From the NCBI GenBank assembly GCA_028874995.1, contig JAPPGM010000052.1, positions 1-54,308 on the forward strand: a DNA stretch of 54,308 nucleotides, in the 5' to 3' direction. Positions 1-54,308 of this stretch are shown here, piece after piece; position 1 is the stretch's first letter; each line of letters opens with the position of its first letter. The DNA comes from Gemmatimonadota bacterium. GTDB lineage: Bacteria; Gemmatimonadota; Gemmatimonadetes; Longimicrobiales; Gaopeijiaceae. Under the pieces are notes generated by a model, which was not told where the DNA came from, searched no databases, and was given only the letters and a program-made list of their open reading frames with translations. Both the position numbers and the translations under genes were made by a program.

Positions 1-459
1 GTCCCGAGCGGCGAGATGACGACGATCTTCGAGGCGTCGGAGCGGTACCGCGCGACCGGAACGCCGCTGGTCGTGATCGCGGGGCGGGAGTACGGGACGG
101 GGAGTTCGCGCGACTGGGCTGCGAAGGGGACGTATCTCCTCGGGGTCAGGGCGGTGATCGCGGAGAGCTACGAGCGCATCCACCGTTCGAACCTGGTGGG
201 GATGGGCGTGCTGCCGCTGGAGTTCGAGGAGGGGGAGGGTGCGGAGACGCTGGGGTTGACGGGGTTCGAGGTCTACGACGTGACCGGGATCGCGGGGGGG
301 CTGGAGCCGGGCGGGGAGGTGGCGGTGCGCGCGACGCGGCGTGACGGGTCGGTCGTCGACTTCGCCGCCACGGTCCGGCTGGATTCGGAGGTCGAGGTCG
401 AGTACTACCGCAACGGGGGCATCCTGCACGCGGTGTTGAGGAGGCTGGCGGCCCGGTAG
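1..459 (+). CDS. acnA: Aconitate hydratase, C-terminal fragment (5' end outside window)
   Basis: The reading frame is open from base 1, so only the last 152 codons are present. They form the swivel domain of an AcnA/IRP1-type aconitase, which isomerises citrate and isocitrate in the TCA cycle. The motif [16 protein letters not shown], with the active-site Arg and Ser residues, is present, followed by the family features [18 protein letters not shown] and a C-terminal YYRNGGIL. The [4Fe-4S] cysteines would lie upstream and cannot be checked. The TCA genes mdh (20529-21452) and icd (47868-49103) are also in this window but not clustered with it. The next gene starts 20 bases downstream on the same strand, so co-transcription is plausible. 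Confidence 0.95.
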
Positions 460-479
460 CGGCCGCGCCACGGATCGCG

Positions 480-1226
480 ATGCCGCACGACGACCCCGCC
501 GGCCGAGACCGGCCCCGCCGCTACAGCGACGCGGAGGTCAGGCGTCTCCTGAAGTACGCCGCCGAGCGGCAGCAGTCGGACGAGGCCGGTGGAGCCGGTG
601 GCCGTCAGGGCGGCGGGATGACGCTGGCCGCACTGCAGGAGGTGGCCGCGGAGGCCGGGATCGAGCCCCGCTACGTGCAGCTGGCCGCGGCCCGCATCGA
701 CAGCCCGGAGCCCACGGGACTGGAACACTCGCTGGCCGGCACCGCCCTCCTGGTGCGCGCGGAGCGGATCGTCCCGGGCGAGCTGCGGGAGGAGGACTAC
801 GAGCAGGTCGTCGCGGAGATCCAGATGGCCACCGATGTACCGGGAGACACGACGATGGTCGGACGCACCCTGACATGGAGATCCGTCACCTCGGAGCACC
901 AGTTGCGCTCTCTCCAGGTGACGGTGGCGTCGCGCAACGGCGAGACGCGCATCCAGGCCGAAGAACGCCTGCACGGGTACGCGGGAATGCTCTATGGTAG
1001 CGTAGTGGGCGGCGGCGGCATGGGTGTCGGTTTCGGCGTCGGTTTCGGCGTCGGTCTGGGCGCGCTGGGCTCGGCGCTCTTCGCCGCGGCCTTCCCCGTG
1101 ACCGTCATCGGAGGCCTGTACGTGGCGATGCGCCAGGTCATGAAATCGGTAGGACGCAAGCGTCGCGAGGAGCTGGACGGCCTGGTGGACCGGATCGTGG
1201 AGTGCGTCCAGCGGGCGCCGCGCTGA
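480..1226 (+). CDS. Hypothetical membrane protein with glycine-zipper segment
   Basis: A 248-residue protein with no family I can name. The N-terminal ~60 residues are polar and Arg/Asp-rich and contain a predicted helical stretch (SDAEVRRLLKYAAER). A segment around residues 46-70 (MTLAALQEVAAEAGIEPRYV) looks like a small helical domain. Residues about 178-222 are hydrophobic: a glycine-zipper stretch made of GVGF repeats, then ALFAAAFPVTVIGGLYVAM, consistent with one or two membrane segments. A basic amphipathic tail follows. No signal peptide is seen, so it is probably an inner-membrane protein with a large cytoplasmic N-terminus. The ATG at 480 lies 20 bases after the aconitase stop; the ribosome binding site is weak. 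Confidence 0.7.
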   Translation: MPHDDPAGRDRPRRYSDAEVRRLLKYAAERQQSDEAGGAGGRQGGGMTLAALQEVAAEAGIEPRYVQLAAARIDSPEPTGLEHSLAGTALLVRAERIVPGELREEDYEQVVAEIQMATDVPGDTTMVGRTLTWRSVTSEHQLRSLQVTVASRNGETRIQAEERLHGYAGMLYGSVVGGGGMGVGFGVGFGVGLGALGSALFAAAFPVTVIGGLYVAMRQVMKSVGRKRREELDGLVDRIVECVQRAPR

Positions 1227-1287
1227 GGCGCCAGGGCTTGGCGGCCACGGGAATCGCCCCACGCCGGCGGCCAGAAAAGTATACTAT

Positions 1288-1316
1288 ACATTACATCTTG
1301 TAATGTTGACATTACA
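1288..1316. promoter_or_regulatory. Three alternating 8-bp operator half-sites upstream of the S9 peptidase gene
   Basis: ACATTACA (1288-1295), TGTAATGT (1299-1306) and ACATTACA (1309-1316) are perfect inverted copies, separated by 3 and 2 bases. They sit in an AT-rich island (about 1273-1320) inside very GC-rich DNA. A perfect -35-like TTGACA overlaps the array at 1306-1311 and a TATACT -10-like box lies just upstream at 1280-1285. I could not pair either with a convincing partner element. The ATG of the peptidase gene is at 1435. The symmetry implies a dimeric repressor; the ACA/TGT symmetry is compatible with PadR or BlaI/CopY-type winged-helix regulators, but the regulator is not in this window. 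Confidence 0.6.
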
Positions 1317-1434
1317 TTCCAAGCAGGTGCGCAAAGCGGTCCCACCCGGATGGCCCACTGGCAGCAGCCGAGGAGTCCACCACCCGTTCGGCACCCATCA
1401 AGTCAAGTCCCCCGTAGAACTCCGGAGCCACAGT

Positions 1435-3837
1435 ATGTCGCGCCCCATCCGCCCACCTGCCACCCACGCCCTCTGCCCCCGTCTCGGTCCCGCCCTATTG
1501 GTCCTCGCGGCCCTGGCGACCGCCGTCGCAAGTCCCGCCCCCACCCTCGCGCAGACCGTCGACTACTCCCGCGCCGAGCGTTTTCTCACCTGGAACACGC
1601 AGCCCCTCATCGCGGGAGCCGGCGTCAGCCCGAACTGGATGGAGACCGGCGACACCGACCGCTTCTGGTACAGGAACAACACCGGGTCGGGCTACGAGTT
1701 CATCCTGGTGAACCCGGCCGCCGCAAGCCGCGAACGGCTCTTCGACCACTACCGGCTGGCCAGCGCCATGTCGCTCGCCAACGACACCAGCTACGTCCCC
1801 GAGAAGCTGCCCTTCAGCACCTTCCGCTTCGGTGACACCGAGAGCGAGATCGAGTTCACGACCGGCGGCAGGCGCTTTCTCTGCGACATCGCCGGGTACG
1901 CCTGCACCGTCGCCGACACGCTCCCTTCGCGGACCGCATTCGTGGAGTCGCCCGACGGGCGCTGGGAGGCGTTCGCGCACGAGTACAACCTGTATGTGCG
2001 CCCCGCGGAGGGCGGCGACTCGATCCAGCTCACCACCGACGGTGAGAAGTACTACGCCTACGGCTACAACGAGCCCAGCCCCAACCAGCAGCGCCGGGGG
2101 GGCGGGGCACGGCGTCCCACGCTCTCCTGGTCACCGGATTCCCGCTACATAGCCGTCTCCCGGCGGGACGAGCGCGACGTGGAGCACATGCACTACATCT
2201 CCTACACGCAGCAGCGCCCCCGTCACTTCTCCCAACCGTACGCGCTGCCGGGCGATTCGGTGATCCCGCTGCCGACCGTCCACATCCTGGCACTCGAGGA
2301 GACCGGCCCGGCCGACGGCGGCGATCCAGGCCTGCGCGCGGCAGCCAACCACCAGGTCGAAGTCGCGCCAACGCCGCATCAACTCTCCTTCCGGGGCTCC
2401 GCTCCCGATTCGGCGTGGAGTGCCGACGGGACGAGGCTGCACGTCAACTACTTCACCCGTGGATCCCAGCGAGTGCTCCTGGCCGAAGTCGACGCCGCGA
2501 CGGGCACGTCCCGGGTGATTCTGGGCGACTCCACCCGGACCTTCGTCTCGCTCGGGCACCGGGGCGGCGGTTCCAGCGGGGGCACCCCGTCGTGGTACGT
2601 CTCCGAGAGCGGCGACGACGTGATCTGGTGGTCGGAACGCGACGGATGGGGACACCTCTACCGCTTCGACGGCGAGGGGAACCTGAGGAACCGCATCACT
2701 TCGGGGCCGTGGGTGGTGGGCGAGGTCCTCCATGTGGACGAGACGCGCCGGCGCATCCACTTCGTCGCGCGCGGCCGCGAACCCGGGCGGAATCCGTACT
2801 ACGCCCACCTCTACCGGGTCGGGTTCGACGGCTCGGACCTCACGCTGCTCACGCCCGAGGACGCCAACCACGAGATCGTGTTCTCGCCGAGCGGCGACCA
2901 CTTCGTGGATACTTACTCGCGCATCGAGCAGGCGCCGGTCATCGTCCTGCGTCGCGCCAACGACGGCCGCATCGTGCTGGAGCTGGAGCGGGCCGACATC
3001 TCCGCGCTCGAGGAACTCGGCTTCGCCCCGGCGGAGGTGTTCTCGGCGAAGGCGCGCGACGGCATCACCGATCTGTACGGGGTGCTCTATCTGCCCCCCG
3101 GCCTCGACGAGAACGCGAAGTACCCGATCATCTCGCACATCTACCCGGGACCCCAGGTCGGCAGCGTCGGCGCGTGGGCGTTCAAGGGTGGCGGAGAGAA
3201 CTTCGCGCTGGCGCAGCTCGGCTTCGTGGTGGTGCAGATCGACCACCTCGGGACGCCGCACCGCTCAAAGGCGTTCCACGACAGCTACTACGGCAACTTC
3301 ATCGACAACGGCATCCCCGACCACATCGCGGTGATCAAGCAGCTCGCCGCCCGCTATCCGTTCATCGACCTGGACCGCGTGGGAATCTACGGGCACTCGG
3401 GCGGCGGTTTCGCCTCCACCGACGCCATCCTGCGCTTCCCCGAGTTCTTCAATGTGGCCGTCTCCGGAGCCGGCAACCACGACAACCGCAGCTACAACAT
3501 CTACTGGGCCGAGAAGTACCAGGGGGTCATGCAGTCCGACTCCGGCGGCGGGGACAACTTCGAGTCCGCGGCGAACAAGACGTACGCCGCGAACCTCGAA
3601 GGCAAACTGCTGCTCATGCACGGCGACATGGACGACAACGTGCACCCCGCCATGACCGTCCAGCTGGTCGACGAGCTGATCAAGGCAAATCGCGACTTCG
3701 ACTTCATATGGGCGCCGAACCGGGCGCACGGCCTGAACGAGCCCTACTTCATCCGGCGGCGCTGGGACTATTTCGTGCGGCACCTGCTGGGGGCCGAACC
3801 GCCGAGCCGGTACGAGATCACGAGGCCGACGGGGTAG
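1435..3837 (+). CDS. Secreted S9 family peptidase, dipeptidyl peptidase IV-like
   Basis: An 800-residue serine peptidase of the prolyl oligopeptidase clan, expected to remove N-terminal dipeptides (often Xaa-Pro) from peptides in the periplasm or outside the cell. The ATG at 1435 is chosen because it opens a signal peptide (PALLVLAALATAVASPAPTLAQ). An upstream in-frame ATG at 1303 would add an implausible leader and sits inside the operator. Residues ~50-540 form the beta-propeller, and the C-terminal ~260 residues form the alpha/beta hydrolase domain. The triad is readable: Ser655 in GHSGG, Asp733 in HGDMDDNVH, and His765 in NRAHGL. Its own AT-rich operator region suggests regulated expression as a single unit; the next gene converges on it. 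Confidence 0.93.
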   Translation: MSRPIRPPATHALCPRLGPALLVLAALATAVASPAPTLAQTVDYSRAERFLTWNTQPLIAGAGVSPNWMETGDTDRFWYRNNTGSGYEFILVNPAAASRERLFDHYRLASAMSLANDTSYVPEKLPFSTFRFGDTESEIEFTTGGRRFLCDIAGYACTVADTLPSRTAFVESPDGRWEAFAHEYNLYVRPAEGGDSIQLTTDGEKYYAYGYNEPSPNQQRRGGGARRPTLSWSPDSRYIAVSRRDERDVEHMHYISYTQQRPRHFSQPYALPGDSVIPLPTVHILALEETGPADGGDPGLRAAANHQVEVAPTPHQLSFRGSAPDSAWSADGTRLHVNYFTRGSQRVLLAEVDAATGTSRVILGDSTRTFVSLGHRGGGSSGGTPSWYVSESGDDVIWWSERDGWGHLYRFDGEGNLRNRITSGPWVVGEVLHVDETRRRIHFVARGREPGRNPYYAHLYRVGFDGSDLTLLTPEDANHEIVFSPSGDHFVDTYSRIEQAPVIVLRRANDGRIVLELERADISALEELGFAPAEVFSAKARDGITDLYGVLYLPPGLDENAKYPIISHIYPGPQVGSVGAWAFKGGGENFALAQLGFVVVQIDHLGTPHRSKAFHDSYYGNFIDNGIPDHIAVIKQLAARYPFIDLDRVGIYGHSGGGFASTDAILRFPEFFNVAVSGAGNHDNRSYNIYWAEKYQGVMQSDSGGGDNFESAANKTYAANLEGKLLLMHGDMDDNVHPAMTVQLVDELIKANRDFDFIWAPNRAHGLNEPYFIRRRWDYFVRHLLGAEPPSRYEITRPTG

Positions 3838-3864
3838 CTCGCCGGGCCTCCTCCACCAACTCGC

Positions 3865-4626
3865 CTACCGATCCTTGAGCGGCTCCTCGCCGCGCAGGGC
3901 CAACGGCGGGCCCAGCACCTCGCGCGCGACCACGAGCCGTCGCAGGTCGCGCACCGAACCAAGGCCCGGCCCTCCTCCTTCCCCACCCCACCCCACCTCC
4001 GCACGCCGACGTCGGCCATCGGCCACGGCCTCCGGCACCGCGGCGATCGCGGCCCGCTCCTCCGTCCAGGCGCGCTCCACCAGATCCCGCGCCTCCCGGG
4101 GCCGCACTTCACGCGAGCGCACCTCGACCGGCCGGGGCGACCTGTCACGACGGGGAACCACCGGCTTCGGTTGCGGCGGCGGCTCGGGCACCGCGACCGG
4201 CGCGGCGGCGGGTTGCGGCATCGGCTCGAACATCCGCTCTATCTGGCCACGCAGGGTCACCGGTTCGACGACCGGCGGGGGTGCAACGGGATCCAGGGTC
4301 GGCCGTTCAGGCAGCGGAGCCGACTCGTCCGGCACGTCCAGTTCCCATTTCACCTCCGGCGCACGAGGATCCACCTCTCTCTCCCGCACCCGCTGCTCGC
4401 GAATCGGGCGATCACCAACCTCTGGCGCCACCTCAAGCCCCTGTTCCTCCCCCCGCGGCAGGCGTTGCAACTCCTCGATCACCCCGGCCAGCGGGTCCGC
4501 CGGCCTGCGAGGTGCGGTCCCGTCCTCGAGCCCCTCCTCCTCCCCACGCCTCTTCCTGGCCATCTTGGCGAGCATCTCCATCAGCGCCGCGATCAGGAAG
4601 ATGGCCGCGATAAACCGGATATCCAT
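3865..4626 (-). CDS. Membrane-anchored proline-rich protein of the floA operon
   Basis: A 253-residue protein of unrecognised family. The N-terminus (IRFIAAIFLIAALMEMLAKM) is a single transmembrane anchor followed directly by basic KMARKRR, predicting a cytoplasmic tail. The tail is acidic and proline-rich (several PPP and PEPPPQP stretches around residues 100-155), then Arg/Glu-rich with helical potential (residues ~165-200). It is the last gene of the minus-strand nfeD-floA group, 61 bases after floA, so it may act with the flotillin-like scaffold. In Bacillus subtilis the third gene, yqfB, is small and unrelated as far as I can tell. Low complexity makes homology assignment by eye unsafe. 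Confidence 0.7.
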   Translation of the reverse strand: MDIRFIAAIFLIAALMEMLAKMARKRRGEEEGLEDGTAPRRPADPLAGVIEELQRLPRGEEQGLEVAPEVGDRPIREQRVREREVDPRAPEVKWELDVPDESAPLPERPTLDPVAPPPVVEPVTLRGQIERMFEPMPQPAAAPVAVPEPPPQPKPVVPRRDRSPRPVEVRSREVRPREARDLVERAWTEERAAIAAVPEAVADGRRRRAEVGWGGEGGGPGLGSVRDLRRLVVAREVLGPPLALRGEEPLKDR

Positions 4627-4687
4627 GGTCCGCTAGCCCTCGGAAGAAACCCGTACTGCAGGATGGCGTCGATGCATCCCGGGACTC

Positions 4688-5677
4688 CTACTCGGTGGCC
4701 ACCGGCCCGTCGGGATCACCCTCCGCGATGGCCCGGCGCATGTGGGTGTCCGACTCGATGTTGCGGTAGCGGGCGTAGTCCATGATCCCCATGTTGCCGC
4801 TGCGGAACGCATCGGCCATCGCCAGCGGGATCTTCGCCTCGGCCGCGATCACCTCGGCGCGCATCTCCTCCACGCGCGCCTTCATCTCCTGCTCAGCGGC
4901 CATCGCCATGGCGCGGCGCTCCTCCGCCCGGGCCTGCGCGATGCGCTTGTCGGCCTCCGCCTGGTCCGTCTGCAGTTCGGCGCCGATGTTCTTGCCGACA
5001 TCCACGTCGGCGATGTCGATCGACAGGATCTCGAAGGCGGTGCCCGAGTCCAGGCCCTTCTGCAGCACGGTCTTGGAGATGGCGTCCGGGTTCTCCAGCA
5101 CCTTCTTGTGCGTGTCGGCGGAGCCGATCGTCGAGACGATTCCCTCGCCCACCCGCGCCAGGATCGTCTCCTCTCCCGCGCCGCCGACGAGGCGGTTGAT
5201 GTTCGCGCGCACCGTGACCCGCGCGATGGCGATCAGCTGGATTCCGTCCTTGGCCATCGCGGCCACCCGCGGCGTCTGCACCACCTTGGGGTTCACCGAC
5301 ACCTGCACGGCCTCGAAGACGTCGCGTCCGGCCAGGTCGATCGCGGCGGCCCGCTGAAACGGCAGGTCGATCGTGGCCTTGTCGGCGCTGATCAGCGCGC
5401 GCACCACCCGGTCGACATCGCCGCCGGCCAAGTAGTGCGCCTCCAGGTGGGAGACGTCGAGGGGCAGCCCGGCCTTGGTCGAGGCGATCAGCGGCCGCAC
5501 CACCGCGGGTGGGCTGACCTTGCGCAGGCGCATGCCGATCAGGCTCCCCAGGCCGAGCCTGACCCGTGAGGAAACCGCCTCGATCCACAGGCGGACCGGC
5601 ACCGCCCAGAGGAGGAGCATGATGGCGAGCAGGCCCGCGAACAACAGGCCGAAAGTGGTGATCATGGTGGTGTCCAT
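4688..5677 (-). CDS. floA: Flotillin-like protein FloA (UPF0365/YqfA family)
   Basis: 329 residues, the usual length for this family. An N-terminal hydrophobic hairpin (about residues 6-27) anchors it in the inner membrane. A PHB/SPFH-like domain follows, with family features [30 protein letters not shown] and [15 protein letters not shown]. The C-terminal half is a Glu/Ala-rich coiled coil ([19 protein letters not shown]) that drives oligomerisation. FloA organises membrane microdomains and is regularly encoded next to an NfeD protease, as here (56-base gap). An AAGGA ribosome binding site precedes the ATG at 5677. Confidence 0.95.
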
Positions 5678-5732
5678 GCGGAATTGCGTCCTTTACCCTT
5701 GAATTGATGACATGCTTCCGGCAGGCGGCGTC

Positions 5733-7112
5733 TCAGTCCCGATCGGCCGCCTGCCCTGATTTCGAGGCGCGCACTACGTGACGATACCCCTCGGCGCTGA
5801 GGATGCGAATGTGCGTGCCTTCCTCGATCCATTCGCTTTCGGAGACGACGTCCACTCTCTCGTCGCCGAAGAGCCCGACGCCGGCCGGGCGAAGGTCGGT
5901 GATCGCCACCCCTACCGACCCGACCAGCTCCGAACGCACCTCCGCCGACGTGTAGCCCTCGTCGCGGTCGGTGGACTCCCCGAGAATGACGCCGCTACGC
6001 CGCAGGCGCCAGCTGCCCGGAAGGTGGCGCAGCAGTGACCACGCGGTCATGCTCACCAGCACCATCGCGGCAAGCAGCACCGAGCCGGCCTGCACCAGGT
6101 CCGCCCTGGTGGGCAGGCTCCCGATCTGCGCCATGAAGAGGCCGCCCAGCAGAGCCGCGATCCCGGCAATCCCGAAGATGCCGAAACCGGGAACCACGAG
6201 GATTTCAACCAGAACCAGGACGACCCCCACGCCCACCAGGATGATGTCCTCGGCCCCGGCCAGTCCGACCAGCAGGTGCGCTCCGAAGAACAGCGCCAGT
6301 GAAATGAGCCCCGCCGCCCCCGCGAGCCCGAACCCCGCCGTCTTGACTTCGACGAGGAGCCCCAGGAAGCCGAGCGACAGGAGGAAGGGCGCGATCACCG
6401 GATTGGTGAAGAAGCGGACGATGCGCTCCGCCCAGTTCACGGTCGCTTCGGTGACATCCGTCGACGGCAACTCCAGCGCGGCCAGCACCCCGTCCCAGTC
6501 GGCCACTGACGTGGCGTAGCCCAGATCGACGGCTTCCCGCGTGGTCAGCGTCAGCAGCTTGCCACGCTCGACCACCCCGGGGATGGCCAGTTCCTCGTCC
6601 ACCATGGCCTCCGCAACCGCCGGGTCGAGACCCCGGGCCTCGCTCATCGCGCGCATCTGGGCCCGCATGGCGGACACCATCTTCTCCGACGCCTTGGTTC
6701 CGCTCCCGTCCACCGGCGTCGCCGCCCCCATTACGGCACCTTCCCGCATGAGCACGCGCTCGGTGGAGAGCGCGATCATCGCACCCGCCGAGTAGGCGTA
6801 CATGTTCACGAAGGCGTAGACCGGCACCCGCGACCTGCTCACCGCGCTCGTGATGCGGAGCGCGGCGTCCACGCGCCCCCCCTGCGTCTCTATGTCCAGG
6901 ACTACGGCCGCGACGCCCGCGGCCTCGGCCTCCTCGATCACCCGCTCGATGAAGGGGGCAAGTCCCATCTCGACCGTCCCGGTGACGGGCACGCGGACGA
7001 CCTGGCTCTGTCCCGCGGCCGGAGCGGCCAGCACGGACAAGGTCAGAAGCGCAAACGAACCCGCGCAAAGCCGGGTCGTGACCGGTGATTGGATATTGTT
7101 CATGGCGTTCAT
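5733..7112 (-). CDS. nfeD: NfeD family membrane-bound serine protease (long form)
   Basis: About 459 residues starting at ATG 7112 (a second ATG at 7103 is possible), giving a signal peptide (LCAGSFALLTLSVLAAPAAGQ). The frame runs further upstream, but that part has no family features. Residues ~30-230 are a ClpP/SppA-like domain with a nucleophile motif YSAGAMIAL and a downstream Lys-containing stretch (GTKASEKMV) that fits the Ser-Lys dyad known for NfeD1b proteases. Four to five transmembrane segments follow (~260-375). A C-terminal OB-fold NfeD domain (LVGSVGVAITDLRPAG) completes the architecture. The family cleaves membrane proteins of the stomatin/flotillin class, matching the neighbouring floA. 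Confidence 0.92.
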   Translation of the reverse strand: MNAMNNIQSPVTTRLCAGSFALLTLSVLAAPAAGQSQVVRVPVTGTVEMGLAPFIERVIEEAEAAGVAAVVLDIETQGGRVDAALRITSAVSRSRVPVYAFVNMYAYSAGAMIALSTERVLMREGAVMGAATPVDGSGTKASEKMVSAMRAQMRAMSEARGLDPAVAEAMVDEELAIPGVVERGKLLTLTTREAVDLGYATSVADWDGVLAALELPSTDVTEATVNWAERIVRFFTNPVIAPFLLSLGFLGLLVEVKTAGFGLAGAAGLISLALFFGAHLLVGLAGAEDIILVGVGVVLVLVEILVVPGFGIFGIAGIAALLGGLFMAQIGSLPTRADLVQAGSVLLAAMVLVSMTAWSLLRHLPGSWRLRRSGVILGESTDRDEGYTSAEVRSELVGSVGVAITDLRPAGVGLFGDERVDVVSESEWIEEGTHIRILSAEGYRHVVRASKSGQAADRD

Positions 7113-7297
7113 CCCCCGCTGTCTGCCCTGCCGGCCCCGATGCCGAAGGTGCTGCACCGGTTCGTGCGCAACCCGGCCGCTCGTCGCGAGCGACGCCGGC
7201 AGCCTCCTGTTCGAGTACGTGCGGCAGACTCCGAACAATCTACGGCGGCGAAGCCGAGTCCGCCCGCCGATCGGCCGGACTCCGGCCCGGGGCGGGG

Positions 7298-8053
7298 TCA
7301 AGGCAGCCTCACGCCCAGCAGCAGGCAGGCGTAGTACCCCCGCTGGATGGCCAGCGAGTACTGCTCCCGCCGGATGGCAATCCGGCTCCACCACGCCAGA
7401 CGGCGGGCGCGGGCCATGCCGACGGGTTCGGCACCGACCTCCGGCGGAGGAGGCCCGAGGGCGTCTTCGACAACCTCGGCGAGGGTCAGGGCCACGGAGC
7501 GAGGCGAGGTCTCGCGCAGTGCGTCGGCGGCTCGCACGCCGGCCAAGCCCGCCCGCGACCAATCCCCCACTCCTCTCGCCATCTCGGCCTCCCGCAGGAA
7601 TCGCCCGGCATCGTCGATCCGCGTGGTCAGGTGCGGCGGAAGGGATCCGCCGAACCGGCTCACCTCCGCCAAGGCTTCCCGCACCGACTCGGTCGCGACC
7701 CGCACCGCGACCGAATCGACGGTCAGCGGCAGCGCGGCGGCATCCAGGTAGACCACCTGCCGCAGGTCTCCCCCCACGGCCGTCCCGTGGTCCCAGGAGG
7801 CTTCCCACCGGTCCACGACCGCCATCACCTCGGCACCGGGCTGGCCGGTCCCGATCGCGTCCCCCAGACTCGGCAGAAGCTGTTCGATCTGTAGCGCCGG
7901 CCAGGTCCCGGACTCGACGACCCCGGATTCCACCTGGGTCAGCGTTTCCCGGCACCCGCCGAGCAGCGGCACGGCGATCACGGCGGCGGCGCGCACGCGG
8001 CGCCGGAGCGACCCCCTGGCACCCCGCGGCGCCACGATTCCGAGTTTCTGCAT
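7298..8053 (-). CDS. Putative lipoprotein of unknown function
   Basis: 251 residues from ATG 8053. The N-terminus has a basic region (SLRRRVR), a hydrophobic stretch (AAAVIAVPLLGG) and a Cys at residue 34 in the context LLGGC, consistent with a lipobox. The remainder is mostly helical (VDSVAVRVATESVREALAEVS and similar) with a degenerate alpha-hairpin character; no catalytic motif is visible and I do not recognise the family. It lies 185 bases upstream of nfeD on the same strand, so it may share the membrane-quality operon or be separate. A TACATT -10-like element ends only 6 bases before the ATG, suggesting a leaderless or near-leaderless transcript. Confidence 0.7.
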   Translation of the reverse strand: MQKLGIVAPRGARGSLRRRVRAAAVIAVPLLGGCRETLTQVESGVVESGTWPALQIEQLLPSLGDAIGTGQPGAEVMAVVDRWEASWDHGTAVGGDLRQVVYLDAAALPLTVDSVAVRVATESVREALAEVSRFGGSLPPHLTTRIDDAGRFLREAEMARGVGDWSRAGLAGVRAADALRETSPRSVALTLAEVVEDALGPPPPEVGAEPVGMARARRLAWWSRIAIRREQYSLAIQRGYYACLLLGVRLP

Positions 8054-8059
8054 TTGTCT

Positions 8060-8065
8060 AATGTA
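8060..8065 (-). promoter_or_regulatory. Possible -10 element close to the lipoprotein start
   Basis: TACATT on the minus strand (4 of 6 matches to TATAAT), with 6 bases (AGACAA) between it and the ATG at 8053. No good -35 is visible about 17 bases upstream. If real, the transcript starts at or next to the start codon. No Shine-Dalgarno sequence precedes this ATG. Confidence 0.3.
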
Positions 8066-8232
8066 ACGTGCCCGCCCCGCGCCAGCGGTCGCGCCCGGTT
8101 CCACGCCGACCCCATGTTATCTTTGTCACCGGTCCAGAACGCGGCGGAACCCCCTGCCGCGGGGCCTGTCCGGAGATATCCGCGGGTCCAACCCACCCGC
8201 ACGCTCGAGCCACACTCCAACACCGCGCCCTC

Positions 8233-9036
8233 ATGTCCGACAAGACCCTCGTTCGCTACTCCGATGCCGGCGGCGGCGTCGCCCTGATCACTCTCGACGA
8301 CCCGCCGGCGAACACCTACACCCACGAGATGATGCGCCAGCTGGACGACGCCATCCTCAAGGCGCGCTTCGACGACGACGTCCACGTGATCGTCCTAACC
8401 GGCAACGGCGAGAAGTTCTTCTCCGCCGGGGCCAACATCGGGATGCTCGCCAAGGTGACGACCGGCTTCAAGTACTGCTTCTGCCTCCACGCCAACGAGA
8501 CGCTCAACCGGCTGGAGCACACTCCGAAGCTCACGATCGCGGCGCTCAACGGACATACGGTGGGCGGAGGACTCGAGATCGCGATGGCAGCCGACATCCG
8601 CATCGCTCGCGCGGGGCGCAGCATGTGCGGCCTCCCCGAGGTCAACCTGGGCGTGCTCCCCGGCACCGGCGGGACCCAGCGCATGACGCGCCTGGTGGGC
8701 AAGTCCAGGGCAATCGAGCTCATGGCGACCGGAAAGACCTTCGGTTTCGACAGGGCGCAGGAACTTGGCATCGTCAATGACGTCTGGGAGACGGACACCC
8801 TCGACGAGTTCATGGAGAAGGTGGTCGGGTACGCGCGCGGGTTCTGCCCGCCCGGCCGGGCCTCAAAGGCGGTCGGGCTCATCAAGCGGTCGGTGCAGAC
8901 GGGTGCCGAGATTCCGTTCGAGACGGCCCTGGCGCTGGAGCGGGAGCTTCAGCAGCAACTCTTCGCCAGCGACGACGCGCGCGAGGGGCTGAACGCCTAC
9001 GTCGAGAAGCGCAGGCCCGACTTCTCGGGGAGCTGA
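8233..9036 (+). CDS. Enoyl-CoA hydratase/isomerase family protein (first copy)
   Basis: 267 residues of the crotonase superfamily, expected to hydrate trans-2-enoyl-CoA to 3-hydroxyacyl-CoA. The ATG at 8233 is chosen because it gives a normal N-terminus (MSDKTLVRYSDAG). The oxyanion-hole motif FFSAGANIGML and both catalytic Glu contexts are present: GGGLEIAMAADIRIA and PEVNLGVLPGTGGTQR. It shares the typical C-terminus (EGLNAYVEKRRPDF) with the second copy at 12690-13469, but the two are clearly divergent, so different chain-length or ring-derived substrates are likely. First gene of a five-gene acyl-CoA operon. Confidence 0.92.
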   Translation: MSDKTLVRYSDAGGGVALITLDDPPANTYTHEMMRQLDDAILKARFDDDVHVIVLTGNGEKFFSAGANIGMLAKVTTGFKYCFCLHANETLNRLEHTPKLTIAALNGHTVGGGLEIAMAADIRIARAGRSMCGLPEVNLGVLPGTGGTQRMTRLVGKSRAIELMATGKTFGFDRAQELGIVNDVWETDTLDEFMEKVVGYARGFCPPGRASKAVGLIKRSVQTGAEIPFETALALERELQQQLFASDDAREGLNAYVEKRRPDFSGS

Positions 9037-9043
9037 CGGCCGA

Positions 9044-10516
9044 GTGTCCACAGCGCAGATGACGCAGGACATCCGCACCCGGCTCTGGATCGGGAACGAG
9101 TGGGCCGACGCCGAGGGCGGCGCCCGTTTCGCGACGGTGAATCCGGCGACCGATGAGGTGATCGCCGAGATGGCCGAAGCGCGCGCGGGCGATGTGGACC
9201 GCGCGGTGAAGGCGGCGCGCGCGGCGTTCGCCGACGGCAAGTGGCGTCGCATGAACCCGCACAAGCGGTCGCGTTTGCTGTGGAACCTGGCCGACCTGGT
9301 CGACGCCAACGCCGACGAGTTGGGGCTGCTGGAGACGCGGGACAACGGCAAGCCGTACTTTGAGGCGCGCCGGATCGACGTCCCGAGCGTGGCCCGGACG
9401 CTGCGCTACTACGCCGGGCTGGCCGACAAGGTGCAGGGCGATACGGTCCCCGTGCCGGGCCCGTTTCTCAACTACACGCTGCGCGAGCCCGTCGGCGTGG
9501 TGGGCGCGATCATCCCGTGGAACTTCCCGCTGTCGATGGCGGCGTGGAAGGTCGCGCCGGCGCTGGCCTGCGGGAACACGGTGGTGCTCAAGCCCGCCGA
9601 GCAGACGCCGCTGACCGCGCTGCGTTTCGGCGAGCTGGCCGCGGAGGCCGGATTCCCGCCTGGCGTGCTGAACGTGGTTCCGGGCTATGGCGAGATTGCC
9701 GGGGCGGCGCTGGTCCGACACCCGGGAGTGGACGCGATCTCGTTTACCGGTTCGACCGAGGTGGGCCGGATCATCATGCAGGGGGCGGCGAGTACGCTCA
9801 AGAAGGTCTCGCTGGAGTTGGGCGGCAAGTCCCCCAACATCGTCTTCGCGGACGCGGACCTGGGGGTGGCCGTGAAGGGCGCATCGATGGGGGTGTTCTA
9901 CGGCAAGGGCGAGGTGTGTGCGGCGGGCAGCCGCATCCTGGTCGAGAGCGCGGTGCACGACGAGTTCGTGGACGGGCTGAAGGGGCTGGCCGCGAAGGCC
10001 ACCGTGGGCGACCCGATGGCCCCAACGACGCGCCTGGGGGCGATCGTGAGCGGGGAACAGCTCGACCGGGTGATGGGGTACATCGAGAGCGGCAGGCGCG
10101 ACGGCGCGAACCTGGTGGCCGGGGGCGACCGGGTGAAGGTCAACGGCCGCGGCAACTTCGTGACCGCCACCGTCTTCAGCGGGGTCGACCCTGGAATGAA
10201 GATCGCACGCGAGGAGATCTTCGGCCCGGTGGCGGCGGTGATTCCCTTCGACGACGTGGACGACGCGGTCGCCAAGGCGAACGATTCGCTGTACGGCCTC
10301 GCGGCCGGCGTCTGGACGCGCGACATCGGCAGGGCCCACCGCATGGCCGCCGAGATCGACGCGGGGACGATCTGGGTCAACACCTACAACCAGTACTCGC
10401 CCGCCTCCCCCTTCGGCGGCTACAAGGAGAGCGGTTTCGGGCGCGACCTGGGCTTCCAGTCGGCGCTGGAGAAGTACACCCAGCTGAAGAGCGTCTGGGT
10501 GGCGCTGGACCGGTAG
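9044..10516 (+). CDS. NAD(P)-dependent aldehyde dehydrogenase
   Basis: 490 residues, full length for the ALDH superfamily, oxidising an aldehyde to the acid. The start is GTG 9044, 7 bases after the preceding stop; an ATG at 9059 is an alternative. Visible features are the coenzyme-binding IPWNFPLSMAAWKVAPALA, the FTGSTEVG loop, the general-base Glu in SLELGGKSPN and the catalytic Cys in GEVCAAGSRI. Substrate specificity cannot be read from sequence alone. Similar enzymes act on betaine aldehyde, phenylacetaldehyde and aliphatic aldehydes. Its place between an enoyl-CoA hydratase and a thiolase suggests it feeds an acid into a CoA-linked pathway or removes an aldehyde intermediate. Confidence 0.93.
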   Translation: MSTAQMTQDIRTRLWIGNEWADAEGGARFATVNPATDEVIAEMAEARAGDVDRAVKAARAAFADGKWRRMNPHKRSRLLWNLADLVDANADELGLLETRDNGKPYFEARRIDVPSVARTLRYYAGLADKVQGDTVPVPGPFLNYTLREPVGVVGAIIPWNFPLSMAAWKVAPALACGNTVVLKPAEQTPLTALRFGELAAEAGFPPGVLNVVPGYGEIAGAALVRHPGVDAISFTGSTEVGRIIMQGAASTLKKVSLELGGKSPNIVFADADLGVAVKGASMGVFYGKGEVCAAGSRILVESAVHDEFVDGLKGLAAKATVGDPMAPTTRLGAIVSGEQLDRVMGYIESGRRDGANLVAGGDRVKVNGRGNFVTATVFSGVDPGMKIAREEIFGPVAAVIPFDDVDDAVAKANDSLYGLAAGVWTRDIGRAHRMAAEIDAGTIWVNTYNQYSPASPFGGYKESGFGRDLGFQSALEKYTQLKSVWVALDR

Positions 10517-10520
10517 AGGT

Positions 10521-11795
<1,275 letters not shown>

Positions 11796-11796
11796 G

Positions 11797-12693
11797 ATGG
11801 CGAATGTGAAGGCGCCCGCGACGGCCGACCACGGAATCGGCAAGGTGGCCGTGATCGGCGCCGGCACGATGGGCCACGGGATCGCGCAGGTCGCGGCGAT
11901 GGCGAGCCACGACACCGTCCTTTGTGATGTCGACGCCGCGCAGTTGGAACGCGCGCTGGCCCGGATCGAGACCACCCTGGACAAGGGCGTCCGCCTGGGC
12001 AAGGTGGCGGCATCGGCCCGTGACGGGGCGCTGGCGCGCCTCGCGGGAACCGGGGGACCGCGTGAGGCGGTCGACGGCGCCGACCTGGTGATCGAGGCCG
12101 TACCGGAGGAGATGGCGCTCAAACGGCGGATCTTCGCCGAAGTGGAGGCCGCGGCGCCATCGGGGGCAATCCTGGCCACCAACACCTCGTCACTGTCCGT
12201 GACGGAGATGGGGGCCGCTCTGACGGCGCCGCACCGCTTCCTGGGCCTCCACTTCTTCAATCCAGTCCATATCATGGCTCTCGTGGAAGTCGTCAAGGGC
12301 AACGCCACCGACCCGGCCGTCGTCGACCGCTGCCTCGCCTTCGTCCACGGCCTCGGCAAGGAGCCCATCGTGGTGGCCGACTCGCCCGGGTTCGCCTCTT
12401 CGCGACTGGGAATCGTGCTCGGACTCGAGGCCATTCGCATGGTCGAGGCCGGTGTCGCGTCACCGGAGGACATTGACAAGGCCATGGTGCTCGGATACCG
12501 TCACCCCATGGGGCCGTTGCGCCTGACCGATCTGGTGGGGCTGGACGTACGTCTGGGAATCGCCCGCTACCTCCACGAGTCGCTGGGCTCGGAGGCGTTT
12601 CGTCCCCCCGCTCTGCTGGAGCGGATGGTGGCGAAGGGCAGGCTCGGGAAGAAGGCGGGCCGGGGGTTCTACGACTGGGACAGTCGACCATGA
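11797..12693 (+). CDS. 3-hydroxyacyl-CoA (3-hydroxybutyryl-CoA) dehydrogenase
   Basis: 298 residues. ATG 11797 follows the thiolase TGA by one base. The N-terminal Rossmann motif is GAGTMGHGIAQVAAM, with the NAD-selecting acid shortly after (LCDVD). The catalytic region reads LGLHFFNPVHIMALVEVV, and the C-terminal domain contains YRHPMGPLRLTDLVGLD and GKKAGRGFYDW, all typical of single-domain PaaH/Hbd enzymes. It oxidises the 3-hydroxyacyl-CoA made by the hydratases to the 3-oxoacyl-CoA for the thiolase. The start of the next gene overlaps its stop by 4 bases. Confidence 0.93.
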   Translation: MANVKAPATADHGIGKVAVIGAGTMGHGIAQVAAMASHDTVLCDVDAAQLERALARIETTLDKGVRLGKVAASARDGALARLAGTGGPREAVDGADLVIEAVPEEMALKRRIFAEVEAAAPSGAILATNTSSLSVTEMGAALTAPHRFLGLHFFNPVHIMALVEVVKGNATDPAVVDRCLAFVHGLGKEPIVVADSPGFASSRLGIVLGLEAIRMVEAGVASPEDIDKAMVLGYRHPMGPLRLTDLVGLDVRLGIARYLHESLGSEAFRPPALLERMVAKGRLGKKAGRGFYDWDSRP

Positions 12694-13469
12694 ACGCCCG
12701 CAACGTCCTCCTCGCAGTCGATGACGGGATCGCCGAAGTCACCATCAACCGACCCGACAAACTCAACGCCCTGAACGAGTCTGTACGCAGTGAACTCACC
12801 GAAGTCTTCGACGACCTGGCCGGCCGGGACGACGTCAAGGTGGTGGTCCTGCAAGGCGCGGGCGAAAAGGCCTTTGTGGCGGGGGCGGACGTGAGCGAGT
12901 TCGCGGCGCGCTCGCCCGAGGAGCAGCGCGAAGTCTATCGTCACCGGCGCGTGTACGATGCCCTGGCCGAGTTCCCGAAGCCGGTCATCTGCGCCATCCA
13001 CGGCTTCTGTCTGGGCGGAGGCAACGAACTCGCGCTCGCGTGCGATATCCGTGTTGCCGACTCCACTGCCCGCTTCGGGCAGTTCGAGGTCCGCCTGGGC
13101 CTGATTCCGGGCGCCGGCGGCACTCAGCGGCTCGCGCGGCTGGTCGGTCCGGGCCAGGCGCTGCGGATGGGACTGTGCGGTGACATGATCGATGCGGCCG
13201 AGGCATACCGAATCGGGCTGGTCGAGTTTCTGACCGAACAGGGCGGGCACCTGGCCAAGGCCCGCGAGCTCGCGAGCCGCATGACCCGGTGGAGCCTGGT
13301 CACCCTGAAGCTGGTGAAGAAGGCCGTCCGTGAAGCCCTGGAACGGCACCTGTCGGACGGCCTTGCCGCGGAGAAGGAACTCTTTCTCGAGGCGTTCGCC
13401 TCCGAGGACGGGCGCGAGGGCGTGCAGGCGTTCGTGGAGAAGCGCCGGCCGCGATTTATCGGGCGGTGA
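12690..13469 (+). CDS. Enoyl-CoA hydratase (second copy)
   Basis: 259 residues, a canonical crotonase. ATG 12690 overlaps the dehydrogenase stop (ATGA), indicating translational coupling. It has the oxyanion-hole motif AFVAGADVSEF and two catalytic Glu contexts, CLGGGNELALACDIRVA and FEVRLGLIPGAGGTQRL. The tail VQAFVEKRRPRF is typical. Together with the dehydrogenase and thiolase it completes a beta-oxidation spiral. This copy looks closer to ordinary short-chain hydratases than the first copy at 8233-9036. Confidence 0.93.
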   Translation: MNARNVLLAVDDGIAEVTINRPDKLNALNESVRSELTEVFDDLAGRDDVKVVVLQGAGEKAFVAGADVSEFAARSPEEQREVYRHRRVYDALAEFPKPVICAIHGFCLGGGNELALACDIRVADSTARFGQFEVRLGLIPGAGGTQRLARLVGPGQALRMGLCGDMIDAAEAYRIGLVEFLTEQGGHLAKARELASRMTRWSLVTLKLVKKAVREALERHLSDGLAAEKELFLEAFASEDGREGVQAFVEKRRPRFIGR

Positions 13470-13502
13470 GGATCCGGTCTCGCAACGACCTCGCCGCAAC
13501 CG

Positions 13503-13508
13503 TACAAT
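13503..13508 (+). promoter_or_regulatory. Possible -10 element upstream of the DUF3311-symporter operon
   Basis: TACAAT (5 of 6 to consensus), 40 bases before the ATG at 13549, in the only gap of this stretch. The matching -35 position (around 13480) reads TCGCAA, which is poor. This would separate the transporter operon from the acyl-CoA operon. Confidence 0.3.
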
Positions 13509-13548
13509 CCGAGCCTTCCCAGCCTTCCCCTCACCACGAGTCCATCCC

Positions 13549-13782
13549 ATGCGCTATTACACCTGGCGCCGCATCGCCTGGGCGTACCACCTGAGCTTCG
13601 CAGTCGCGGTCATCTGGCCGGTCCAGAGTCTGCTTAACACCCCCGATCCCTTCGTCCTCGGCCTTCCCTTCCAGATGGCGTGGCCCGCCGCGTGGATACT
13701 GGGAAGCCTGCTGGTGCTGTGGCGCCTCGACGCGGCACGCACCCGCCACCTTCGGGCCACCTCACCCGGAGGTGACGAATAA
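13549..13782 (+). CDS. DUF3311 small membrane protein, symporter partner
   Basis: 77 residues with two transmembrane helices (about 11-30 and 42-62) and a short basic tail. The size, the WPVQSLLNTPDPFVLGLPFQM linker and the position directly before a sodium:solute symporter match DUF3311/YhdT-type proteins, which are usually encoded beside SSS transporters. The stop codon overlaps the ATG of the symporter by one base (TAATG), so the two are translationally coupled and probably form a complex. The role of DUF3311 proteins is not established. Confidence 0.85.
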   Translation: MRYYTWRRIAWAYHLSFAVAVIWPVQSLLNTPDPFVLGLPFQMAWPAAWILGSLLVLWRLDAARTRHLRATSPGGDE

Positions 13783-15242
13783 TGGACAAGTCATCCCTGA
13801 TCACGGTCGTCATCTTCACCTACCTGGCGGTGACGCTGGGCGTCGGCCTCGTGGCGGGACGCCGCGCGTCGCGGAGCGTCCAGGGCTATGTGGCGGGCGA
13901 CCGCGACTTCGGCCTCCTCGTCATGTACTTCATCACCGGGGCCACCGTCTTTTCGGCCTTCGCCTTCCTGGGCGGGCCGGGATGGGCGTATTCGCGGGGA
14001 GCTGCCGCCTTCTACATCCTCACCTACGGCGTCCTGGGGATGGCCCCGTGGTACGCGATGGGCCCCAGGGTCGCCGCGCTGGGCCGCCGTTTCGGGTTCG
14101 TCACGCAGGCGCAGCTGCTGGTGGGACGCTTCCCTTCGCGCGGCCTCTCCGCCCTGATGGCCATCCTGACGCTTGCCGCCTTCGTGCCCTACGTGACCAT
14201 CCAGATGCGCGGGGCGGGCATCGTGATCGAGGCCGTAACCGATGGGCGAATCCCTCTCGCGGCGGGCGCGGCGGTGGCGTATGCCATCGTGCTCGTGTAT
14301 GTGCTGAGCAGCGGCGTGTCGGCCGTCGGATGGACCAACACCTTCCAGGGCGTCTTCATGCTTGTGATCGCCTGGGCGCTGGGGATCTATCTGCCCTACC
14401 GGCTCTACGGCGGCGTCGGGCCGATGTTCGAGCAGATCCTCGAGGCGCGTCCCGAACTGCTCTCGCTGCCGGGTCTGACCGGAAGCGGCGAGCCATGGAG
14501 CTGGGGAGGGTATTCCACCGCGATCCTGGCGAGCGCCATCGGGGTCACCATGTGGCCGCACCTCTTCATGAAGGCGTACACGGCCCGAAGCGACGCGATC
14601 ATCCGCCGAACCGTCATCCTCTTCCCCACCTTCCAGCTCTTCCTGATCCCGGTCTTTCTCATCGGGTTCGCCGGCGTCCTCTTCCCCGAGTCACCGGACC
14701 AGGCTGACTTCATCCTTCCGTTCCTGATCCTCCGGTCGGAGCTCCCCGCCCTCGTGGTGGGCCTCTTCTGCGCCGGGGCGCTGTCGGCCTCGATGTCGAC
14801 CGGCGACGCACTGCTCCACGGCGCGGCGTCGGTGGTCGTGGAAGACGGGGTTCAGCCGTTCCGGGAGCTCTCGGACAGCGGGCAACGGCTGCTCATCCGC
14901 ATCCTGGTGGTGGCGGTCGGCGGCGTGGCCTACCTCTTTGCGCTCGTAGAGGGCTTTTCGCTGGTGGACCTGCTGCTGGCCTCCTACGGGATCATCTGCC
15001 AGTACATGCCGGCGATGGTCGCGGCCCTGTACTGGAGACGCGCCACCACCGCCGGGGTCGTCTCGGGACTGTTGGCGGGTTCGATCGTCTCGGTCTTCTT
15101 CTTCCTGATGCCGGAGCTGAAACCGCTGGGGATGCACGAGGGCATCCTGGGGCTGATCGTCCACATACCGGTTCTCCTGACCGTCAGCCTTCGCGGAAAG
15201 CCGCAGGATGACGAACACGTGGAGGGATACTTGAATGTCTGA
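13782..15242 (+). CDS. Sodium:solute symporter family transporter
   Basis: 486 residues with about 13 hydrophobic helices, the normal build of the SSS family (LeuT fold). Family features include YVAGDRDFG near the N-terminus, FSAFAFLGGPGWAYSRG in the first helices and SASMSTGDALLHGAASVV in the unwound-helix region, where Ser/Thr residues usually bind sodium. The substrate is not readable; DUF3311-paired members are annotated for pantothenate or monocarboxylates, but that is only a family trend. It is coupled to the DUF3311 gene at its start and overlaps the chorismate mutase gene by 8 bases at its end. Confidence 0.9.
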   Translation: MDKSSLITVVIFTYLAVTLGVGLVAGRRASRSVQGYVAGDRDFGLLVMYFITGATVFSAFAFLGGPGWAYSRGAAAFYILTYGVLGMAPWYAMGPRVAALGRRFGFVTQAQLLVGRFPSRGLSALMAILTLAAFVPYVTIQMRGAGIVIEAVTDGRIPLAAGAAVAYAIVLVYVLSSGVSAVGWTNTFQGVFMLVIAWALGIYLPYRLYGGVGPMFEQILEARPELLSLPGLTGSGEPWSWGGYSTAILASAIGVTMWPHLFMKAYTARSDAIIRRTVILFPTFQLFLIPVFLIGFAGVLFPESPDQADFILPFLILRSELPALVVGLFCAGALSASMSTGDALLHGAASVVVEDGVQPFRELSDSGQRLLIRILVVAVGGVAYLFALVEGFSLVDLLLASYGIICQYMPAMVAALYWRRATTAGVVSGLLAGSIVSVFFFLMPELKPLGMHEGILGLIVHIPVLLTVSLRGKPQDDEHVEGYLNV

Positions 15243-15606
15243 CCATCGCCAGGAAACGCACGAGGTGTCGCCCCCATCGGGAGAATCCGCCATCGGCCAC
15301 CCCGATCTCGAGCGCCTGCGGGACGAGATACTGGGCTGCGACCAGGAACTGGTTCGCATTCTGGCCCGGCGGAAGGAACTGGTGCGGCAAGTCGGGGCCC
15401 TCAAGGCCCGGCTCGGGCGGCAGGTGACCGACCCCAGAAGGGAGGCGGTCGTTGCGCGCCGCGCTGCCACGCTGGCCAGGAGTGCGGGGGTGGACGAGGA
15501 ATTGGTGCGGAACCTGATCTGGCAGATCATGGCTTCGGCCCGGAAGCAGCAATACCCGTCTTCGGCACCGTCCCGAAGGGAACCCGCTCCTCCCCGGGAG
15601 GGTTAA
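15235..15606 (+). CDS. Chorismate mutase, AroQ (type II) family
   Basis: 123 residues. The core (residues ~22-100) is the helical AroQ fold: LERLRDEILGCDQELVRILARR, then KELVRQVGALKARLG, then TDPRREAVVARRAATLARSAGVDEELVRNLIWQIM. The Arg, Lys, Asp and Gln positions expected in the active site are in place. It converts chorismate to prephenate for Phe/Tyr synthesis. The N-terminal ~20 and C-terminal ~20 residues are polar and probably disordered. Its ATG lies inside the end of the symporter gene (8-base overlap), and a hairpin follows 5 bases after its stop. Confidence 0.87.
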   Translation: MSDHRQETHEVSPPSGESAIGHPDLERLRDEILGCDQELVRILARRKELVRQVGALKARLGRQVTDPRREAVVARRAATLARSAGVDEELVRNLIWQIMASARKQQYPSSAPSRREPAPPREG

Positions 15607-15611
15607 CAGAG

Positions 15612-15652
15612 GAAGCCCCCGGCGGGCAGCACACTACCCGCTCGGGGGCTTC
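15612..15652. terminator. Strong hairpin after the chorismate mutase gene
   Basis: GAAGCCCCCG pairs with CGGGGGCTTC, extended by GCGGG/CCCGC with one bulged T, around a 10-base loop. No T-run follows on the plus strand (GTCTCGCT) and none is seen on the minus strand. It is most likely a terminator or a 3' stabilising stem for the symporter operon. Confidence 0.6.
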
Positions 15653-16073
15653 GTCTCGCTGGCGAGCCGGTGAGTTCCGTTTCGGCGCCGCTATGTGCTG
15701 CGGCCGGTTCTCCGTCTCTTCCCCCGCCCGGCGTCTCCGCCGCTCGGGGCGTCCCCCGTTCCCGGGGACTTCGGCTGCTTCCAGCGACCCTGCAGCCGTC
15801 GCGGTTTCGGCCGAACCCGAACCCGCGCCCGCCTCGACTTGCCGTCTCCGGCTCCCCTCGGCGCGTCGACCCTCGGCCGGTTGCCCTTCCGGGGTTTCCC
15901 CCTTCCTGGCCCTCTCCGAGGCCCGAACCCTCCGCTTCGGTCGCGTCCCTTTCGGGCCGCCCCCTCCGCTTCGGGGAAACCACGTTAATACCTCAAGCCG
16001 GAAACCGCAAGCTTTTTTTTCGAACGAGGTCGCTTCCCGCGGTCGCGATCCGCCCCGGAAGGTGCGGCGGTTC
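15653..16073. other. 421-base low-complexity gap, no confident gene
   Basis: The plus strand is strikingly pyrimidine-rich (runs such as CCCCTTCCTGGCCCTCTCC), and several frames on both strands stay open together. The minus-strand frame from GTG 15983 has a GAGGT sequence 9 bases upstream and would give a basic, Gly/Arg-rich peptide with an RGRP core, but about 29 percent of its codons end in A or T, unlike the neighbouring genes. A run of eight T (16013-16020) has no matching stem. It may be a long 3' region of the L27 transcript or a decayed disordered coding region. Confidence 0.5.
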
Positions 16074-16325
16074 CTATTCCGCGTAGACCGAAACCACCCG
16101 TCGGCGACGCAGATTCTCGAACTTCACGACGCCGTCCGACTTGGCGAAGAGGGTGTCGTCCCTACCCCGTCCGACGTTGTTGCCGGGGTGGAAACGGGTG
16201 CCTCGCTGTCGCACCAGGATGTTCCCCGCGAGCACCCTCTCACCCGCGTAACGCTTTACGCCCAAACGATTTGGGTTGCTGTCGCGCCCGTTCCTGGACG
16301 ATCCTACGCCTTTCTTGTGAGCCAT
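16074..16325 (-). CDS. rpmA: 50S ribosomal protein L27
   Basis: 83 residues. The N-terminus [17 protein letters not shown] is diagnostic, including the GS(S)RNGRDS stretch that reaches the peptidyl-transferase centre. [22 protein letters not shown] and [17 protein letters not shown] follow. There is no N-terminal extension of the kind processed in Firmicutes. It follows rplU by 9 bases in the usual L21-L27 order. Confidence 0.98.
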
Positions 16326-16334
16326 CGGATCCTC

Positions 16335-16646
16335 CTAGACGGTGATGTCGGCGACTCGCACGACGGTGAAGTCCTGACGATGTCCCTGCTTCCGGCGGTA
16401 GCCCTTGCGACGCTTCCGCTTGAAGACGGTGATCTTCTTCGTGCGGTCGTGGGCCAGCACCTCCGCCGTAACCTTCGCCCCCTCCACCGTGGGCTCCCCC
16501 ACCGCAACCTCCTCCTCCGTTCCCGCCAACAGAACGTCGTCGAAGGTCACCAACTCCCCCGTCTCGACGTCCAGCGAGGGAATCAGGATGGTTCTCCCCG
16601 GTTCGGCCCGGAACTGCTTTCCGCCGGTCCTGAATACAGCGAACAT
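16335..16646 (-). CDS. rplU: 50S ribosomal protein L21
   Basis: 103 residues from ATG 16646, which gives the standard start MFAVFRTGGKQFRAEPG. Upstream in-frame codons encode nothing conserved. The C-terminal signature KITVFKRKRRKGYRRKQGHRQ, which binds 23S rRNA, is intact. It heads the L21-L27 operon and is preceded by a plausible promoter and a leader of roughly 65 bases with a stem. Confidence 0.98.
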   Translation of the reverse strand: MFAVFRTGGKQFRAEPGRTILIPSLDVETGELVTFDDVLLAGTEEEVAVGEPTVEGAKVTAEVLAHDRTKKITVFKRKRRKGYRRKQGHRQDFTVVRVADITV

Positions 16647-16687
16647 GAGTGCTCCGCCAGAGTGCCAGAGTGGTCGTATGCGTGGTA

Positions 16688-16705
16688 TCCTGCGATCCAG
16701 CAGGA
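16688..16705 (-). promoter_or_regulatory. Stem-loop in the rplU leader
   Basis: TCCTGC and GCAGGA are perfect inverted 6-mers around a 6-base loop, placed about 40 bases before the rplU ATG and downstream of the proposed promoter. Next to it, closer to the gene, lies a direct repeat of ACTCTGGC. Leader stems before rplU are known from other bacteria, but I cannot match this one to a described class. Confidence 0.35.
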
Positions 16706-16719
16706 CTGGACAGCCTTTT

Positions 16720-16747
16720 AAGGTAGCCAAGGAGGCTTCGAGGTCAA
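16720..16747 (-). promoter_or_regulatory. Probable rplU-rpmA promoter
   Basis: On the minus strand TTGACC (16742-16747) is followed after 16 bases by TACCTT (16720-16725). The start of transcription would be near 16712, giving a leader of about 65 bases. Just upstream are two identical 13-mers (CAACTCAACTCAA on the plus strand at 16748-16760 and 16767-16779, 19 bases apart), AT-richer than their surroundings. Confidence 0.5.
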
Positions 16748-16951
16748 CAACTCAACTCAATCAGTCCAACTCAACTCAACCGGTCCCGCCAACACGCGAG
16801 CACCGGCGGCCAACCGGCAACCCGCCGGGGCGCGTGCTTGGCGTCCAGTCGGGCCGTGCCTATCTTCCGGCGCACATGGCTCGGCGGCCCACTCCGAGCC
16901 CGGCCCTGGCCCGACCGTCCCCGTCCCCCTTCATCCCCCAACGCAACGCCC

Positions 16952-17506
16952 ATGCCCGTCAAGAGCGACCGCTGGATTCGCAGGATGGCCCTCGAACACG
17001 GAATGATCGAACCCTTCGAGAGCGGCCAGATCCGCAACGGCAGCATCTCCTACGGACTCTCGTCGTTCGGATACGACATCCGGGTGGCGTCCGAATTCAA
17101 GGTCTTCACCAACGTCCACAACCTGGTGGTCGATCCGAAATCCTTCGACGAGCGCTCCTTCGTGGATGTGAAGGACCGTGAATGCATCATCCCGCCCAAC
17201 TCGTTCGCGCTGGCGCGCACGGTGGAGCACTTCCGCATCCCCCGCGACGTTCTGGTGCTCTGCGTGGGCAAGAGCACCTACGCGCGCTGCGGGATCATCG
17301 TCAACGTGACCCCGCTGGAACCCACGTGGGAGGGATTCCTGACGCTCGAGATCTCCAACACGACGCCGCTGCCCGCCAGGATCTACGGGGGCGAAGGGAT
17401 TGCCCAGCTCGTCTTCTTCCAGGGAGACGAGGCGCCCGAGGTGGCGTATGCGGACCGGAAGGGCAAGTACCAGGGACAGGTGGGGGTGACGCTGCCGAAG
17501 CTGTAG
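16952..17506 (+). CDS. dcd: dCTP deaminase
   Basis: 184 residues starting at ATG 16952 ([19 protein letters not shown]). It is a trimeric dUTPase-fold enzyme that deaminates dCTP to dUTP for thymidylate synthesis. Hallmarks are [57 protein letters not shown] (with the catalytic Glu) and [10 protein letters not shown]. Some members are bifunctional and also hydrolyse dUTP; I cannot decide that by eye. It stands alone between the divergent L21 operon and a secreted protein gene. Confidence 0.95.
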
Positions 17507-17688
17507 GGGTTCGAATCACCGCGCTCTCGATCGCGTCGGCCCACACCGCGGGAGCGGACGGCCACGGGCGCGATGGTATGCGACAGCGTATCATGGTAGC
17601 GAAAGACCGTGACGCGGCGACGAGGCCGGCAAGGGCGGTCCGCGGTCCGCGCCAAAGCCCTTCTGACGGAGGAGGAAGGAGAGCGGAG

Positions 17689-18495
17689 ATGAAAAAACGG
17701 CATGCGACCGGCGCGCTGGCGGGAATCCTCGTCGCGGTCGCCGTGTCGGCTCCGGCGTGGCCGCCGGACGCCGGACCGCGCGGCAACCCGGCGGCGCAGG
17801 CCGGCGACGAAACGGCCGCAGCCCTGGTCGACGTCTGGATCGACGCCCTGGGCGGCATGGAAACGTACAGGAAGCTGCAGAGCGCCTCCTACACCCTCAC
17901 CACGGAGATCTGGGACCCCGAAAGCGGCCGCCTCCGCCGCACCCGCCCCCGCTACGTCACCATCGCCCGCCTCGAGACCGGCGAGGCCGCCCGGATCGAG
18001 CGCTGGGAGGGCAACGACTTCATCCAGCACGGCTTCGACGGCGTCGCGGAGTGGGCGGTCATGAACGGCGAGACGCTCGGCCCCGGCGACAAGGACTACG
18101 ACGAGGCGCGCTACGTCTCCGGCGACGTCTTCTACTGGATCGGCCTCCCCTTCAAGCTGAGGGACCCCGGCGTCTTCCTCCACCACGACGGCACCGACGA
18201 CGAGGGGCGCCACCTGGTGCGCGTCACCTTCGGCGAGGGCGTCGGCGACCACAACGACACCTGGTTCTACACCTTCGAGGACGGTCGCGCGATGCCCGTG
18301 TCGATCGGCTACCGGGAGGAGGGGCGCGAGAACGTCAGCCGCACCTACTGGGAGGACATCCGCGAGGTGGACGGATACCTCTTCACGGGACGGCGCGTGC
18401 ACGTCAACGCGGACGGCAGGATCTGGAAGGTTCTGGTGACGAGCGACTTCGTGCTCAATCCGGAGGTGGATCCGGCGATGTTCAAGGGGCCGTAG
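17689..18495 (+). CDS. Secreted protein of unknown function (possibly DUF6503-like)
   Basis: 268 residues from ATG 17689, with a clear ribosome binding site (GAGGAAGGAGAG). It has a basic start (MKKRH), a hydrophobic stretch (ALAGILVAVAVSAPAW) and a likely signal cleavage site, so it is exported. The mature part has a conserved-looking opening (DVWIDALGGMETYRKLQSASY) and many beta strands with aromatic residues (DTWFYTFEDGRAMPVSIGYRE), in the style of outer-membrane lipoprotein-sorting or DUF6503 proteins found in Bacteroidota and related phyla. This family assignment is a guess. A TATCAT -10-like box lies at 17589-17594 in the 180-base gap upstream. Confidence 0.75.
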   Translation: MKKRHATGALAGILVAVAVSAPAWPPDAGPRGNPAAQAGDETAAALVDVWIDALGGMETYRKLQSASYTLTTEIWDPESGRLRRTRPRYVTIARLETGEAARIERWEGNDFIQHGFDGVAEWAVMNGETLGPGDKDYDEARYVSGDVFYWIGLPFKLRDPGVFLHHDGTDDEGRHLVRVTFGEGVGDHNDTWFYTFEDGRAMPVSIGYREEGRENVSRTYWEDIREVDGYLFTGRRVHVNADGRIWKVLVTSDFVLNPEVDPAMFKGP

Positions 18496-18552
18496 CGGGA
18501 CCCCGGCGACGACTCTCGCGGCATGGGCACGGCGGCGGGGGGACCTTTACCG

Positions 18553-18582
18553 CCAATCTGGCCAGAAAATCTGGCTAGTTTG
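18553..18582. terminator. Hairpin between convergent genes
   Basis: GCCAGA (18561-18566) and TCTGGC (18570-18575) form a perfect stem with an AAA loop, flanked by CCAA and TTTGG that could extend it. It sits between the stop codons of two converging genes and overlaps the stop of the minus-strand gene. No long T-run is present, so termination is uncertain. Confidence 0.35.
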
Positions 18583-20557
18583 GGGGAGTTGCACCGCCCT
18601 GCCTCTCCCTGACCTCGATCTCGAAGACCACCGGCCACAGTTTCCCCGTTACATGGAAGGTGCCGGTTCGCCCGTCGTACGCGATGCCGTTGAACACGGC
18701 GCCCCCGTGGTCCGGCCGCCCGCTCGCCAGCGCCAGCGCTTCGGCGTCCAGTGAACCGGTTACCACCCCGCTCACCCTGTCGATTCGCACGATCTCGTTC
18801 GACCGGTAGATGTTGGCGTAGATGTGCGCTCCGACGCACTCGAGTTCGTTCAGGTTGTGCACCTGGGAGCCGTTGCGCGTGACGGGGATCTCTTCGAGGA
18901 GGTCGAAGGTGTGCGGGTCGCGGCGCTGCAGGGTGTCGCTCCCATCGGACATGAAGAGTGATCGGCCGTCGTGGCAGAGTCCCCATCCCTCCCCTTCGTA
19001 TTCGAGGGTATCCAGCGGCTCGAGCGTCGATGCGTCGTAGACGAAGGCCAGCCCGGCCTTCCAGGTGAGCTGGATCAGGCGGTCGCCGACCCGCGCCAGG
19101 CCCTCCCCGAAGTGCTCGTCCGAGAGGGGACGGCTGAGCAGCACCCGGCCGGAAACGACGTCCACCTGCCGGACCTCCGACCTGCCGTACCGTCCCGTGC
19201 TCTCGAAGAAGATCGAGTCGTGGACGAGGAGTCCCTGGGTGTAGGCGCCCGGGTCGTGCGGCAGGGTGCGCCTGAGTTCGTAGCGAAGTTCCGCCGGAGG
19301 CGGCCAGGGGACGGTCACGGTGAACGCCTGCGTGGCCGAGAGGCCTTCGCCGTCGGTGGCGGTGACCGTCACGGTGGCCCGGCCCTTCGCGACCGCGGTG
19401 ACCGTGACGGAGGCTTCGGCGGCCGAGACGCCGATAACCGAGGTGTCCGAAGACGCGGCCGCGTAGCCGAGCCGGTCCCCGTCGGGATCGCGGAAGTAGT
19501 CCGACGGGTTCACGGCCCCGGTCTCCCCCACCGCAACGGTGTCGGACGGCATCGCGCCGACAGCCAGCGGCGCCCGGTTGGGAACCGTCACGCCGAACGA
19601 CTGCGTGGCCTCGAGCCCTTCCGTGTCGGTGGCCGTCACCGTCACGATGGTCGCACCCCTAGCGAGCGCGGTCACCGAGGCGGCGTCCCCGGAGACGGCG
19701 GCGGCGGCCACCATCGCGTTCGCCACGGCGGCCGAGTACGCGAGCGGGTCCCCATCGGGGTCGTGGAAGTAGCGGGCCAACCCCAGCGTCGTCGTGTCTC
19801 CCACCGACACGATCTCCTCGGGGATCGAACCGACAGGCTCGGGCGCCCGGTTGGGAACCGTCGCGGCGAAGTTCTGTATCGCCGCCAGCCCCCCCGGATC
19901 CGTGGCCGTCACGGTAACGACCGCCATCCCCCTGGCGCCCGCGGCCACGGTCAACACGCTGCCCGCCACCGCGACCGCCGCGACCCCCGCGTCAGAGACC
20001 GCGGCCGCATAGGTCAGTCCCTGCCCGTCGGGATCATCGAAGTAGCCCGACAGCTCCACCGAGGTCGAATCCCCGACCGCGAGTTCGAGCGCCGGAATCA
20101 CGCCCACCGCCGCCGGACTCCGGTTTGGCACGACAACCGGAAAACGCACCTTCGCCGCGAGTCCACCCACGTCGGTGGCGGTCACCGTCACGTACGCGGT
20201 CCCCGGCGCAACCCCTGCGACCGTGACGGTCGCGCCGGCGACCCCGGCCATGGCCACACCCGGATCCGAAGTCTCCGCGGCGTGGACCAGCGCATCACCG
20301 TTCGGATCGTCGAAGCACGCCTCCACCGAGACCGCCTCACCCGCGAAGACGGTCTGCGCGGGAATCACGCCGCAGGAACGCGGCGGCCGGGGATTCTCGC
20401 ATGCCACCACCCACGCGGCGGCAACCGCGAGGGCGAGCGCCGGAAGGGAGACCGGATTCCGGCGGCGGCCCGGGCGGCCGGCCCGCGGAAGGTCACCCCG
20501 GCGTTCGAGCGCCTCCGTCCGCGGGCGACTAGAGATTCGCCATCGTCCCCCGCACAT
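18575..20557 (-). CDS. Lipoprotein with four Ig/cadherin-like repeats fused to glutaminyl-peptide cyclotransferase
   Basis: 660 residues from ATG 20557, which overlaps the end of mdh by 29 bases; earlier in-frame ATGs would overlap more. A long basic leader precedes a hydrophobic stretch ([13 protein letters not shown]) with a lipobox Cys at residue 53. Four repeats of about 91 residues follow (~64-144, 153-235, 243-326, 333-417). Each carries a DPDGD-type acidic loop, VTVTATD and, between repeats, PNR(S/A)P linkers. Residues ~425-655 match plant/bacterial glutaminyl cyclotransferase ([25 protein letters not shown]), which turns N-terminal Gln into pyroglutamate. The acidic loops suggest calcium binding. 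Probably surface- or periplasm-exposed. Confidence 0.85.
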
Positions 20558-21452
20558 GGTCCGCGCTCCTCGCCAGCGCCGCGGCCTCGTCATCGGTAAG
20601 CGGAACCTCGACAATCTCCTGCAGCCCGCCCTCGCCCAGCTTGCAGGGCACGCCCAGGTAGATCCCCCGCTGGCCGTACTCGCCCTCTAGGTACGCCGCC
20701 GCCGGGAGAATCCTGCGTTTGTTCCTGACGATCGACTCGGCCATCTGCACCGCCGCCGCCGAGGGCGCGTAGTAGGCGCTGCCGGTCTTGAGGTAGCCCA
20801 CGATCTCCGCCCCGCCGTTGCGGGTACGCTCGATCAGCGCTTCCAGGCGATCGGGCGCGATCAGGCGCGACACGGGGATCCCGCTCACCGCCGTGTATGA
20901 GACCAGCGGCACCATGGTGTCGCCGTGCCCGCCCAGCACCATCGCCTGGATGTCCTCCACGCTCACGTCCAGCTCCATCGCGATGAAGGCGCGGAAGCGG
21001 GCGGTGTCGAGAACCCCCGCCATGCCGATCACCCGCTCGCGCGGGAATCCGGTCGTCTCCTTGGCGACGTAGGCCATCACGTCGAGGGGGTTCGAGACCA
21101 CGATCACCACCGAGTCGGGCGCCACCCGCGCGATCTGCTCGCTCACCGAGCGCACGATCCCGGCGTTGGTGCGCAGCAGGTCGTCGCGGCTCATGCCCGG
21201 CTTGCGCGCAATCCCCGCCGTTACGATGAAGAGGTCGGACCCCTCGGCGGGACCGTAGTCGTTGGCCCCGGTCACCCGCGTGTCGAAACCCTCCACGGGG
21301 GCGCTCTCCCACTGGTCGAGCCCCTTCCCCTGCGGAATTCCATCGATGATGTCGATGAGGACGACCTCCTGGCACAACTCCTTCTCGGCAAGGCGCTGGG
21401 CACAGACTTCTCCCACATGTCCGGCGCCGACTACGGTGATCTTTCTGGCCAT
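20529..21452 (-). CDS. mdh: Malate dehydrogenase (LDH-like type)
   Basis: 307 residues. It has the Rossmann motif [16 protein letters not shown], the NAD-selecting Asp in VVLIDIIDG, and the substrate Arg residues in [14 protein letters not shown] (the Arg in ARKPG marks malate rather than lactate specificity). The third Arg is in DTARFR and the catalytic His in [10 protein letters not shown]. It interconverts malate and oxaloacetate in the TCA cycle. A GGAGAAA ribosome binding site precedes ATG 21452. It lies 80 bases after moaA on the same strand. Confidence 0.96.
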
Positions 21453-21532
21453 CTAGCGGTTTCTCCATCGGGTTGGAAGCGAAAAAGGTACGGTCGCGAC
21501 GGGGTCCGGCGCCGATTGTCGGCCGGGTGTCT

Positions 21533-22567
21533 TCATCCGCCCGTCTGCGAAAGGGCGATCAGCCCACCCGAACCTTCCGTGGAGCCCTGCACCAGCAGGT
21601 GCTTTTCGGGCTTGATGCGAAGCGTTTCGTTGATCAGGGGCTCCAGCGCCTCCCCACGCCTCAGGGCGTCCCGGAGCGGGGTCTGGATCGTGCCGAAGAG
21701 GCAGGGGCGGAGCTGTCCGTCGGCCGTGAGCCGCATGCGGTTGCAGCGGCTGCAGAAGTTGTGGCTCATCGGCGTGATGACCCCGATGGTGCCCTGGGCG
21801 CCGGGAAAGCTGTAGTACGTCGCCGGGCCGTTGCCGGGCGGACCGGGGACGGGCTCGAGGGCGTCCACCCCGGCCACGCGGGAGAGAGCCTCGTCGCAGG
21901 AGAGAAAGTTGGACGCGCTCAGCTCCAGATTCGACTCCGTCGGCATGACTTCGATGAAACGCACGTGGAGGGGGCGGTCACGGGAGAGTTCGGCGAAGTC
22001 GGGTACTTCGTCGTCGTTCTGCCCGCGCATGAGCACCACGTTGATCTTGATCGGGTCGAAGTCGACCGCGTGCGCCGCGTCGAGACCCTCCATGATCCGG
22101 GCCAGCGTCCCCGGACGGCGCGCGATGGCGTCGGCACGGTCGGGGCGCAGCGAATCGAGCGAAATGTTCACCCGGCTGATGCCCGCATCCCGGAGCCGCT
22201 TCGCGACCGGCGCCAGCAGCACCGCGTTCGTGGAAAGCGCGATGTCCTCGATCCCGGGGACCGCCGCGAGCAGGTCCACCAGCCGCGGGAGGTCCTTTCG
22301 AACCAGCGGCTCCCCTCCGGTGAGGCGGAGACGTTTGAGCCCCATGTCGGCCATCACCCTGACGATTTCGGCAATCTCCTCGTAGGTGAGGATTTCGCCG
22401 CGGCGCAGCCAGGGGAGTCCCTCTTCCGGCATGCAGTAGACGCAACGCAGGTTGCACTTGTCCGTAACCGAGATGCGCAGGTACTCGATGCGGCGCCCGA
22501 AACCGTCCACCATGTCGCGGGCCGTTCCGTTCGAGGCTGCCCGGACCCCGGGCATCGCGTAGCTCAT
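21533..22567 (-). CDS. moaA: GTP 3',8-cyclase (molybdopterin synthesis)
   Basis: 344 residues. The ATG at 22567 overlaps the moaE stop (ATGA) and is preferred over an upstream frame extension that runs through moaE. The radical-SAM cluster motif is CNLRCVYC, the second [4Fe-4S] cluster uses CSRCNRMRLTADGQLRPC, and the LTGGEPLVRKDL SAM-binding loop is present. The protein ends in Gly-Gly, as MoaA proteins do for the radical mechanism. It starts molybdenum cofactor synthesis by converting GTP to 3',8-cyclo-GTP. MoaC is not encoded nearby. Confidence 0.96.
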   Translation of the reverse strand: MSYAMPGVRAASNGTARDMVDGFGRRIEYLRISVTDKCNLRCVYCMPEEGLPWLRRGEILTYEEIAEIVRVMADMGLKRLRLTGGEPLVRKDLPRLVDLLAAVPGIEDIALSTNAVLLAPVAKRLRDAGISRVNISLDSLRPDRADAIARRPGTLARIMEGLDAAHAVDFDPIKINVVLMRGQNDDEVPDFAELSRDRPLHVRFIEVMPTESNLELSASNFLSCDEALSRVAGVDALEPVPGPPGNGPATYYSFPGAQGTIGVITPMSHNFCSRCNRMRLTADGQLRPCLFGTIQTPLRDALRRGEALEPLINETLRIKPEKHLLVQGSTEGSGGLIALSQTGG

Positions 22568-23070
22568 CGGCCGAGCGTCCCTCCCGGTACCCGGCCGGCA
22601 AGGGCGTCCGCTCCGAGTTCCGCTCCGCCGACTTCCATGGGCACCTGCCCCTCCAGCCACTCGGCTTCGCCGTCCAGGTATCTTTCGCGCTTCCAGACCG
22701 GCAGCCGCTTCTTGATCTCCTCGATCACGTACCGCGCCGCGTCGAAGGCCTCCGCCCGGTGGGGCGTGGAAACCGCGATTGCCACGCTGACCTCGCCTAC
22801 CGCCAGCTCCCCCAGCCGGTGTACCGCGGCGATGCGGTCGGTCCCGGCGCGGGCTCCGGCCTCGGCAACGATCGCCGCCAACTGCTCCCGCGCCATCTCG
22901 GCGTATCCCTCATACTCCATGCCGCCGACCGGACGCCCCTCGTTGCAGTTGCGGACCGTGCCCAGAAAGAGCGCCACGGCTCCGTCCTCCGGCGCGCCGA
23001 CCCGTTCCACGACGATGGAAGGATCGATGGGGTCTGTGGTTATGTCGCTACTGGTCATTTTCTGCGCCAA
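22564..23070 (-). CDS. moaE: Molybdopterin synthase catalytic subunit
   Basis: 168 residues; the ATG at 23070 or at 23058 could be used. MoaE features include GAVALFLGTVRNCNEG, VGGMEYEGYAEMA, AVHRLGELAVGEVSVAIAVS and the active-site Lys in IKKRLPVWKRE. With MoaD it inserts two sulfurs into precursor Z. The C-terminal 25 residues after WLEGQVP are Gly/Ala-rich and probably disordered. It is coupled to moaA by a 4-base overlap and follows moaD by 6 bases. Confidence 0.94.
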   Translation of the reverse strand: MAQKMTSSDITTDPIDPSIVVERVGAPEDGAVALFLGTVRNCNEGRPVGGMEYEGYAEMAREQLAAIVAEAGARAGTDRIAAVHRLGELAVGEVSVAIAVSTPHRAEAFDAARYVIEEIKKRLPVWKRERYLDGEAEWLEGQVPMEVGGAELGADALAGRVPGGTLGR

Positions 23071-23076
23071 ACCGTC

Positions 23077-23322
23077 TCACCCCCCGGCAACGGGGGGGAT
23101 CAGGGCCACTTCGTCTCCGTCCGACAGTTCGCTGCCGACGTGAGCATAGCTGCGGTTGACCGCGACGGCAGGGGCGGACGGAAGGTCGGCCCAACCGCCA
23201 CCACGGGCCCGCAACTCAGAAAGAAGTGTGCCCACGGTGGCGCGATCCGGCAAGGAGACGAGGGTACTTGCCTGGCCGACCCGCTCCCGGTGAGCTGCAA
23301 AGAAAAGGACCGTGACCTCCAC
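23077..23322 (-). CDS. moaD: Molybdopterin synthase sulfur carrier subunit
   Basis: 81 residues of ubiquitin-like fold: hydrophobic first strand (VTVLFFAAHRERVG), VAVNRSYA in the middle, DGDEVALIPPVAGG at the end. The terminal Gly-Gly is the site of thiocarboxylation. It is the first gene of the moaD-moaE-moaA group, 27 bases after the HU gene on the same strand. Confidence 0.93.
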   Translation of the reverse strand: MEVTVLFFAAHRERVGQASTLVSLPDRATVGTLLSELRARGGGWADLPSAPAVAVNRSYAHVGSELSDGDEVALIPPVAGG

Positions 23323-23349
23323 CGGGCAAAGGTGCGGATTCGCGGCCGC

Positions 23350-23667
23350 CTAGCCGGCCCCGGTCGACCGGCCGTCGGACGCCTCGAGGCGCGCAACCCG
23401 GGCGCGCAGATGCTTGGACGGCTTGAAAACCGGTGACACGCGGGCGGGAACCTGCACCGGCTCGCCCGTTCTGGGATTCCTCGCCACGCGTGCCTTGCGG
23501 TGACGCACCTTGAAGGTGCCGAAGCCACGTATCTCAATTCCGTTCCCCTGCGCGAGCGCCTGCTTTACCGCATTCAGGAATCCATCGACCACCAGGGCGC
23601 ATTCCTTCTTGGTCAGACCTGGGCCGATCGCCTCGGCTACCTGCTCAACGAGATCCGCTTTCGTCAT
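23350..23667 (-). CDS. HU/IHF family DNA-binding protein
   Basis: 105 residues from ATG 23667, preceded by GGAGGGGC. Motifs include MTKADLVEQVAEA, ALAQGNGIEIRGFGTFKVRHRKARVARNPRTGE and PVFKPSK. The conserved Pro in the DNA-intercalating arm (ARNPRTGE) is present. After the canonical end (LRARV) there is a short extra tail of about 14 polar residues. The frame is open for 53 codons further upstream, but those codons overlap the promoter region and show no conservation. Whether it is a homodimeric HU or an IHF-type subunit is not clear by eye. Confidence 0.93.
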   Translation of the reverse strand: MTKADLVEQVAEAIGPGLTKKECALVVDGFLNAVKQALAQGNGIEIRGFGTFKVRHRKARVARNPRTGEPVQVPARVSPVFKPSKHLRARVARLEASDGRSTGAG

Positions 23668-23781
23668 TGCCCCTCCTCCGAGCCGGCGCCCAAGGCGCCC
23701 ATGTTGGCTGCTCCGCCCCTCTCGCTGGAACGAGTTGGCTGTTTGTGTTCGGTCGTTACGTACCGCTCGTTGTCGGTCGGT

Positions 23782-23810
23782 AAGTAACAGAGTTGCGTAC
23801 CCAACGTCAA
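23782..23810 (-). promoter_or_regulatory. Possible promoter of the HU gene
   Basis: TTGACG (23805-23810, minus strand), a 17-base spacer and TTACTT (23782-23787). The -35 is good, the -10 weak. It lies about 115 bases before the ATG and overlaps the last codons of carA, so HU and the moa genes may have their own transcript in addition to read-through from carA. Confidence 0.4.
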
Positions 23811-24991
23811 GTCGGACAAGGATCACCCCGTTCGGCGCGTGCGCGTGCGCGTGCCGCCATCAAGGTCACGAAATCGTTGAAAAGATAGCGGCTGTCGTGG
23901 GGTCCGGGCGCCGCTTCCGGGTGGTACTGGACCGCCATGACGGGCAGCCTCACGTGGGAGACCCCGGCGACCGTACCGTCGTAGAGGTTGCTGTGCGTGA
24001 CCCTGAGGCCGGGCGCGCCGGGCACTTCATCCCCTTCCCCGCCCCTCACCGCAAAACCGTGATTCTGGGAGGTGATCTCGACCGTCCTCAGGTCATGGTT
24101 CATGACCGGGTGGTTTCCGCCGTGATGGCCGAAGGGGAGCTTGAAGGTCTCCGCCCCGAAGGCCCTGGCGATGAGCTGGTGACCGAGGCAGATCCCGAAC
24201 ACCGGGATCCCGCTCCCGGCGACCTCGATGATCGTCTCCGCAACCCGTTCCACCGCGGCCGGGTCGCCCGGTCCGTTGGAGAGGAAGAGACCGTCCGGAT
24301 TCAGCGCGAGAACCTCGGCGGTATCCGCTTCCGACGGCAGCACGGTGACGCGGCAGCCGCGCTCGGAGAGGAGGCGCGGCGAACTTGCCTTGACCCCGAA
24401 GTCGAAAGCGGCCACGTGGTATTCCTCCCTTCCGACCGCCGGGACCACATAGCGGCTGTCGGTGGAGACACCGCATGCCAGCTCCAGGCCCTCCATCTTC
24501 GGGTGGGCGAGAATGCGTTCGCGGAGCTCTGCCTCCTGCACACTCTCCGGCGCGATTCCCGCGCGCATGGCGCCCTCGTTGCGGATGTGGCGGGTGAGCG
24601 CCCGGGTATCCACGTCACGGATTCCCACCACCCCGTGACGGCGGAGGTAGTCTTCCAGCGTGTCCCGGCTCCGCCAGGAGCTCGGTGCGCGCGAAGCCTC
24701 CCGTACGATGAAACCTGCAACCTGGGGTCGAACCGACTCCACATCTTCGGCGTTGGTCCCGTAGTTGCCGATCAGGGGATAGGTCATGGTGACCAGCTGT
24801 CCCGCGTAGGAGGGGTCGGTGAGCACCTCCTGGTAGCCAGTCATCGAGGTGTTGAAGACCACTTCGCCGAGTGCAACGCCACGGACGCCGAGCGAATGTC
24901 CATCGAAGCGGCGGCCATCCTCGAGGAGGAGGCAGGCGGGCTCCGGTGCGGCGGGGCGGGGGTTTCTTCCGGATGGCAAGGGCGGGGTCAT
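23807..24991 (-). CDS. carA: Carbamoyl-phosphate synthase small (glutaminase) subunit
   Basis: 394 residues from ATG 24991; an in-frame ATG at 25015 is possible but would lie between a -35 and -10 element. The N-terminal CarA domain shows LLLEDGRRFDGHSLG, GEVVFNTSMTGYQEVLTDPSY and TYPLIGNYG. The class I amidotransferase has the nucleophile Cys in GICLGHQ and the His/Glu pair in HPEAAPGPHDS. It supplies ammonia for carbamoyl phosphate in pyrimidine and arginine synthesis. carB is not next to it; HU follows downstream, which is an unusual neighbourhood. Confidence 0.96.
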   Translation of the reverse strand: MTPPLPSGRNPRPAAPEPACLLLEDGRRFDGHSLGVRGVALGEVVFNTSMTGYQEVLTDPSYAGQLVTMTYPLIGNYGTNAEDVESVRPQVAGFIVREASRAPSSWRSRDTLEDYLRRHGVVGIRDVDTRALTRHIRNEGAMRAGIAPESVQEAELRERILAHPKMEGLELACGVSTDSRYVVPAVGREEYHVAAFDFGVKASSPRLLSERGCRVTVLPSEADTAEVLALNPDGLFLSNGPGDPAAVERVAETIIEVAGSGIPVFGICLGHQLIARAFGAETFKLPFGHHGGNHPVMNHDLRTVEITSQNHGFAVRGGEGDEVPGAPGLRVTHSNLYDGTVAGVSHVRLPVMAVQYHPEAAPGPHDSRYLFNDFVTLMAARARARAERGDPCPT

Positions 24992-24998
24992 CGTGATG

Positions 24999-25026
24999 AA
25001 TCTAGTGGGGGGCATTCGGGCGTCAA
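24999..25026 (-). promoter_or_regulatory. Predicted carA promoter giving a leaderless transcript
   Basis: On the minus strand TTGACG (25021-25026), a 16-base spacer and TAGATT (24999-25004, 4 of 6 matches). Only 7 bases (CATCACG) separate the -10 from ATG 24991, which places the expected transcription start at or one base before the A of the start codon. No Shine-Dalgarno sequence precedes this ATG. Confidence 0.5.
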
Positions 25027-25118
25027 CGGCAACCTCGGCGACTCGCTATCTTCCCGACAGGGGACGCGGTGCCCGACCGGCGTCGCCCCGAACCCGTGCG
25101 GGAACCGGAGGGAAGCGC

Positions 25119-25697
25119 ATGGCGACAGATCCGCCGCTGGTCTTCGTCCACGCGGACGAGTCATGTCTGGGCAACCAGTTCGCCGGGCGCGACCGTCCCG
25201 GGGGAGCGGCCGTTCTGCTGGAACACTGGAGGGACGGTACGTGGAAGCGCCGCGACCTGTGGACTTCCGATCCGTCCACGACCAACAACCGCATGGCCAT
25301 CACCAGCGCCCTCCTGGCCCTCGGTGCCCTCCGCGGCCGCTGCAGGGTCGTTTTCGTCTCCGATTCCCAATACCTGGTGAAAGGGGCGTCCGAATGGATG
25401 CCCGGGTGGAAGCGGAAGGGGTGGAAACGGAAGGGCGGCCCGATCGAGAACCTGGACCTGTGGCGGCGTCTGGACCGGATCGCCGCCCGCCACGACGTGA
25501 GGTGGGAGTGGATACGCGGGCACGCGGGTGATCCCAGGAACGAGTACGTGAACGACCTTGCGCAAAAGGCCGCCCGGGAGCTGTCGGCGGCACCCGAACC
25601 GGTGCCCTCGGGGTTCGGTGACTGGCTCGAGGAGCAGCGCGACGAGAAGGAGCGCTACTTCGACTACTTCGAATTTGCCCCGCCGGCCGAGGAATAG
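25119..25697 (+). CDS. RNase HI homologue with two catalytic acids replaced
   Basis: 192 residues from ATG 25119, with GGAGGGAAG upstream. The fold is clearly RNase HI: ADESCLGN, TTNNRM, VVFVSDSQYLVKGASEW, GWKRKGG, LWRRLD, WEWIRGHAGDPRNE. Against the Escherichia coli enzyme, Asp10 (here Asp13), Asp70 (Asp82) and His124 (His135) are kept, but Glu48 is Ala60 and Asp134 aligns with Asn145. The usual two-metal site is therefore incomplete. A C-terminal extension of ~40 residues is acidic and aromatic (EERYFDYFEF-like). It may be a low-activity RNase H, use a changed metal site, or bind RNA-DNA hybrids without cutting. Confidence 0.85.
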   Translation: MATDPPLVFVHADESCLGNQFAGRDRPGGAAVLLEHWRDGTWKRRDLWTSDPSTTNNRMAITSALLALGALRGRCRVVFVSDSQYLVKGASEWMPGWKRKGWKRKGGPIENLDLWRRLDRIAARHDVRWEWIRGHAGDPRNEYVNDLAQKAARELSAAPEPVPSGFGDWLEEQRDEKERYFDYFEFAPPAEE

Positions 25698-25762
25698 GAG
25701 ACCAGCGGGCAGGAGACTGGGAAAGGGTGCGCGCAGCCTAACCTAACTGCCAGCACAAACTG

Positions 25763-26530
25763 CTAGCACTTCGCCGCCGTGTGCCGGACGCAGCCGTAGC
25801 CGAACTCGGCCGTCATGGCCGCAACGACAGCCGGCGCGACGGCGACCGGGGCGACTTCACGCCGCAGCAGCCGACTGAGGCTCGTGACGGGGCGGCCGCG
25901 CAGCCCGCACGGGACGATCGTATCGAAATACGACAGGTCGGTGTTCGCGTTGACGGCAAAGCCGTGTGATGTGATCCACCCCGACGACACCCGGATCCCG
26001 ATGGCCGCGACCTTGGCGTCCCGCGCCCACACCCCCGTCGCGCTCTCGTCGCGCCGGCCCGCGATACCGAAGGCGCCCAGCGCCCGGATGAGCACCTGTT
26101 CCAGACTGCGCAGATACGCGTGGAGGTCCGTGCGGTCCGGTTTGAGGTCCAGGATCGGGTAGCCGACCAGCTGTCCCGGTCCGTGATAGGTCACGTCGCC
26201 GCCGCGCCCCGCTTCGTACACTTCGATGCCCCGCGCGGAGAGCTCGCCGGGGGACAGGAGGATGTGGGCGCGGCCGCCGCGCGACCCCAGCGTGATGACG
26301 TGGGGATGTTCCAGCAGGAGCAGGGTGTCGGGGATCTCGCCCCTTCTGCGCCGGTCCACGAGGGCGGCCTGGAGCTGCTGCGCCTCCCGGTAGCCGGTCG
26401 GCGGCAGGGATCGCACCGCGAGGGTGCGGTCCTTCCACGGTGCCGGCGCGGACGACGGCGCGTCCGGCGGCCCCATCACGGTGTCCGGCGCGCGCCGTGT
26501 CGTTGCCACGACATCCTCCTCCCGCGCCAC
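25763..26530 (-). CDS. lipB: Octanoyl-[acyl carrier protein]:protein N-octanoyltransferase
   Basis: 255 residues. LipB hallmarks are LLLEHPHVITLGSRGG, RGGDVTYHGPGQLVGYPILDL, the Lys in DAKVAAIGIRVS, HGFAVNANTDLSYFDTIVPCGL (active-site Cys) and VTSLSRLL. It moves octanoate from ACP to lipoyl domains, the first step of de novo lipoylation. The first ~35 residues are Pro/Ala-rich and not part of the fold, so the true start may be internal. It follows the E2 gene by 14 bases, and that E2 carries the lipoyl lysine it would modify. lipA is not in the window. Confidence 0.95.
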   Translation of the reverse strand: MAREEDVVATTRRAPDTVMGPPDAPSSAPAPWKDRTLAVRSLPPTGYREAQQLQAALVDRRRRGEIPDTLLLLEHPHVITLGSRGGRAHILLSPGELSARGIEVYEAGRGGDVTYHGPGQLVGYPILDLKPDRTDLHAYLRSLEQVLIRALGAFGIAGRRDESATGVWARDAKVAAIGIRVSSGWITSHGFAVNANTDLSYFDTIVPCGLRGRPVTSLSRLLRREVAPVAVAPAVVAAMTAEFGYGCVRHTAAKC

Positions 26531-26544
26531 GCGGGCGCGCGCCG

Positions 26545-28002
26545 TCAGGCGTCCTCAGGGAAGTCCTCGAGCAGCTCCTTGAGCGAGGACAGGAAGCGCG
26601 CCGAGTCGGCCCCGTCGACGAGCCGGTGGTCGTACCCGAGGGAGAAGTACGACCGTTTGCGGATGGCCATGGAGTCCTGGCCGGAATCGGGGTCGGTCAG
26701 CACCACAACGCGCTTTTCGATCGATCCCGTCCCCAGGATGGCCGAAGTCCCCTTGGGAATGATGGGCATGCCCACCATGGTGCCCAGAACACCGGGGTTG
26801 GTGATCGTGAAGGTGGCCCCCTGGATCTCGGACGGTGACAGCTGCCTGGCCTTCGCGCGCGTGGCGAGGTCGATGATCTTCCTCGCCGTCCCCACCAGGC
26901 TCAGATCGTCCGCGTCGTGAATGACCGGAACGATCAGGCCCGGGTTCAGGTCCACTGCCATGCCCAGGTTGACCGCGCCGCGGTAGATGATGTTTTTCCC
27001 GGACAGCACGCCGTTGATCGACGGGAAGTCCCGGAGGATCCTCGAGCAGGCCCACGCCACGAATGCGGTGTAGGAGACGCGCGCGCCGCGCTTCGCCCAG
27101 CGGGCCTTGTTTTCCCGCCGGATCCGGTCCACGACACTGAAGTCGATCTCGATGATCGAATGCACGTGCGAATGGATCCGCTTGGACAGCACCATGTGCT
27201 CCGCGGTGAGGCGCCGCACCTTGTCCATCGTTTCGACCCGGTCTTCCTCGCGAACCGGGAAGGCCGGGTGCTCCACCTCACGCGCGAAGCGGCGCCAGAG
27301 GTCGTCGCCGGATGGGGGGGCGGGGCGGGGATCGGCCGTTGCGGGAGCAGGGGTGGGCGTACGGGGTGACGGGGTGGGGGTGGGGGGGACGGGGTGGGTC
27401 GCAACGGGTACGGGAGGCGCCGTGGGGGGGGAGGGGGCGGGTTCAGGCGCCGGAGCGGTATCTGCGACCCGGCCACGCTCGATGAACGCCAGAATGTCCT
27501 GCTTGGTCACGCGCCCCTGGTGGCCGGTCCCGGTCACGCGCGAGATGTCCACACCGGCTTCGGCGGCGATCCTCCGCACAACGGGGGTCGACCGGGTTCG
27601 CAGACGCTCCTCGCTGGTGGCGGTGCAGGAAGGGTCATCGGGTTCGGGGGAGGCCGGGGGCGGGGTGGTGGGGGCGGCCGCAGGCGGCGTGACGGCGGCT
27701 GTTTCCTTCGATGGCTCCGCTTCGGCGGGTGTGGCCGCCGCGGTCGTGGACCCACCCGCTCCGTTCGGGTCGATATAGGCCACGATCGTACCGACCTCGA
27801 CGGTCTCCCCCTCGGCCACCAGGATCTCGGTCAGGGATCCCGCCGACGGCGACGGGATCTCGGCATCCACCTTGTCGGTGGAGATCTCCAGGATGGGCTC
27901 GTCGCGTTCGACGGCGTCGCCGACCTCCTTCAGCCACTTGGACACCGTCCCCTCGGCGATTGACTCGCCCATCTGGGGCATCGGCACTTCGATTCGGGAC
28001 AC
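26545..28002 (-). CDS. 2-oxoacid dehydrogenase E2, dihydrolipoyl acyltransferase
   Basis: About 485 residues. GTG 28002 is preferred because GGAG lies 8 bases upstream; GTG 28008 is also in frame. Domains: lipoyl domain at residues ~1-78 with the target Lys in ISTDKVDAEIPSP; Pro/Ala-rich linkers; peripheral-subunit-binding domain (STPVVRRIAAEAGVDISRVTG, GRVTKQDILAFI); then the catalytic acyltransferase domain ending in YDHRLVDGADSARFLSSL with the catalytic His. Architecture fits branched-chain, acetoin or pyruvate complexes of the bacterial E1alpha/beta type; substrate is undecided. The gap to E1beta is about 70 bases. Confidence 0.94.
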   Translation of the reverse strand: MSRIEVPMPQMGESIAEGTVSKWLKEVGDAVERDEPILEISTDKVDAEIPSPSAGSLTEILVAEGETVEVGTIVAYIDPNGAGGSTTAAATPAEAEPSKETAAVTPPAAAPTTPPPASPEPDDPSCTATSEERLRTRSTPVVRRIAAEAGVDISRVTGTGHQGRVTKQDILAFIERGRVADTAPAPEPAPSPPTAPPVPVATHPVPPTPTPSPRTPTPAPATADPRPAPPSGDDLWRRFAREVEHPAFPVREEDRVETMDKVRRLTAEHMVLSKRIHSHVHSIIEIDFSVVDRIRRENKARWAKRGARVSYTAFVAWACSRILRDFPSINGVLSGKNIIYRGAVNLGMAVDLNPGLIVPVIHDADDLSLVGTARKIIDLATRAKARQLSPSEIQGATFTITNPGVLGTMVGMPIIPKGTSAILGTGSIEKRVVVLTDPDSGQDSMAIRKRSYFSLGYDHRLVDGADSARFLSSLKELLEDFPEDA

Positions 28003-28074
28003 GGGCACTGCTCCATGCGCGGGTTCGGGAGCCGGGCCGGCGGCTTCGCAACCGGGCCGCCGGTCGCCCCGGCG

Positions 28075-29097
28075 TCAGTATCCTACAAGATAACGCGCCG
28101 CGGTCACCACATCGCCAACCCCCGGAAGGAAATAGTCCTCCAGTTCGCCGCTGAAGGGCACCGGCGAGTCGATGGCCGTAACGCGCAGAATCGGCCCGTC
28201 CAGCCATTCGAAGGCCCGCTCGTTCATCCGGATCGCGATCTCCCCGGCGATCCCTCCCGTTCGCGTGTCCTCGTGTACGATCAGAAGCTTGCCCGTCTTC
28301 TTCAGCGAGTCCGCGATCGCCTCCTCGTCGAGGGGCAGCAGCGTCCTCAGGTCGACGACCTCGGCGCGGATCCCGTCCCGGGCCAGCTCGGCGGCCGCCT
28401 CGAGGCTGCGGTGAACCATCAGCCCGTAGGTGACGATCGTGAGGTCCTCGCCCTCCAGGGCCGTGCGCGCACTGCCCAGCGGAATCACGTAGTCCTCGGA
28501 GGGGAGCACCTCGCGGCAGTGGGGCGCGCGGTACAGCCCCTTGTGCTCCTCGAAGATCACCGGGTTGTCGTCGCGGATCGAGCTCTTGAGCAGCCCCTTC
28601 GCGTCGCGGGGATTCGACGGGTAGACGATCTTAAGGCCGGGGGTGTGGAAGAAGGCCATCTCGACGTTCTGGGAGTGGAACGGTCCCCCCCGGTTGCCCC
28701 CGCCGACCGGTCCGCGAACAACCAGCGGCATCGGTCCGGCACCGCGGTAGAGCGATGTGGCGATGTAGTTCGTCAGCACATCGTAGGCCGGCGAGATGAA
28801 GTCCATGAACTGCATCTCGACGACGGGACGAAGGCCCATGTGCGCGGCTCCGGCGGCCGCTCCGGTGAAGCCCCCCTCCGAGATGGGCGTGTCGATGACG
28901 CGTGAGGGGCCGAAACGGTCCAGGAACCCCCGCGTGACCTTGAAGGCCCCGCCGTACGCGCCGATGTCCTCGCCCATGAGGAACACGCGCTCGTCCCGCT
29001 CCATCTCCTCCCAGAGCGCCTCGCTGATCGCTTCCAGCACGGTGACCGGCCGGCCCGACCGGGTCCGGGTGACTTGTGCGGGTGCGTCATTCGGCAT
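28075..29097 (-). CDS. 2-oxoacid dehydrogenase E1 component, beta subunit
   Basis: 340 residues and canonical: VTVLEAISEALWEEMERDERVFLMGEDIGAYGG-type N-terminus, DTPISEGGFTGAAAGAA with the Glu that activates thiamine diphosphate, MQFMDFISPAYDVL, GGPFHSQNVEMAFFHTPGL, and EVVDLRTLLPLDEEAI in the C-terminal domain. It should pair with an alpha subunit into an alpha2beta2 enzyme. The ATG overlaps the end of the alpha-subunit gene by 11 bases, so the two are translationally coupled even though the alpha subunit is aberrant. Confidence 0.95.
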   Translation of the reverse strand: MPNDAPAQVTRTRSGRPVTVLEAISEALWEEMERDERVFLMGEDIGAYGGAFKVTRGFLDRFGPSRVIDTPISEGGFTGAAAGAAHMGLRPVVEMQFMDFISPAYDVLTNYIATSLYRGAGPMPLVVRGPVGGGNRGGPFHSQNVEMAFFHTPGLKIVYPSNPRDAKGLLKSSIRDDNPVIFEEHKGLYRAPHCREVLPSEDYVIPLGSARTALEGEDLTIVTYGLMVHRSLEAAAELARDGIRAEVVDLRTLLPLDEEAIADSLKKTGKLLIVHEDTRTGGIAGEIAIRMNERAFEWLDGPILRVTAIDSPVPFSGELEDYFLPGVGDVVTAARYLVGY

Positions 29098-30121
29098 GGG
29101 GCGGTCCCATCGCGTCGTTCGGGGCGGGGGTGTCGGGGGCCGGGGGGTCGCGCCGCGTCCAGGGGGGATGCGGCGCGGCGTCGGTGCAGACCGGAACCAG
29201 AGCGTCCCGGGTGGAAGGTCCCGGCTCCTTCGCCAGTCTCGCCGCCGCGTGCTCCACGCCCGCGGCGGCCGCCTTCCGGATCGCGTCCAGCACCTGCTCC
29301 GGCAATCCGTCTTCGGTCACCGCCAGCTCGGCAAAGGCATCGTGGTGTTCCCATCGATTCCCGTCACCCGCATCGAGCAGTTCGATCAGCGTCGGACCCT
29401 CGCCGTTGACCGCGCGCCGCCTCGCCGCCGCAACCGTCGGGAAGATACGCTCGGGTGAATCCCTCCCCACCCTTGCGAAGGCGATTCCATAGCTCGCCGC
29501 CACGGCCTCGATATCAGCATGGTCGGAACCGTCCCCTGTCTGCGGGGCAGCGAGGACCACGATCAGGGGCACCCCCAACGCCCCCGCTAGGTTGACCCCC
29601 TCATGCCAGCCACCCGATTGCAGCGCCGAGCGGCGTTCGAACACCAGCGCGGCCCGGTCCTCTCCCCGCTGCCTGAACGCGAAAGCCGCGCCCGCCAGCA
29701 CCTGGGTTGCGGTGCCTCCCCGAGGGGCGCCCCAGCCGATGATCCCCCGCCGCAGGTCGGTCCAGCTCAGCCCGCCCTCCCGCGCCGAGGCCGAACTTGT
29801 CCCCTTCCCGGCCAGGTGGCGCAGGAATTCGAGGGGAGTGGCCCCGAACGCCAGCGCCGGCCCGGGCGCCAGAGGACCGGGGTGGCAGAGGTCACCCTTT
29901 CCGTCGGTCCCGCCGCGCATGGCCCGGGCGAGTACGGTGGATCTCGGGTCCACGCGGAAACCGGCCAGATCGGCGTGGAGCACTTCGGATCGGGCCAGAT
30001 CCCGGACGCGTGCCTCAAGAAAACGTGCTTGAAACCCCAGGTACAGCAGATCCCTTGCAACCTCCGACCCAAGGGTCGCGGGGAAACTGTTGGGCGCGTG
30101 ACCCGCCGGCTCGGGGGTCAA
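29087..30121 (-). CDS. Degenerate 2-oxoacid dehydrogenase E1 alpha-like subunit
   Basis: 344 residues, starting at TTG 30121, 13 bases after secG. Overall order matches E1alpha (GAPRGGTATQVLAGAAFAFRQRG, HEGVNLAGALGVPLIVV, GPTLIELLDAG). The thiamine-diphosphate motif is gone: the position of GDG reads FER (residues 161-163) and the position of the closing Asn-Asn reads Ala-Ala (about 191-192). The HGHS-type phosphorylation-loop motif is also missing. The C-terminus is a Pro/Asp-rich tail. It keeps the gene order and coupling to an intact E1beta. Either a pseudo-subunit with a structural role or an enzyme with changed cofactor use; the frame is intact, so not a simple pseudogene. Confidence 0.8.
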   Translation of the reverse strand: MTPEPAGHAPNSFPATLGSEVARDLLYLGFQARFLEARVRDLARSEVLHADLAGFRVDPRSTVLARAMRGGTDGKGDLCHPGPLAPGPALAFGATPLEFLRHLAGKGTSSASAREGGLSWTDLRRGIIGWGAPRGGTATQVLAGAAFAFRQRGEDRAALVFERRSALQSGGWHEGVNLAGALGVPLIVVLAAPQTGDGSDHADIEAVAASYGIAFARVGRDSPERIFPTVAAARRRAVNGEGPTLIELLDAGDGNRWEHHDAFAELAVTEDGLPEQVLDAIRKAAAAGVEHAAARLAKEPGPSTRDALVPVCTDAAPHPPWTRRDPPAPDTPAPNDAMGPPHAE

Positions 30122-30134
30122 GAGGCCGGATTCC

Positions 30135-30554
30135 CTACCGGTCGGGAAGGCCGGACGGCTCGTTCCCGTCGGGGGGTGGAACCTCTTCGCCGGTCGTCTC
30201 CTCCGGGTCCGGCGGAACCTCTTCGACCCCGGGGATCAGAATCGGCGATTCCTCGCCCTCCTGCAGCAGCGGCGTCGGCACCGTTGGCGCGTCCATTCCC
30301 TGGAGCACCGAGGTGGGCCCGGTCGCGCGGGAGGACATGATGGCCAGGATCAGCGACAGTCCCATGAACGCGGACCCCCCAATCCACGTCGCGCGCGTAA
30401 GGAAGGAGGTCGCCTGGCGACCGCCCAGAACCTCGGTCGCGGCGGCGCCGCCACCCATCGCGGCCAATCCGCCGCCCTTCCCCGCCTGGAGCAGGATGAC
30501 CACGCCCAGGAACAAACCGTCGAGAACCAGCAGAGTCAGAAGAAATCCGTACAT
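30135..30554 (-). CDS. secG: Preprotein translocase subunit SecG
   Basis: 139 residues. Two transmembrane helices (about 2-22 and 55-73) flank the SecG signature LLQAGKGGGLAAMGGG and SFLTRATWIGGSAF. It supports SecYEG-dependent export. The C-terminal 60 residues are an acidic proline-rich extension (EEVPPDPEETTGEEVPPP) that many SecG proteins of GC-rich phyla carry in variable form. Position after tpiA is the classic gap-pgk-tpi-secG order. Confidence 0.93.
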   Translation of the reverse strand: MYGFLLTLLVLDGLFLGVVILLQAGKGGGLAAMGGGAAATEVLGGRQATSFLTRATWIGGSAFMGLSLILAIMSSRATGPTSVLQGMDAPTVPTPLLQEGEESPILIPGVEEVPPDPEETTGEEVPPPDGNEPSGLPDR

Positions 30555-30620
30555 GTCACCGTGGATCTTGTATGCGTACAGCTCTTGCGCATCGGAAGCT
30601 GCCCCGGGAGCTGCCCTGTG

Positions 30621-31352
30621 TCAACCCGCTCCCGCCCCCGCCTCGGCGATCCGCGCGAAGACATCCGGATCCAGACTCGCGCCTCCCACCAGCACTCCGT
30701 CCACATCGCGCGCCGACATCAGCGCGGCCGCGTTGCCGGGCTTGACGCTGCCTCCGTAGAGCACGGGAGCCCGTCCCAACGCGCCCAGCGCATCCCGCAC
30801 GATCCCGTGCGCCTCGGACGCATCGCCGGGCGTGGCGGTCTCTCCGGTCCCGATCGCCCAGACCGGCTCGTAGGCGACCATGAATTCGGCAACGCCCGCG
30901 AGCGACCCCGCAAACGCGCCGACCTGTCTGCGCAACACCTCATCCAGACGGCCGGCCCGTCGCTCCTCCAGCTGTTCGCCCACGCATACGACCGGAACCA
31001 GGCCAGCCCGCACCGCCGCTCCCACCTTGCGGTCGACCTCGGCGTCGGTCTCACCGAAGACGTGTCGCCGCTCGGAGTGGCCGATCAGCACCAGCGCGGC
31101 CCCGGCTTCCTTCGCCATCTCGGCCGAAATCTCTCCGGTCAGGGCTCCGGCGGCCTGCCAGTGGATGTTCTGGACACCGAAGTCGGCCCGGGTGCGCGCG
31201 CTGTCGATCGCGGTGCTCAGAGACAGGTCGGGCGGGAAGAAGACGAGCCGAACCGAATCGTCTCTCACCTCGGGGCGGAAGCGGGAAAAGAACCGCTCGG
31301 TTGCGACGGGCCCGTGATGCATCTTCCAGTTGCCGGCCACCACCTTGGCCAT
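30621..31352 (-). CDS. tpiA: Triosephosphate isomerase
   Basis: 243 residues from ATG 31352 (MAKVVAGNWKM, with the catalytic Asn and Lys). The catalytic His is in LIGHSERRHVFGE, the catalytic Glu in VAYEPVWAIGTG, and the phosphate-binding loop is VLYGGSVKPGNA. It interconverts glyceraldehyde-3-phosphate and dihydroxyacetone phosphate. The codons further upstream in frame overlap pgk and are not part of the protein. The gap to pgk is 19 bases. Confidence 0.97.
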   Translation of the reverse strand: MAKVVAGNWKMHHGPVATERFFSRFRPEVRDDSVRLVFFPPDLSLSTAIDSARTRADFGVQNIHWQAAGALTGEISAEMAKEAGAALVLIGHSERRHVFGETDAEVDRKVGAAVRAGLVPVVCVGEQLEERRAGRLDEVLRRQVGAFAGSLAGVAEFMVAYEPVWAIGTGETATPGDASEAHGIVRDALGALGRAPVLYGGSVKPGNAAALMSARDVDGVLVGGASLDPDVFARIAEAGAGAG

Positions 31353-31371
31353 CAGCGTGTCCTCCGGAGCT

Positions 31372-32652
31372 TCAGGGTTCGCTGGAAAGGTCTGCGGCCA
31401 CGTGCCGGGAGCGCCGGGCCGAAAGCGCCGCCACGCCGGGCAGCTCCTTGCCGGCGAGCAGGTCGAGCGACGCGCCGCCGCCCGTGGAAATGTGGCTGAT
31501 GCGCGTGGCGACGCCAGCTGCGCGGGCCGCGGCAGCCGAATCCCCACCCCCGACAATCACCGTCGCTCCCCGGTCCGCGACATCGGCCGCCATCCGCGCC
31601 ACCCCGACGGTACCGTGCGCGAATTCGTCGATTTCGAACACCCCCAGCGGGCCGTTCCACACCACGGTTGCCGCCCCCGCCAGGTAATCACCGAAGAGAC
31701 GGACCGTAACCGGGCCGACGTCGCCCACCGCTTCGCCGGGGGGGATGTCCGCGCGATCCACGACCCGGGTGGGGGCGCCCGCCGCGATTGCCGGCGCGGT
31801 GACGCAGTCCACCGGGAGCACCAGACGCGAGGCCGCGGCTTCGAGCACCTCCGTAGCGACTCCGGTCTTCTCCGCTTCGACCAGCGACGTCCCGGTTTCC
31901 ATCCCCATGGCGCGGAAGAAGGTGTTGGCCATGGCGCCCCCCACCAGCAGGGCGTCCACGCGCGGCAGCAGCGCCTCGATGACGTCGATCTTGCCGGAGA
32001 TCTTGGCCCCCCCAAGGGCCGCCACGAAGGGACGGCGCGGTTCTTCGAGCGCATCCGCAAACGCCACGAGTTCCCGCTCCACCAGCGCCCCCGCCACCGC
32101 CATACCCCCCTTCGCGCGCACGGCACGAGGCAGCCCGTCCGTGGAAGCGTGCGCGCGGTGCGCAGTTCCGAATGCGTCCAGGACGAAATGGTCAGCCCAT
32201 TCGGCCCAGTCGGTTGCCAGCGCCCGTTCGTTGGCCGTCTCCCCCGGGAGAAAGCGCGTGTTCTCAAGGAGGATGACCGAACCCGGCTCGGCAGCTCCCA
32301 CCGCACGCCGGACCCCGGGGCCCCACGTGTGCGGCACGAACCCCACCGGCGCGGCGAGCAGCTCGTCCAGGCGGCGGGCCACCGGCTCCATCGTGAGCGC
32401 CCTGTCCTGGCGCCCGCCCGGCCGCCCCAGGTGCGAGAGGATGACGACCTTCGCGCCCGCGGCGACGAGTCGTTCGATGGTCGGCACGGTGCGCTCGATT
32501 CGGGAAGCGTCCGACACCATTGCGGCCGTGGACTGCCCCGCACCCTCCTGCTGCGCCGCCGGGGTCAGGGGAACGTTGAAGTCGGCCCTGAGCGCGATGG
32601 CGGTCCCCTTGATGGGGCGTTCCTCCAGGTCGTCCAGGTCGTGGGGAACCAT
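31372..32652 (-). CDS. pgk: Phosphoglycerate kinase
   Basis: 426 residues from ATG 32652; a GTG at 32673 is possible. Signature stretches: ALRADFNVPL, VVILSHLGRPGG, VILLENTRFLPGE, FVAALGGAKISGKIDVIEALLPRVD, VVWNGPLGVFE and GGGDSAAAA for the nucleotide site. The family signature often has RxDxNVP followed by a short spacer; here a ~12-residue polar insertion (AAQQEGAGQSTA) follows it. It makes ATP from 1,3-bisphosphoglycerate in glycolysis. Upstream on the same strand is the TonB/anti-sigma gene rather than gapA. Confidence 0.96.
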   Translation of the reverse strand: MVPHDLDDLEERPIKGTAIALRADFNVPLTPAAQQEGAGQSTAAMVSDASRIERTVPTIERLVAAGAKVVILSHLGRPGGRQDRALTMEPVARRLDELLAAPVGFVPHTWGPGVRRAVGAAEPGSVILLENTRFLPGETANERALATDWAEWADHFVLDAFGTAHRAHASTDGLPRAVRAKGGMAVAGALVERELVAFADALEEPRRPFVAALGGAKISGKIDVIEALLPRVDALLVGGAMANTFFRAMGMETGTSLVEAEKTGVATEVLEAAASRLVLPVDCVTAPAIAAGAPTRVVDRADIPPGEAVGDVGPVTVRLFGDYLAGAATVVWNGPLGVFEIDEFAHGTVGVARMAADVADRGATVIVGGGDSAAAARAAGVATRISHISTGGGASLDLLAGKELPGVAALSARRSRHVAADLSSEP

Positions 32653-32709
32653 CCGGCGCCGGCCAGCGGGCACGAAGGTCAGCTCAAGATCCTGTTGCTC
32701 GCGCGGATA

Positions 32710-33552
32710 TCACCGCGGACCGTCGGCTTCAAAGGGGATCTCGACGGCCTGATACTCGGGATCGGGTTGGGATCCCGTCCTATTCGGCTCGAACCGGATC
32801 GAGAACTCGACCCAGGTCCCGACCTTCTGTCCCGCACGGGTGGCCGGCAGGAACCTGAAGGAGCGGGTCGCCCGCAGCGCGGCCTCATCGAGTCCCCGCC
32901 TGCCCGACGAAGTCCGAACCGTGGGCGTCTCCGGAGTTCCGTCCGGACGCACCCAGAGCAAGACGCGCACAACGCCTCCGATGCCGGCGGCTTGCAACGC
33001 GACCGGGTACTCTTCGGTCACAACGCGACGAGCAAGGTCGCGATCCAGAAGGGACGGCAGCGTCGGGGGGAGCGGCGGAGGGGGGCCGTCCAGCCCTTCG
33101 GCGGGCGCTGGCCGTGGCGGGGGTTCGAGCTCGGGTGCAGGACGCTGCTCTTCCGGAACGGCCAACTCCTCGACTTCCACCACCACCGGCGGCACCGGGG
33201 GAGGCGACGGTGGGGGATCAACCGCTGTGGGCCTGGCTTCCGGCAACGACAGAAACAACCGCGCAAGGGAAGCGCGGGCCGGCGGGACAAGCAATGCGCC
33301 AATCAGCAGCAGCACCACTGCGGCTGCCGCGAGAAGCCTTCTTCGGGTCCCAACGGAGCGTGACGCGCCAGCGGACTGCATTCGCACGTACTCGGCTGCC
33401 AGCTCGGCGCGCAACTCGGGCCCGAACGAGCACCGCTCCTCGATCGAGAGGTCGCGAAGGTCACGATCGAGGCGAGCCAGGTCAGGTGAACCCGTCTGCC
33501 CGGCTTCCGGATACCTGATGCTGCCTCCAGTGTCGTCGCGACGGCGTTTCAT
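32710..33552 (-). CDS. Anti-sigma-like membrane protein with a TonB C-terminal domain
   Basis: 280 residues. The N-terminal ~70 residues are cytoplasmic and charged, with helical stretches (LARLDRDLRDLSIEERCSF, PELRAELAAEYVRMQ) and no zinc HxxxCxxC motif. One transmembrane helix (about 73-92, LLAAAAVVLLLIGALLVPP) is followed by a periplasmic Pro/Glu-rich spacer (~105-165), then a TonB C-terminal fold (VRVLLWVRPDGTPETPTV, GLDEAALRATRSFRFLPA). The start codon overlaps the stop of the ECF sigma gene by 4 bases, the usual arrangement for a cognate anti-sigma factor. It may sense the state of an outer-membrane receptor directly and hold the sigma factor. Function is inferred. Confidence 0.8.
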   Translation of the reverse strand: MKRRRDDTGGSIRYPEAGQTGSPDLARLDRDLRDLSIEERCSFGPELRAELAAEYVRMQSAGASRSVGTRRRLLAAAAVVLLLIGALLVPPARASLARLFLSLPEARPTAVDPPPSPPPVPPVVVEVEELAVPEEQRPAPELEPPPRPAPAEGLDGPPPPLPPTLPSLLDRDLARRVVTEEYPVALQAAGIGGVVRVLLWVRPDGTPETPTVRTSSGRRGLDEAALRATRSFRFLPATRAGQKVGTWVEFSIRFEPNRTGSQPDPEYQAVEIPFEADGPR

Positions 33553-34157
33553 CGTTGGCCTCCGGCAGCGTCCGCGGCGACGGCGGCCTTCAGCCTCGTG
33601 AGCGCTCGGTGCATCCGAACCGCAACCGCGTTCGAGGTGATTCTCAGCGTGTCGGCGATCTCCGCGTTGCCGAGGTCAGCTCCGTAGCGGAGGGAAAGGA
33701 TCTCCTGGTCGGCCGGCCGCAAGGTCGCTGCCGCGTTGAAGAGCCTGCGCAACTGTTCCTCCCGCAGAAGCCGTTCTTCCTGGGACGGTCCCTGCGAGAC
33801 CAGGTCGGGCACGCGGTCCAGGGAGATGTGGAGGGACCCTTTGCGCCGCAGCGTGCGGAGGTAGTCCGTGACCGCGTTGCGCGCGATACGCAGCAGCCAG
33901 GTGCGGGGGGCCGACCGTTTGGGGTCGTATCGCCGGAGCGCGCGCAGTGCCTTGAGGAAAACCTCCGAGGTGACATCTTCCGCGACTTCCCGGGTGGGGA
34001 CCCGGAAGCGCACATACCGATAGACGGACTCGCGATAGTCGCGGAACCAGGCGTCGAAGTCGGGAGGGAGTTCGGGCGACGCGGCAGCCGCTTCACGAGT
34101 CCGGGTGCGCGGCCGGTTGGACCGTCGCCGGACTCTCGTCTCTGTGGGGCTCATCAT
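33549..34157 (-). CDS. ECF-type RNA polymerase sigma factor
   Basis: 202 residues from ATG 34157 (next ATG 34154); a TTG at 34169 is less likely. Region 2: FRDYRESVYRYVRFRVPTR, AEDVTSEVFLKALRALRRYD, and RTWLLRIARNAVTDYLR. Region 4: LRPADQEILSLRYGADLGNAEIAD followed by the HTH ITSNAVAVRMHRALTRLK. There is no region 3, so it belongs to group IV. The N-terminus has about 35 basic residues. It sits between gapA and pgk, co-oriented, and is coupled to the TonB/anti-sigma gene. Its regulon is unknown; the glycolytic genes around it could be part of the same transcript. Confidence 0.94.
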   Translation of the reverse strand: MMSPTETRVRRRSNRPRTRTREAAAASPELPPDFDAWFRDYRESVYRYVRFRVPTREVAEDVTSEVFLKALRALRRYDPKRSAPRTWLLRIARNAVTDYLRTLRRKGSLHISLDRVPDLVSQGPSQEERLLREEQLRRLFNAAATLRPADQEILSLRYGADLGNAEIADTLRITSNAVAVRMHRALTRLKAAVAADAAGGQR

Positions 34158-34228
34158 CGTTATCCCCAATACGTTGCCATGTGACGCCGCTTACAACCGG
34201 GCCGCAGTATCGACGTTCGGCACTGGAG

Positions 34229-35242
34229 TCAGCCCAGGCGCTCGCCCACGTACTCGACCAGGTCGACCAGCCTGGACGAATATCCCCACTCGTTGTCGTA
34301 CCAAGCGAGTACCTTCACCAGGCGCCGGCCCATGACCGCCGTGCTGAGCGCGTCCACGACCGAGCTGGCGGACTCCCCGGTAAAGTCCACCGAGACCAGC
34401 GGCGCTTCCTCGACTCTGAGTATGCCCGCCAGCTCCGTGGAGGCCGCGGCGCGCAGGGCGTCGTTGACCTCCTGCTCGCTCACGTCCTCCTCCAGCTCGG
34501 CCACCAGGTCCACGAGGGACACGTCGGGGGTGGGGACCCGGATGGCCATGCCGTCCAGCTTGCCCTCCAGTTCGGGAAGGACCAGCGAAATCGCCCGGGC
34601 CGCGCCCGTGGTGGTGGGAATCATGCTCACGGCGGCCGCGCGGGCGCGGCGGAGATCCTTGTGTGGCCCGTCCAGCACCGCCTGTCCCGCCGTGTACGCG
34701 TGGATCGTGGTCATGAGGCCGCGGACGATGCCGAACTCCTCCAGGAGCACCTTGGCCACGGGCGCCAGGCAGTTTGTCGTGCAGCTGGCGTTGGAGATCA
34801 GGTGATGGCTGGCGGGGTCGTAGAGATGGTGATTGACCCCCAGCACGACCGTGATGTCCTCGTCCTTTGCCGGCGCCGAAATCACCACCTTCCGGGCCCC
34901 CGCATCCAGGTGCTTCGAGGCCAGTTCCCGGCTCCTGAAGATCCCGGTGGACTCGACCACCACGTCCACCTGCAGCTCCTTCCAGGGCAATCGGGCCGGA
35001 TCGCGCTCCGAGAGGACCAGGATTTCGTCCCCGTCAACGATCAGCCCGTCGTCCGACAGCTCCACCGAACCCGGATAGGAACCGTGCACCGAGTCGTATT
35101 GCAAGAGGTGCGCGAGCGTCCTGCTGTCCGTGAGGTCGTTGACGGCAACGAAGTCGAGGTTGGTATTCCCCGACTGCTTGGCGGATCTCAGGACGTTCCT
35201 GCCGATGCGGCCGAAGCCGTTGATCGCGACTCTGACGGACAT
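34229..35242 (-). CDS. gapA: Glyceraldehyde-3-phosphate dehydrogenase
   Basis: 337 residues from ATG 35242 (MSVRVAINGFGRIGRNVLR), preceded by GGGAG. Frame extension upstream overlaps comF and is discarded. Catalytic Cys in SNASCTTNCLAPV, catalytic His in TTIHAYTAGQ, and WYDNEWGYSSRLVDL at the C-terminus. The Asp in VNDLTD after the second strand favours NAD over NADP. It is separated from pgk by the sigma/anti-sigma pair, whereas in most genomes with this cluster gap and pgk are adjacent. Confidence 0.97.
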   Translation of the reverse strand: MSVRVAINGFGRIGRNVLRSAKQSGNTNLDFVAVNDLTDSRTLAHLLQYDSVHGSYPGSVELSDDGLIVDGDEILVLSERDPARLPWKELQVDVVVESTGIFRSRELASKHLDAGARKVVISAPAKDEDITVVLGVNHHLYDPASHHLISNASCTTNCLAPVAKVLLEEFGIVRGLMTTIHAYTAGQAVLDGPHKDLRRARAAAVSMIPTTTGAARAISLVLPELEGKLDGMAIRVPTPDVSLVDLVAELEEDVSEQEVNDALRAAASTELAGILRVEEAPLVSVDFTGESASSVVDALSTAVMGRRLVKVLAWYDNEWGYSSRLVDLVEYVGERLG

Positions 35243-35276
35243 GTGCGCGGTGCTCCCGCGGCGGGACTTCGCCGCT

Positions 35277-36050
35277 TCAGTTGGAATCGAGGGAAATCGG
35301 GACGGTGCGTGAGAACGCGTACGCGATGACGGTTTCCGGACCGCCGGACTCCAGGGCCCGGGCAGCCGCCACGATGGTGGCACTCGTGGTGATGACGTCA
35401 TCCACCAGGAGCAGCCGCTGACCCGCCAACCTGTCCCGAAAGCCCCCCGCCACCGCGAACGCGCCACTGACGTTAGCCCGGCGCTGCATGGGATTCAAGG
35501 CAGTCTGGGTGCCCTTCTGGCTGGGCCGTTCCAGACAGTGCAGCAGGGGCAGGTCCAGCGCGGCGGCCAGGGCGATGGCGATCACCTCGGCCTGGTTGTA
35601 CCCCCGGCGTTGCAGGTTGCGCCGGGAGGTGGGAACCGGGACCACATGGTGCGCTCGCCGGACCTCTTCCCCGGCCCGGCGAGCCATCTCCACCCCCATG
35701 AAGTGGCCGGCGCCCCGCCAGCCCTGGTACTTGAGCGCGTGCACCAGTTCCCGGGCGGGAGATTCCAGCAGGCTGGCCGCGTGGGCGCTCCCGAGCAGCT
35801 CGGGCCAGTCGGCGCATTCGAGGCAGGACGGCGCCGCCCCGGTCCCCAGCGGCGCCCCGCAACGGTCGCATACCGGAAGCGGGACGCGCGGCAACCTCAT
35901 CCGGCAGTTTCGGCACACCGGCCCCTCGCCGGCCCGAACCTCTTCGCCGGCTGAACCGCCGCACCCCGCGCAGGCCGGAGGCAGCAGGAAGTCCACCCAC
36001 CCCCCCACCACCCCACGCCACCCCACCCCGGCCCAGCCACGCGCCATCAT
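35277..36050 (-). CDS. ComF family phosphoribosyltransferase-like protein
   Basis: 257 residues; ATG 36050 overlaps the aroE stop (ATGATGG). The N-terminal double zinc ribbon has CAGCGG, CRNC, CDRC and CLEC pairs. The middle shows LKYQGWRGAGHFMG and VPVPTSRRNLQRRGYNQAEVIA, and the phosphoribosyltransferase loop is LLLVDDVITTSATI. ComF proteins are needed for DNA uptake during natural transformation in several bacteria, with a proposed role in handling single-stranded DNA. It lies between aroE and gapA. Confidence 0.9.
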   Translation of the reverse strand: MMARGWAGVGWRGVVGGWVDFLLPPACAGCGGSAGEEVRAGEGPVCRNCRMRLPRVPLPVCDRCGAPLGTGAAPSCLECADWPELLGSAHAASLLESPARELVHALKYQGWRGAGHFMGVEMARRAGEEVRRAHHVVPVPTSRRNLQRRGYNQAEVIAIALAAALDLPLLHCLERPSQKGTQTALNPMQRRANVSGAFAVAGGFRDRLAGQRLLLVDDVITTSATIVAAARALESGGPETVIAYAFSRTVPISLDSN

Positions 36051-36874
36051 TCGAGCGCCCGCGCCATCACCCCACGCGGCGGCGGCTGCCCGAACCACCG
36101 TGCATACGCGGCCTCCGCCTGGCGCACCAGCATCTCGCGACCGTCGCGGGCAGGTATGTCCAGTGCCGCCGCCTGTCGACACAGCGCCGTGGGGTCCCTT
36201 CCGTACACAAGATCGATTACCGCTCGTGGACGTGCCGCAAGTTTCCGCAAATCGAGCGGGGCCGCGTGTCCGTCGAGGCCCACGGAAGTGGCGTTGACGA
36301 CCACGTCGGCCAACTCCCCGCGCCAGTCACCGATCCGGCAAAGGCGGGCGTCGCCGAACCGGTCCACCAGCTTCCGCGCCCTGTCCCCGCTCCGATTCCA
36401 CAGCAGCACCCGGACCACCCCCGGCGAGCCCAGCAGCGCATGGACCACCGCCCGCCCCGCCCCTCCCGCGCCGAGCACCAGCACGTCAAGGTCCCCGCCC
36501 AACCCCGCCACCCCCCCCCTCCACGTACCGGCGAACCCTTCCACATCGGTATTGTCCCCCCAGACCTCTCCGTCCCTGGCCCAGAAGGTGTTGCACGCAC
36601 CCGTGGCCTCGACCGCGCCGGTCCGGCGGTCCAGGAACGCCACGACCCGCTCCTTGTGCGGCACAGTGACATTGCCCCCTCCCCCGTTCAGCGCCAGACG
36701 ACGAAGCAGCGGACCGCACTTCTCGGCGGATACCCGGCGGGCGACGTAGGAAGCTTCCCGGCCGGTAATACGGAATGCAGCATTGTGTATTATGGGAGAG
36801 AGGCTGTGAGCCACGGGATCGCCCAGCACCGCGAACAGCGCGGGCCGGTTGGTCTCCGTGCGCCGGTCACCCAC
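36047..36874 (-). CDS. aroE: Shikimate dehydrogenase
   Basis: 275 residues, start GTG 36874 (GTGGGTGACCGG). Substrate-binding Ser residues in GDPVAHSLSPIIHNAAF, the catalytic Lys in NVTVPHKERV, the Asp in GDNTDVEGF, and the NADP-binding GAGGAGRAVVHAL with the basic NRS motif at the end of the second strand (LLWNRSGDRARKL). It reduces 3-dehydroshikimate in the chorismate pathway; chorismate mutase is encoded at 15235-15606 in the other direction. It overlaps comF. Confidence 0.95.
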   Translation of the reverse strand: MGDRRTETNRPALFAVLGDPVAHSLSPIIHNAAFRITGREASYVARRVSAEKCGPLLRRLALNGGGGNVTVPHKERVVAFLDRRTGAVEATGACNTFWARDGEVWGDNTDVEGFAGTWRGGVAGLGGDLDVLVLGAGGAGRAVVHALLGSPGVVRVLLWNRSGDRARKLVDRFGDARLCRIGDWRGELADVVVNATSVGLDGHAAPLDLRKLAARPRAVIDLVYGRDPTALCRQAAALDIPARDGREMLVRQAEAAYARWFGQPPPRGVMARALE

Positions 36875-36936
36875 GGTCCCCGCTCACGTCTCGCGGGTTC
36901 CCGGTCCCCGTCCCGCCGTCTCACGTCCACCCGGTT

Positions 36937-37395
36937 TCACGCCGTGCGATCCCCCCCGGCGGCGATCCGCGCCATGACCGCCCCGACCAGCCGCTCCAAT
37001 TCGCTGAAGGTGGCCCGGTAGACATCGTCCGAGCCCCCGAATGGGTCCGCGACCCCGCCGCTCTCCCCCGCCATCTCGGTGAGAAGGCGGCACTTCTCGC
37101 CGCCGCCGAGTTCCAGAGCCCGCCACAGGTGGAATTCGTCCATGCAGAGAGCCAGGTCGGCGGTCGCCATGACCGAGTCCGTCAGCGTCGCGCTCCGGTG
37201 CGCCTCAAGTTCCAGCCCCGCCGCGGCCACGACCCTGCGCGCTCCCGCGCTGGCTGGCGCCCCGTCGTGCGCGGCCGCCCCCGCCGAGCCCACCGTCACC
37301 CCCGCGATCCCGCCGTCGGCGATGGCCCGCCGCGCGATCGCCTCCGCCATGGGCGAACGACAGGTGTTGCCCGTGCAAATGAACAGGATGTGCAA
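36937..37395 (-). CDS. Low-molecular-weight phosphatase, YwlE-like protein arginine phosphatase
   Basis: 152 residues from TTG 37395, chosen because it has GAGAGG 6 bases upstream and yields the normal family N-terminus (HILFICTGNTCRSPMAE). The P-loop Cys7 and Arg13 and the general acid Asp117 in DPFGGS are present. Thr11 in the P-loop is the residue known in Bacillus YwlE to select phospho-arginine over phospho-tyrosine, where LMW-PTPs have Ile or Val. The partner kinase McsB is not in this window. It follows tsaC by 17 bases, the same order as ywlC-ywlD-ywlE in Bacillus. Confidence 0.87.
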   Translation of the reverse strand: MHILFICTGNTCRSPMAEAIARRAIADGGIAGVTVGSAGAAAHDGAPASAGARRVVAAAGLELEAHRSATLTDSVMATADLALCMDEFHLWRALELGGGEKCRLLTEMAGESGGVADPFGGSDDVYRATFSELERLVGAVMARIAAGGDRTA

Positions 37396-37412
37396 GAACC
37401 CTCTCGACTCGC

Positions 37413-38060
37413 TCAACCGCCCCCGCCGCCCCCACCGCCACCGGACGGCACGGAGAGCGGGAGGCGCACTATTTCGTTCAATTCTAGCACGTCGAGCGGG
37501 CCCTGGCGTATCAATTTGGGACAATCTTCGCGCAGGCTCACCAACGTCGACGCGGCGCCCCCGGGAAGCGGTCCCGCGTCGAGCACGAACGGCTCCGTTC
37601 CGAGCGAGATCACCGCCTCGCGGGCCTCCCGCGCGGTAACCGCCGGTGGCGCACCCGGCCGGTTCGCCGACGTGGAGGTGATGGGACGCCCCGCCTCGCG
37701 CAGGAGCCGCAAGGTGAGGGGGTGGGCGGGAACGCGCACGGCAACGGATCCGTCGGGGGCCTTCGCGCCGGGAAGAAAGCGGTCCGCGGGATCATCGAGG
37801 ACGAGTGTGAGGGGACCGGGCCAGAAAGCGCGCGCGAGGGCCCTTCCGCGGGCACCGAGGAGGTCCCCGATGCTACGCGCCGACGGAATCAGAACCACGA
37901 ACCCGCCGGCCGACCGGTTCTTGAGCCCGCGCAGCCGTGTCAGCGGGCCGTTCTCCAGGAATCCGCCGAGTCCGTACACCGCTTCGGTCGGGTGAATGAC
38001 GAGCTCACCTGACTCCAGATGCCGGCGCGCCTCCCGCAGCGATCCCTCGTACGACGTCAC
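37413..38060 (-). CDS. tsaC: L-threonylcarbamoyladenylate synthase (TsaC/Sua5/YrdC family)
   Basis: 215 residues from GTG 38060, which overlaps the ispD stop (GTGA). Features: the start of the fold (GELVIHPTEAVYGLGGF), LRGLKNRSAGGFVVLI, FWPGPLTLVLD, VAVRVPAHPLTLRLL and ITSTSANRPGAPPA. It makes the threonylcarbamoyl-AMP used for t6A37 in tRNAs reading ANN codons. The KxR...K substrate lysine pattern is reduced (KNRSAGGF). It ends in an unusual run of nine glycines. Confidence 0.9.
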   Translation of the reverse strand: MTSYEGSLREARRHLESGELVIHPTEAVYGLGGFLENGPLTRLRGLKNRSAGGFVVLIPSARSIGDLLGARGRALARAFWPGPLTLVLDDPADRFLPGAKAPDGSVAVRVPAHPLTLRLLREAGRPITSTSANRPGAPPAVTAREAREAVISLGTEPFVLDAGPLPGGAASTLVSLREDCPKLIRQGPLDVLELNEIVRLPLSVPSGGGGGGGGG

Positions 38061-38746
38061 ACGAGTCCCCGCGCGACGTAGGTCTCCGCGACGGCCAGGT
38101 CCTGCGGCCGCGTGATCTTCAGGTTGATCGCGGAGGAGGGCACCATCCGGACTTCTCCCACCCGCTCCGCCATCGCGGCATCGTCGGTGGGAACCATCCG
38201 CGCGGCGCGGCAGTGCGCAAGGGCGCGCGCAAAGAGTTCCCGCGGGAAAACCTGCGGGGTCTGCGCATACCAGAGCGCATCCCGCGGCGGGGTCTCCACG
38301 ATCCTTCCCTCCGTGTCGGTTCGCTTGACCGTGTCCACGGCCCGGATTCCCGCCACCGCCCCACATCCCGACGCGGCAAGACCGATGCAGGCGTCTATTA
38401 CGGCCGGAGACGGAAACGGCCGGGCACCGTCGTGCACCGCGACAACCGTGGCAGCGGATTCCATCCGGTCGAAGGCGTTCGCCACCGACCGGAAACGGCT
38501 GTCGCCGCCGTCGACCGTACGGATCCGGGGATCCCGGCCCACAACGCCCCCCGGATCGCCCCAATCCCCCAGCGCCACCACCACTTCGACCACATCGTCC
38601 CGGTCGAGAAAAGGCGAAAGGGCCCAGTCGAGGACCGATCGCCCCGCCACTTGGATGAAGGGTTTGCGCAACCCTCCCATGCGCCGCCCCACTCCCGCCG
38701 CCGGCACGAGCACCGCGACCCTGGGTGTCTCCGGCCCTTCACCCAT
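38057..38746 (-). CDS. ispD: 2-C-methyl-D-erythritol 4-phosphate cytidylyltransferase
   Basis: 229 residues from ATG 38746, preceded by GGAGGG; a TTG at 38770 overlapping the dnaB stop is the alternative. Motifs: VLVPAAGVGRRMGGLRKPFIQVAG (nucleotide site, cited in part), VAVHDGARPF, the Asp/Lys in VKRTD and WYAQTPQVFPRE. It attaches CMP to methylerythritol phosphate in the MEP route to isoprenoids. ispF is not next to it, although the two often pair. Confidence 0.94.
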   Translation of the reverse strand: MGEGPETPRVAVLVPAAGVGRRMGGLRKPFIQVAGRSVLDWALSPFLDRDDVVEVVVALGDWGDPGGVVGRDPRIRTVDGGDSRFRSVANAFDRMESAATVVAVHDGARPFPSPAVIDACIGLAASGCGAVAGIRAVDTVKRTDTEGRIVETPPRDALWYAQTPQVFPRELFARALAHCRAARMVPTDDAAMAERVGEVRMVPSSAINLKITRPQDLAVAETYVARGLV

Positions 38747-38766
38747 CCCCGACGACCCTCCCCGGC

Positions 38767-40170
38767 TCAAACCGCGGCTTCGGACGGCTCCGGCGCCCGC
38801 GAAACCGAGTCGAAGCGGGTGTAGGCCTTGTGGAAGAACAGGTCGAGCGTGCCCGTGGGACCGTTTCTCTGCTTCGCCACGATCAGCTCCGCTCCACCTT
38901 CCAGCGACTTGCCGTCCTTGTCGGTGGGTCCGTAGTAGTATTCCGGCCGGTACAGGAACATGACCAGGTCGGCGTCCTGCTCGAGCGCCCCGCTCTCACG
39001 CAGGTCGGAGAGCTGGGGCCGCCGGTCGGTGCGCTGCTCCGGCGCCCGGCTCAGCTGGCTGAGGGCGATCACCGGCACATCCAGTTCCCTTGCCAGCGCC
39101 TTGAGTCCCCGGGAGATCTCGGAAACTTCCTGCACCCGGCTGTCCGTCCGCGTGGACCCGGACATGAGCTGGATGTAGTCGACGACGATCAGCCCCAGTT
39201 CGGCATCCGCCTTGAGGCGCCGGGACTTGGCCTTCATCTCGAGCACGTTCCCGGTCGCGGAGTCGTCGATCCAGATCGGAGCGGCGTTCAGGTGGGCGGC
39301 CGCCCGGGCCAGGCGCTGGTACTCGTCCCCGGCCAGTCTGCCCCGGCGCAGCTTCTGGGCATCAACACGGCCTTCCGCGCACAGGAAACGCTGTACCAGC
39401 TGCTCCTTCGACATCTCGAGGCTGAAGATGGCGACCGGCACCCCGTGTTCAATCGCGGCGTTCTGGGCCACGTTGAGCGCCCACGAGGTCTTCCCCATCG
39501 ACGGACGGCCCGCGACGATCGCCAGGTCCCCGGCCTGCAGGCCCGTCGTCATGCGATCCAGGTCCTTGAATCCCGTCGCGATTCCGGAAATGCCGCCCTG
39601 CGACTCCTGCAGCTTCTCAATGTGCTCGAAGGTCGGCCAGAGCACCTCCTTGATCCAGACGAACCCTTCCCGGTTGCGCGACTCCGAGACCCGAAAGACG
39701 GTCTGCTCGGCCTGGTCGAGCACCTCGTCGACGGGGCGGTTCCCCGGCTCGTGGACATCGCGCACGATCGCATGGGCCGCGTCGATGAGCCTGCGCAGCA
39801 TCGCCTTGTCGTGAACGATGCGGGCGTGGTACTCGATGTTGGCGGCGGTCGGTACGGCGTCCAGGAGCGAAGCGAGATACTCCAGCCCTCCCGCGTTCTC
39901 CAGTTCGGCCCCTTCCTTCAGCGCCTCCGATACGGTGACCACGTCCAGGACGCTGCCCCGTTCGAAGAGCCGCACCATGGCGCGGAAGATGCGCCGGTGC
40001 GCCTCCCTGTAGAACATGGTGTCGTCCACGAACTCCACCACGACCGGGACCGCGCCCCCGTCGATCAGCATCCCTCCCAGCACCGACGCCTCCGCCTCCG
40101 GCGAGAACGGCGGCTGACGATCGTACTCCGCGCCCTCGACCGGCACCTGGATGGGAATGGGTTCACTCAC
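38767..40170 (-). CDS. dnaB: Replicative DNA helicase
   Basis: 467 residues, start GTG 40170 with GGAGGGG 8 bases upstream. The N-terminal DnaB domain (PPFSPEAEASVLGGMLID to DAAHAIVRDV) is followed by the linker helix and the RecA-like ATPase: Walker A GRPSMGKTSWALN, LEMSKEQLVQR, Walker B LGLIVVDYIQLM, and the sensor/arginine finger region ALSQLSRAPEQRTDRRPQLSDLRESG (cited in part). It has no intein. TGTCAA at 40226-40231 gives a perfect minus-strand -35 (TTGACA) upstream, but I see no matching -10. Confidence 0.97.
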   Translation of the reverse strand: MSEPIPIQVPVEGAEYDRQPPFSPEAEASVLGGMLIDGGAVPVVVEFVDDTMFYREAHRRIFRAMVRLFERGSVLDVVTVSEALKEGAELENAGGLEYLASLLDAVPTAANIEYHARIVHDKAMLRRLIDAAHAIVRDVHEPGNRPVDEVLDQAEQTVFRVSESRNREGFVWIKEVLWPTFEHIEKLQESQGGISGIATGFKDLDRMTTGLQAGDLAIVAGRPSMGKTSWALNVAQNAAIEHGVPVAIFSLEMSKEQLVQRFLCAEGRVDAQKLRRGRLAGDEYQRLARAAAHLNAAPIWIDDSATGNVLEMKAKSRRLKADAELGLIVVDYIQLMSGSTRTDSRVQEVSEISRGLKALARELDVPVIALSQLSRAPEQRTDRRPQLSDLRESGALEQDADLVMFLYRPEYYYGPTDKDGKSLEGGAELIVAKQRNGPTGTLDLFFHKAYTRFDSVSRAPEPSEAAV

Positions 40171-40246
40171 TGGACTGCCCCTCCGGCGAGAATGCCGACC
40201 TTCCGAAGTAACTTCCGTATCAATCTGTCAAAATGCTCTTCTGCAA

Positions 40247-41086
40247 TCATTTACTATCCATGATCTGACATAAAAGTTGAAGGTCCTCCCACACGTGGCG
40301 GTCCCAGCCGGGGTTTCGCAGGAGCGCGGCGGGATGGTAGGTCACCACCAGCGGCACGCCCTGGTAGCCGTACACCTCACCCCGGAGCCTGCCCACCGGC
40401 TTCTTCGTCCCGGTAAGCCACTGCGCCGCGAAGGAACCTACCGCCAGCAGGACCTCCGGGGCCACCAGCTCGATCTGGCGCTTGAGCAGGGGGGCGCAGG
40501 ACTCGATCTCGTCGGGCATCGGGTTGCGGTTCCCCGGTGGACGGCACTTCAGGACGTTGCAGATGTACACCGACTCCTTCCGGGACAGCGATGCCGAAGC
40601 CAGGATGAGGTCCAGCAGCCTGCCCGCCCGCCCGACGAAGGGAAGACCGCTCGCGTCCTCGTCCGCCCCCGGCGCCTCCCCCACCACCATGAGGCGCCCG
40701 GCCGGATTTCCGTCGGAGAAGACCACGTTCCGGCGGCCCTCGGCAAGACGACAGCGCGTACACGCCAGCGCCACTCTGCGCAGTTCCTCGTAGTCCGCCG
40801 TGCCGATCCGGGCCGGGGCCGGCCTCGCGTCCGTATCCGCATCCGGCGGCATCCCCGCTTTGGCGCCCACCTTCGCCCCTGCCACGTCCCCCTTCACATC
40901 CACCCCCACCTTCTGCCTCACCTCCACCCGCGCCGCAAGGAGCCCCAGCAATTCGCCCGGTGCGAGTCCACCCGGCACGATCCCCGGCTCCCCCATCCGC
41001 CGCCGCTGGTCCACGTACGCCGCCAGCCGGGCGCGCCGTCCGCTTCTTTCCGTCGCCGCCCTCGGCGCTCGTGCGGATTCATCCAC
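40247..41086 (-). CDS. Uracil-DNA glycosylase, family 4 (iron-sulfur type)
   Basis: 279 residues, GTG 41086, overlapping the coaBC stop by 8 bases. The first ~85 residues are variable and charged. The catalytic core has CTRCRLAEGR, VVGEAPGADEDASGLPFVGRAG (motif 1, cited in part), NVLKCRPPGNRNP, the Cys in IESCAPLL and VTYHPAALLRNP (motif 2 with His). Four Cys fit the [4Fe-4S] cluster. It removes uracil from DNA, which matters for a GC-rich genome where cytosine deamination is frequent. Confidence 0.93.
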   Translation of the reverse strand: MDESARAPRAATERSGRRARLAAYVDQRRRMGEPGIVPGGLAPGELLGLLAARVEVRQKVGVDVKGDVAGAKVGAKAGMPPDADTDARPAPARIGTADYEELRRVALACTRCRLAEGRRNVVFSDGNPAGRLMVVGEAPGADEDASGLPFVGRAGRLLDLILASASLSRKESVYICNVLKCRPPGNRNPMPDEIESCAPLLKRQIELVAPEVLLAVGSFAAQWLTGTKKPVGRLRGEVYGYQGVPLVVTYHPAALLRNPGWDRHVWEDLQLLCQIMDSK

Positions 41087-42335
41087 GGACCGCCAGCCGC
41101 TCCTCGACGAGGTCCATGATCTCCCACGCGACGGCGAACTTGCCCATCAGCGGCAGCTCCCGTGCCTCTCTGTCACGCCCCAGAATGGTCACCCGATTCG
41201 TGTCGGACTCGAACGCGGCGCCGTCCTGCCCCGCCCGGTTGGCCACGATCAGGTCGAATCCCTTCGCGGCCAGCTTCTCCCGCGCCCGCGGCACCAGGTC
41301 GTCGGTCTCCAACGCGAATCCCACCGAGACGCTTGCCGCCTTCATCCGCGCGACCGCCCCGGCCGCGATGTCGGGGTTGGCCGTGAACGCTACCGTCAAC
41401 GAATCCCCGGTCTCGCTCCGCTTGATCTTGCCGGACTTCGCGGCTTCGGGCCGATAGTCGGCCACGGCGGCCGCGAACACCGCCGCGTCGGCCTCCCCGG
41501 CCACGGCGAAGACGGCATCGCGCATCTGGCGGGCGGTCTCGACGCGCACGACCTCCACGCCGTCCGGCACGGGCACGGTCGTGGGCCCGGTGACCAGCGT
41601 GACATCGGCGCCGCGGAGCCAGGCCGCGCGGGCCAGCGCCACCCCCATCTTCCCGGAGGAACGGTTGCCCAGGTAGCGCACCACATCGACAGGCTCCCTC
41701 GTGGGGCCCCCCGTCACCACCACCCTGGCCCCGGACAGCGCACCCCCCGCCCCCAGCACCCTCCCCACCGCGTTGACGATCCCGCCCGGTTCGGCCATCC
41801 GTCCCGGCCCGCTTCCCTCCCCCGCCGCGAGCAGTCCCGTGACCGGCCCCACCCGATGGTACAGCGGCGACGCATCGAGCCGGGCCAGGTTCGCCCGAGT
41901 CCGCGGGTGCGCGAACATCCCGTCGTTCATGGCGGGCGCCACCACCACGGGAGCGCCGCTCGCGACCATCGCCGTTGTGAGGAGGTCGCTGGCGCGTCCG
42001 GAGGCGGCCCTTGCGATGAAGTCGGCGGTGGCGGGCGCGATGCACACGCAGTCCGCCTCCCTGCCCAGGCTGACGTGCAGAGCGGCCCCCTCGACGGAAA
42101 ACAGATCGGTAAGCGCCCCACGCCCGGTCACCCCCTCGAAGGAGAGCGGCGCGACGAAGTTCCGGGCCGCGCCGGTCAGTACGACGTCGACCGTTGCGCC
42201 GAGGAGGGTGAGGTCACGCGCAAGCTGGACGGACTTGTACGCCGCGATGCCGCCGCATACGCCCAGCACGATGCGGCTGCCGTTCCATGGGGCGCACGGC
42301 TCCCGGGCGTCACCCACGGAGCCGCCGGAGGACAT
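41079..42335 (-). CDS. coaBC: Bifunctional phosphopantothenoylcysteine decarboxylase/phosphopantothenate-cysteine ligase
   Basis: 418 residues. CoaC half: VLGVCGGIAAYKSVQLAR, the active-site His in LHVSLGREADC, IAPATADFIARAA and APAMNDGMFAHP (the PxMNxxM clamp). CoaB half: VVTGGPTREPVDVVRYLGNRSSGKMG (cited in part), AAVADYRPEAAKSGKIKR with the conserved Lys residues, VGFALETDD, and ANRAGQDGAAF. It performs steps 2 and 3 of CoA synthesis from phosphopantothenate. It is 6 bases downstream of rpoZ in the usual gmk-rpoZ-coaBC order. Confidence 0.96.
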   Translation of the reverse strand: MSSGGSVGDAREPCAPWNGSRIVLGVCGGIAAYKSVQLARDLTLLGATVDVVLTGAARNFVAPLSFEGVTGRGALTDLFSVEGAALHVSLGREADCVCIAPATADFIARAASGRASDLLTTAMVASGAPVVVAPAMNDGMFAHPRTRANLARLDASPLYHRVGPVTGLLAAGEGSGPGRMAEPGGIVNAVGRVLGAGGALSGARVVVTGGPTREPVDVVRYLGNRSSGKMGVALARAAWLRGADVTLVTGPTTVPVPDGVEVVRVETARQMRDAVFAVAGEADAAVFAAAVADYRPEAAKSGKIKRSETGDSLTVAFTANPDIAAGAVARMKAASVSVGFALETDDLVPRAREKLAAKGFDLIVANRAGQDGAAFESDTNRVTILGRDREARELPLMGKFAVAWEIMDLVEERLAVRG

Positions 42336-42341
42336 GGCGAA

Positions 42342-42557
42342 CTATTCCGATTCGGGCCGGCGGCGCTTCACCAGGCGATAGTCGACCTGTCCCGAGGTGA
42401 TCGCCTCGAGAGCGCGGGTCGAGAGCTTCTTCTGGTCGGTCAGCTGGGGGTCGTGGGGGAGCACATTGAGCTCCCGTGCGTATTTGGCGGCCACCAGCAC
42501 GCCCTGGTACTTGCTCTGGTTGTGCTCGGCGATGTCGTCGGGTGTGAAGACTCTCAT
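42342..42557 (-). CDS. rpoZ: DNA-directed RNA polymerase omega subunit
   Basis: 71 residues from ATG 42557, overlapping the gmk stop (ATGA). The sequence SKYQGVLVAAKYARELN corresponds to the conserved omega helix that clamps beta-prime (usually RY-LV-AAKRAR--N), and RALEAITSGQVDYRL matches the second conserved segment. It is short for omega, but the position between gmk and coaBC is diagnostic. Confidence 0.93.
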   Translation of the reverse strand: MRVFTPDDIAEHNQSKYQGVLVAAKYARELNVLPHDPQLTDQKKLSTRALEAITSGQVDYRLVKRRRPESE

Positions 42558-43225
42558 GCTCTCTCCTTGCGCGCGCCTTCCAGGCGCCGGATCTCCGACC
42601 GGGCTCCGGCCTCCAGCCCGCGGCACAGGGCGGCGACCTCCGACGCTTCCGGGAGCCTCCCGGAATGCCCGTCAGCGGCAGCCAGAACCCGGCGCACCGT
42701 CTCGTCCAGATCCGCGTTCACGACAAAATGTTCGAATGAAGGAGCCGCGCGAAGCTCTTCCAGGGCCGTCCTGAGGCGGCGCGCAATCGCTTCCGGCGAC
42801 TCCGTGCCCCTGCCCGCCAGGCGATCGATCCACTCCGCCGGACCGGGAGGGAGGATGAAGATAACCAAGGCGCCGGTTCCGCGCTTCATGACCTGCCTCG
42901 CACCCTGCACATCGATGTCCAGGACCGGAACCGGCCCGTCTCCCGGCAGGCCTTCCAGGTTCTCGGCCGGCGTGCCGTAGTACTCGCCGTGGACCTCGGC
43001 CCATTCGGCCAGATTCCCGCCCGCGATCATCTGCTCGAAGACCGAGCGCGACACGAAGGCGTATTCGCGGCCGGGGCGCTCTCCCGCACGCGGCGGCCGC
43101 GTCGTCGCCGACACGGAGAGCGTGAAGAGATCCGGTCGCATCCGCACGAGTCTGTCAGCAATGGTGGTCTTCCCCACCCCCGACGGCCCCACCAGAACCA
43201 GCGGCCGGCGCGGCGGCGCCTTCAC
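42554..43225 (-). CDS. gmk: Guanylate kinase
   Basis: 223 residues from GTG 43225, which overlaps the yicC stop (GTGA); upstream in-frame codons lie inside yicC. P-loop VLVGPSGVGKTTIAD, SATTRPPRAGERPGREYAFVS for GMP binding, FLAEWAEVHGEYYGTP-like region (NLAEWAEVHGEYYGTP), and VLDIDVQGARQV. It phosphorylates GMP to GDP. Nearly every gene of this stretch overlaps its neighbour, so the five genes yicC-gmk-rpoZ-coaBC-udg form one operon. Confidence 0.96.
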   Translation of the reverse strand: MKAPPRRPLVLVGPSGVGKTTIADRLVRMRPDLFTLSVSATTRPPRAGERPGREYAFVSRSVFEQMIAGGNLAEWAEVHGEYYGTPAENLEGLPGDGPVPVLDIDVQGARQVMKRGTGALVIFILPPGPAEWIDRLAGRGTESPEAIARRLRTALEELRAAPSFEHFVVNADLDETVRRVLAAADGHSGRLPEASEVAALCRGLEAGARSEIRRLEGARKERA

Positions 43226-44112
43226 TCGACGTTCTCCAGCTGCTCCCTGATCCGCTCCAGCTCCTCCTTGATGGTGATCGCCGACGCCGAGATCGCCGCG
43301 TCGTTGGCCTTCGATCCCACCGTGTTCGCCTCCCGGTGCATCTCCTGCACGACGAACCCGAGACGCTTGCCCGCCTTCCCGCCAACCCCCGCGCCCCCCA
43401 ACCCTTCCTCGAAGAGCGCAACGTGCGACCGCAGCCGCACCACCTCCTCCGCGATGTCCCACCGTTCGGCCAGGTACGCGATCTCCCGTGCCAGACGGTC
43501 CTCATCCACCTCGACGTCCCCGGAAAGCACCGCCACCCGCTCACGCAGCCGGTCGCGCTCCCGGAGCAGCCGCGCCGGCGCGGCAATCTCGATCTCCTCG
43601 ACCTGCGCCACAATCCGCCCGAGGCTCGCCCGCAACTCTCGCTCGAGGCGCCGCCCCTCCGCCTCCCGCATCACGACCACCTCGCGAAGGGCGGCCTCCA
43701 CGCACGCCCGCAACCCCTCCTCGTCGGGCTCGGCGGCCGGCGGAGCCTCCATGCTCAGCACGCCCGGCAACCGCGCCAGCGCCTCGATGTCGAGATGCCC
43801 CTCCAGACTCAACTCCAAACCGGCCTCGTACAGCAGATCCACGTACCTGCGCGCGCGCTCCACGTCAAGCACCGGGACGGCCTCTTCACCCCCACCCGGG
43901 CTCTCGCAGCGCACCGAAAGCGACACGCTGCCGCGCGACAATACCGCGCGCACCCGCTCCCTCACGCTTCGCTCCAGCCCCTCCCACCCCCGGGGAAGGC
44001 GCACGCTGGTGCTCAGGTGCCGATGGTTGACGGTCCGCACCTCGGTCCTCAGGACGCGGCCGTCCGGAAGCTCGTGCTCGGCGGCTCCATAACCCGTCAT
44101 GCTGCGGATCAT
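43222..44112 (-). CDS. YicC family endoribonuclease
   Basis: 296 residues from ATG 44112. The N-terminus MIRSMTGYGAAEHELPDGR is the family signature, followed by VRTVNHRHLSTSVRLPRGWEGLE-type text (cited in part), RGSVSLSVRCE, and the C-terminal domain with GKRLGFVVQEMHREANTVGSKANDA (cited in part) and LERIREQLENVE. YicC of Escherichia coli is reported as an RNA-cutting enzyme affecting small-RNA turnover. The gene commonly precedes gmk. Confidence 0.93.
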   Translation of the reverse strand: MIRSMTGYGAAEHELPDGRVLRTEVRTVNHRHLSTSVRLPRGWEGLERSVRERVRAVLSRGSVSLSVRCESPGGGEEAVPVLDVERARRYVDLLYEAGLELSLEGHLDIEALARLPGVLSMEAPPAAEPDEEGLRACVEAALREVVVMREAEGRRLERELRASLGRIVAQVEEIEIAAPARLLRERDRLRERVAVLSGDVEVDEDRLAREIAYLAERWDIAEEVVRLRSHVALFEEGLGGAGVGGKAGKRLGFVVQEMHREANTVGSKANDAAISASAITIKEELERIREQLENVE

Positions 44113-44158
44113 GCCGGTCTCCGTCCGCGGGCGGGGACCCGCCGCGCCCGGTCCGCCG

Positions 44159-46051
44159 TCAGTTCCAGAACGTCCACCGTACCCCGTACACGCCCCGGGT
44201 GACGGGCAGCAGCACCCCGGGCACGTCCTGGTTGTTGTCCCTGAACGACACGTTTTCGACCGTGGCGAAGATGTTGAGGGTGAGGAACCGCAACTGAAGG
44301 CGGAAGTACCAGTTCTGGTAGAAGGGCACGATGGACGGCACCCGGATTTCCTCCCCTTCGTCGTCCAGCACCGGCGGCGTCTCCTCGTCGGGCAGCGGCA
44401 CGTACATTTCCGAGCGCCCGTGCACGCCGAGGTCCGCCCACATCTCGAAGTTGCCGGTGGCGCGGAAGACCCGGTGGAAGGAGAAGCTGGCGCGATAGGT
44501 GTGTTCGGGGAAGTAGAGCGTCGCGGAATCGGCCTCTTCCCAGAGCTGTACTTCGGCCACGAGGAAGAGTCCGCGCGGGCGGAGCGGCACCCTTCCGGTC
44601 ACCTCCCACCCCTTTCTCAGCGGCTGCGGGAGCACGACGCCGCCGCGGTCGAAGAGGAGTTGCGTCGGCCACACGGAGTCCGCCTCGACCGAAAGGCGCG
44701 CCACCGATACCTCATGCAGGCGCCAGGTCCCGCGCACCCCGAGACGCGTGGCGGCGCGGGTGGTGAAGCGGCTCGAAGGTCCCGGGTCCGCCTCCATCGA
44801 ATCGGGGTCCTCCATGGTGACGGTTGTGTCCTCGGGCTCCTCCGGCGGCAGCGGATTGAGGTAGGGGACGGAGCGGCTGCCGTTGCCGCGTTCCGCGAAC
44901 AGGGCCGCGTACGGAATCGGTGTGACCCAGACCCGCACGCCGTACCCCGATCCCACCTGCTCGTCCCACGTCTCCCTCCACGTATGCCCATTCACACCGC
45001 CCCACCGTCCGGCAAGGGCCGAGAACTCGGCTGCGAGCTCGCGTTCGGCGATGCCGCTGCCGCTGTTGAAGCGGGCCGTCGCACGCCCCCAGACCGGGCC
45101 CCTGCTCCCCGACAGGCTCGTGCCGTACTGTCGGCGCGACTCCGCCGAAAAGGGGAAGACCTGAGTCGTGTCGCCGGTCGAAACCGACGCGCCGGCCACC
45201 CAGCCCTGGGCGAGGAGACCCTCGGCGGGTGCCCAACCGCCCTGCAGGCTCCAGTCGGTCCGGTTCACCGACGCGGGCGAATCGTTGATGACCGTCCGCG
45301 TCGTGCCCATCCGCCGTATCTCGTAGCGCACCCCCGCCCGGTCGCCCCGGTGGAGGCTGTAGCGAAACCATCCCCCCGTGATGGCACCGGGGTTGTCGCG
45401 CCCCCTGGTGTCGAGCCGCTCGATCGCGAGCGCCCCCTTGCCTCCGAACATCCTGGGCATGGAGACGGTTCCCCGCAGCATGTTGGTGTCCTGGTCGCCG
45501 GTGCCCGCCTCCACCAGTGACGAGGGCCGCTTGTCGGCGTGCGCCAGGCGAAAGAGCCGCACCTCGACCCCCCCGGGCCGCTGGATCACACGCACCTGTT
45601 CCAGCCCCGACAGCGGGATGCGCGTCAGATCCGGGACCGAACCTTCCAGCGGCAGATGCTCGATGCCGTCGTAGTACAGGCGCAGACCTCCCCCCGCGTA
45701 GCCGGTCGGGAAGACCGTCGCCGCCGACCCGAAGTCTCCGCTCCGCACGCCAAGCAGGCCCGGGATGTCCACCAGCAGTTCCCACAGCGTCTGCCCCCGT
45801 GCAGCGAGCAGCCCGGCGCGGTCCCACTCCCAAATCCCGGTGATCAGGCCGGCCGGAGTGGGGTCGGGGAGGGTGGGGAACATCGGCGGCGGCGGGACGC
45901 TGTCCACCTCCACGCTGTCGGCCGCGACGGAGTCCGCGGGCACGCTGTCCGCTACCATCGTCGAGTCCCGGAGGGAATCCGGGGGAACCTGAAGGCTGTC
46001 CGGGGGGTCCTGGGCGCTCGCCTGGAGTGGGAGCAGCGCCAGGACGGCCAT
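44159..46051 (-). CDS. Outer-membrane protein with TonB-dependent receptor plug domain
   Basis: About 630 residues from ATG 46051; a TTG at 46192 would add a basic leader, so the start is uncertain. A hydrophobic signal (MAVLALLPLQASAQ) is followed by a Ser/Asp/Val-rich spacer of DSxxADSV repeats (~15-50) and a proline patch. A plug-like section (LITGIWEWDRAGLLAARGQTLWELL..., YYDGIEHLPLEGSVPDLTRIPLSGLEQVRVIQRPGG, cited in part) resembles TonB receptor plugs. The rest is alternating amphipathic strands with aromatic girdles ending in TFWN, an outer-membrane barrel. The barrel (~450 residues) is shorter than typical SusC-type receptors. Ligand unknown. Confidence 0.8.
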   Translation of the reverse strand: MAVLALLPLQASAQDPPDSLQVPPDSLRDSTMVADSVPADSVAADSVEVDSVPPPPMFPTLPDPTPAGLITGIWEWDRAGLLAARGQTLWELLVDIPGLLGVRSGDFGSAATVFPTGYAGGGLRLYYDGIEHLPLEGSVPDLTRIPLSGLEQVRVIQRPGGVEVRLFRLAHADKRPSSLVEAGTGDQDTNMLRGTVSMPRMFGGKGALAIERLDTRGRDNPGAITGGWFRYSLHRGDRAGVRYEIRRMGTTRTVINDSPASVNRTDWSLQGGWAPAEGLLAQGWVAGASVSTGDTTQVFPFSAESRRQYGTSLSGSRGPVWGRATARFNSGSGIAERELAAEFSALAGRWGGVNGHTWRETWDEQVGSGYGVRVWVTPIPYAALFAERGNGSRSVPYLNPLPPEEPEDTTVTMEDPDSMEADPGPSSRFTTRAATRLGVRGTWRLHEVSVARLSVEADSVWPTQLLFDRGGVVLPQPLRKGWEVTGRVPLRPRGLFLVAEVQLWEEADSATLYFPEHTYRASFSFHRVFRATGNFEMWADLGVHGRSEMYVPLPDEETPPVLDDEGEEIRVPSIVPFYQNWYFRLQLRFLTLNIFATVENVSFRDNNQDVPGVLLPVTRGVYGVRWTFWN

Positions 46052-46215
46052 CCCCGCCAGTAGTCCGTGGATAAGGCCCCGCGAGCACCGAGAGCGGCGA
46101 GGCGCCGGGCTGGCAAGGCGCGACGAAGGGGGAATAGCAGCACTATTTGCTCGAGGAGGAACGAAGAGCGGAGCCGTCCAGCCCGGATGCAAGGCGACGC
46201 CGGTTCCCAGGCGGC

Positions 46216-47829
46216 TCACGCGCCGGCCCTCGCCCGCACCCATTCGAGCAGCAGGCGGCACGGGATCCCCGCCGGTCCGTTCCGCAGGTAGGGTTTCCGT
46301 GTCTTGCCGTACGCGGTTCCGGCGATATCCAGATGGGCCCAAGGTGCGTCCTCGACGAACTCGGAGAGGAAGGAGGCGGCCGTGATGGTGCCGGCCGGAC
46401 GCCCGCCGACGTTCTTGAGATCGGCGAAGTCGCTCCTGAGTTGCCTGCGGTACGCGGCGTCGAGCGGGAGCGGCCAGCACGGTTCGCCGGCGCGGTCGCC
46501 CGCGGTTCGCAGCTCGTCCAGCAGTCCTTCGTCGTTGCCCAGCAGCGCCGAGCGGTGGTGTCCCAGCGCGACGACGCAGGCACCGGTGAGGGTGGCGCAG
46601 TCCACGATCGCGGTCGGCTTCCACTCCGACGCGTAGTGAAGCGCGTCGGCCAGAATCAGGCGTCCCTCGGCGTCGGTGTTGATCACCTCGATCGACTTGC
46701 CCGCCCGGCTGGAGATCACGTCACCCGGCTTCGTCGCCGATCCGCTCGGCAGGTTCTCGGAGCTGGGCACGACCCCCGTGACGTTCACCGGCAGGCCGAG
46801 GCGGCCGATCGCCAGCATGGCCCCCAGGACCGCGGCGCCCCCGGACATGTCGTACTTCATCTTCTCCATGCCACGCGCGGGCTTGAGCGAGATGCCCCCG
46901 GCGTCGAAGGTGAGCCCCTTTCCCACGAGTACCAGGGGCGCGGCCCCGTTCTCGCCGCCCAGGTGGCGCAGCACGATCAGGCGCGGCTCCTCTACCGATC
47001 CCCGCGCGACCGAGAGGAGCGCGTCCATCCCCTCGGCCTCCATCTCGGAGGGGCCGAGGACCTCGCATTCGAGTCCGGCTGCGTCCGCGATCCGCAGGGC
47101 CTCGGCGGCCAGGTGCGAAGGGGTCGCCACGTTGCCGGGCCGGGCCTGCAGCGTGCGGGCGAGGTTCTCCGCCTCGGCGAATGCGTGCCCGACGCGAACC
47201 GGCTCCTCCCATTGGCGGCCGGACGCTCCCGCCAGGGTCGCTGACCCGACCTGCACGGCGTCTCGCCCACCCGCGGATTCGCCGACCGGAGTGGCAGACC
47301 CTGCCTGGGCAGGAGGCCGCCCGCGCTCGGATTCCACGACTGGACTCCGGGGCCCATTGGCGACTCGCCTTGCGTCGCCATCCGCATCGCCGGAGGCGCC
47401 ACCCCTGGACTCGTCGAACCGCCACGAAGCCAGCACCAGCCCTTCGGCCGCGGCCTGGACCCACCGCCCGTCGAGGGCGCCGCCCAGATGCTCGAGACCG
47501 AGCGCCAGCGATTCCACCCGGTGGCGTTCCGCGGCCCGCACCGCTCTCCCCCCCACCCCCCGCACATCCTCCGCCGTCAGCGACTCCGAATCCCCCACGC
47601 CCAGAAACAGCACCCGTTCCGGCCCACCGGCGCCCGCCACCCCGTACCCCGTCACCCGGTCACCCCTGCGTCCCTTGAAGTCCCCCGAAGCCGCCGCCCG
47701 GGACAGCACCCCACCCACCACCCGGTCCAGCGCATCCAGCTCGTCGAGCGACCGGTCCGACGCCACCACCACCGCCATCAGGGGCGTCGCGACCTCTTCC
47801 GGCGCCGTCGTGCTGACTTCCAGTCGCAT
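46216..47829 (-). CDS. pepA: Leucyl (cytosol) aminopeptidase, M17 family
   Basis: 537 residues from ATG 47829 (MRLEVSTTAPEEVATP). The N-terminal macro-like domain spans residues ~1-139. A ~70-residue low-complexity insertion (141-210) separates it from the catalytic domain. The metal ligands are in LVGKGLTFDAGGISLKP, KYDMSGGA and the family signature NTDAEGRLILADAL; the catalytic Arg is in that signature. It cleaves N-terminal residues from peptides and uses two metal ions in a hexamer. Some PepA proteins also bind DNA, but nothing here shows that. Confidence 0.95.
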   Translation of the reverse strand: MRLEVSTTAPEEVATPLMAVVVASDRSLDELDALDRVVGGVLSRAAASGDFKGRRGDRVTGYGVAGAGGPERVLFLGVGDSESLTAEDVRGVGGRAVRAAERHRVESLALGLEHLGGALDGRWVQAAAEGLVLASWRFDESRGGASGDADGDARRVANGPRSPVVESERGRPPAQAGSATPVGESAGGRDAVQVGSATLAGASGRQWEEPVRVGHAFAEAENLARTLQARPGNVATPSHLAAEALRIADAAGLECEVLGPSEMEAEGMDALLSVARGSVEEPRLIVLRHLGGENGAAPLVLVGKGLTFDAGGISLKPARGMEKMKYDMSGGAAVLGAMLAIGRLGLPVNVTGVVPSSENLPSGSATKPGDVISSRAGKSIEVINTDAEGRLILADALHYASEWKPTAIVDCATLTGACVVALGHHRSALLGNDEGLLDELRTAGDRAGEPCWPLPLDAAYRRQLRSDFADLKNVGGRPAGTITAASFLSEFVEDAPWAHLDIAGTAYGKTRKPYLRNGPAGIPCRLLLEWVRARAGA

Positions 47830-47867
47830 CTTCCTCACGTTCCGAGCACGGGTACCGTCCCCGGACC

Positions 47868-49103
47868 CTACATGTGCTCCACGATCGTCTCGGCAAACGC
47901 GAGGGTGGACACCCTGGTGGCCCCCTCCATCTGCCGCTCCAGGTCGTAGGTGACCCGGCCCGCGGCCACCGCTCCCTCCAGCCCCCGGTCGATCGCGCGC
48001 GCGGCCTCGTCCCACCCGAGGTGCTCGAGCATCATCGCCGCCGACAGGATCAGCGACCCGGGGTTCACCCGGTTCAACCCCGCGTACTTGGGCGCGGTCC
48101 CGTGGGTCGCCTCGAAGAGGGCCACCGAGTCGCCCACATTCGCGCCCGGCGCCATTCCCAGGCCCCCCACCTGGGCCGCGCACGCGTCCGACAGGTAGTC
48201 GCCGTTCAGATTCGGCGTCGCCACCACGGAGTACTCGGCGGGACGGAGCAGCACCTGCTGGAACATCGAGTCGGCGATCCGGTCCTTGATCACCACGCGC
48301 CCGTCCGCCTCCTCGCCCTCCCAGAGGCGCGCCTCGGGCACGGTGGAGTCGGGGAACCGCTCGGCCGCCACCTCGTATCCCCAGTCGCGGAACGACCCCT
48401 CGGTGAACTTCATGATGTTGCCCTTGTGCATCAGCGTCACCGAGTCGCGCCCCCGGGCCAGCGCGTAGCGGATGGCGGCCGCCACGTGGCGCTTGGTGCC
48501 GAAGGGGCTGATCGGCTTGATCCCGATCCCGCTCGCCTCGCGGATCGACGCGCCCATGTCGCCCATCAGGAAGTCACGGACCCGGTCCGCCTCGGGGGTC
48601 CCCGACGCCCATTCGATCCCCGCGTACACGTCCTCCGTGTTCTCGCGGAAGACCACCATGTCCACCTTGTGCGGCTCCTTCACCGGCGACGGCACCCCGG
48701 GGATCCAACTCACCGGACGGATGCAGGAATACAGGTCCAGAACCTGCCGCAGCGTCACGTTGAGCGAACGGATGCCGCCCCCGACCGGCGTCGTCAGCGG
48801 CCCCTTGATGGCGACCTTGAACTCGGTCAGGGCGGCGAGCGTTTCCCCGGGCAGCCACTCGCCCGCAACCTCGTTCGCCTTCTCCCCCGCGTAGACCTCC
48901 ATCCATGCGATCCCGCGCGCGCCGTCGAAGGACTTCGCCACGGCCGCGTCGACCACGTGCCGCGTGGCCGCCCAGATGTCGGGACCGATCCCGTCTCCCT
49001 CGATGAAGGGGACGATCGGCCGGTCGGGAACGACGGGCCGGCCGGTATCGCCGGTGATCTTCTCGCCGTCGCCGGGGACGGAGGCGTACTGGTAGGGGGA
49101 CAC
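47868..49103 (-). CDS. icd: Isocitrate dehydrogenase (NADP-dependent type)
   Basis: 411 residues, GTG 49103 with GGAG 8 bases upstream. It is of the Escherichia coli Icd type: [34 protein letters not shown] with the phosphorylatable Ser and substrate Arg residues, [42 protein letters not shown], and [11 protein letters not shown], where Lys-Tyr marks NADP use. It converts isocitrate to 2-oxoglutarate. It is the first gene of the long minus-strand run and faces a repeat-rich region that it shares with the divergent fic gene. Confidence 0.96.
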
Positions 49104-49179
49104 GCGCGGGGCTCCGGATTGTGGGAGAACGAACGGGTGACCCGCTAATCTGACGCTTGCGGGGACGCATTAGAAGGGG

Positions 49180-49270
49180 TTCCCGGCCTCCCGCCTCCCG
49201 CGGAGTCCCCACAATCGGCTTCCCGGCCGCCTGCCTCCCGCGGATTCCCCGAAACGGGCTTCCCGGCCAC
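49180..49270. repeat. 40-bp tandem repeat, about 2.3 copies
   Basis: TTCCCGGCC occurs at 49180, 49220 and 49260, exactly 40 bases apart. The first two units also share CTCCCGCGGA and TCCCC at the same offsets; the third is cut short after 10 or so bases. It lies in the 372-base gap between the divergent icd and fic genes. Confidence 0.85.
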
Positions 49271-49315
49271 GGCTCGCGAGCGAAGTCCCGGGCGTCACCG
49301 CCGAGAGCCGCCGCC

Positions 49316-49449
49316 GACAGATTCCCGGACAGATACTACCAGGAATCTGTCACAATCCCCTCTTGTCCTCGCCCACGGCCCGATCTGAAGCACCCCGGTG
49401 ACAGAATCGTGGACAGATACTACCTTGAATCTGTCACGGAATCTGTCAC
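49316..49449. repeat. 84-bp-period repeat with inverted GACAGATT/AATCTGTC motifs
   Basis: A ~38-base block is present at 49316 and again at 49400. Both hold GACAGA(A/T)TC, then GGACAGATACTACC (identical 14-mers at 49327 and 49411), then GAATCTGTCAC (49343 and 49427). A third GAATCTGTCAC follows at 49439. GACAGATTC and GAATCTGTC are perfect inverted copies in the first block. The 84-base spacing is eight turns of B-DNA. It looks like an operator array before fic. It partly overlaps an open frame from GTG 49398 that could extend the Fic protein. Confidence 0.8.
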
Positions 49450-49475
49450 GGACCCCCCAGCAAGGCCTGCGACAC

Positions 49476-50618
49476 GTGGAATCACAGCCGACCCGGCCCC
49501 GATACCGGCGCCACTGGGGGATCTCTCCCCGGACGCGCTTTCAGCTCGGCCAGTGCGACGCCCTGGAGTCGGCGATCCGCGGCACGCCCGTCCACCCCGA
49601 CCACCACCGCCGTTTTCTCGACGCGGGTCTGGCGAAGGCCGCAGTGGCCACCACCGCCATCGAGGGCGGCCCCCTGGACGAGACCGAGGTGGGGGCGCTC
49701 ATGGCGGGCCGCCGCCTTCCTCCCAGCCGCGACCCCCAGGCCACCGAGGTCATGAACGTGGTGGCCGCGACGCGCGCCCTCCTGGGCGAGGTCGCCGCCG
49801 GCACCGCCGCCCCCGTCACCCCCGACCTCCTGCTGCGCATCCACGGCCTGATCGGCGCGGACCTGGGCGACCGCCTGGACGCGGAACCCGGCCAATACCG
49901 CACCGGCGGCCAGGGCGGACGCTACACCGCCCCGCGCGCCGCCGATGTCCCCGAACTGATCGACGGCGTCTTCGAGTGGCTCGGCCGGGAGTTCCCCCGC
50001 TCCGGTCCCGGCGGGGATTTCAGCCAGGCGGCCGTCCGCGCCCTGGTCACGCACGTGTACGTCCTCTGGATCCGCCCCTTCGGCGACGGCAACGGGCGTG
50101 CCGCGCGGCTTCTCGAAGCGTACATCCTCGCCGCGGCGGGCGCCCCCGCGATCGCCTCACACCTGCTCACCGACTTCTACAACGAGACCCGGCGCGAGTA
50201 CTTCCGCCAGCTCGAACAGTCGTCGCGCGACCGCTCGCTGACCTCGTTCATCGCGTACGCGGTGGAGGGGTTGCGCGACGGTCTTGAGCGAGTCCACGGC
50301 GCGGTGGGCGAGGCCAACTTCGCCGTCGCGTGGCGCAACTTCATACGGACCCGCCTGGGCGACCTCGATCTCCGCAAGAGGTCGGTCCTGGAGCGGCGCA
50401 CCGAACTCATGCTGGCGATGCCGCTGGAGGGGGCGCTGGACGTCGGCGAGGTGGCGGTGCTGGACGCCGCGATCGCACAGCGGTACGGGGGCCTGTCGCG
50501 GCGGACGCTGCGGCGCGACCTGCGCTTTCTCGTCGGGACGGGACTGCTGACCGGGTCGGAGGAGGCGTTTTCGGCGAACACGGGGCTGCTGAGGCCGGAT
50601 TGCGTGGGGGCGGGTTGA
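49476..50618 (+). CDS. Class II Fic protein with Arg in place of the catalytic His
   Basis: 380 residues from GTG 49476 (AAGG 10 bases upstream); GTG 49398 is an alternative that would translate the repeats. N-terminal Fic_N-type segment with the inhibitory helix motif TTAIEG (residues 59-64), as in class II Fic proteins. The Fic core is ARALVTHVYVLW then IRPFGDGNGRAAR; the canonical motif is HPFx(D/E)GNGRxxR, and the His position (200) is Arg, codon CGC, one base from CAC. Residues ~315-365 form a winged helix-turn-helix (GLSRRTLRRDLRFLVGTGLL). Fic enzymes usually transfer AMP to target hydroxyls. Without the His, AMP transfer is doubtful; autoregulation through the upstream repeats is plausible. 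Confidence 0.88.
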   Translation: MESQPTRPRYRRHWGISPRTRFQLGQCDALESAIRGTPVHPDHHRRFLDAGLAKAAVATTAIEGGPLDETEVGALMAGRRLPPSRDPQATEVMNVVAATRALLGEVAAGTAAPVTPDLLLRIHGLIGADLGDRLDAEPGQYRTGGQGGRYTAPRAADVPELIDGVFEWLGREFPRSGPGGDFSQAAVRALVTHVYVLWIRPFGDGNGRAARLLEAYILAAAGAPAIASHLLTDFYNETRREYFRQLEQSSRDRSLTSFIAYAVEGLRDGLERVHGAVGEANFAVAWRNFIRTRLGDLDLRKRSVLERRTELMLAMPLEGALDVGEVAVLDAAIAQRYGGLSRRTLRRDLRFLVGTGLLTGSEEAFSANTGLLRPDCVGAG

Positions 50619-50669
50619 TGCTTTAGAGTGTGGGACAACCAGGGAACTCGAGCAGGACGGAGGAAGACC

Positions 50670-51188
50670 ATGAAGTTCGGACGTCACGACATCAGGAATC
50701 TCGCGATCATCGGCGCGTGCGCAGCCGCGGGGCTCGTGGCCACGGGGATCGTCATCGACGCGGTGGAGGGGCCGCATGTCCAGTACGAACGCATCGTGGT
50801 TGAACGCGAGCAGATCCGGTCGGTCGAGTTCAATGTCCGGACGGTCCCCATCCAACCGCGCAAGACGCGCACTGCGCGGATCCGGGTGCGGGGCAGCAGC
50901 GACGCATCGCCGGTCGTCTACATCGACGGGGTTCGGGTCAATACCGGCCCCCGCTGCGATTTCTGCCCCACGCATCACACGCATCACGGGGCAGAACCGA
51001 CCGGCCACCTCGATGACCTGACTCCCGAAGACATCGCCAAGATCGATGTCGTCAAGGGCGACAGGGCGCTGGAGTTCGGTACGGAGGGCAAGGAACGCGG
51101 GGTAATCCTGATCACGACCAAGGAGGGGAGGAAGAAGGGCTCGGGGGAGAAGAAAGACTCAGGGGAAAAGGCCGAAAAAGGGCCCTGA
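50670..51188 (+). CDS. Small membrane-anchored TonB-plug-like protein with Cys/His cluster
   Basis: 172 residues from ATG 50670, with GGAGGAAG upstream. A transmembrane anchor or signal (about 11-29) is followed by a beta-rich linker. A plug-domain section comes next: VVYIDGVRV, LTPEDIAKIDVVKGDRALEFG, GVILITTKEG, as in TonB receptor plugs, but no barrel follows. Inside the plug loop is Cys96, Cys99, His102, His103, His105, His106 and His113, suggestive of metal binding. The tail is a Lys/Glu/Gly-rich repeat (KKGSGEKKDSGEKAEKG). Similar plug-only segments occur at the ends of regulatory or M56-type proteins in this group of phyla. Function unknown. Confidence 0.8.
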   Translation: MKFGRHDIRNLAIIGACAAAGLVATGIVIDAVEGPHVQYERIVVEREQIRSVEFNVRTVPIQPRKTRTARIRVRGSSDASPVVYIDGVRVNTGPRCDFCPTHHTHHGAEPTGHLDDLTPEDIAKIDVVKGDRALEFGTEGKERGVILITTKEGRKKGSGEKKDSGEKAEKGP

Positions 51189-51189
51189 G

Positions 51190-51582
51190 TCACCCCTCCC
51201 CGGCAACCGGCCGCGGGAAGAACTGATCCACCAGGATCGGGTTCCCGTCCGGATCCACGAGCACGATACTCGCGGGACCCGTGCCGTTCGGATCCGTGTC
51301 GGTGGACATCTCGAGGCCGTCGGCGACCAGCGACGCGCGGATGTCCCGAACGTCAGTGAAGTCCTCGACCCGTGAAGTGTCCTGCGCCAGGCCGGGATTG
51401 AAGGTCAGGATGTTCTTGTCGAAAAGCCCCTGGAAGAGGCCGATGATCGTGGTTCCATTGATCATCATGAGGTACTTTCGGCCGTCGCCGCCGGTCACGG
51501 CGAAGCCGAGCTTTTCGTAGAACGCCCGGGAAGCGTCGAGATCCTTGACGGCGAGGATGATGGAAAAGGCGCCGAGTTGCAT
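51190..51582 (-). CDS. VOC (glyoxalase/bleomycin-resistance fold) family protein
   Basis: 130 residues from ATG 51582, with GGAGGAG 11 bases upstream. It has the two beta-alpha-beta-beta-beta modules of the VOC fold: [25 protein letters not shown]-type opening (cited in part), [52 protein letters not shown]. The usual metal-binding His at the first strand is absent, so catalytic type is unclear. Its stop lies next to that of the plug-like gene, converging with a 1-base gap. Confidence 0.85.
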
Positions 51583-51887
51583 GGTGAGCAGCTCCTCCCA
51601 CACGCCTCCCCGGCAGGAGGGTGGTGCGGTTCGGGGTGGAGGGGTTCATGGCCGGAGGTCGAAAACTATCAGCGACCCGCAATCTGCTCCATGAAGCTGA
51701 CGGTCATCACGCCCGCCTGAATCGCCCAGGGCGATGGATCGGCAGGGACGGGTGTTCCGTGACTCGGGATCGGGACTCCGGCGGTTGCGACCGCAGCCGG
51801 AAGAACCATAATCATGCGGAGCGTGATCGACCCCCGGAACCCGCCGGGTAACCTACAGCCGGACTCCAGGACTTCCACCCCCTACGA
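51583..51887. other. 305-base intergenic region, no gene seen
   Basis: It lies between the divergent VOC gene and ruvX. Short open frames exist on both strands but none has a ribosome binding site plus recognisable protein sequence. No clear promoter hexamers or stem with T-run could be picked out. Confidence 0.5.
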
Positions 51888-52272
51888 ATGTCCCCCTCAC
51901 TCCCCCATCGCGTCCTCGCCGTCGACTTCGGCACCCGCCGCATCGGCCTCGCGCTGAGCGATGCGTCGGGGACCCTCGCCACTCCGCTGACCACCCTCAC
52001 ACGCCGCGCCGGCAAACGCCCTCCCATCGCGCGCATCCTGGAGATCGCGGCCGATCACAACGCGGAGTGCGTCGTCGTGGGGCTTCCACTCGATGCCCGC
52101 GGGGGCGAAACTTCATGGACCGCCGAGGTCAGGGATTTCGGTGGCCGACTGGGTGCCCGGAGCGGCCTACCCGTTCACTTCGTCGACGAGAGCTACTCGT
52201 CGGCGGAGGCCGAGGCGAGGATTCGCTCCATCGGGTTGACCAGGAAGAAGAAGGAAGACAAGGCGAGGATCG

Positions 52273-53364
<1,092 letters not shown>

Positions 53365-53391
53365 AACGGGGTCTCGGGCATTCGGCGTCCC

Positions 53392-54051
53392 ATGACCCCG
53401 GCCGACCCTTCCCGAGGCGGATTGGCCGCGCGTCTCCGCCTGATCGTGATCACCGACCGGGACCTTGCGCGTCCCCGCGAGGCCACCGAGGTTGTCGGCG
53501 AGGCTTTGCGCGCCGGAGCCCCGGCCGTCCAGTTGCGTGAGAAGACCCTTCCGCCTCGCGACACGCTTCCCATTGCCCGCCGTTTGCGCGCCGACACCAA
53601 GACCGCCGACGCTCTCCTCTTCGTGAATGACAGGATCGACCTTGCGTTGGCGGTCGGCGCGGACGGCGTCCACCTCGGTCCCGACGACCTGCCGGTGGCA
53701 GCCGCCCGCCGGATCGCCCCGCCCGGATTCCTGATCGGCTACTCGGCCGACGAACCCGCAGCGGCCAGGGCAGCGGTCGCCGAGGGGGCCGACTACATCG
53801 GTTGCGGCGCGGTCTTCCCGACGAGCACCAAGAGTGACGCGGGTCGGGCGGTGGGGCTGGGGGGACTGGCCAGGATGGTTGCGGCGGTGGACGTGCCGGT
53901 TGTGGCGATCGGCGGGATTACCGAGGCGTGCGCGCCAGGGGTATTCCGTGCCGGGGCAACCGGCTGCGCGGTCGTCGGTGCGGTGATGGCGGCCAATGAT
54001 CCCGCCCTGACCGTACGTACCTTCATGCACGCCGCGGCTGGCGCTTCGTAA
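53392..54051 (+). CDS. thiE: Thiamine phosphate synthase
   Basis: 219 residues, TIM-barrel ThiE/TenI family. VITDRDL opening, VQLREKTLPPRD with the pyrophosphate-site Arg and Lys, FVNDRIDLALAVGADGVHLGPDDLPV, IGYSADEPAAA, YIGCGAVFPTSTKSDAG and AIGGITEACAPGVFRAGATGCAVVGAVM (cited in part). It couples HMP-pyrophosphate and thiazole phosphate to thiamine phosphate. No TPP riboswitch is visible in the 27-base gap upstream. TenI paralogues lack some of these residues; here they look complete, so ThiE is preferred. Confidence 0.9.
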   Translation: MTPADPSRGGLAARLRLIVITDRDLARPREATEVVGEALRAGAPAVQLREKTLPPRDTLPIARRLRADTKTADALLFVNDRIDLALAVGADGVHLGPDDLPVAAARRIAPPGFLIGYSADEPAAARAAVAEGADYIGCGAVFPTSTKSDAGRAVGLGGLARMVAAVDVPVVAIGGITEACAPGVFRAGATGCAVVGAVMAANDPALTVRTFMHAAAGAS

Positions 54052-54161
54052 ACGGATCCGCCGGACGATGTCGCGCGCGCACGACGGGCATCGCCGGTAG
54101 CCGGCGCCCGGCGGGCTCAAATGGGACCGGGCCGGACGTCACCCAAACGCCAAGACGCAAA

Positions 54162-54197
54162 ACGCCCCGCCCGGCATTGAAAAACCGGACGGGGCGT
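54162..54197 (-). terminator. Intrinsic terminator of the rRNA operon
   Basis: A 13-base arm (ACGCCCCGCCCGG) pairs with CCGGACGGGGCGT across a 10-base loop, with one mismatch. On the minus strand the stem is followed by a TTTT run. It lies 9 bases beyond the 3' end of the 5S rRNA gene. Confidence 0.9.
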
Positions 54198-54205
54198 CAT
54201 CAGAA

Positions 54206-54308
<103 letters not shown>

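Follow-up and report, generated by a model that had tools for sequence, protein, structure and literature searches.

A 54,308-nucleotide stretch of a Gemmatimonadota genome (hereafter the window) encodes, between gapA and pgk, an ECF sigma factor and an overlapping membrane protein that carries a TonB-type C-terminal domain (TonB_C). Our comparative analysis suggests, with rather better than even confidence, that the membrane protein is the transmembrane anti-sigma factor cognate to this sigma factor, that its TonB_C serves as the sensor and that the sigma factor is freed upon an event at that domain. The evidence comes from the window's own family (f1; Longimicrobiales, Gemmatimonadota), in which 121 genomes were surveyed for the sigma factor, and from a second family with a seemingly orthologous pair.

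A sigma factor and a membrane protein split the gapA-pgk-tpiA-secG block

The sigma factor P0002 (33549..34157, minus strand; 202 amino acids) has the composition of an ECF protein, with about 200 residues and sigma-70 regions 2 and 4 only (Pfam Sigma70_r2, E 8.5e-19; Sigma70_r4_2, E 1.2e-9), and it matches the NCBIfam sigma70-ECF model (E 3.8e-32). The BldN family (TIGR02952) is its top specific NCBIfam model, with a score of 133 bits that falls short of the curated cut-off of 206 for membership. Mean column identity of the sigma factor across 26 family orthologues is 69%. Upstream of it lies gapA (34229..35242); downstream, about 40-60 bp past the partner gene, pgk (31372..32673) is followed by tpiA (30621..31358) and secG (30135..30554). 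An earlier note on this DNA had described a gap-pgk-tpi-secG block split by a sigma factor gene and a membrane protein gene overlapping it by four bases, a description that proved exact in its coordinates, with all genes on the same (minus) strand. No promoter or terminator was called in the gap between the partner gene and pgk, and the spacing makes it likely that the pair is co-transcribed with pgk-tpiA-secG.

The partner protein P0001 (32710..33552, minus strand; 280 amino acids) starts inside the sigma stop codon, the two genes sharing the four bases ATGA. Its conserved N-terminal domain (residues 22-60, SPDLARLDRDLRDLSIEERCSFGPELRAELAAEYVRMQS; 33373..33489), a putative sigma-binding (anti-sigma) element, is followed on the same strand by a transmembrane helix (residues 73-91; 33280..33336), a proline-rich periplasmic spacer (about residues 104-164; 33061..33243) and TonB_C (residues 181-255; 32788..33012; Pfam accession PF03544). 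The TonB_C match scores 60.9 bits against a gathering cut-off of 24.6 (E 1.6e-16) and was recovered again in a profile search of the whole genome. The single hydrophobic helix (Kyte-Doolittle 2.58) is preceded by net positive charge, which predicts an N-in topology with one membrane crossing. An alternative reading of the helix as a signal peptide, prompted by the ARA that follows it, was rejected: the arginine stays invariant while the small residues vary, and the N-region runs to about 70 residues. P0001 thus has the hybrid architecture that the note had proposed.

The two genes come and go together

Within f1, the sigma factor is present in 51 of 121 genomes and absent from the remaining 70. 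A partner accompanies it in 50 of the 51 genomes: 48 encode the standard form (a full-length count that includes one protein split over two contigs), one is cut by a contig break and one lacks TonB_C. In G107, the sigma factor and gapA end one contig, and TonB_C beside pgk ends another. The 51st genome (G034, locus L074) has lost the partner and keeps a truncated remnant of the sigma factor between gapA and pgk. Damaged copies occupy the same position in two other genomes, one with an in-frame stop in the partner (G035, L041) and one with no sigma factor and just a C-terminal remnant of the partner (G100, L087). All three loci are best described as decaying copies of the cassette.

No full-length partner was found in the f1 genomes that lack the sigma factor, and gapA stands directly beside pgk in 17 pair-less genomes that were inspected, including a member of the window's own genus (G014, GapA 90% identical) in which the two genes are 75 bp apart. 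This co-occurrence, and the absence of both genes from pair-less loci, therefore indicates that the two genes come and go together; conservation of the pair in relatives, named in advance as a point on which the proposal could fail, holds across f1. A synteny survey further found the order gapA-sigma-partner in all 30 family loci retrieved, a recurrence that argues against a chance arrangement. The pair is followed by pgk, tpiA and secG also in loci with a much longer partner (L078, L079).

An orthologous-looking pair in a second family

The nearest sigma factors outside f1 belong to family f4, which is part of the same class of Gemmatimonadota. A profile of the f4 sigma factor scores 175-182 bits on its f1 counterpart in five f1 genomes, where the next ECF protein reaches at most 69 bits, and finds nothing above 64 bits in two genomes without the pair. 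The f4 and window sigma factors are also reciprocal best matches (181 bits versus 69 for the next ECF protein) and look like one-to-one orthologues. The gene after the f4 sigma factor (L166:2174-2761; L167:2709-3302; L168:2351-2953; L169:2221-2904 and 3566-4249; L170:2141-2680) codes for a small membrane protein that shares the N-terminal motif (in f4, LPPELADLDRALGGVRFEPRASLGPEI), and the N-termini of this protein and P0001 align with high significance (hhalign 97%, E 7.5e-11).

Beyond its membrane helix, the f4 partner differs markedly from P0001, in that its periplasmic part repeats a DRCCFDLDGGG motif. Two repeats of the DRCCxDxDGGGxxDDG type are accompanied by a stretch, EDRDxSxxFxPxD, that resembles an EF hand; a Pfam scan of two of these proteins gave no match to this part. 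Where an f4 locus is long enough to show it, the partner gene is followed by one for a TonB-dependent receptor; the L168 receptor has a barrel (E 4.9e-41) and a Plug domain (E 2.3e-16). The periplasmic part of the f4 partner is possibly a metal-binding sensor encoded upstream of the receptor gene. In one locus (L169:1661-4249, genome G169) the sigma-partner pair is tandemly duplicated upstream of the receptor gene.

The N-terminus shared by the two families had been called anti-sigma-like in the earlier note. Residues L32, E39, R40, E46, L47 and L51 are invariant among 27 partner relatives, and residues 22-60 are predicted, at low confidence, to be helical; an AF2 model of P0001 built from three sequences (pLDDT 42) was too weak to use. 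Searches of Pfam, NCBIfam, the PDB and HMM databases returned zero matches between this segment and a known anti-sigma domain. The Hx3Cx2C motif of class I zinc anti-sigma factors is absent from P0001, and neither their Pfam and NCBIfam profiles nor those of FecR match it. Profile searches of the two halves of the protein, which the note had proposed, therefore bear out TonB_C (E 1.6e-16) and leave the anti-sigma label resting on comparative evidence. That evidence is as follows: the partner gene adjoins one sigma factor gene and is conserved with it, and the N-terminal cytoplasmic domain stays with the orthologous sigma factor while the periplasmic part changes. Such tracking across families is how an anti-sigma domain behaves and lends the proposed role indirect support. 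In genomes that lack the sigma factor, matches to the N-terminal motif were at background level only, and the top one (L149) was rejected as it does not adjoin a sigma factor.

The f4 pair adjoins an acyl-CoA dehydrogenase-like gene or other genes, not gapA-pgk. This bears on the reading, to which we give close to an even chance, that the pair is a regulatory unit whose location between gapA and pgk is incidental and bears no regulatory relation to glycolysis. The f4 neighbourhoods fit an incidental location, as does the undisturbed gapA-pgk junction in those examined among the f1 genomes without the sigma factor, but the placement is fixed in all fetched f1 loci despite deep divergence, and co-transcription with pgk-tpiA-secG is likely from the spacing. 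The connection to central carbon metabolism that the note drew would be one of position only, with the sigma factor missing from 70 of 121 relatives.

The outer part of the partner is modular

The outer part of the partner varies within f1 as well. In one subclade (L035, L036, L038-L040, L042 and L043), partners continue for about 600 residues past TonB_C through TPR-like and GWxTD-like regions, and the extension of the L042 protein matches TIGR04514 (E 6e-7). The G057 partner keeps the N-terminal motif and membrane helix, has no TonB_C and runs straight into a TPR/GWxTD-like region. Because the sigma tree places G057 inside the TonB_C-TPR clade, TonB_C was probably lost in this lineage. With one lineage having lost the domain while keeping the sigma factor and N-terminus, TonB_C cannot be indispensable for the pair. 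Since the f4 orthologue joins the same N-terminal motif to a different periplasmic domain, we regard the sigma factor and N-terminus as a constant unit and the outer part as modular. The natural variants, in which TonB_C is replaced or lost and the presumed sigma-binding end is kept, amount to a ready domain-swap series that could show whether TonB-box contact alone carries a signal.

The TonB-type domain as a binding or sensor domain

A histidine in the membrane helix (SxxxH-like motif) serves the coupling of energy-transducing TonB to ExbB/ExbD. None of 27 partners (P0001 and 26 relatives) has a histidine in this helix. The tonB behind two exbD genes in the same genome encodes one, and so does the gene of a TolA-like protein. 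Linkage of the partner to exbB/exbD was not found either, the exbD genes being located on other contigs, two of them beside another tonB. Because its helix lacks the histidine, unlike that of the exbD-linked TonB, the partner is probably not an energised TonB, and its TonB_C is more likely to act passively, in binding or sensing, than as an energiser.

An accessory TonB that energises one receptor, with the sigma factor controlling uptake and the partner not regulating the sigma factor, would account for the overall TonB layout of membrane helix, proline-rich spacer and TonB_C. We consider this very unlikely, given the missing helix histidine, a conserved cytoplasmic N-terminus that follows the sigma factor even in partners without TonB_C, and sigma and partner genes that overlap or abut in relatives.

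A different account deserves more weight, although we put it somewhat short of an even chance: the partner may be a sigma/anti-sigma-type regulator whose TonB_C acts as a general binding module in the periplasm, sensing the periplasm's state or stress on the envelope. It would contact peptidoglycan or a lipoprotein, or serve dimerisation, and would not touch TonB-dependent receptors. TonB_C is promiscuous in this genome, where a whole-genome search found 11 such domains, including fusions to M56 peptidases and short lipoprotein-like proteins; in the subclade described above it is followed by the TPR/GWxTD-like region, which replaces it in G057; and the f1 operon contains no receptor gene. A receptor as ligand is favoured instead by the f4 orthologous pair, with a TonB-dependent receptor gene directly downstream, and by the TonB_C signature residues (YP, GG and the F-x-PA region), which are strongly conserved in partner relatives.

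The M56 (BlaR1-like) peptidase-TonB_C fusions are encoded at L003 and L007 (contigs C55 and C163), and at L003 a BlaI-like gene precedes the fusion gene. The fusions represent another signalling use of TonB_C in the phylum.

The note had also pointed out two plug-type proteins in the window. The match of the first (44159-46051) to Plug falls below the cut-off (E 1.1e-3), and the second (50670-51188) has a partial Plug (E 1.2e-8). The latter forms part of a short membrane-anchored protein (50628-51188, plus strand) that has no barrel and is possibly a stand-alone plug-like protein. We rejected a link between these proteins and the pair, as 10-17 kb separate them from it, neither belongs to the operon, and one is sub-threshold. 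No anti-phage defence was found.

A conserved putative promoter precedes the sigma gene

A putative autoregulatory ECF promoter, TGTAAG-N16-CGTA (34170..34195, minus strand), precedes the sigma gene, its CGTA ending 12 nt before the ATG. Nearly all relatives carry (T/G)GTAA(G/C)-N16/17-CGTA shortly before the sigma gene, where 11-17 nt separate CGTA from the start codon. The fixed pattern TGTAAS-N16/17-CGTA occurs in 23 of 29 loci, whereas across 300 sets of dinucleotide shuffles it averaged 0.04 loci and never exceeded 1. The observed count is somewhat favourable, since the choice of start codon was made with reference to CGTA. Several of the misses carry close variants (CGGAAA, TGTCA), and f4 has an equivalent, TGTGAC-N16-CGTAT, at the same place. 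The short distance between CGTA and the start codon suggests that the sigma mRNA is probably leaderless or nearly so.

Since this conserved element directly precedes the sigma gene, autoregulation with a very small regulon is the simplest reading. The strict pattern has three sites in the whole genome, one of them at the sigma gene, a number not above the reversed control. No second conserved target was found in the genome and relatives. A site at a TPR-protein gene in two relatives was rejected, as it also occurs in a sigma-less relative and is not conserved in others. The f1 and f4 proteins would represent one sigma group common to two Gemmatimonadota families, with a defined promoter.

Proposed mechanism

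In the sigma/anti-sigma arrangement that we favour, residues 22-60 or so of the partner would bind the sigma factor and hold it at the membrane, and TonB_C, on its proline-rich arm, would span the periplasm as the sensor. TonB_C would engage or lose a ligand, for which the TonB box of a receptor in the outer membrane is the simplest candidate, and one favoured by the receptor gene in the f4 operon. The anti-sigma factor would then be inactivated or cut, and the freed sigma factor would transcribe its own operon from the TGTAA(G/C)-N16/17-CGTA promoter. Read-through could also raise expression of pgk-tpiA-secG. A more elaborate version seems unlikely to us: that TonB-box docking reports receptor occupancy to the sigma factor with neither a receptor signalling domain nor proton-motive force, and that the response reaches lower glycolysis by way of the same operon.

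Comparison with known systems

FecI/FecR/FecA cell-surface signalling (PMC9249621) similarly combines an ECF sigma factor with an overlapping or adjacent single-pass inner-membrane regulator that has a periplasmic domain, and the f4 operon shares with it a downstream TonB-dependent receptor gene. Unlike FecR, the partner matches no FecR profile; the f1 protein has TonB_C as its periplasmic part and lacks a linked receptor gene. The linked TonB-dependent transducer with a signalling (STN) domain that typifies FecIRA systems is absent from the f1 operon, and the f4 receptor gave matches to Plug and barrel only, with none to STN.

PUMA3 (VreA-VreI-VreR) of Pseudomonas aeruginosa resembles the window pair in having a TolA/TonB-like C-terminal domain in ECF surface signalling and a four-base overlap of the sigma gene with its neighbour (PMC2729926). 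In PUMA3 this domain resides on VreA, a separate periplasmic STN protein, and the anti-sigma factor VreR is a third protein (PMC2729926), whereas in the window pair the membrane protein carries the TonB-type domain.

RsbN-BldN (class III) and CnrY-CnrH (class II) also place a short, helical cytoplasmic segment that lacks zinc ahead of one membrane helix (PMC7406223, PMC8103513), and BldN provides the top specific model for the window sigma factor, though below cut-off. The P0001 N-terminus has no sequence match to these proteins, and the likeness is one of form only. The M56-TonB_C proteins of the same genome likewise fuse TonB_C to a membrane signalling protein, but they are peptidases, with a BlaI-type repressor as neighbour in L003 and no sigma factor.

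A described anti-sigma factor fused to TonB_C was not found in the searchable open-access literature, which leaves the absence of one unproven. In the described surface-signalling systems that we searched, the receptor's signalling domain (in PUMA3, a separate periplasmic protein) addresses the anti-sigma factor, with TonB acting separately as the energiser. A TonB-type domain within the regulator would, if true, represent a new wiring of known surface-to-gene signalling.
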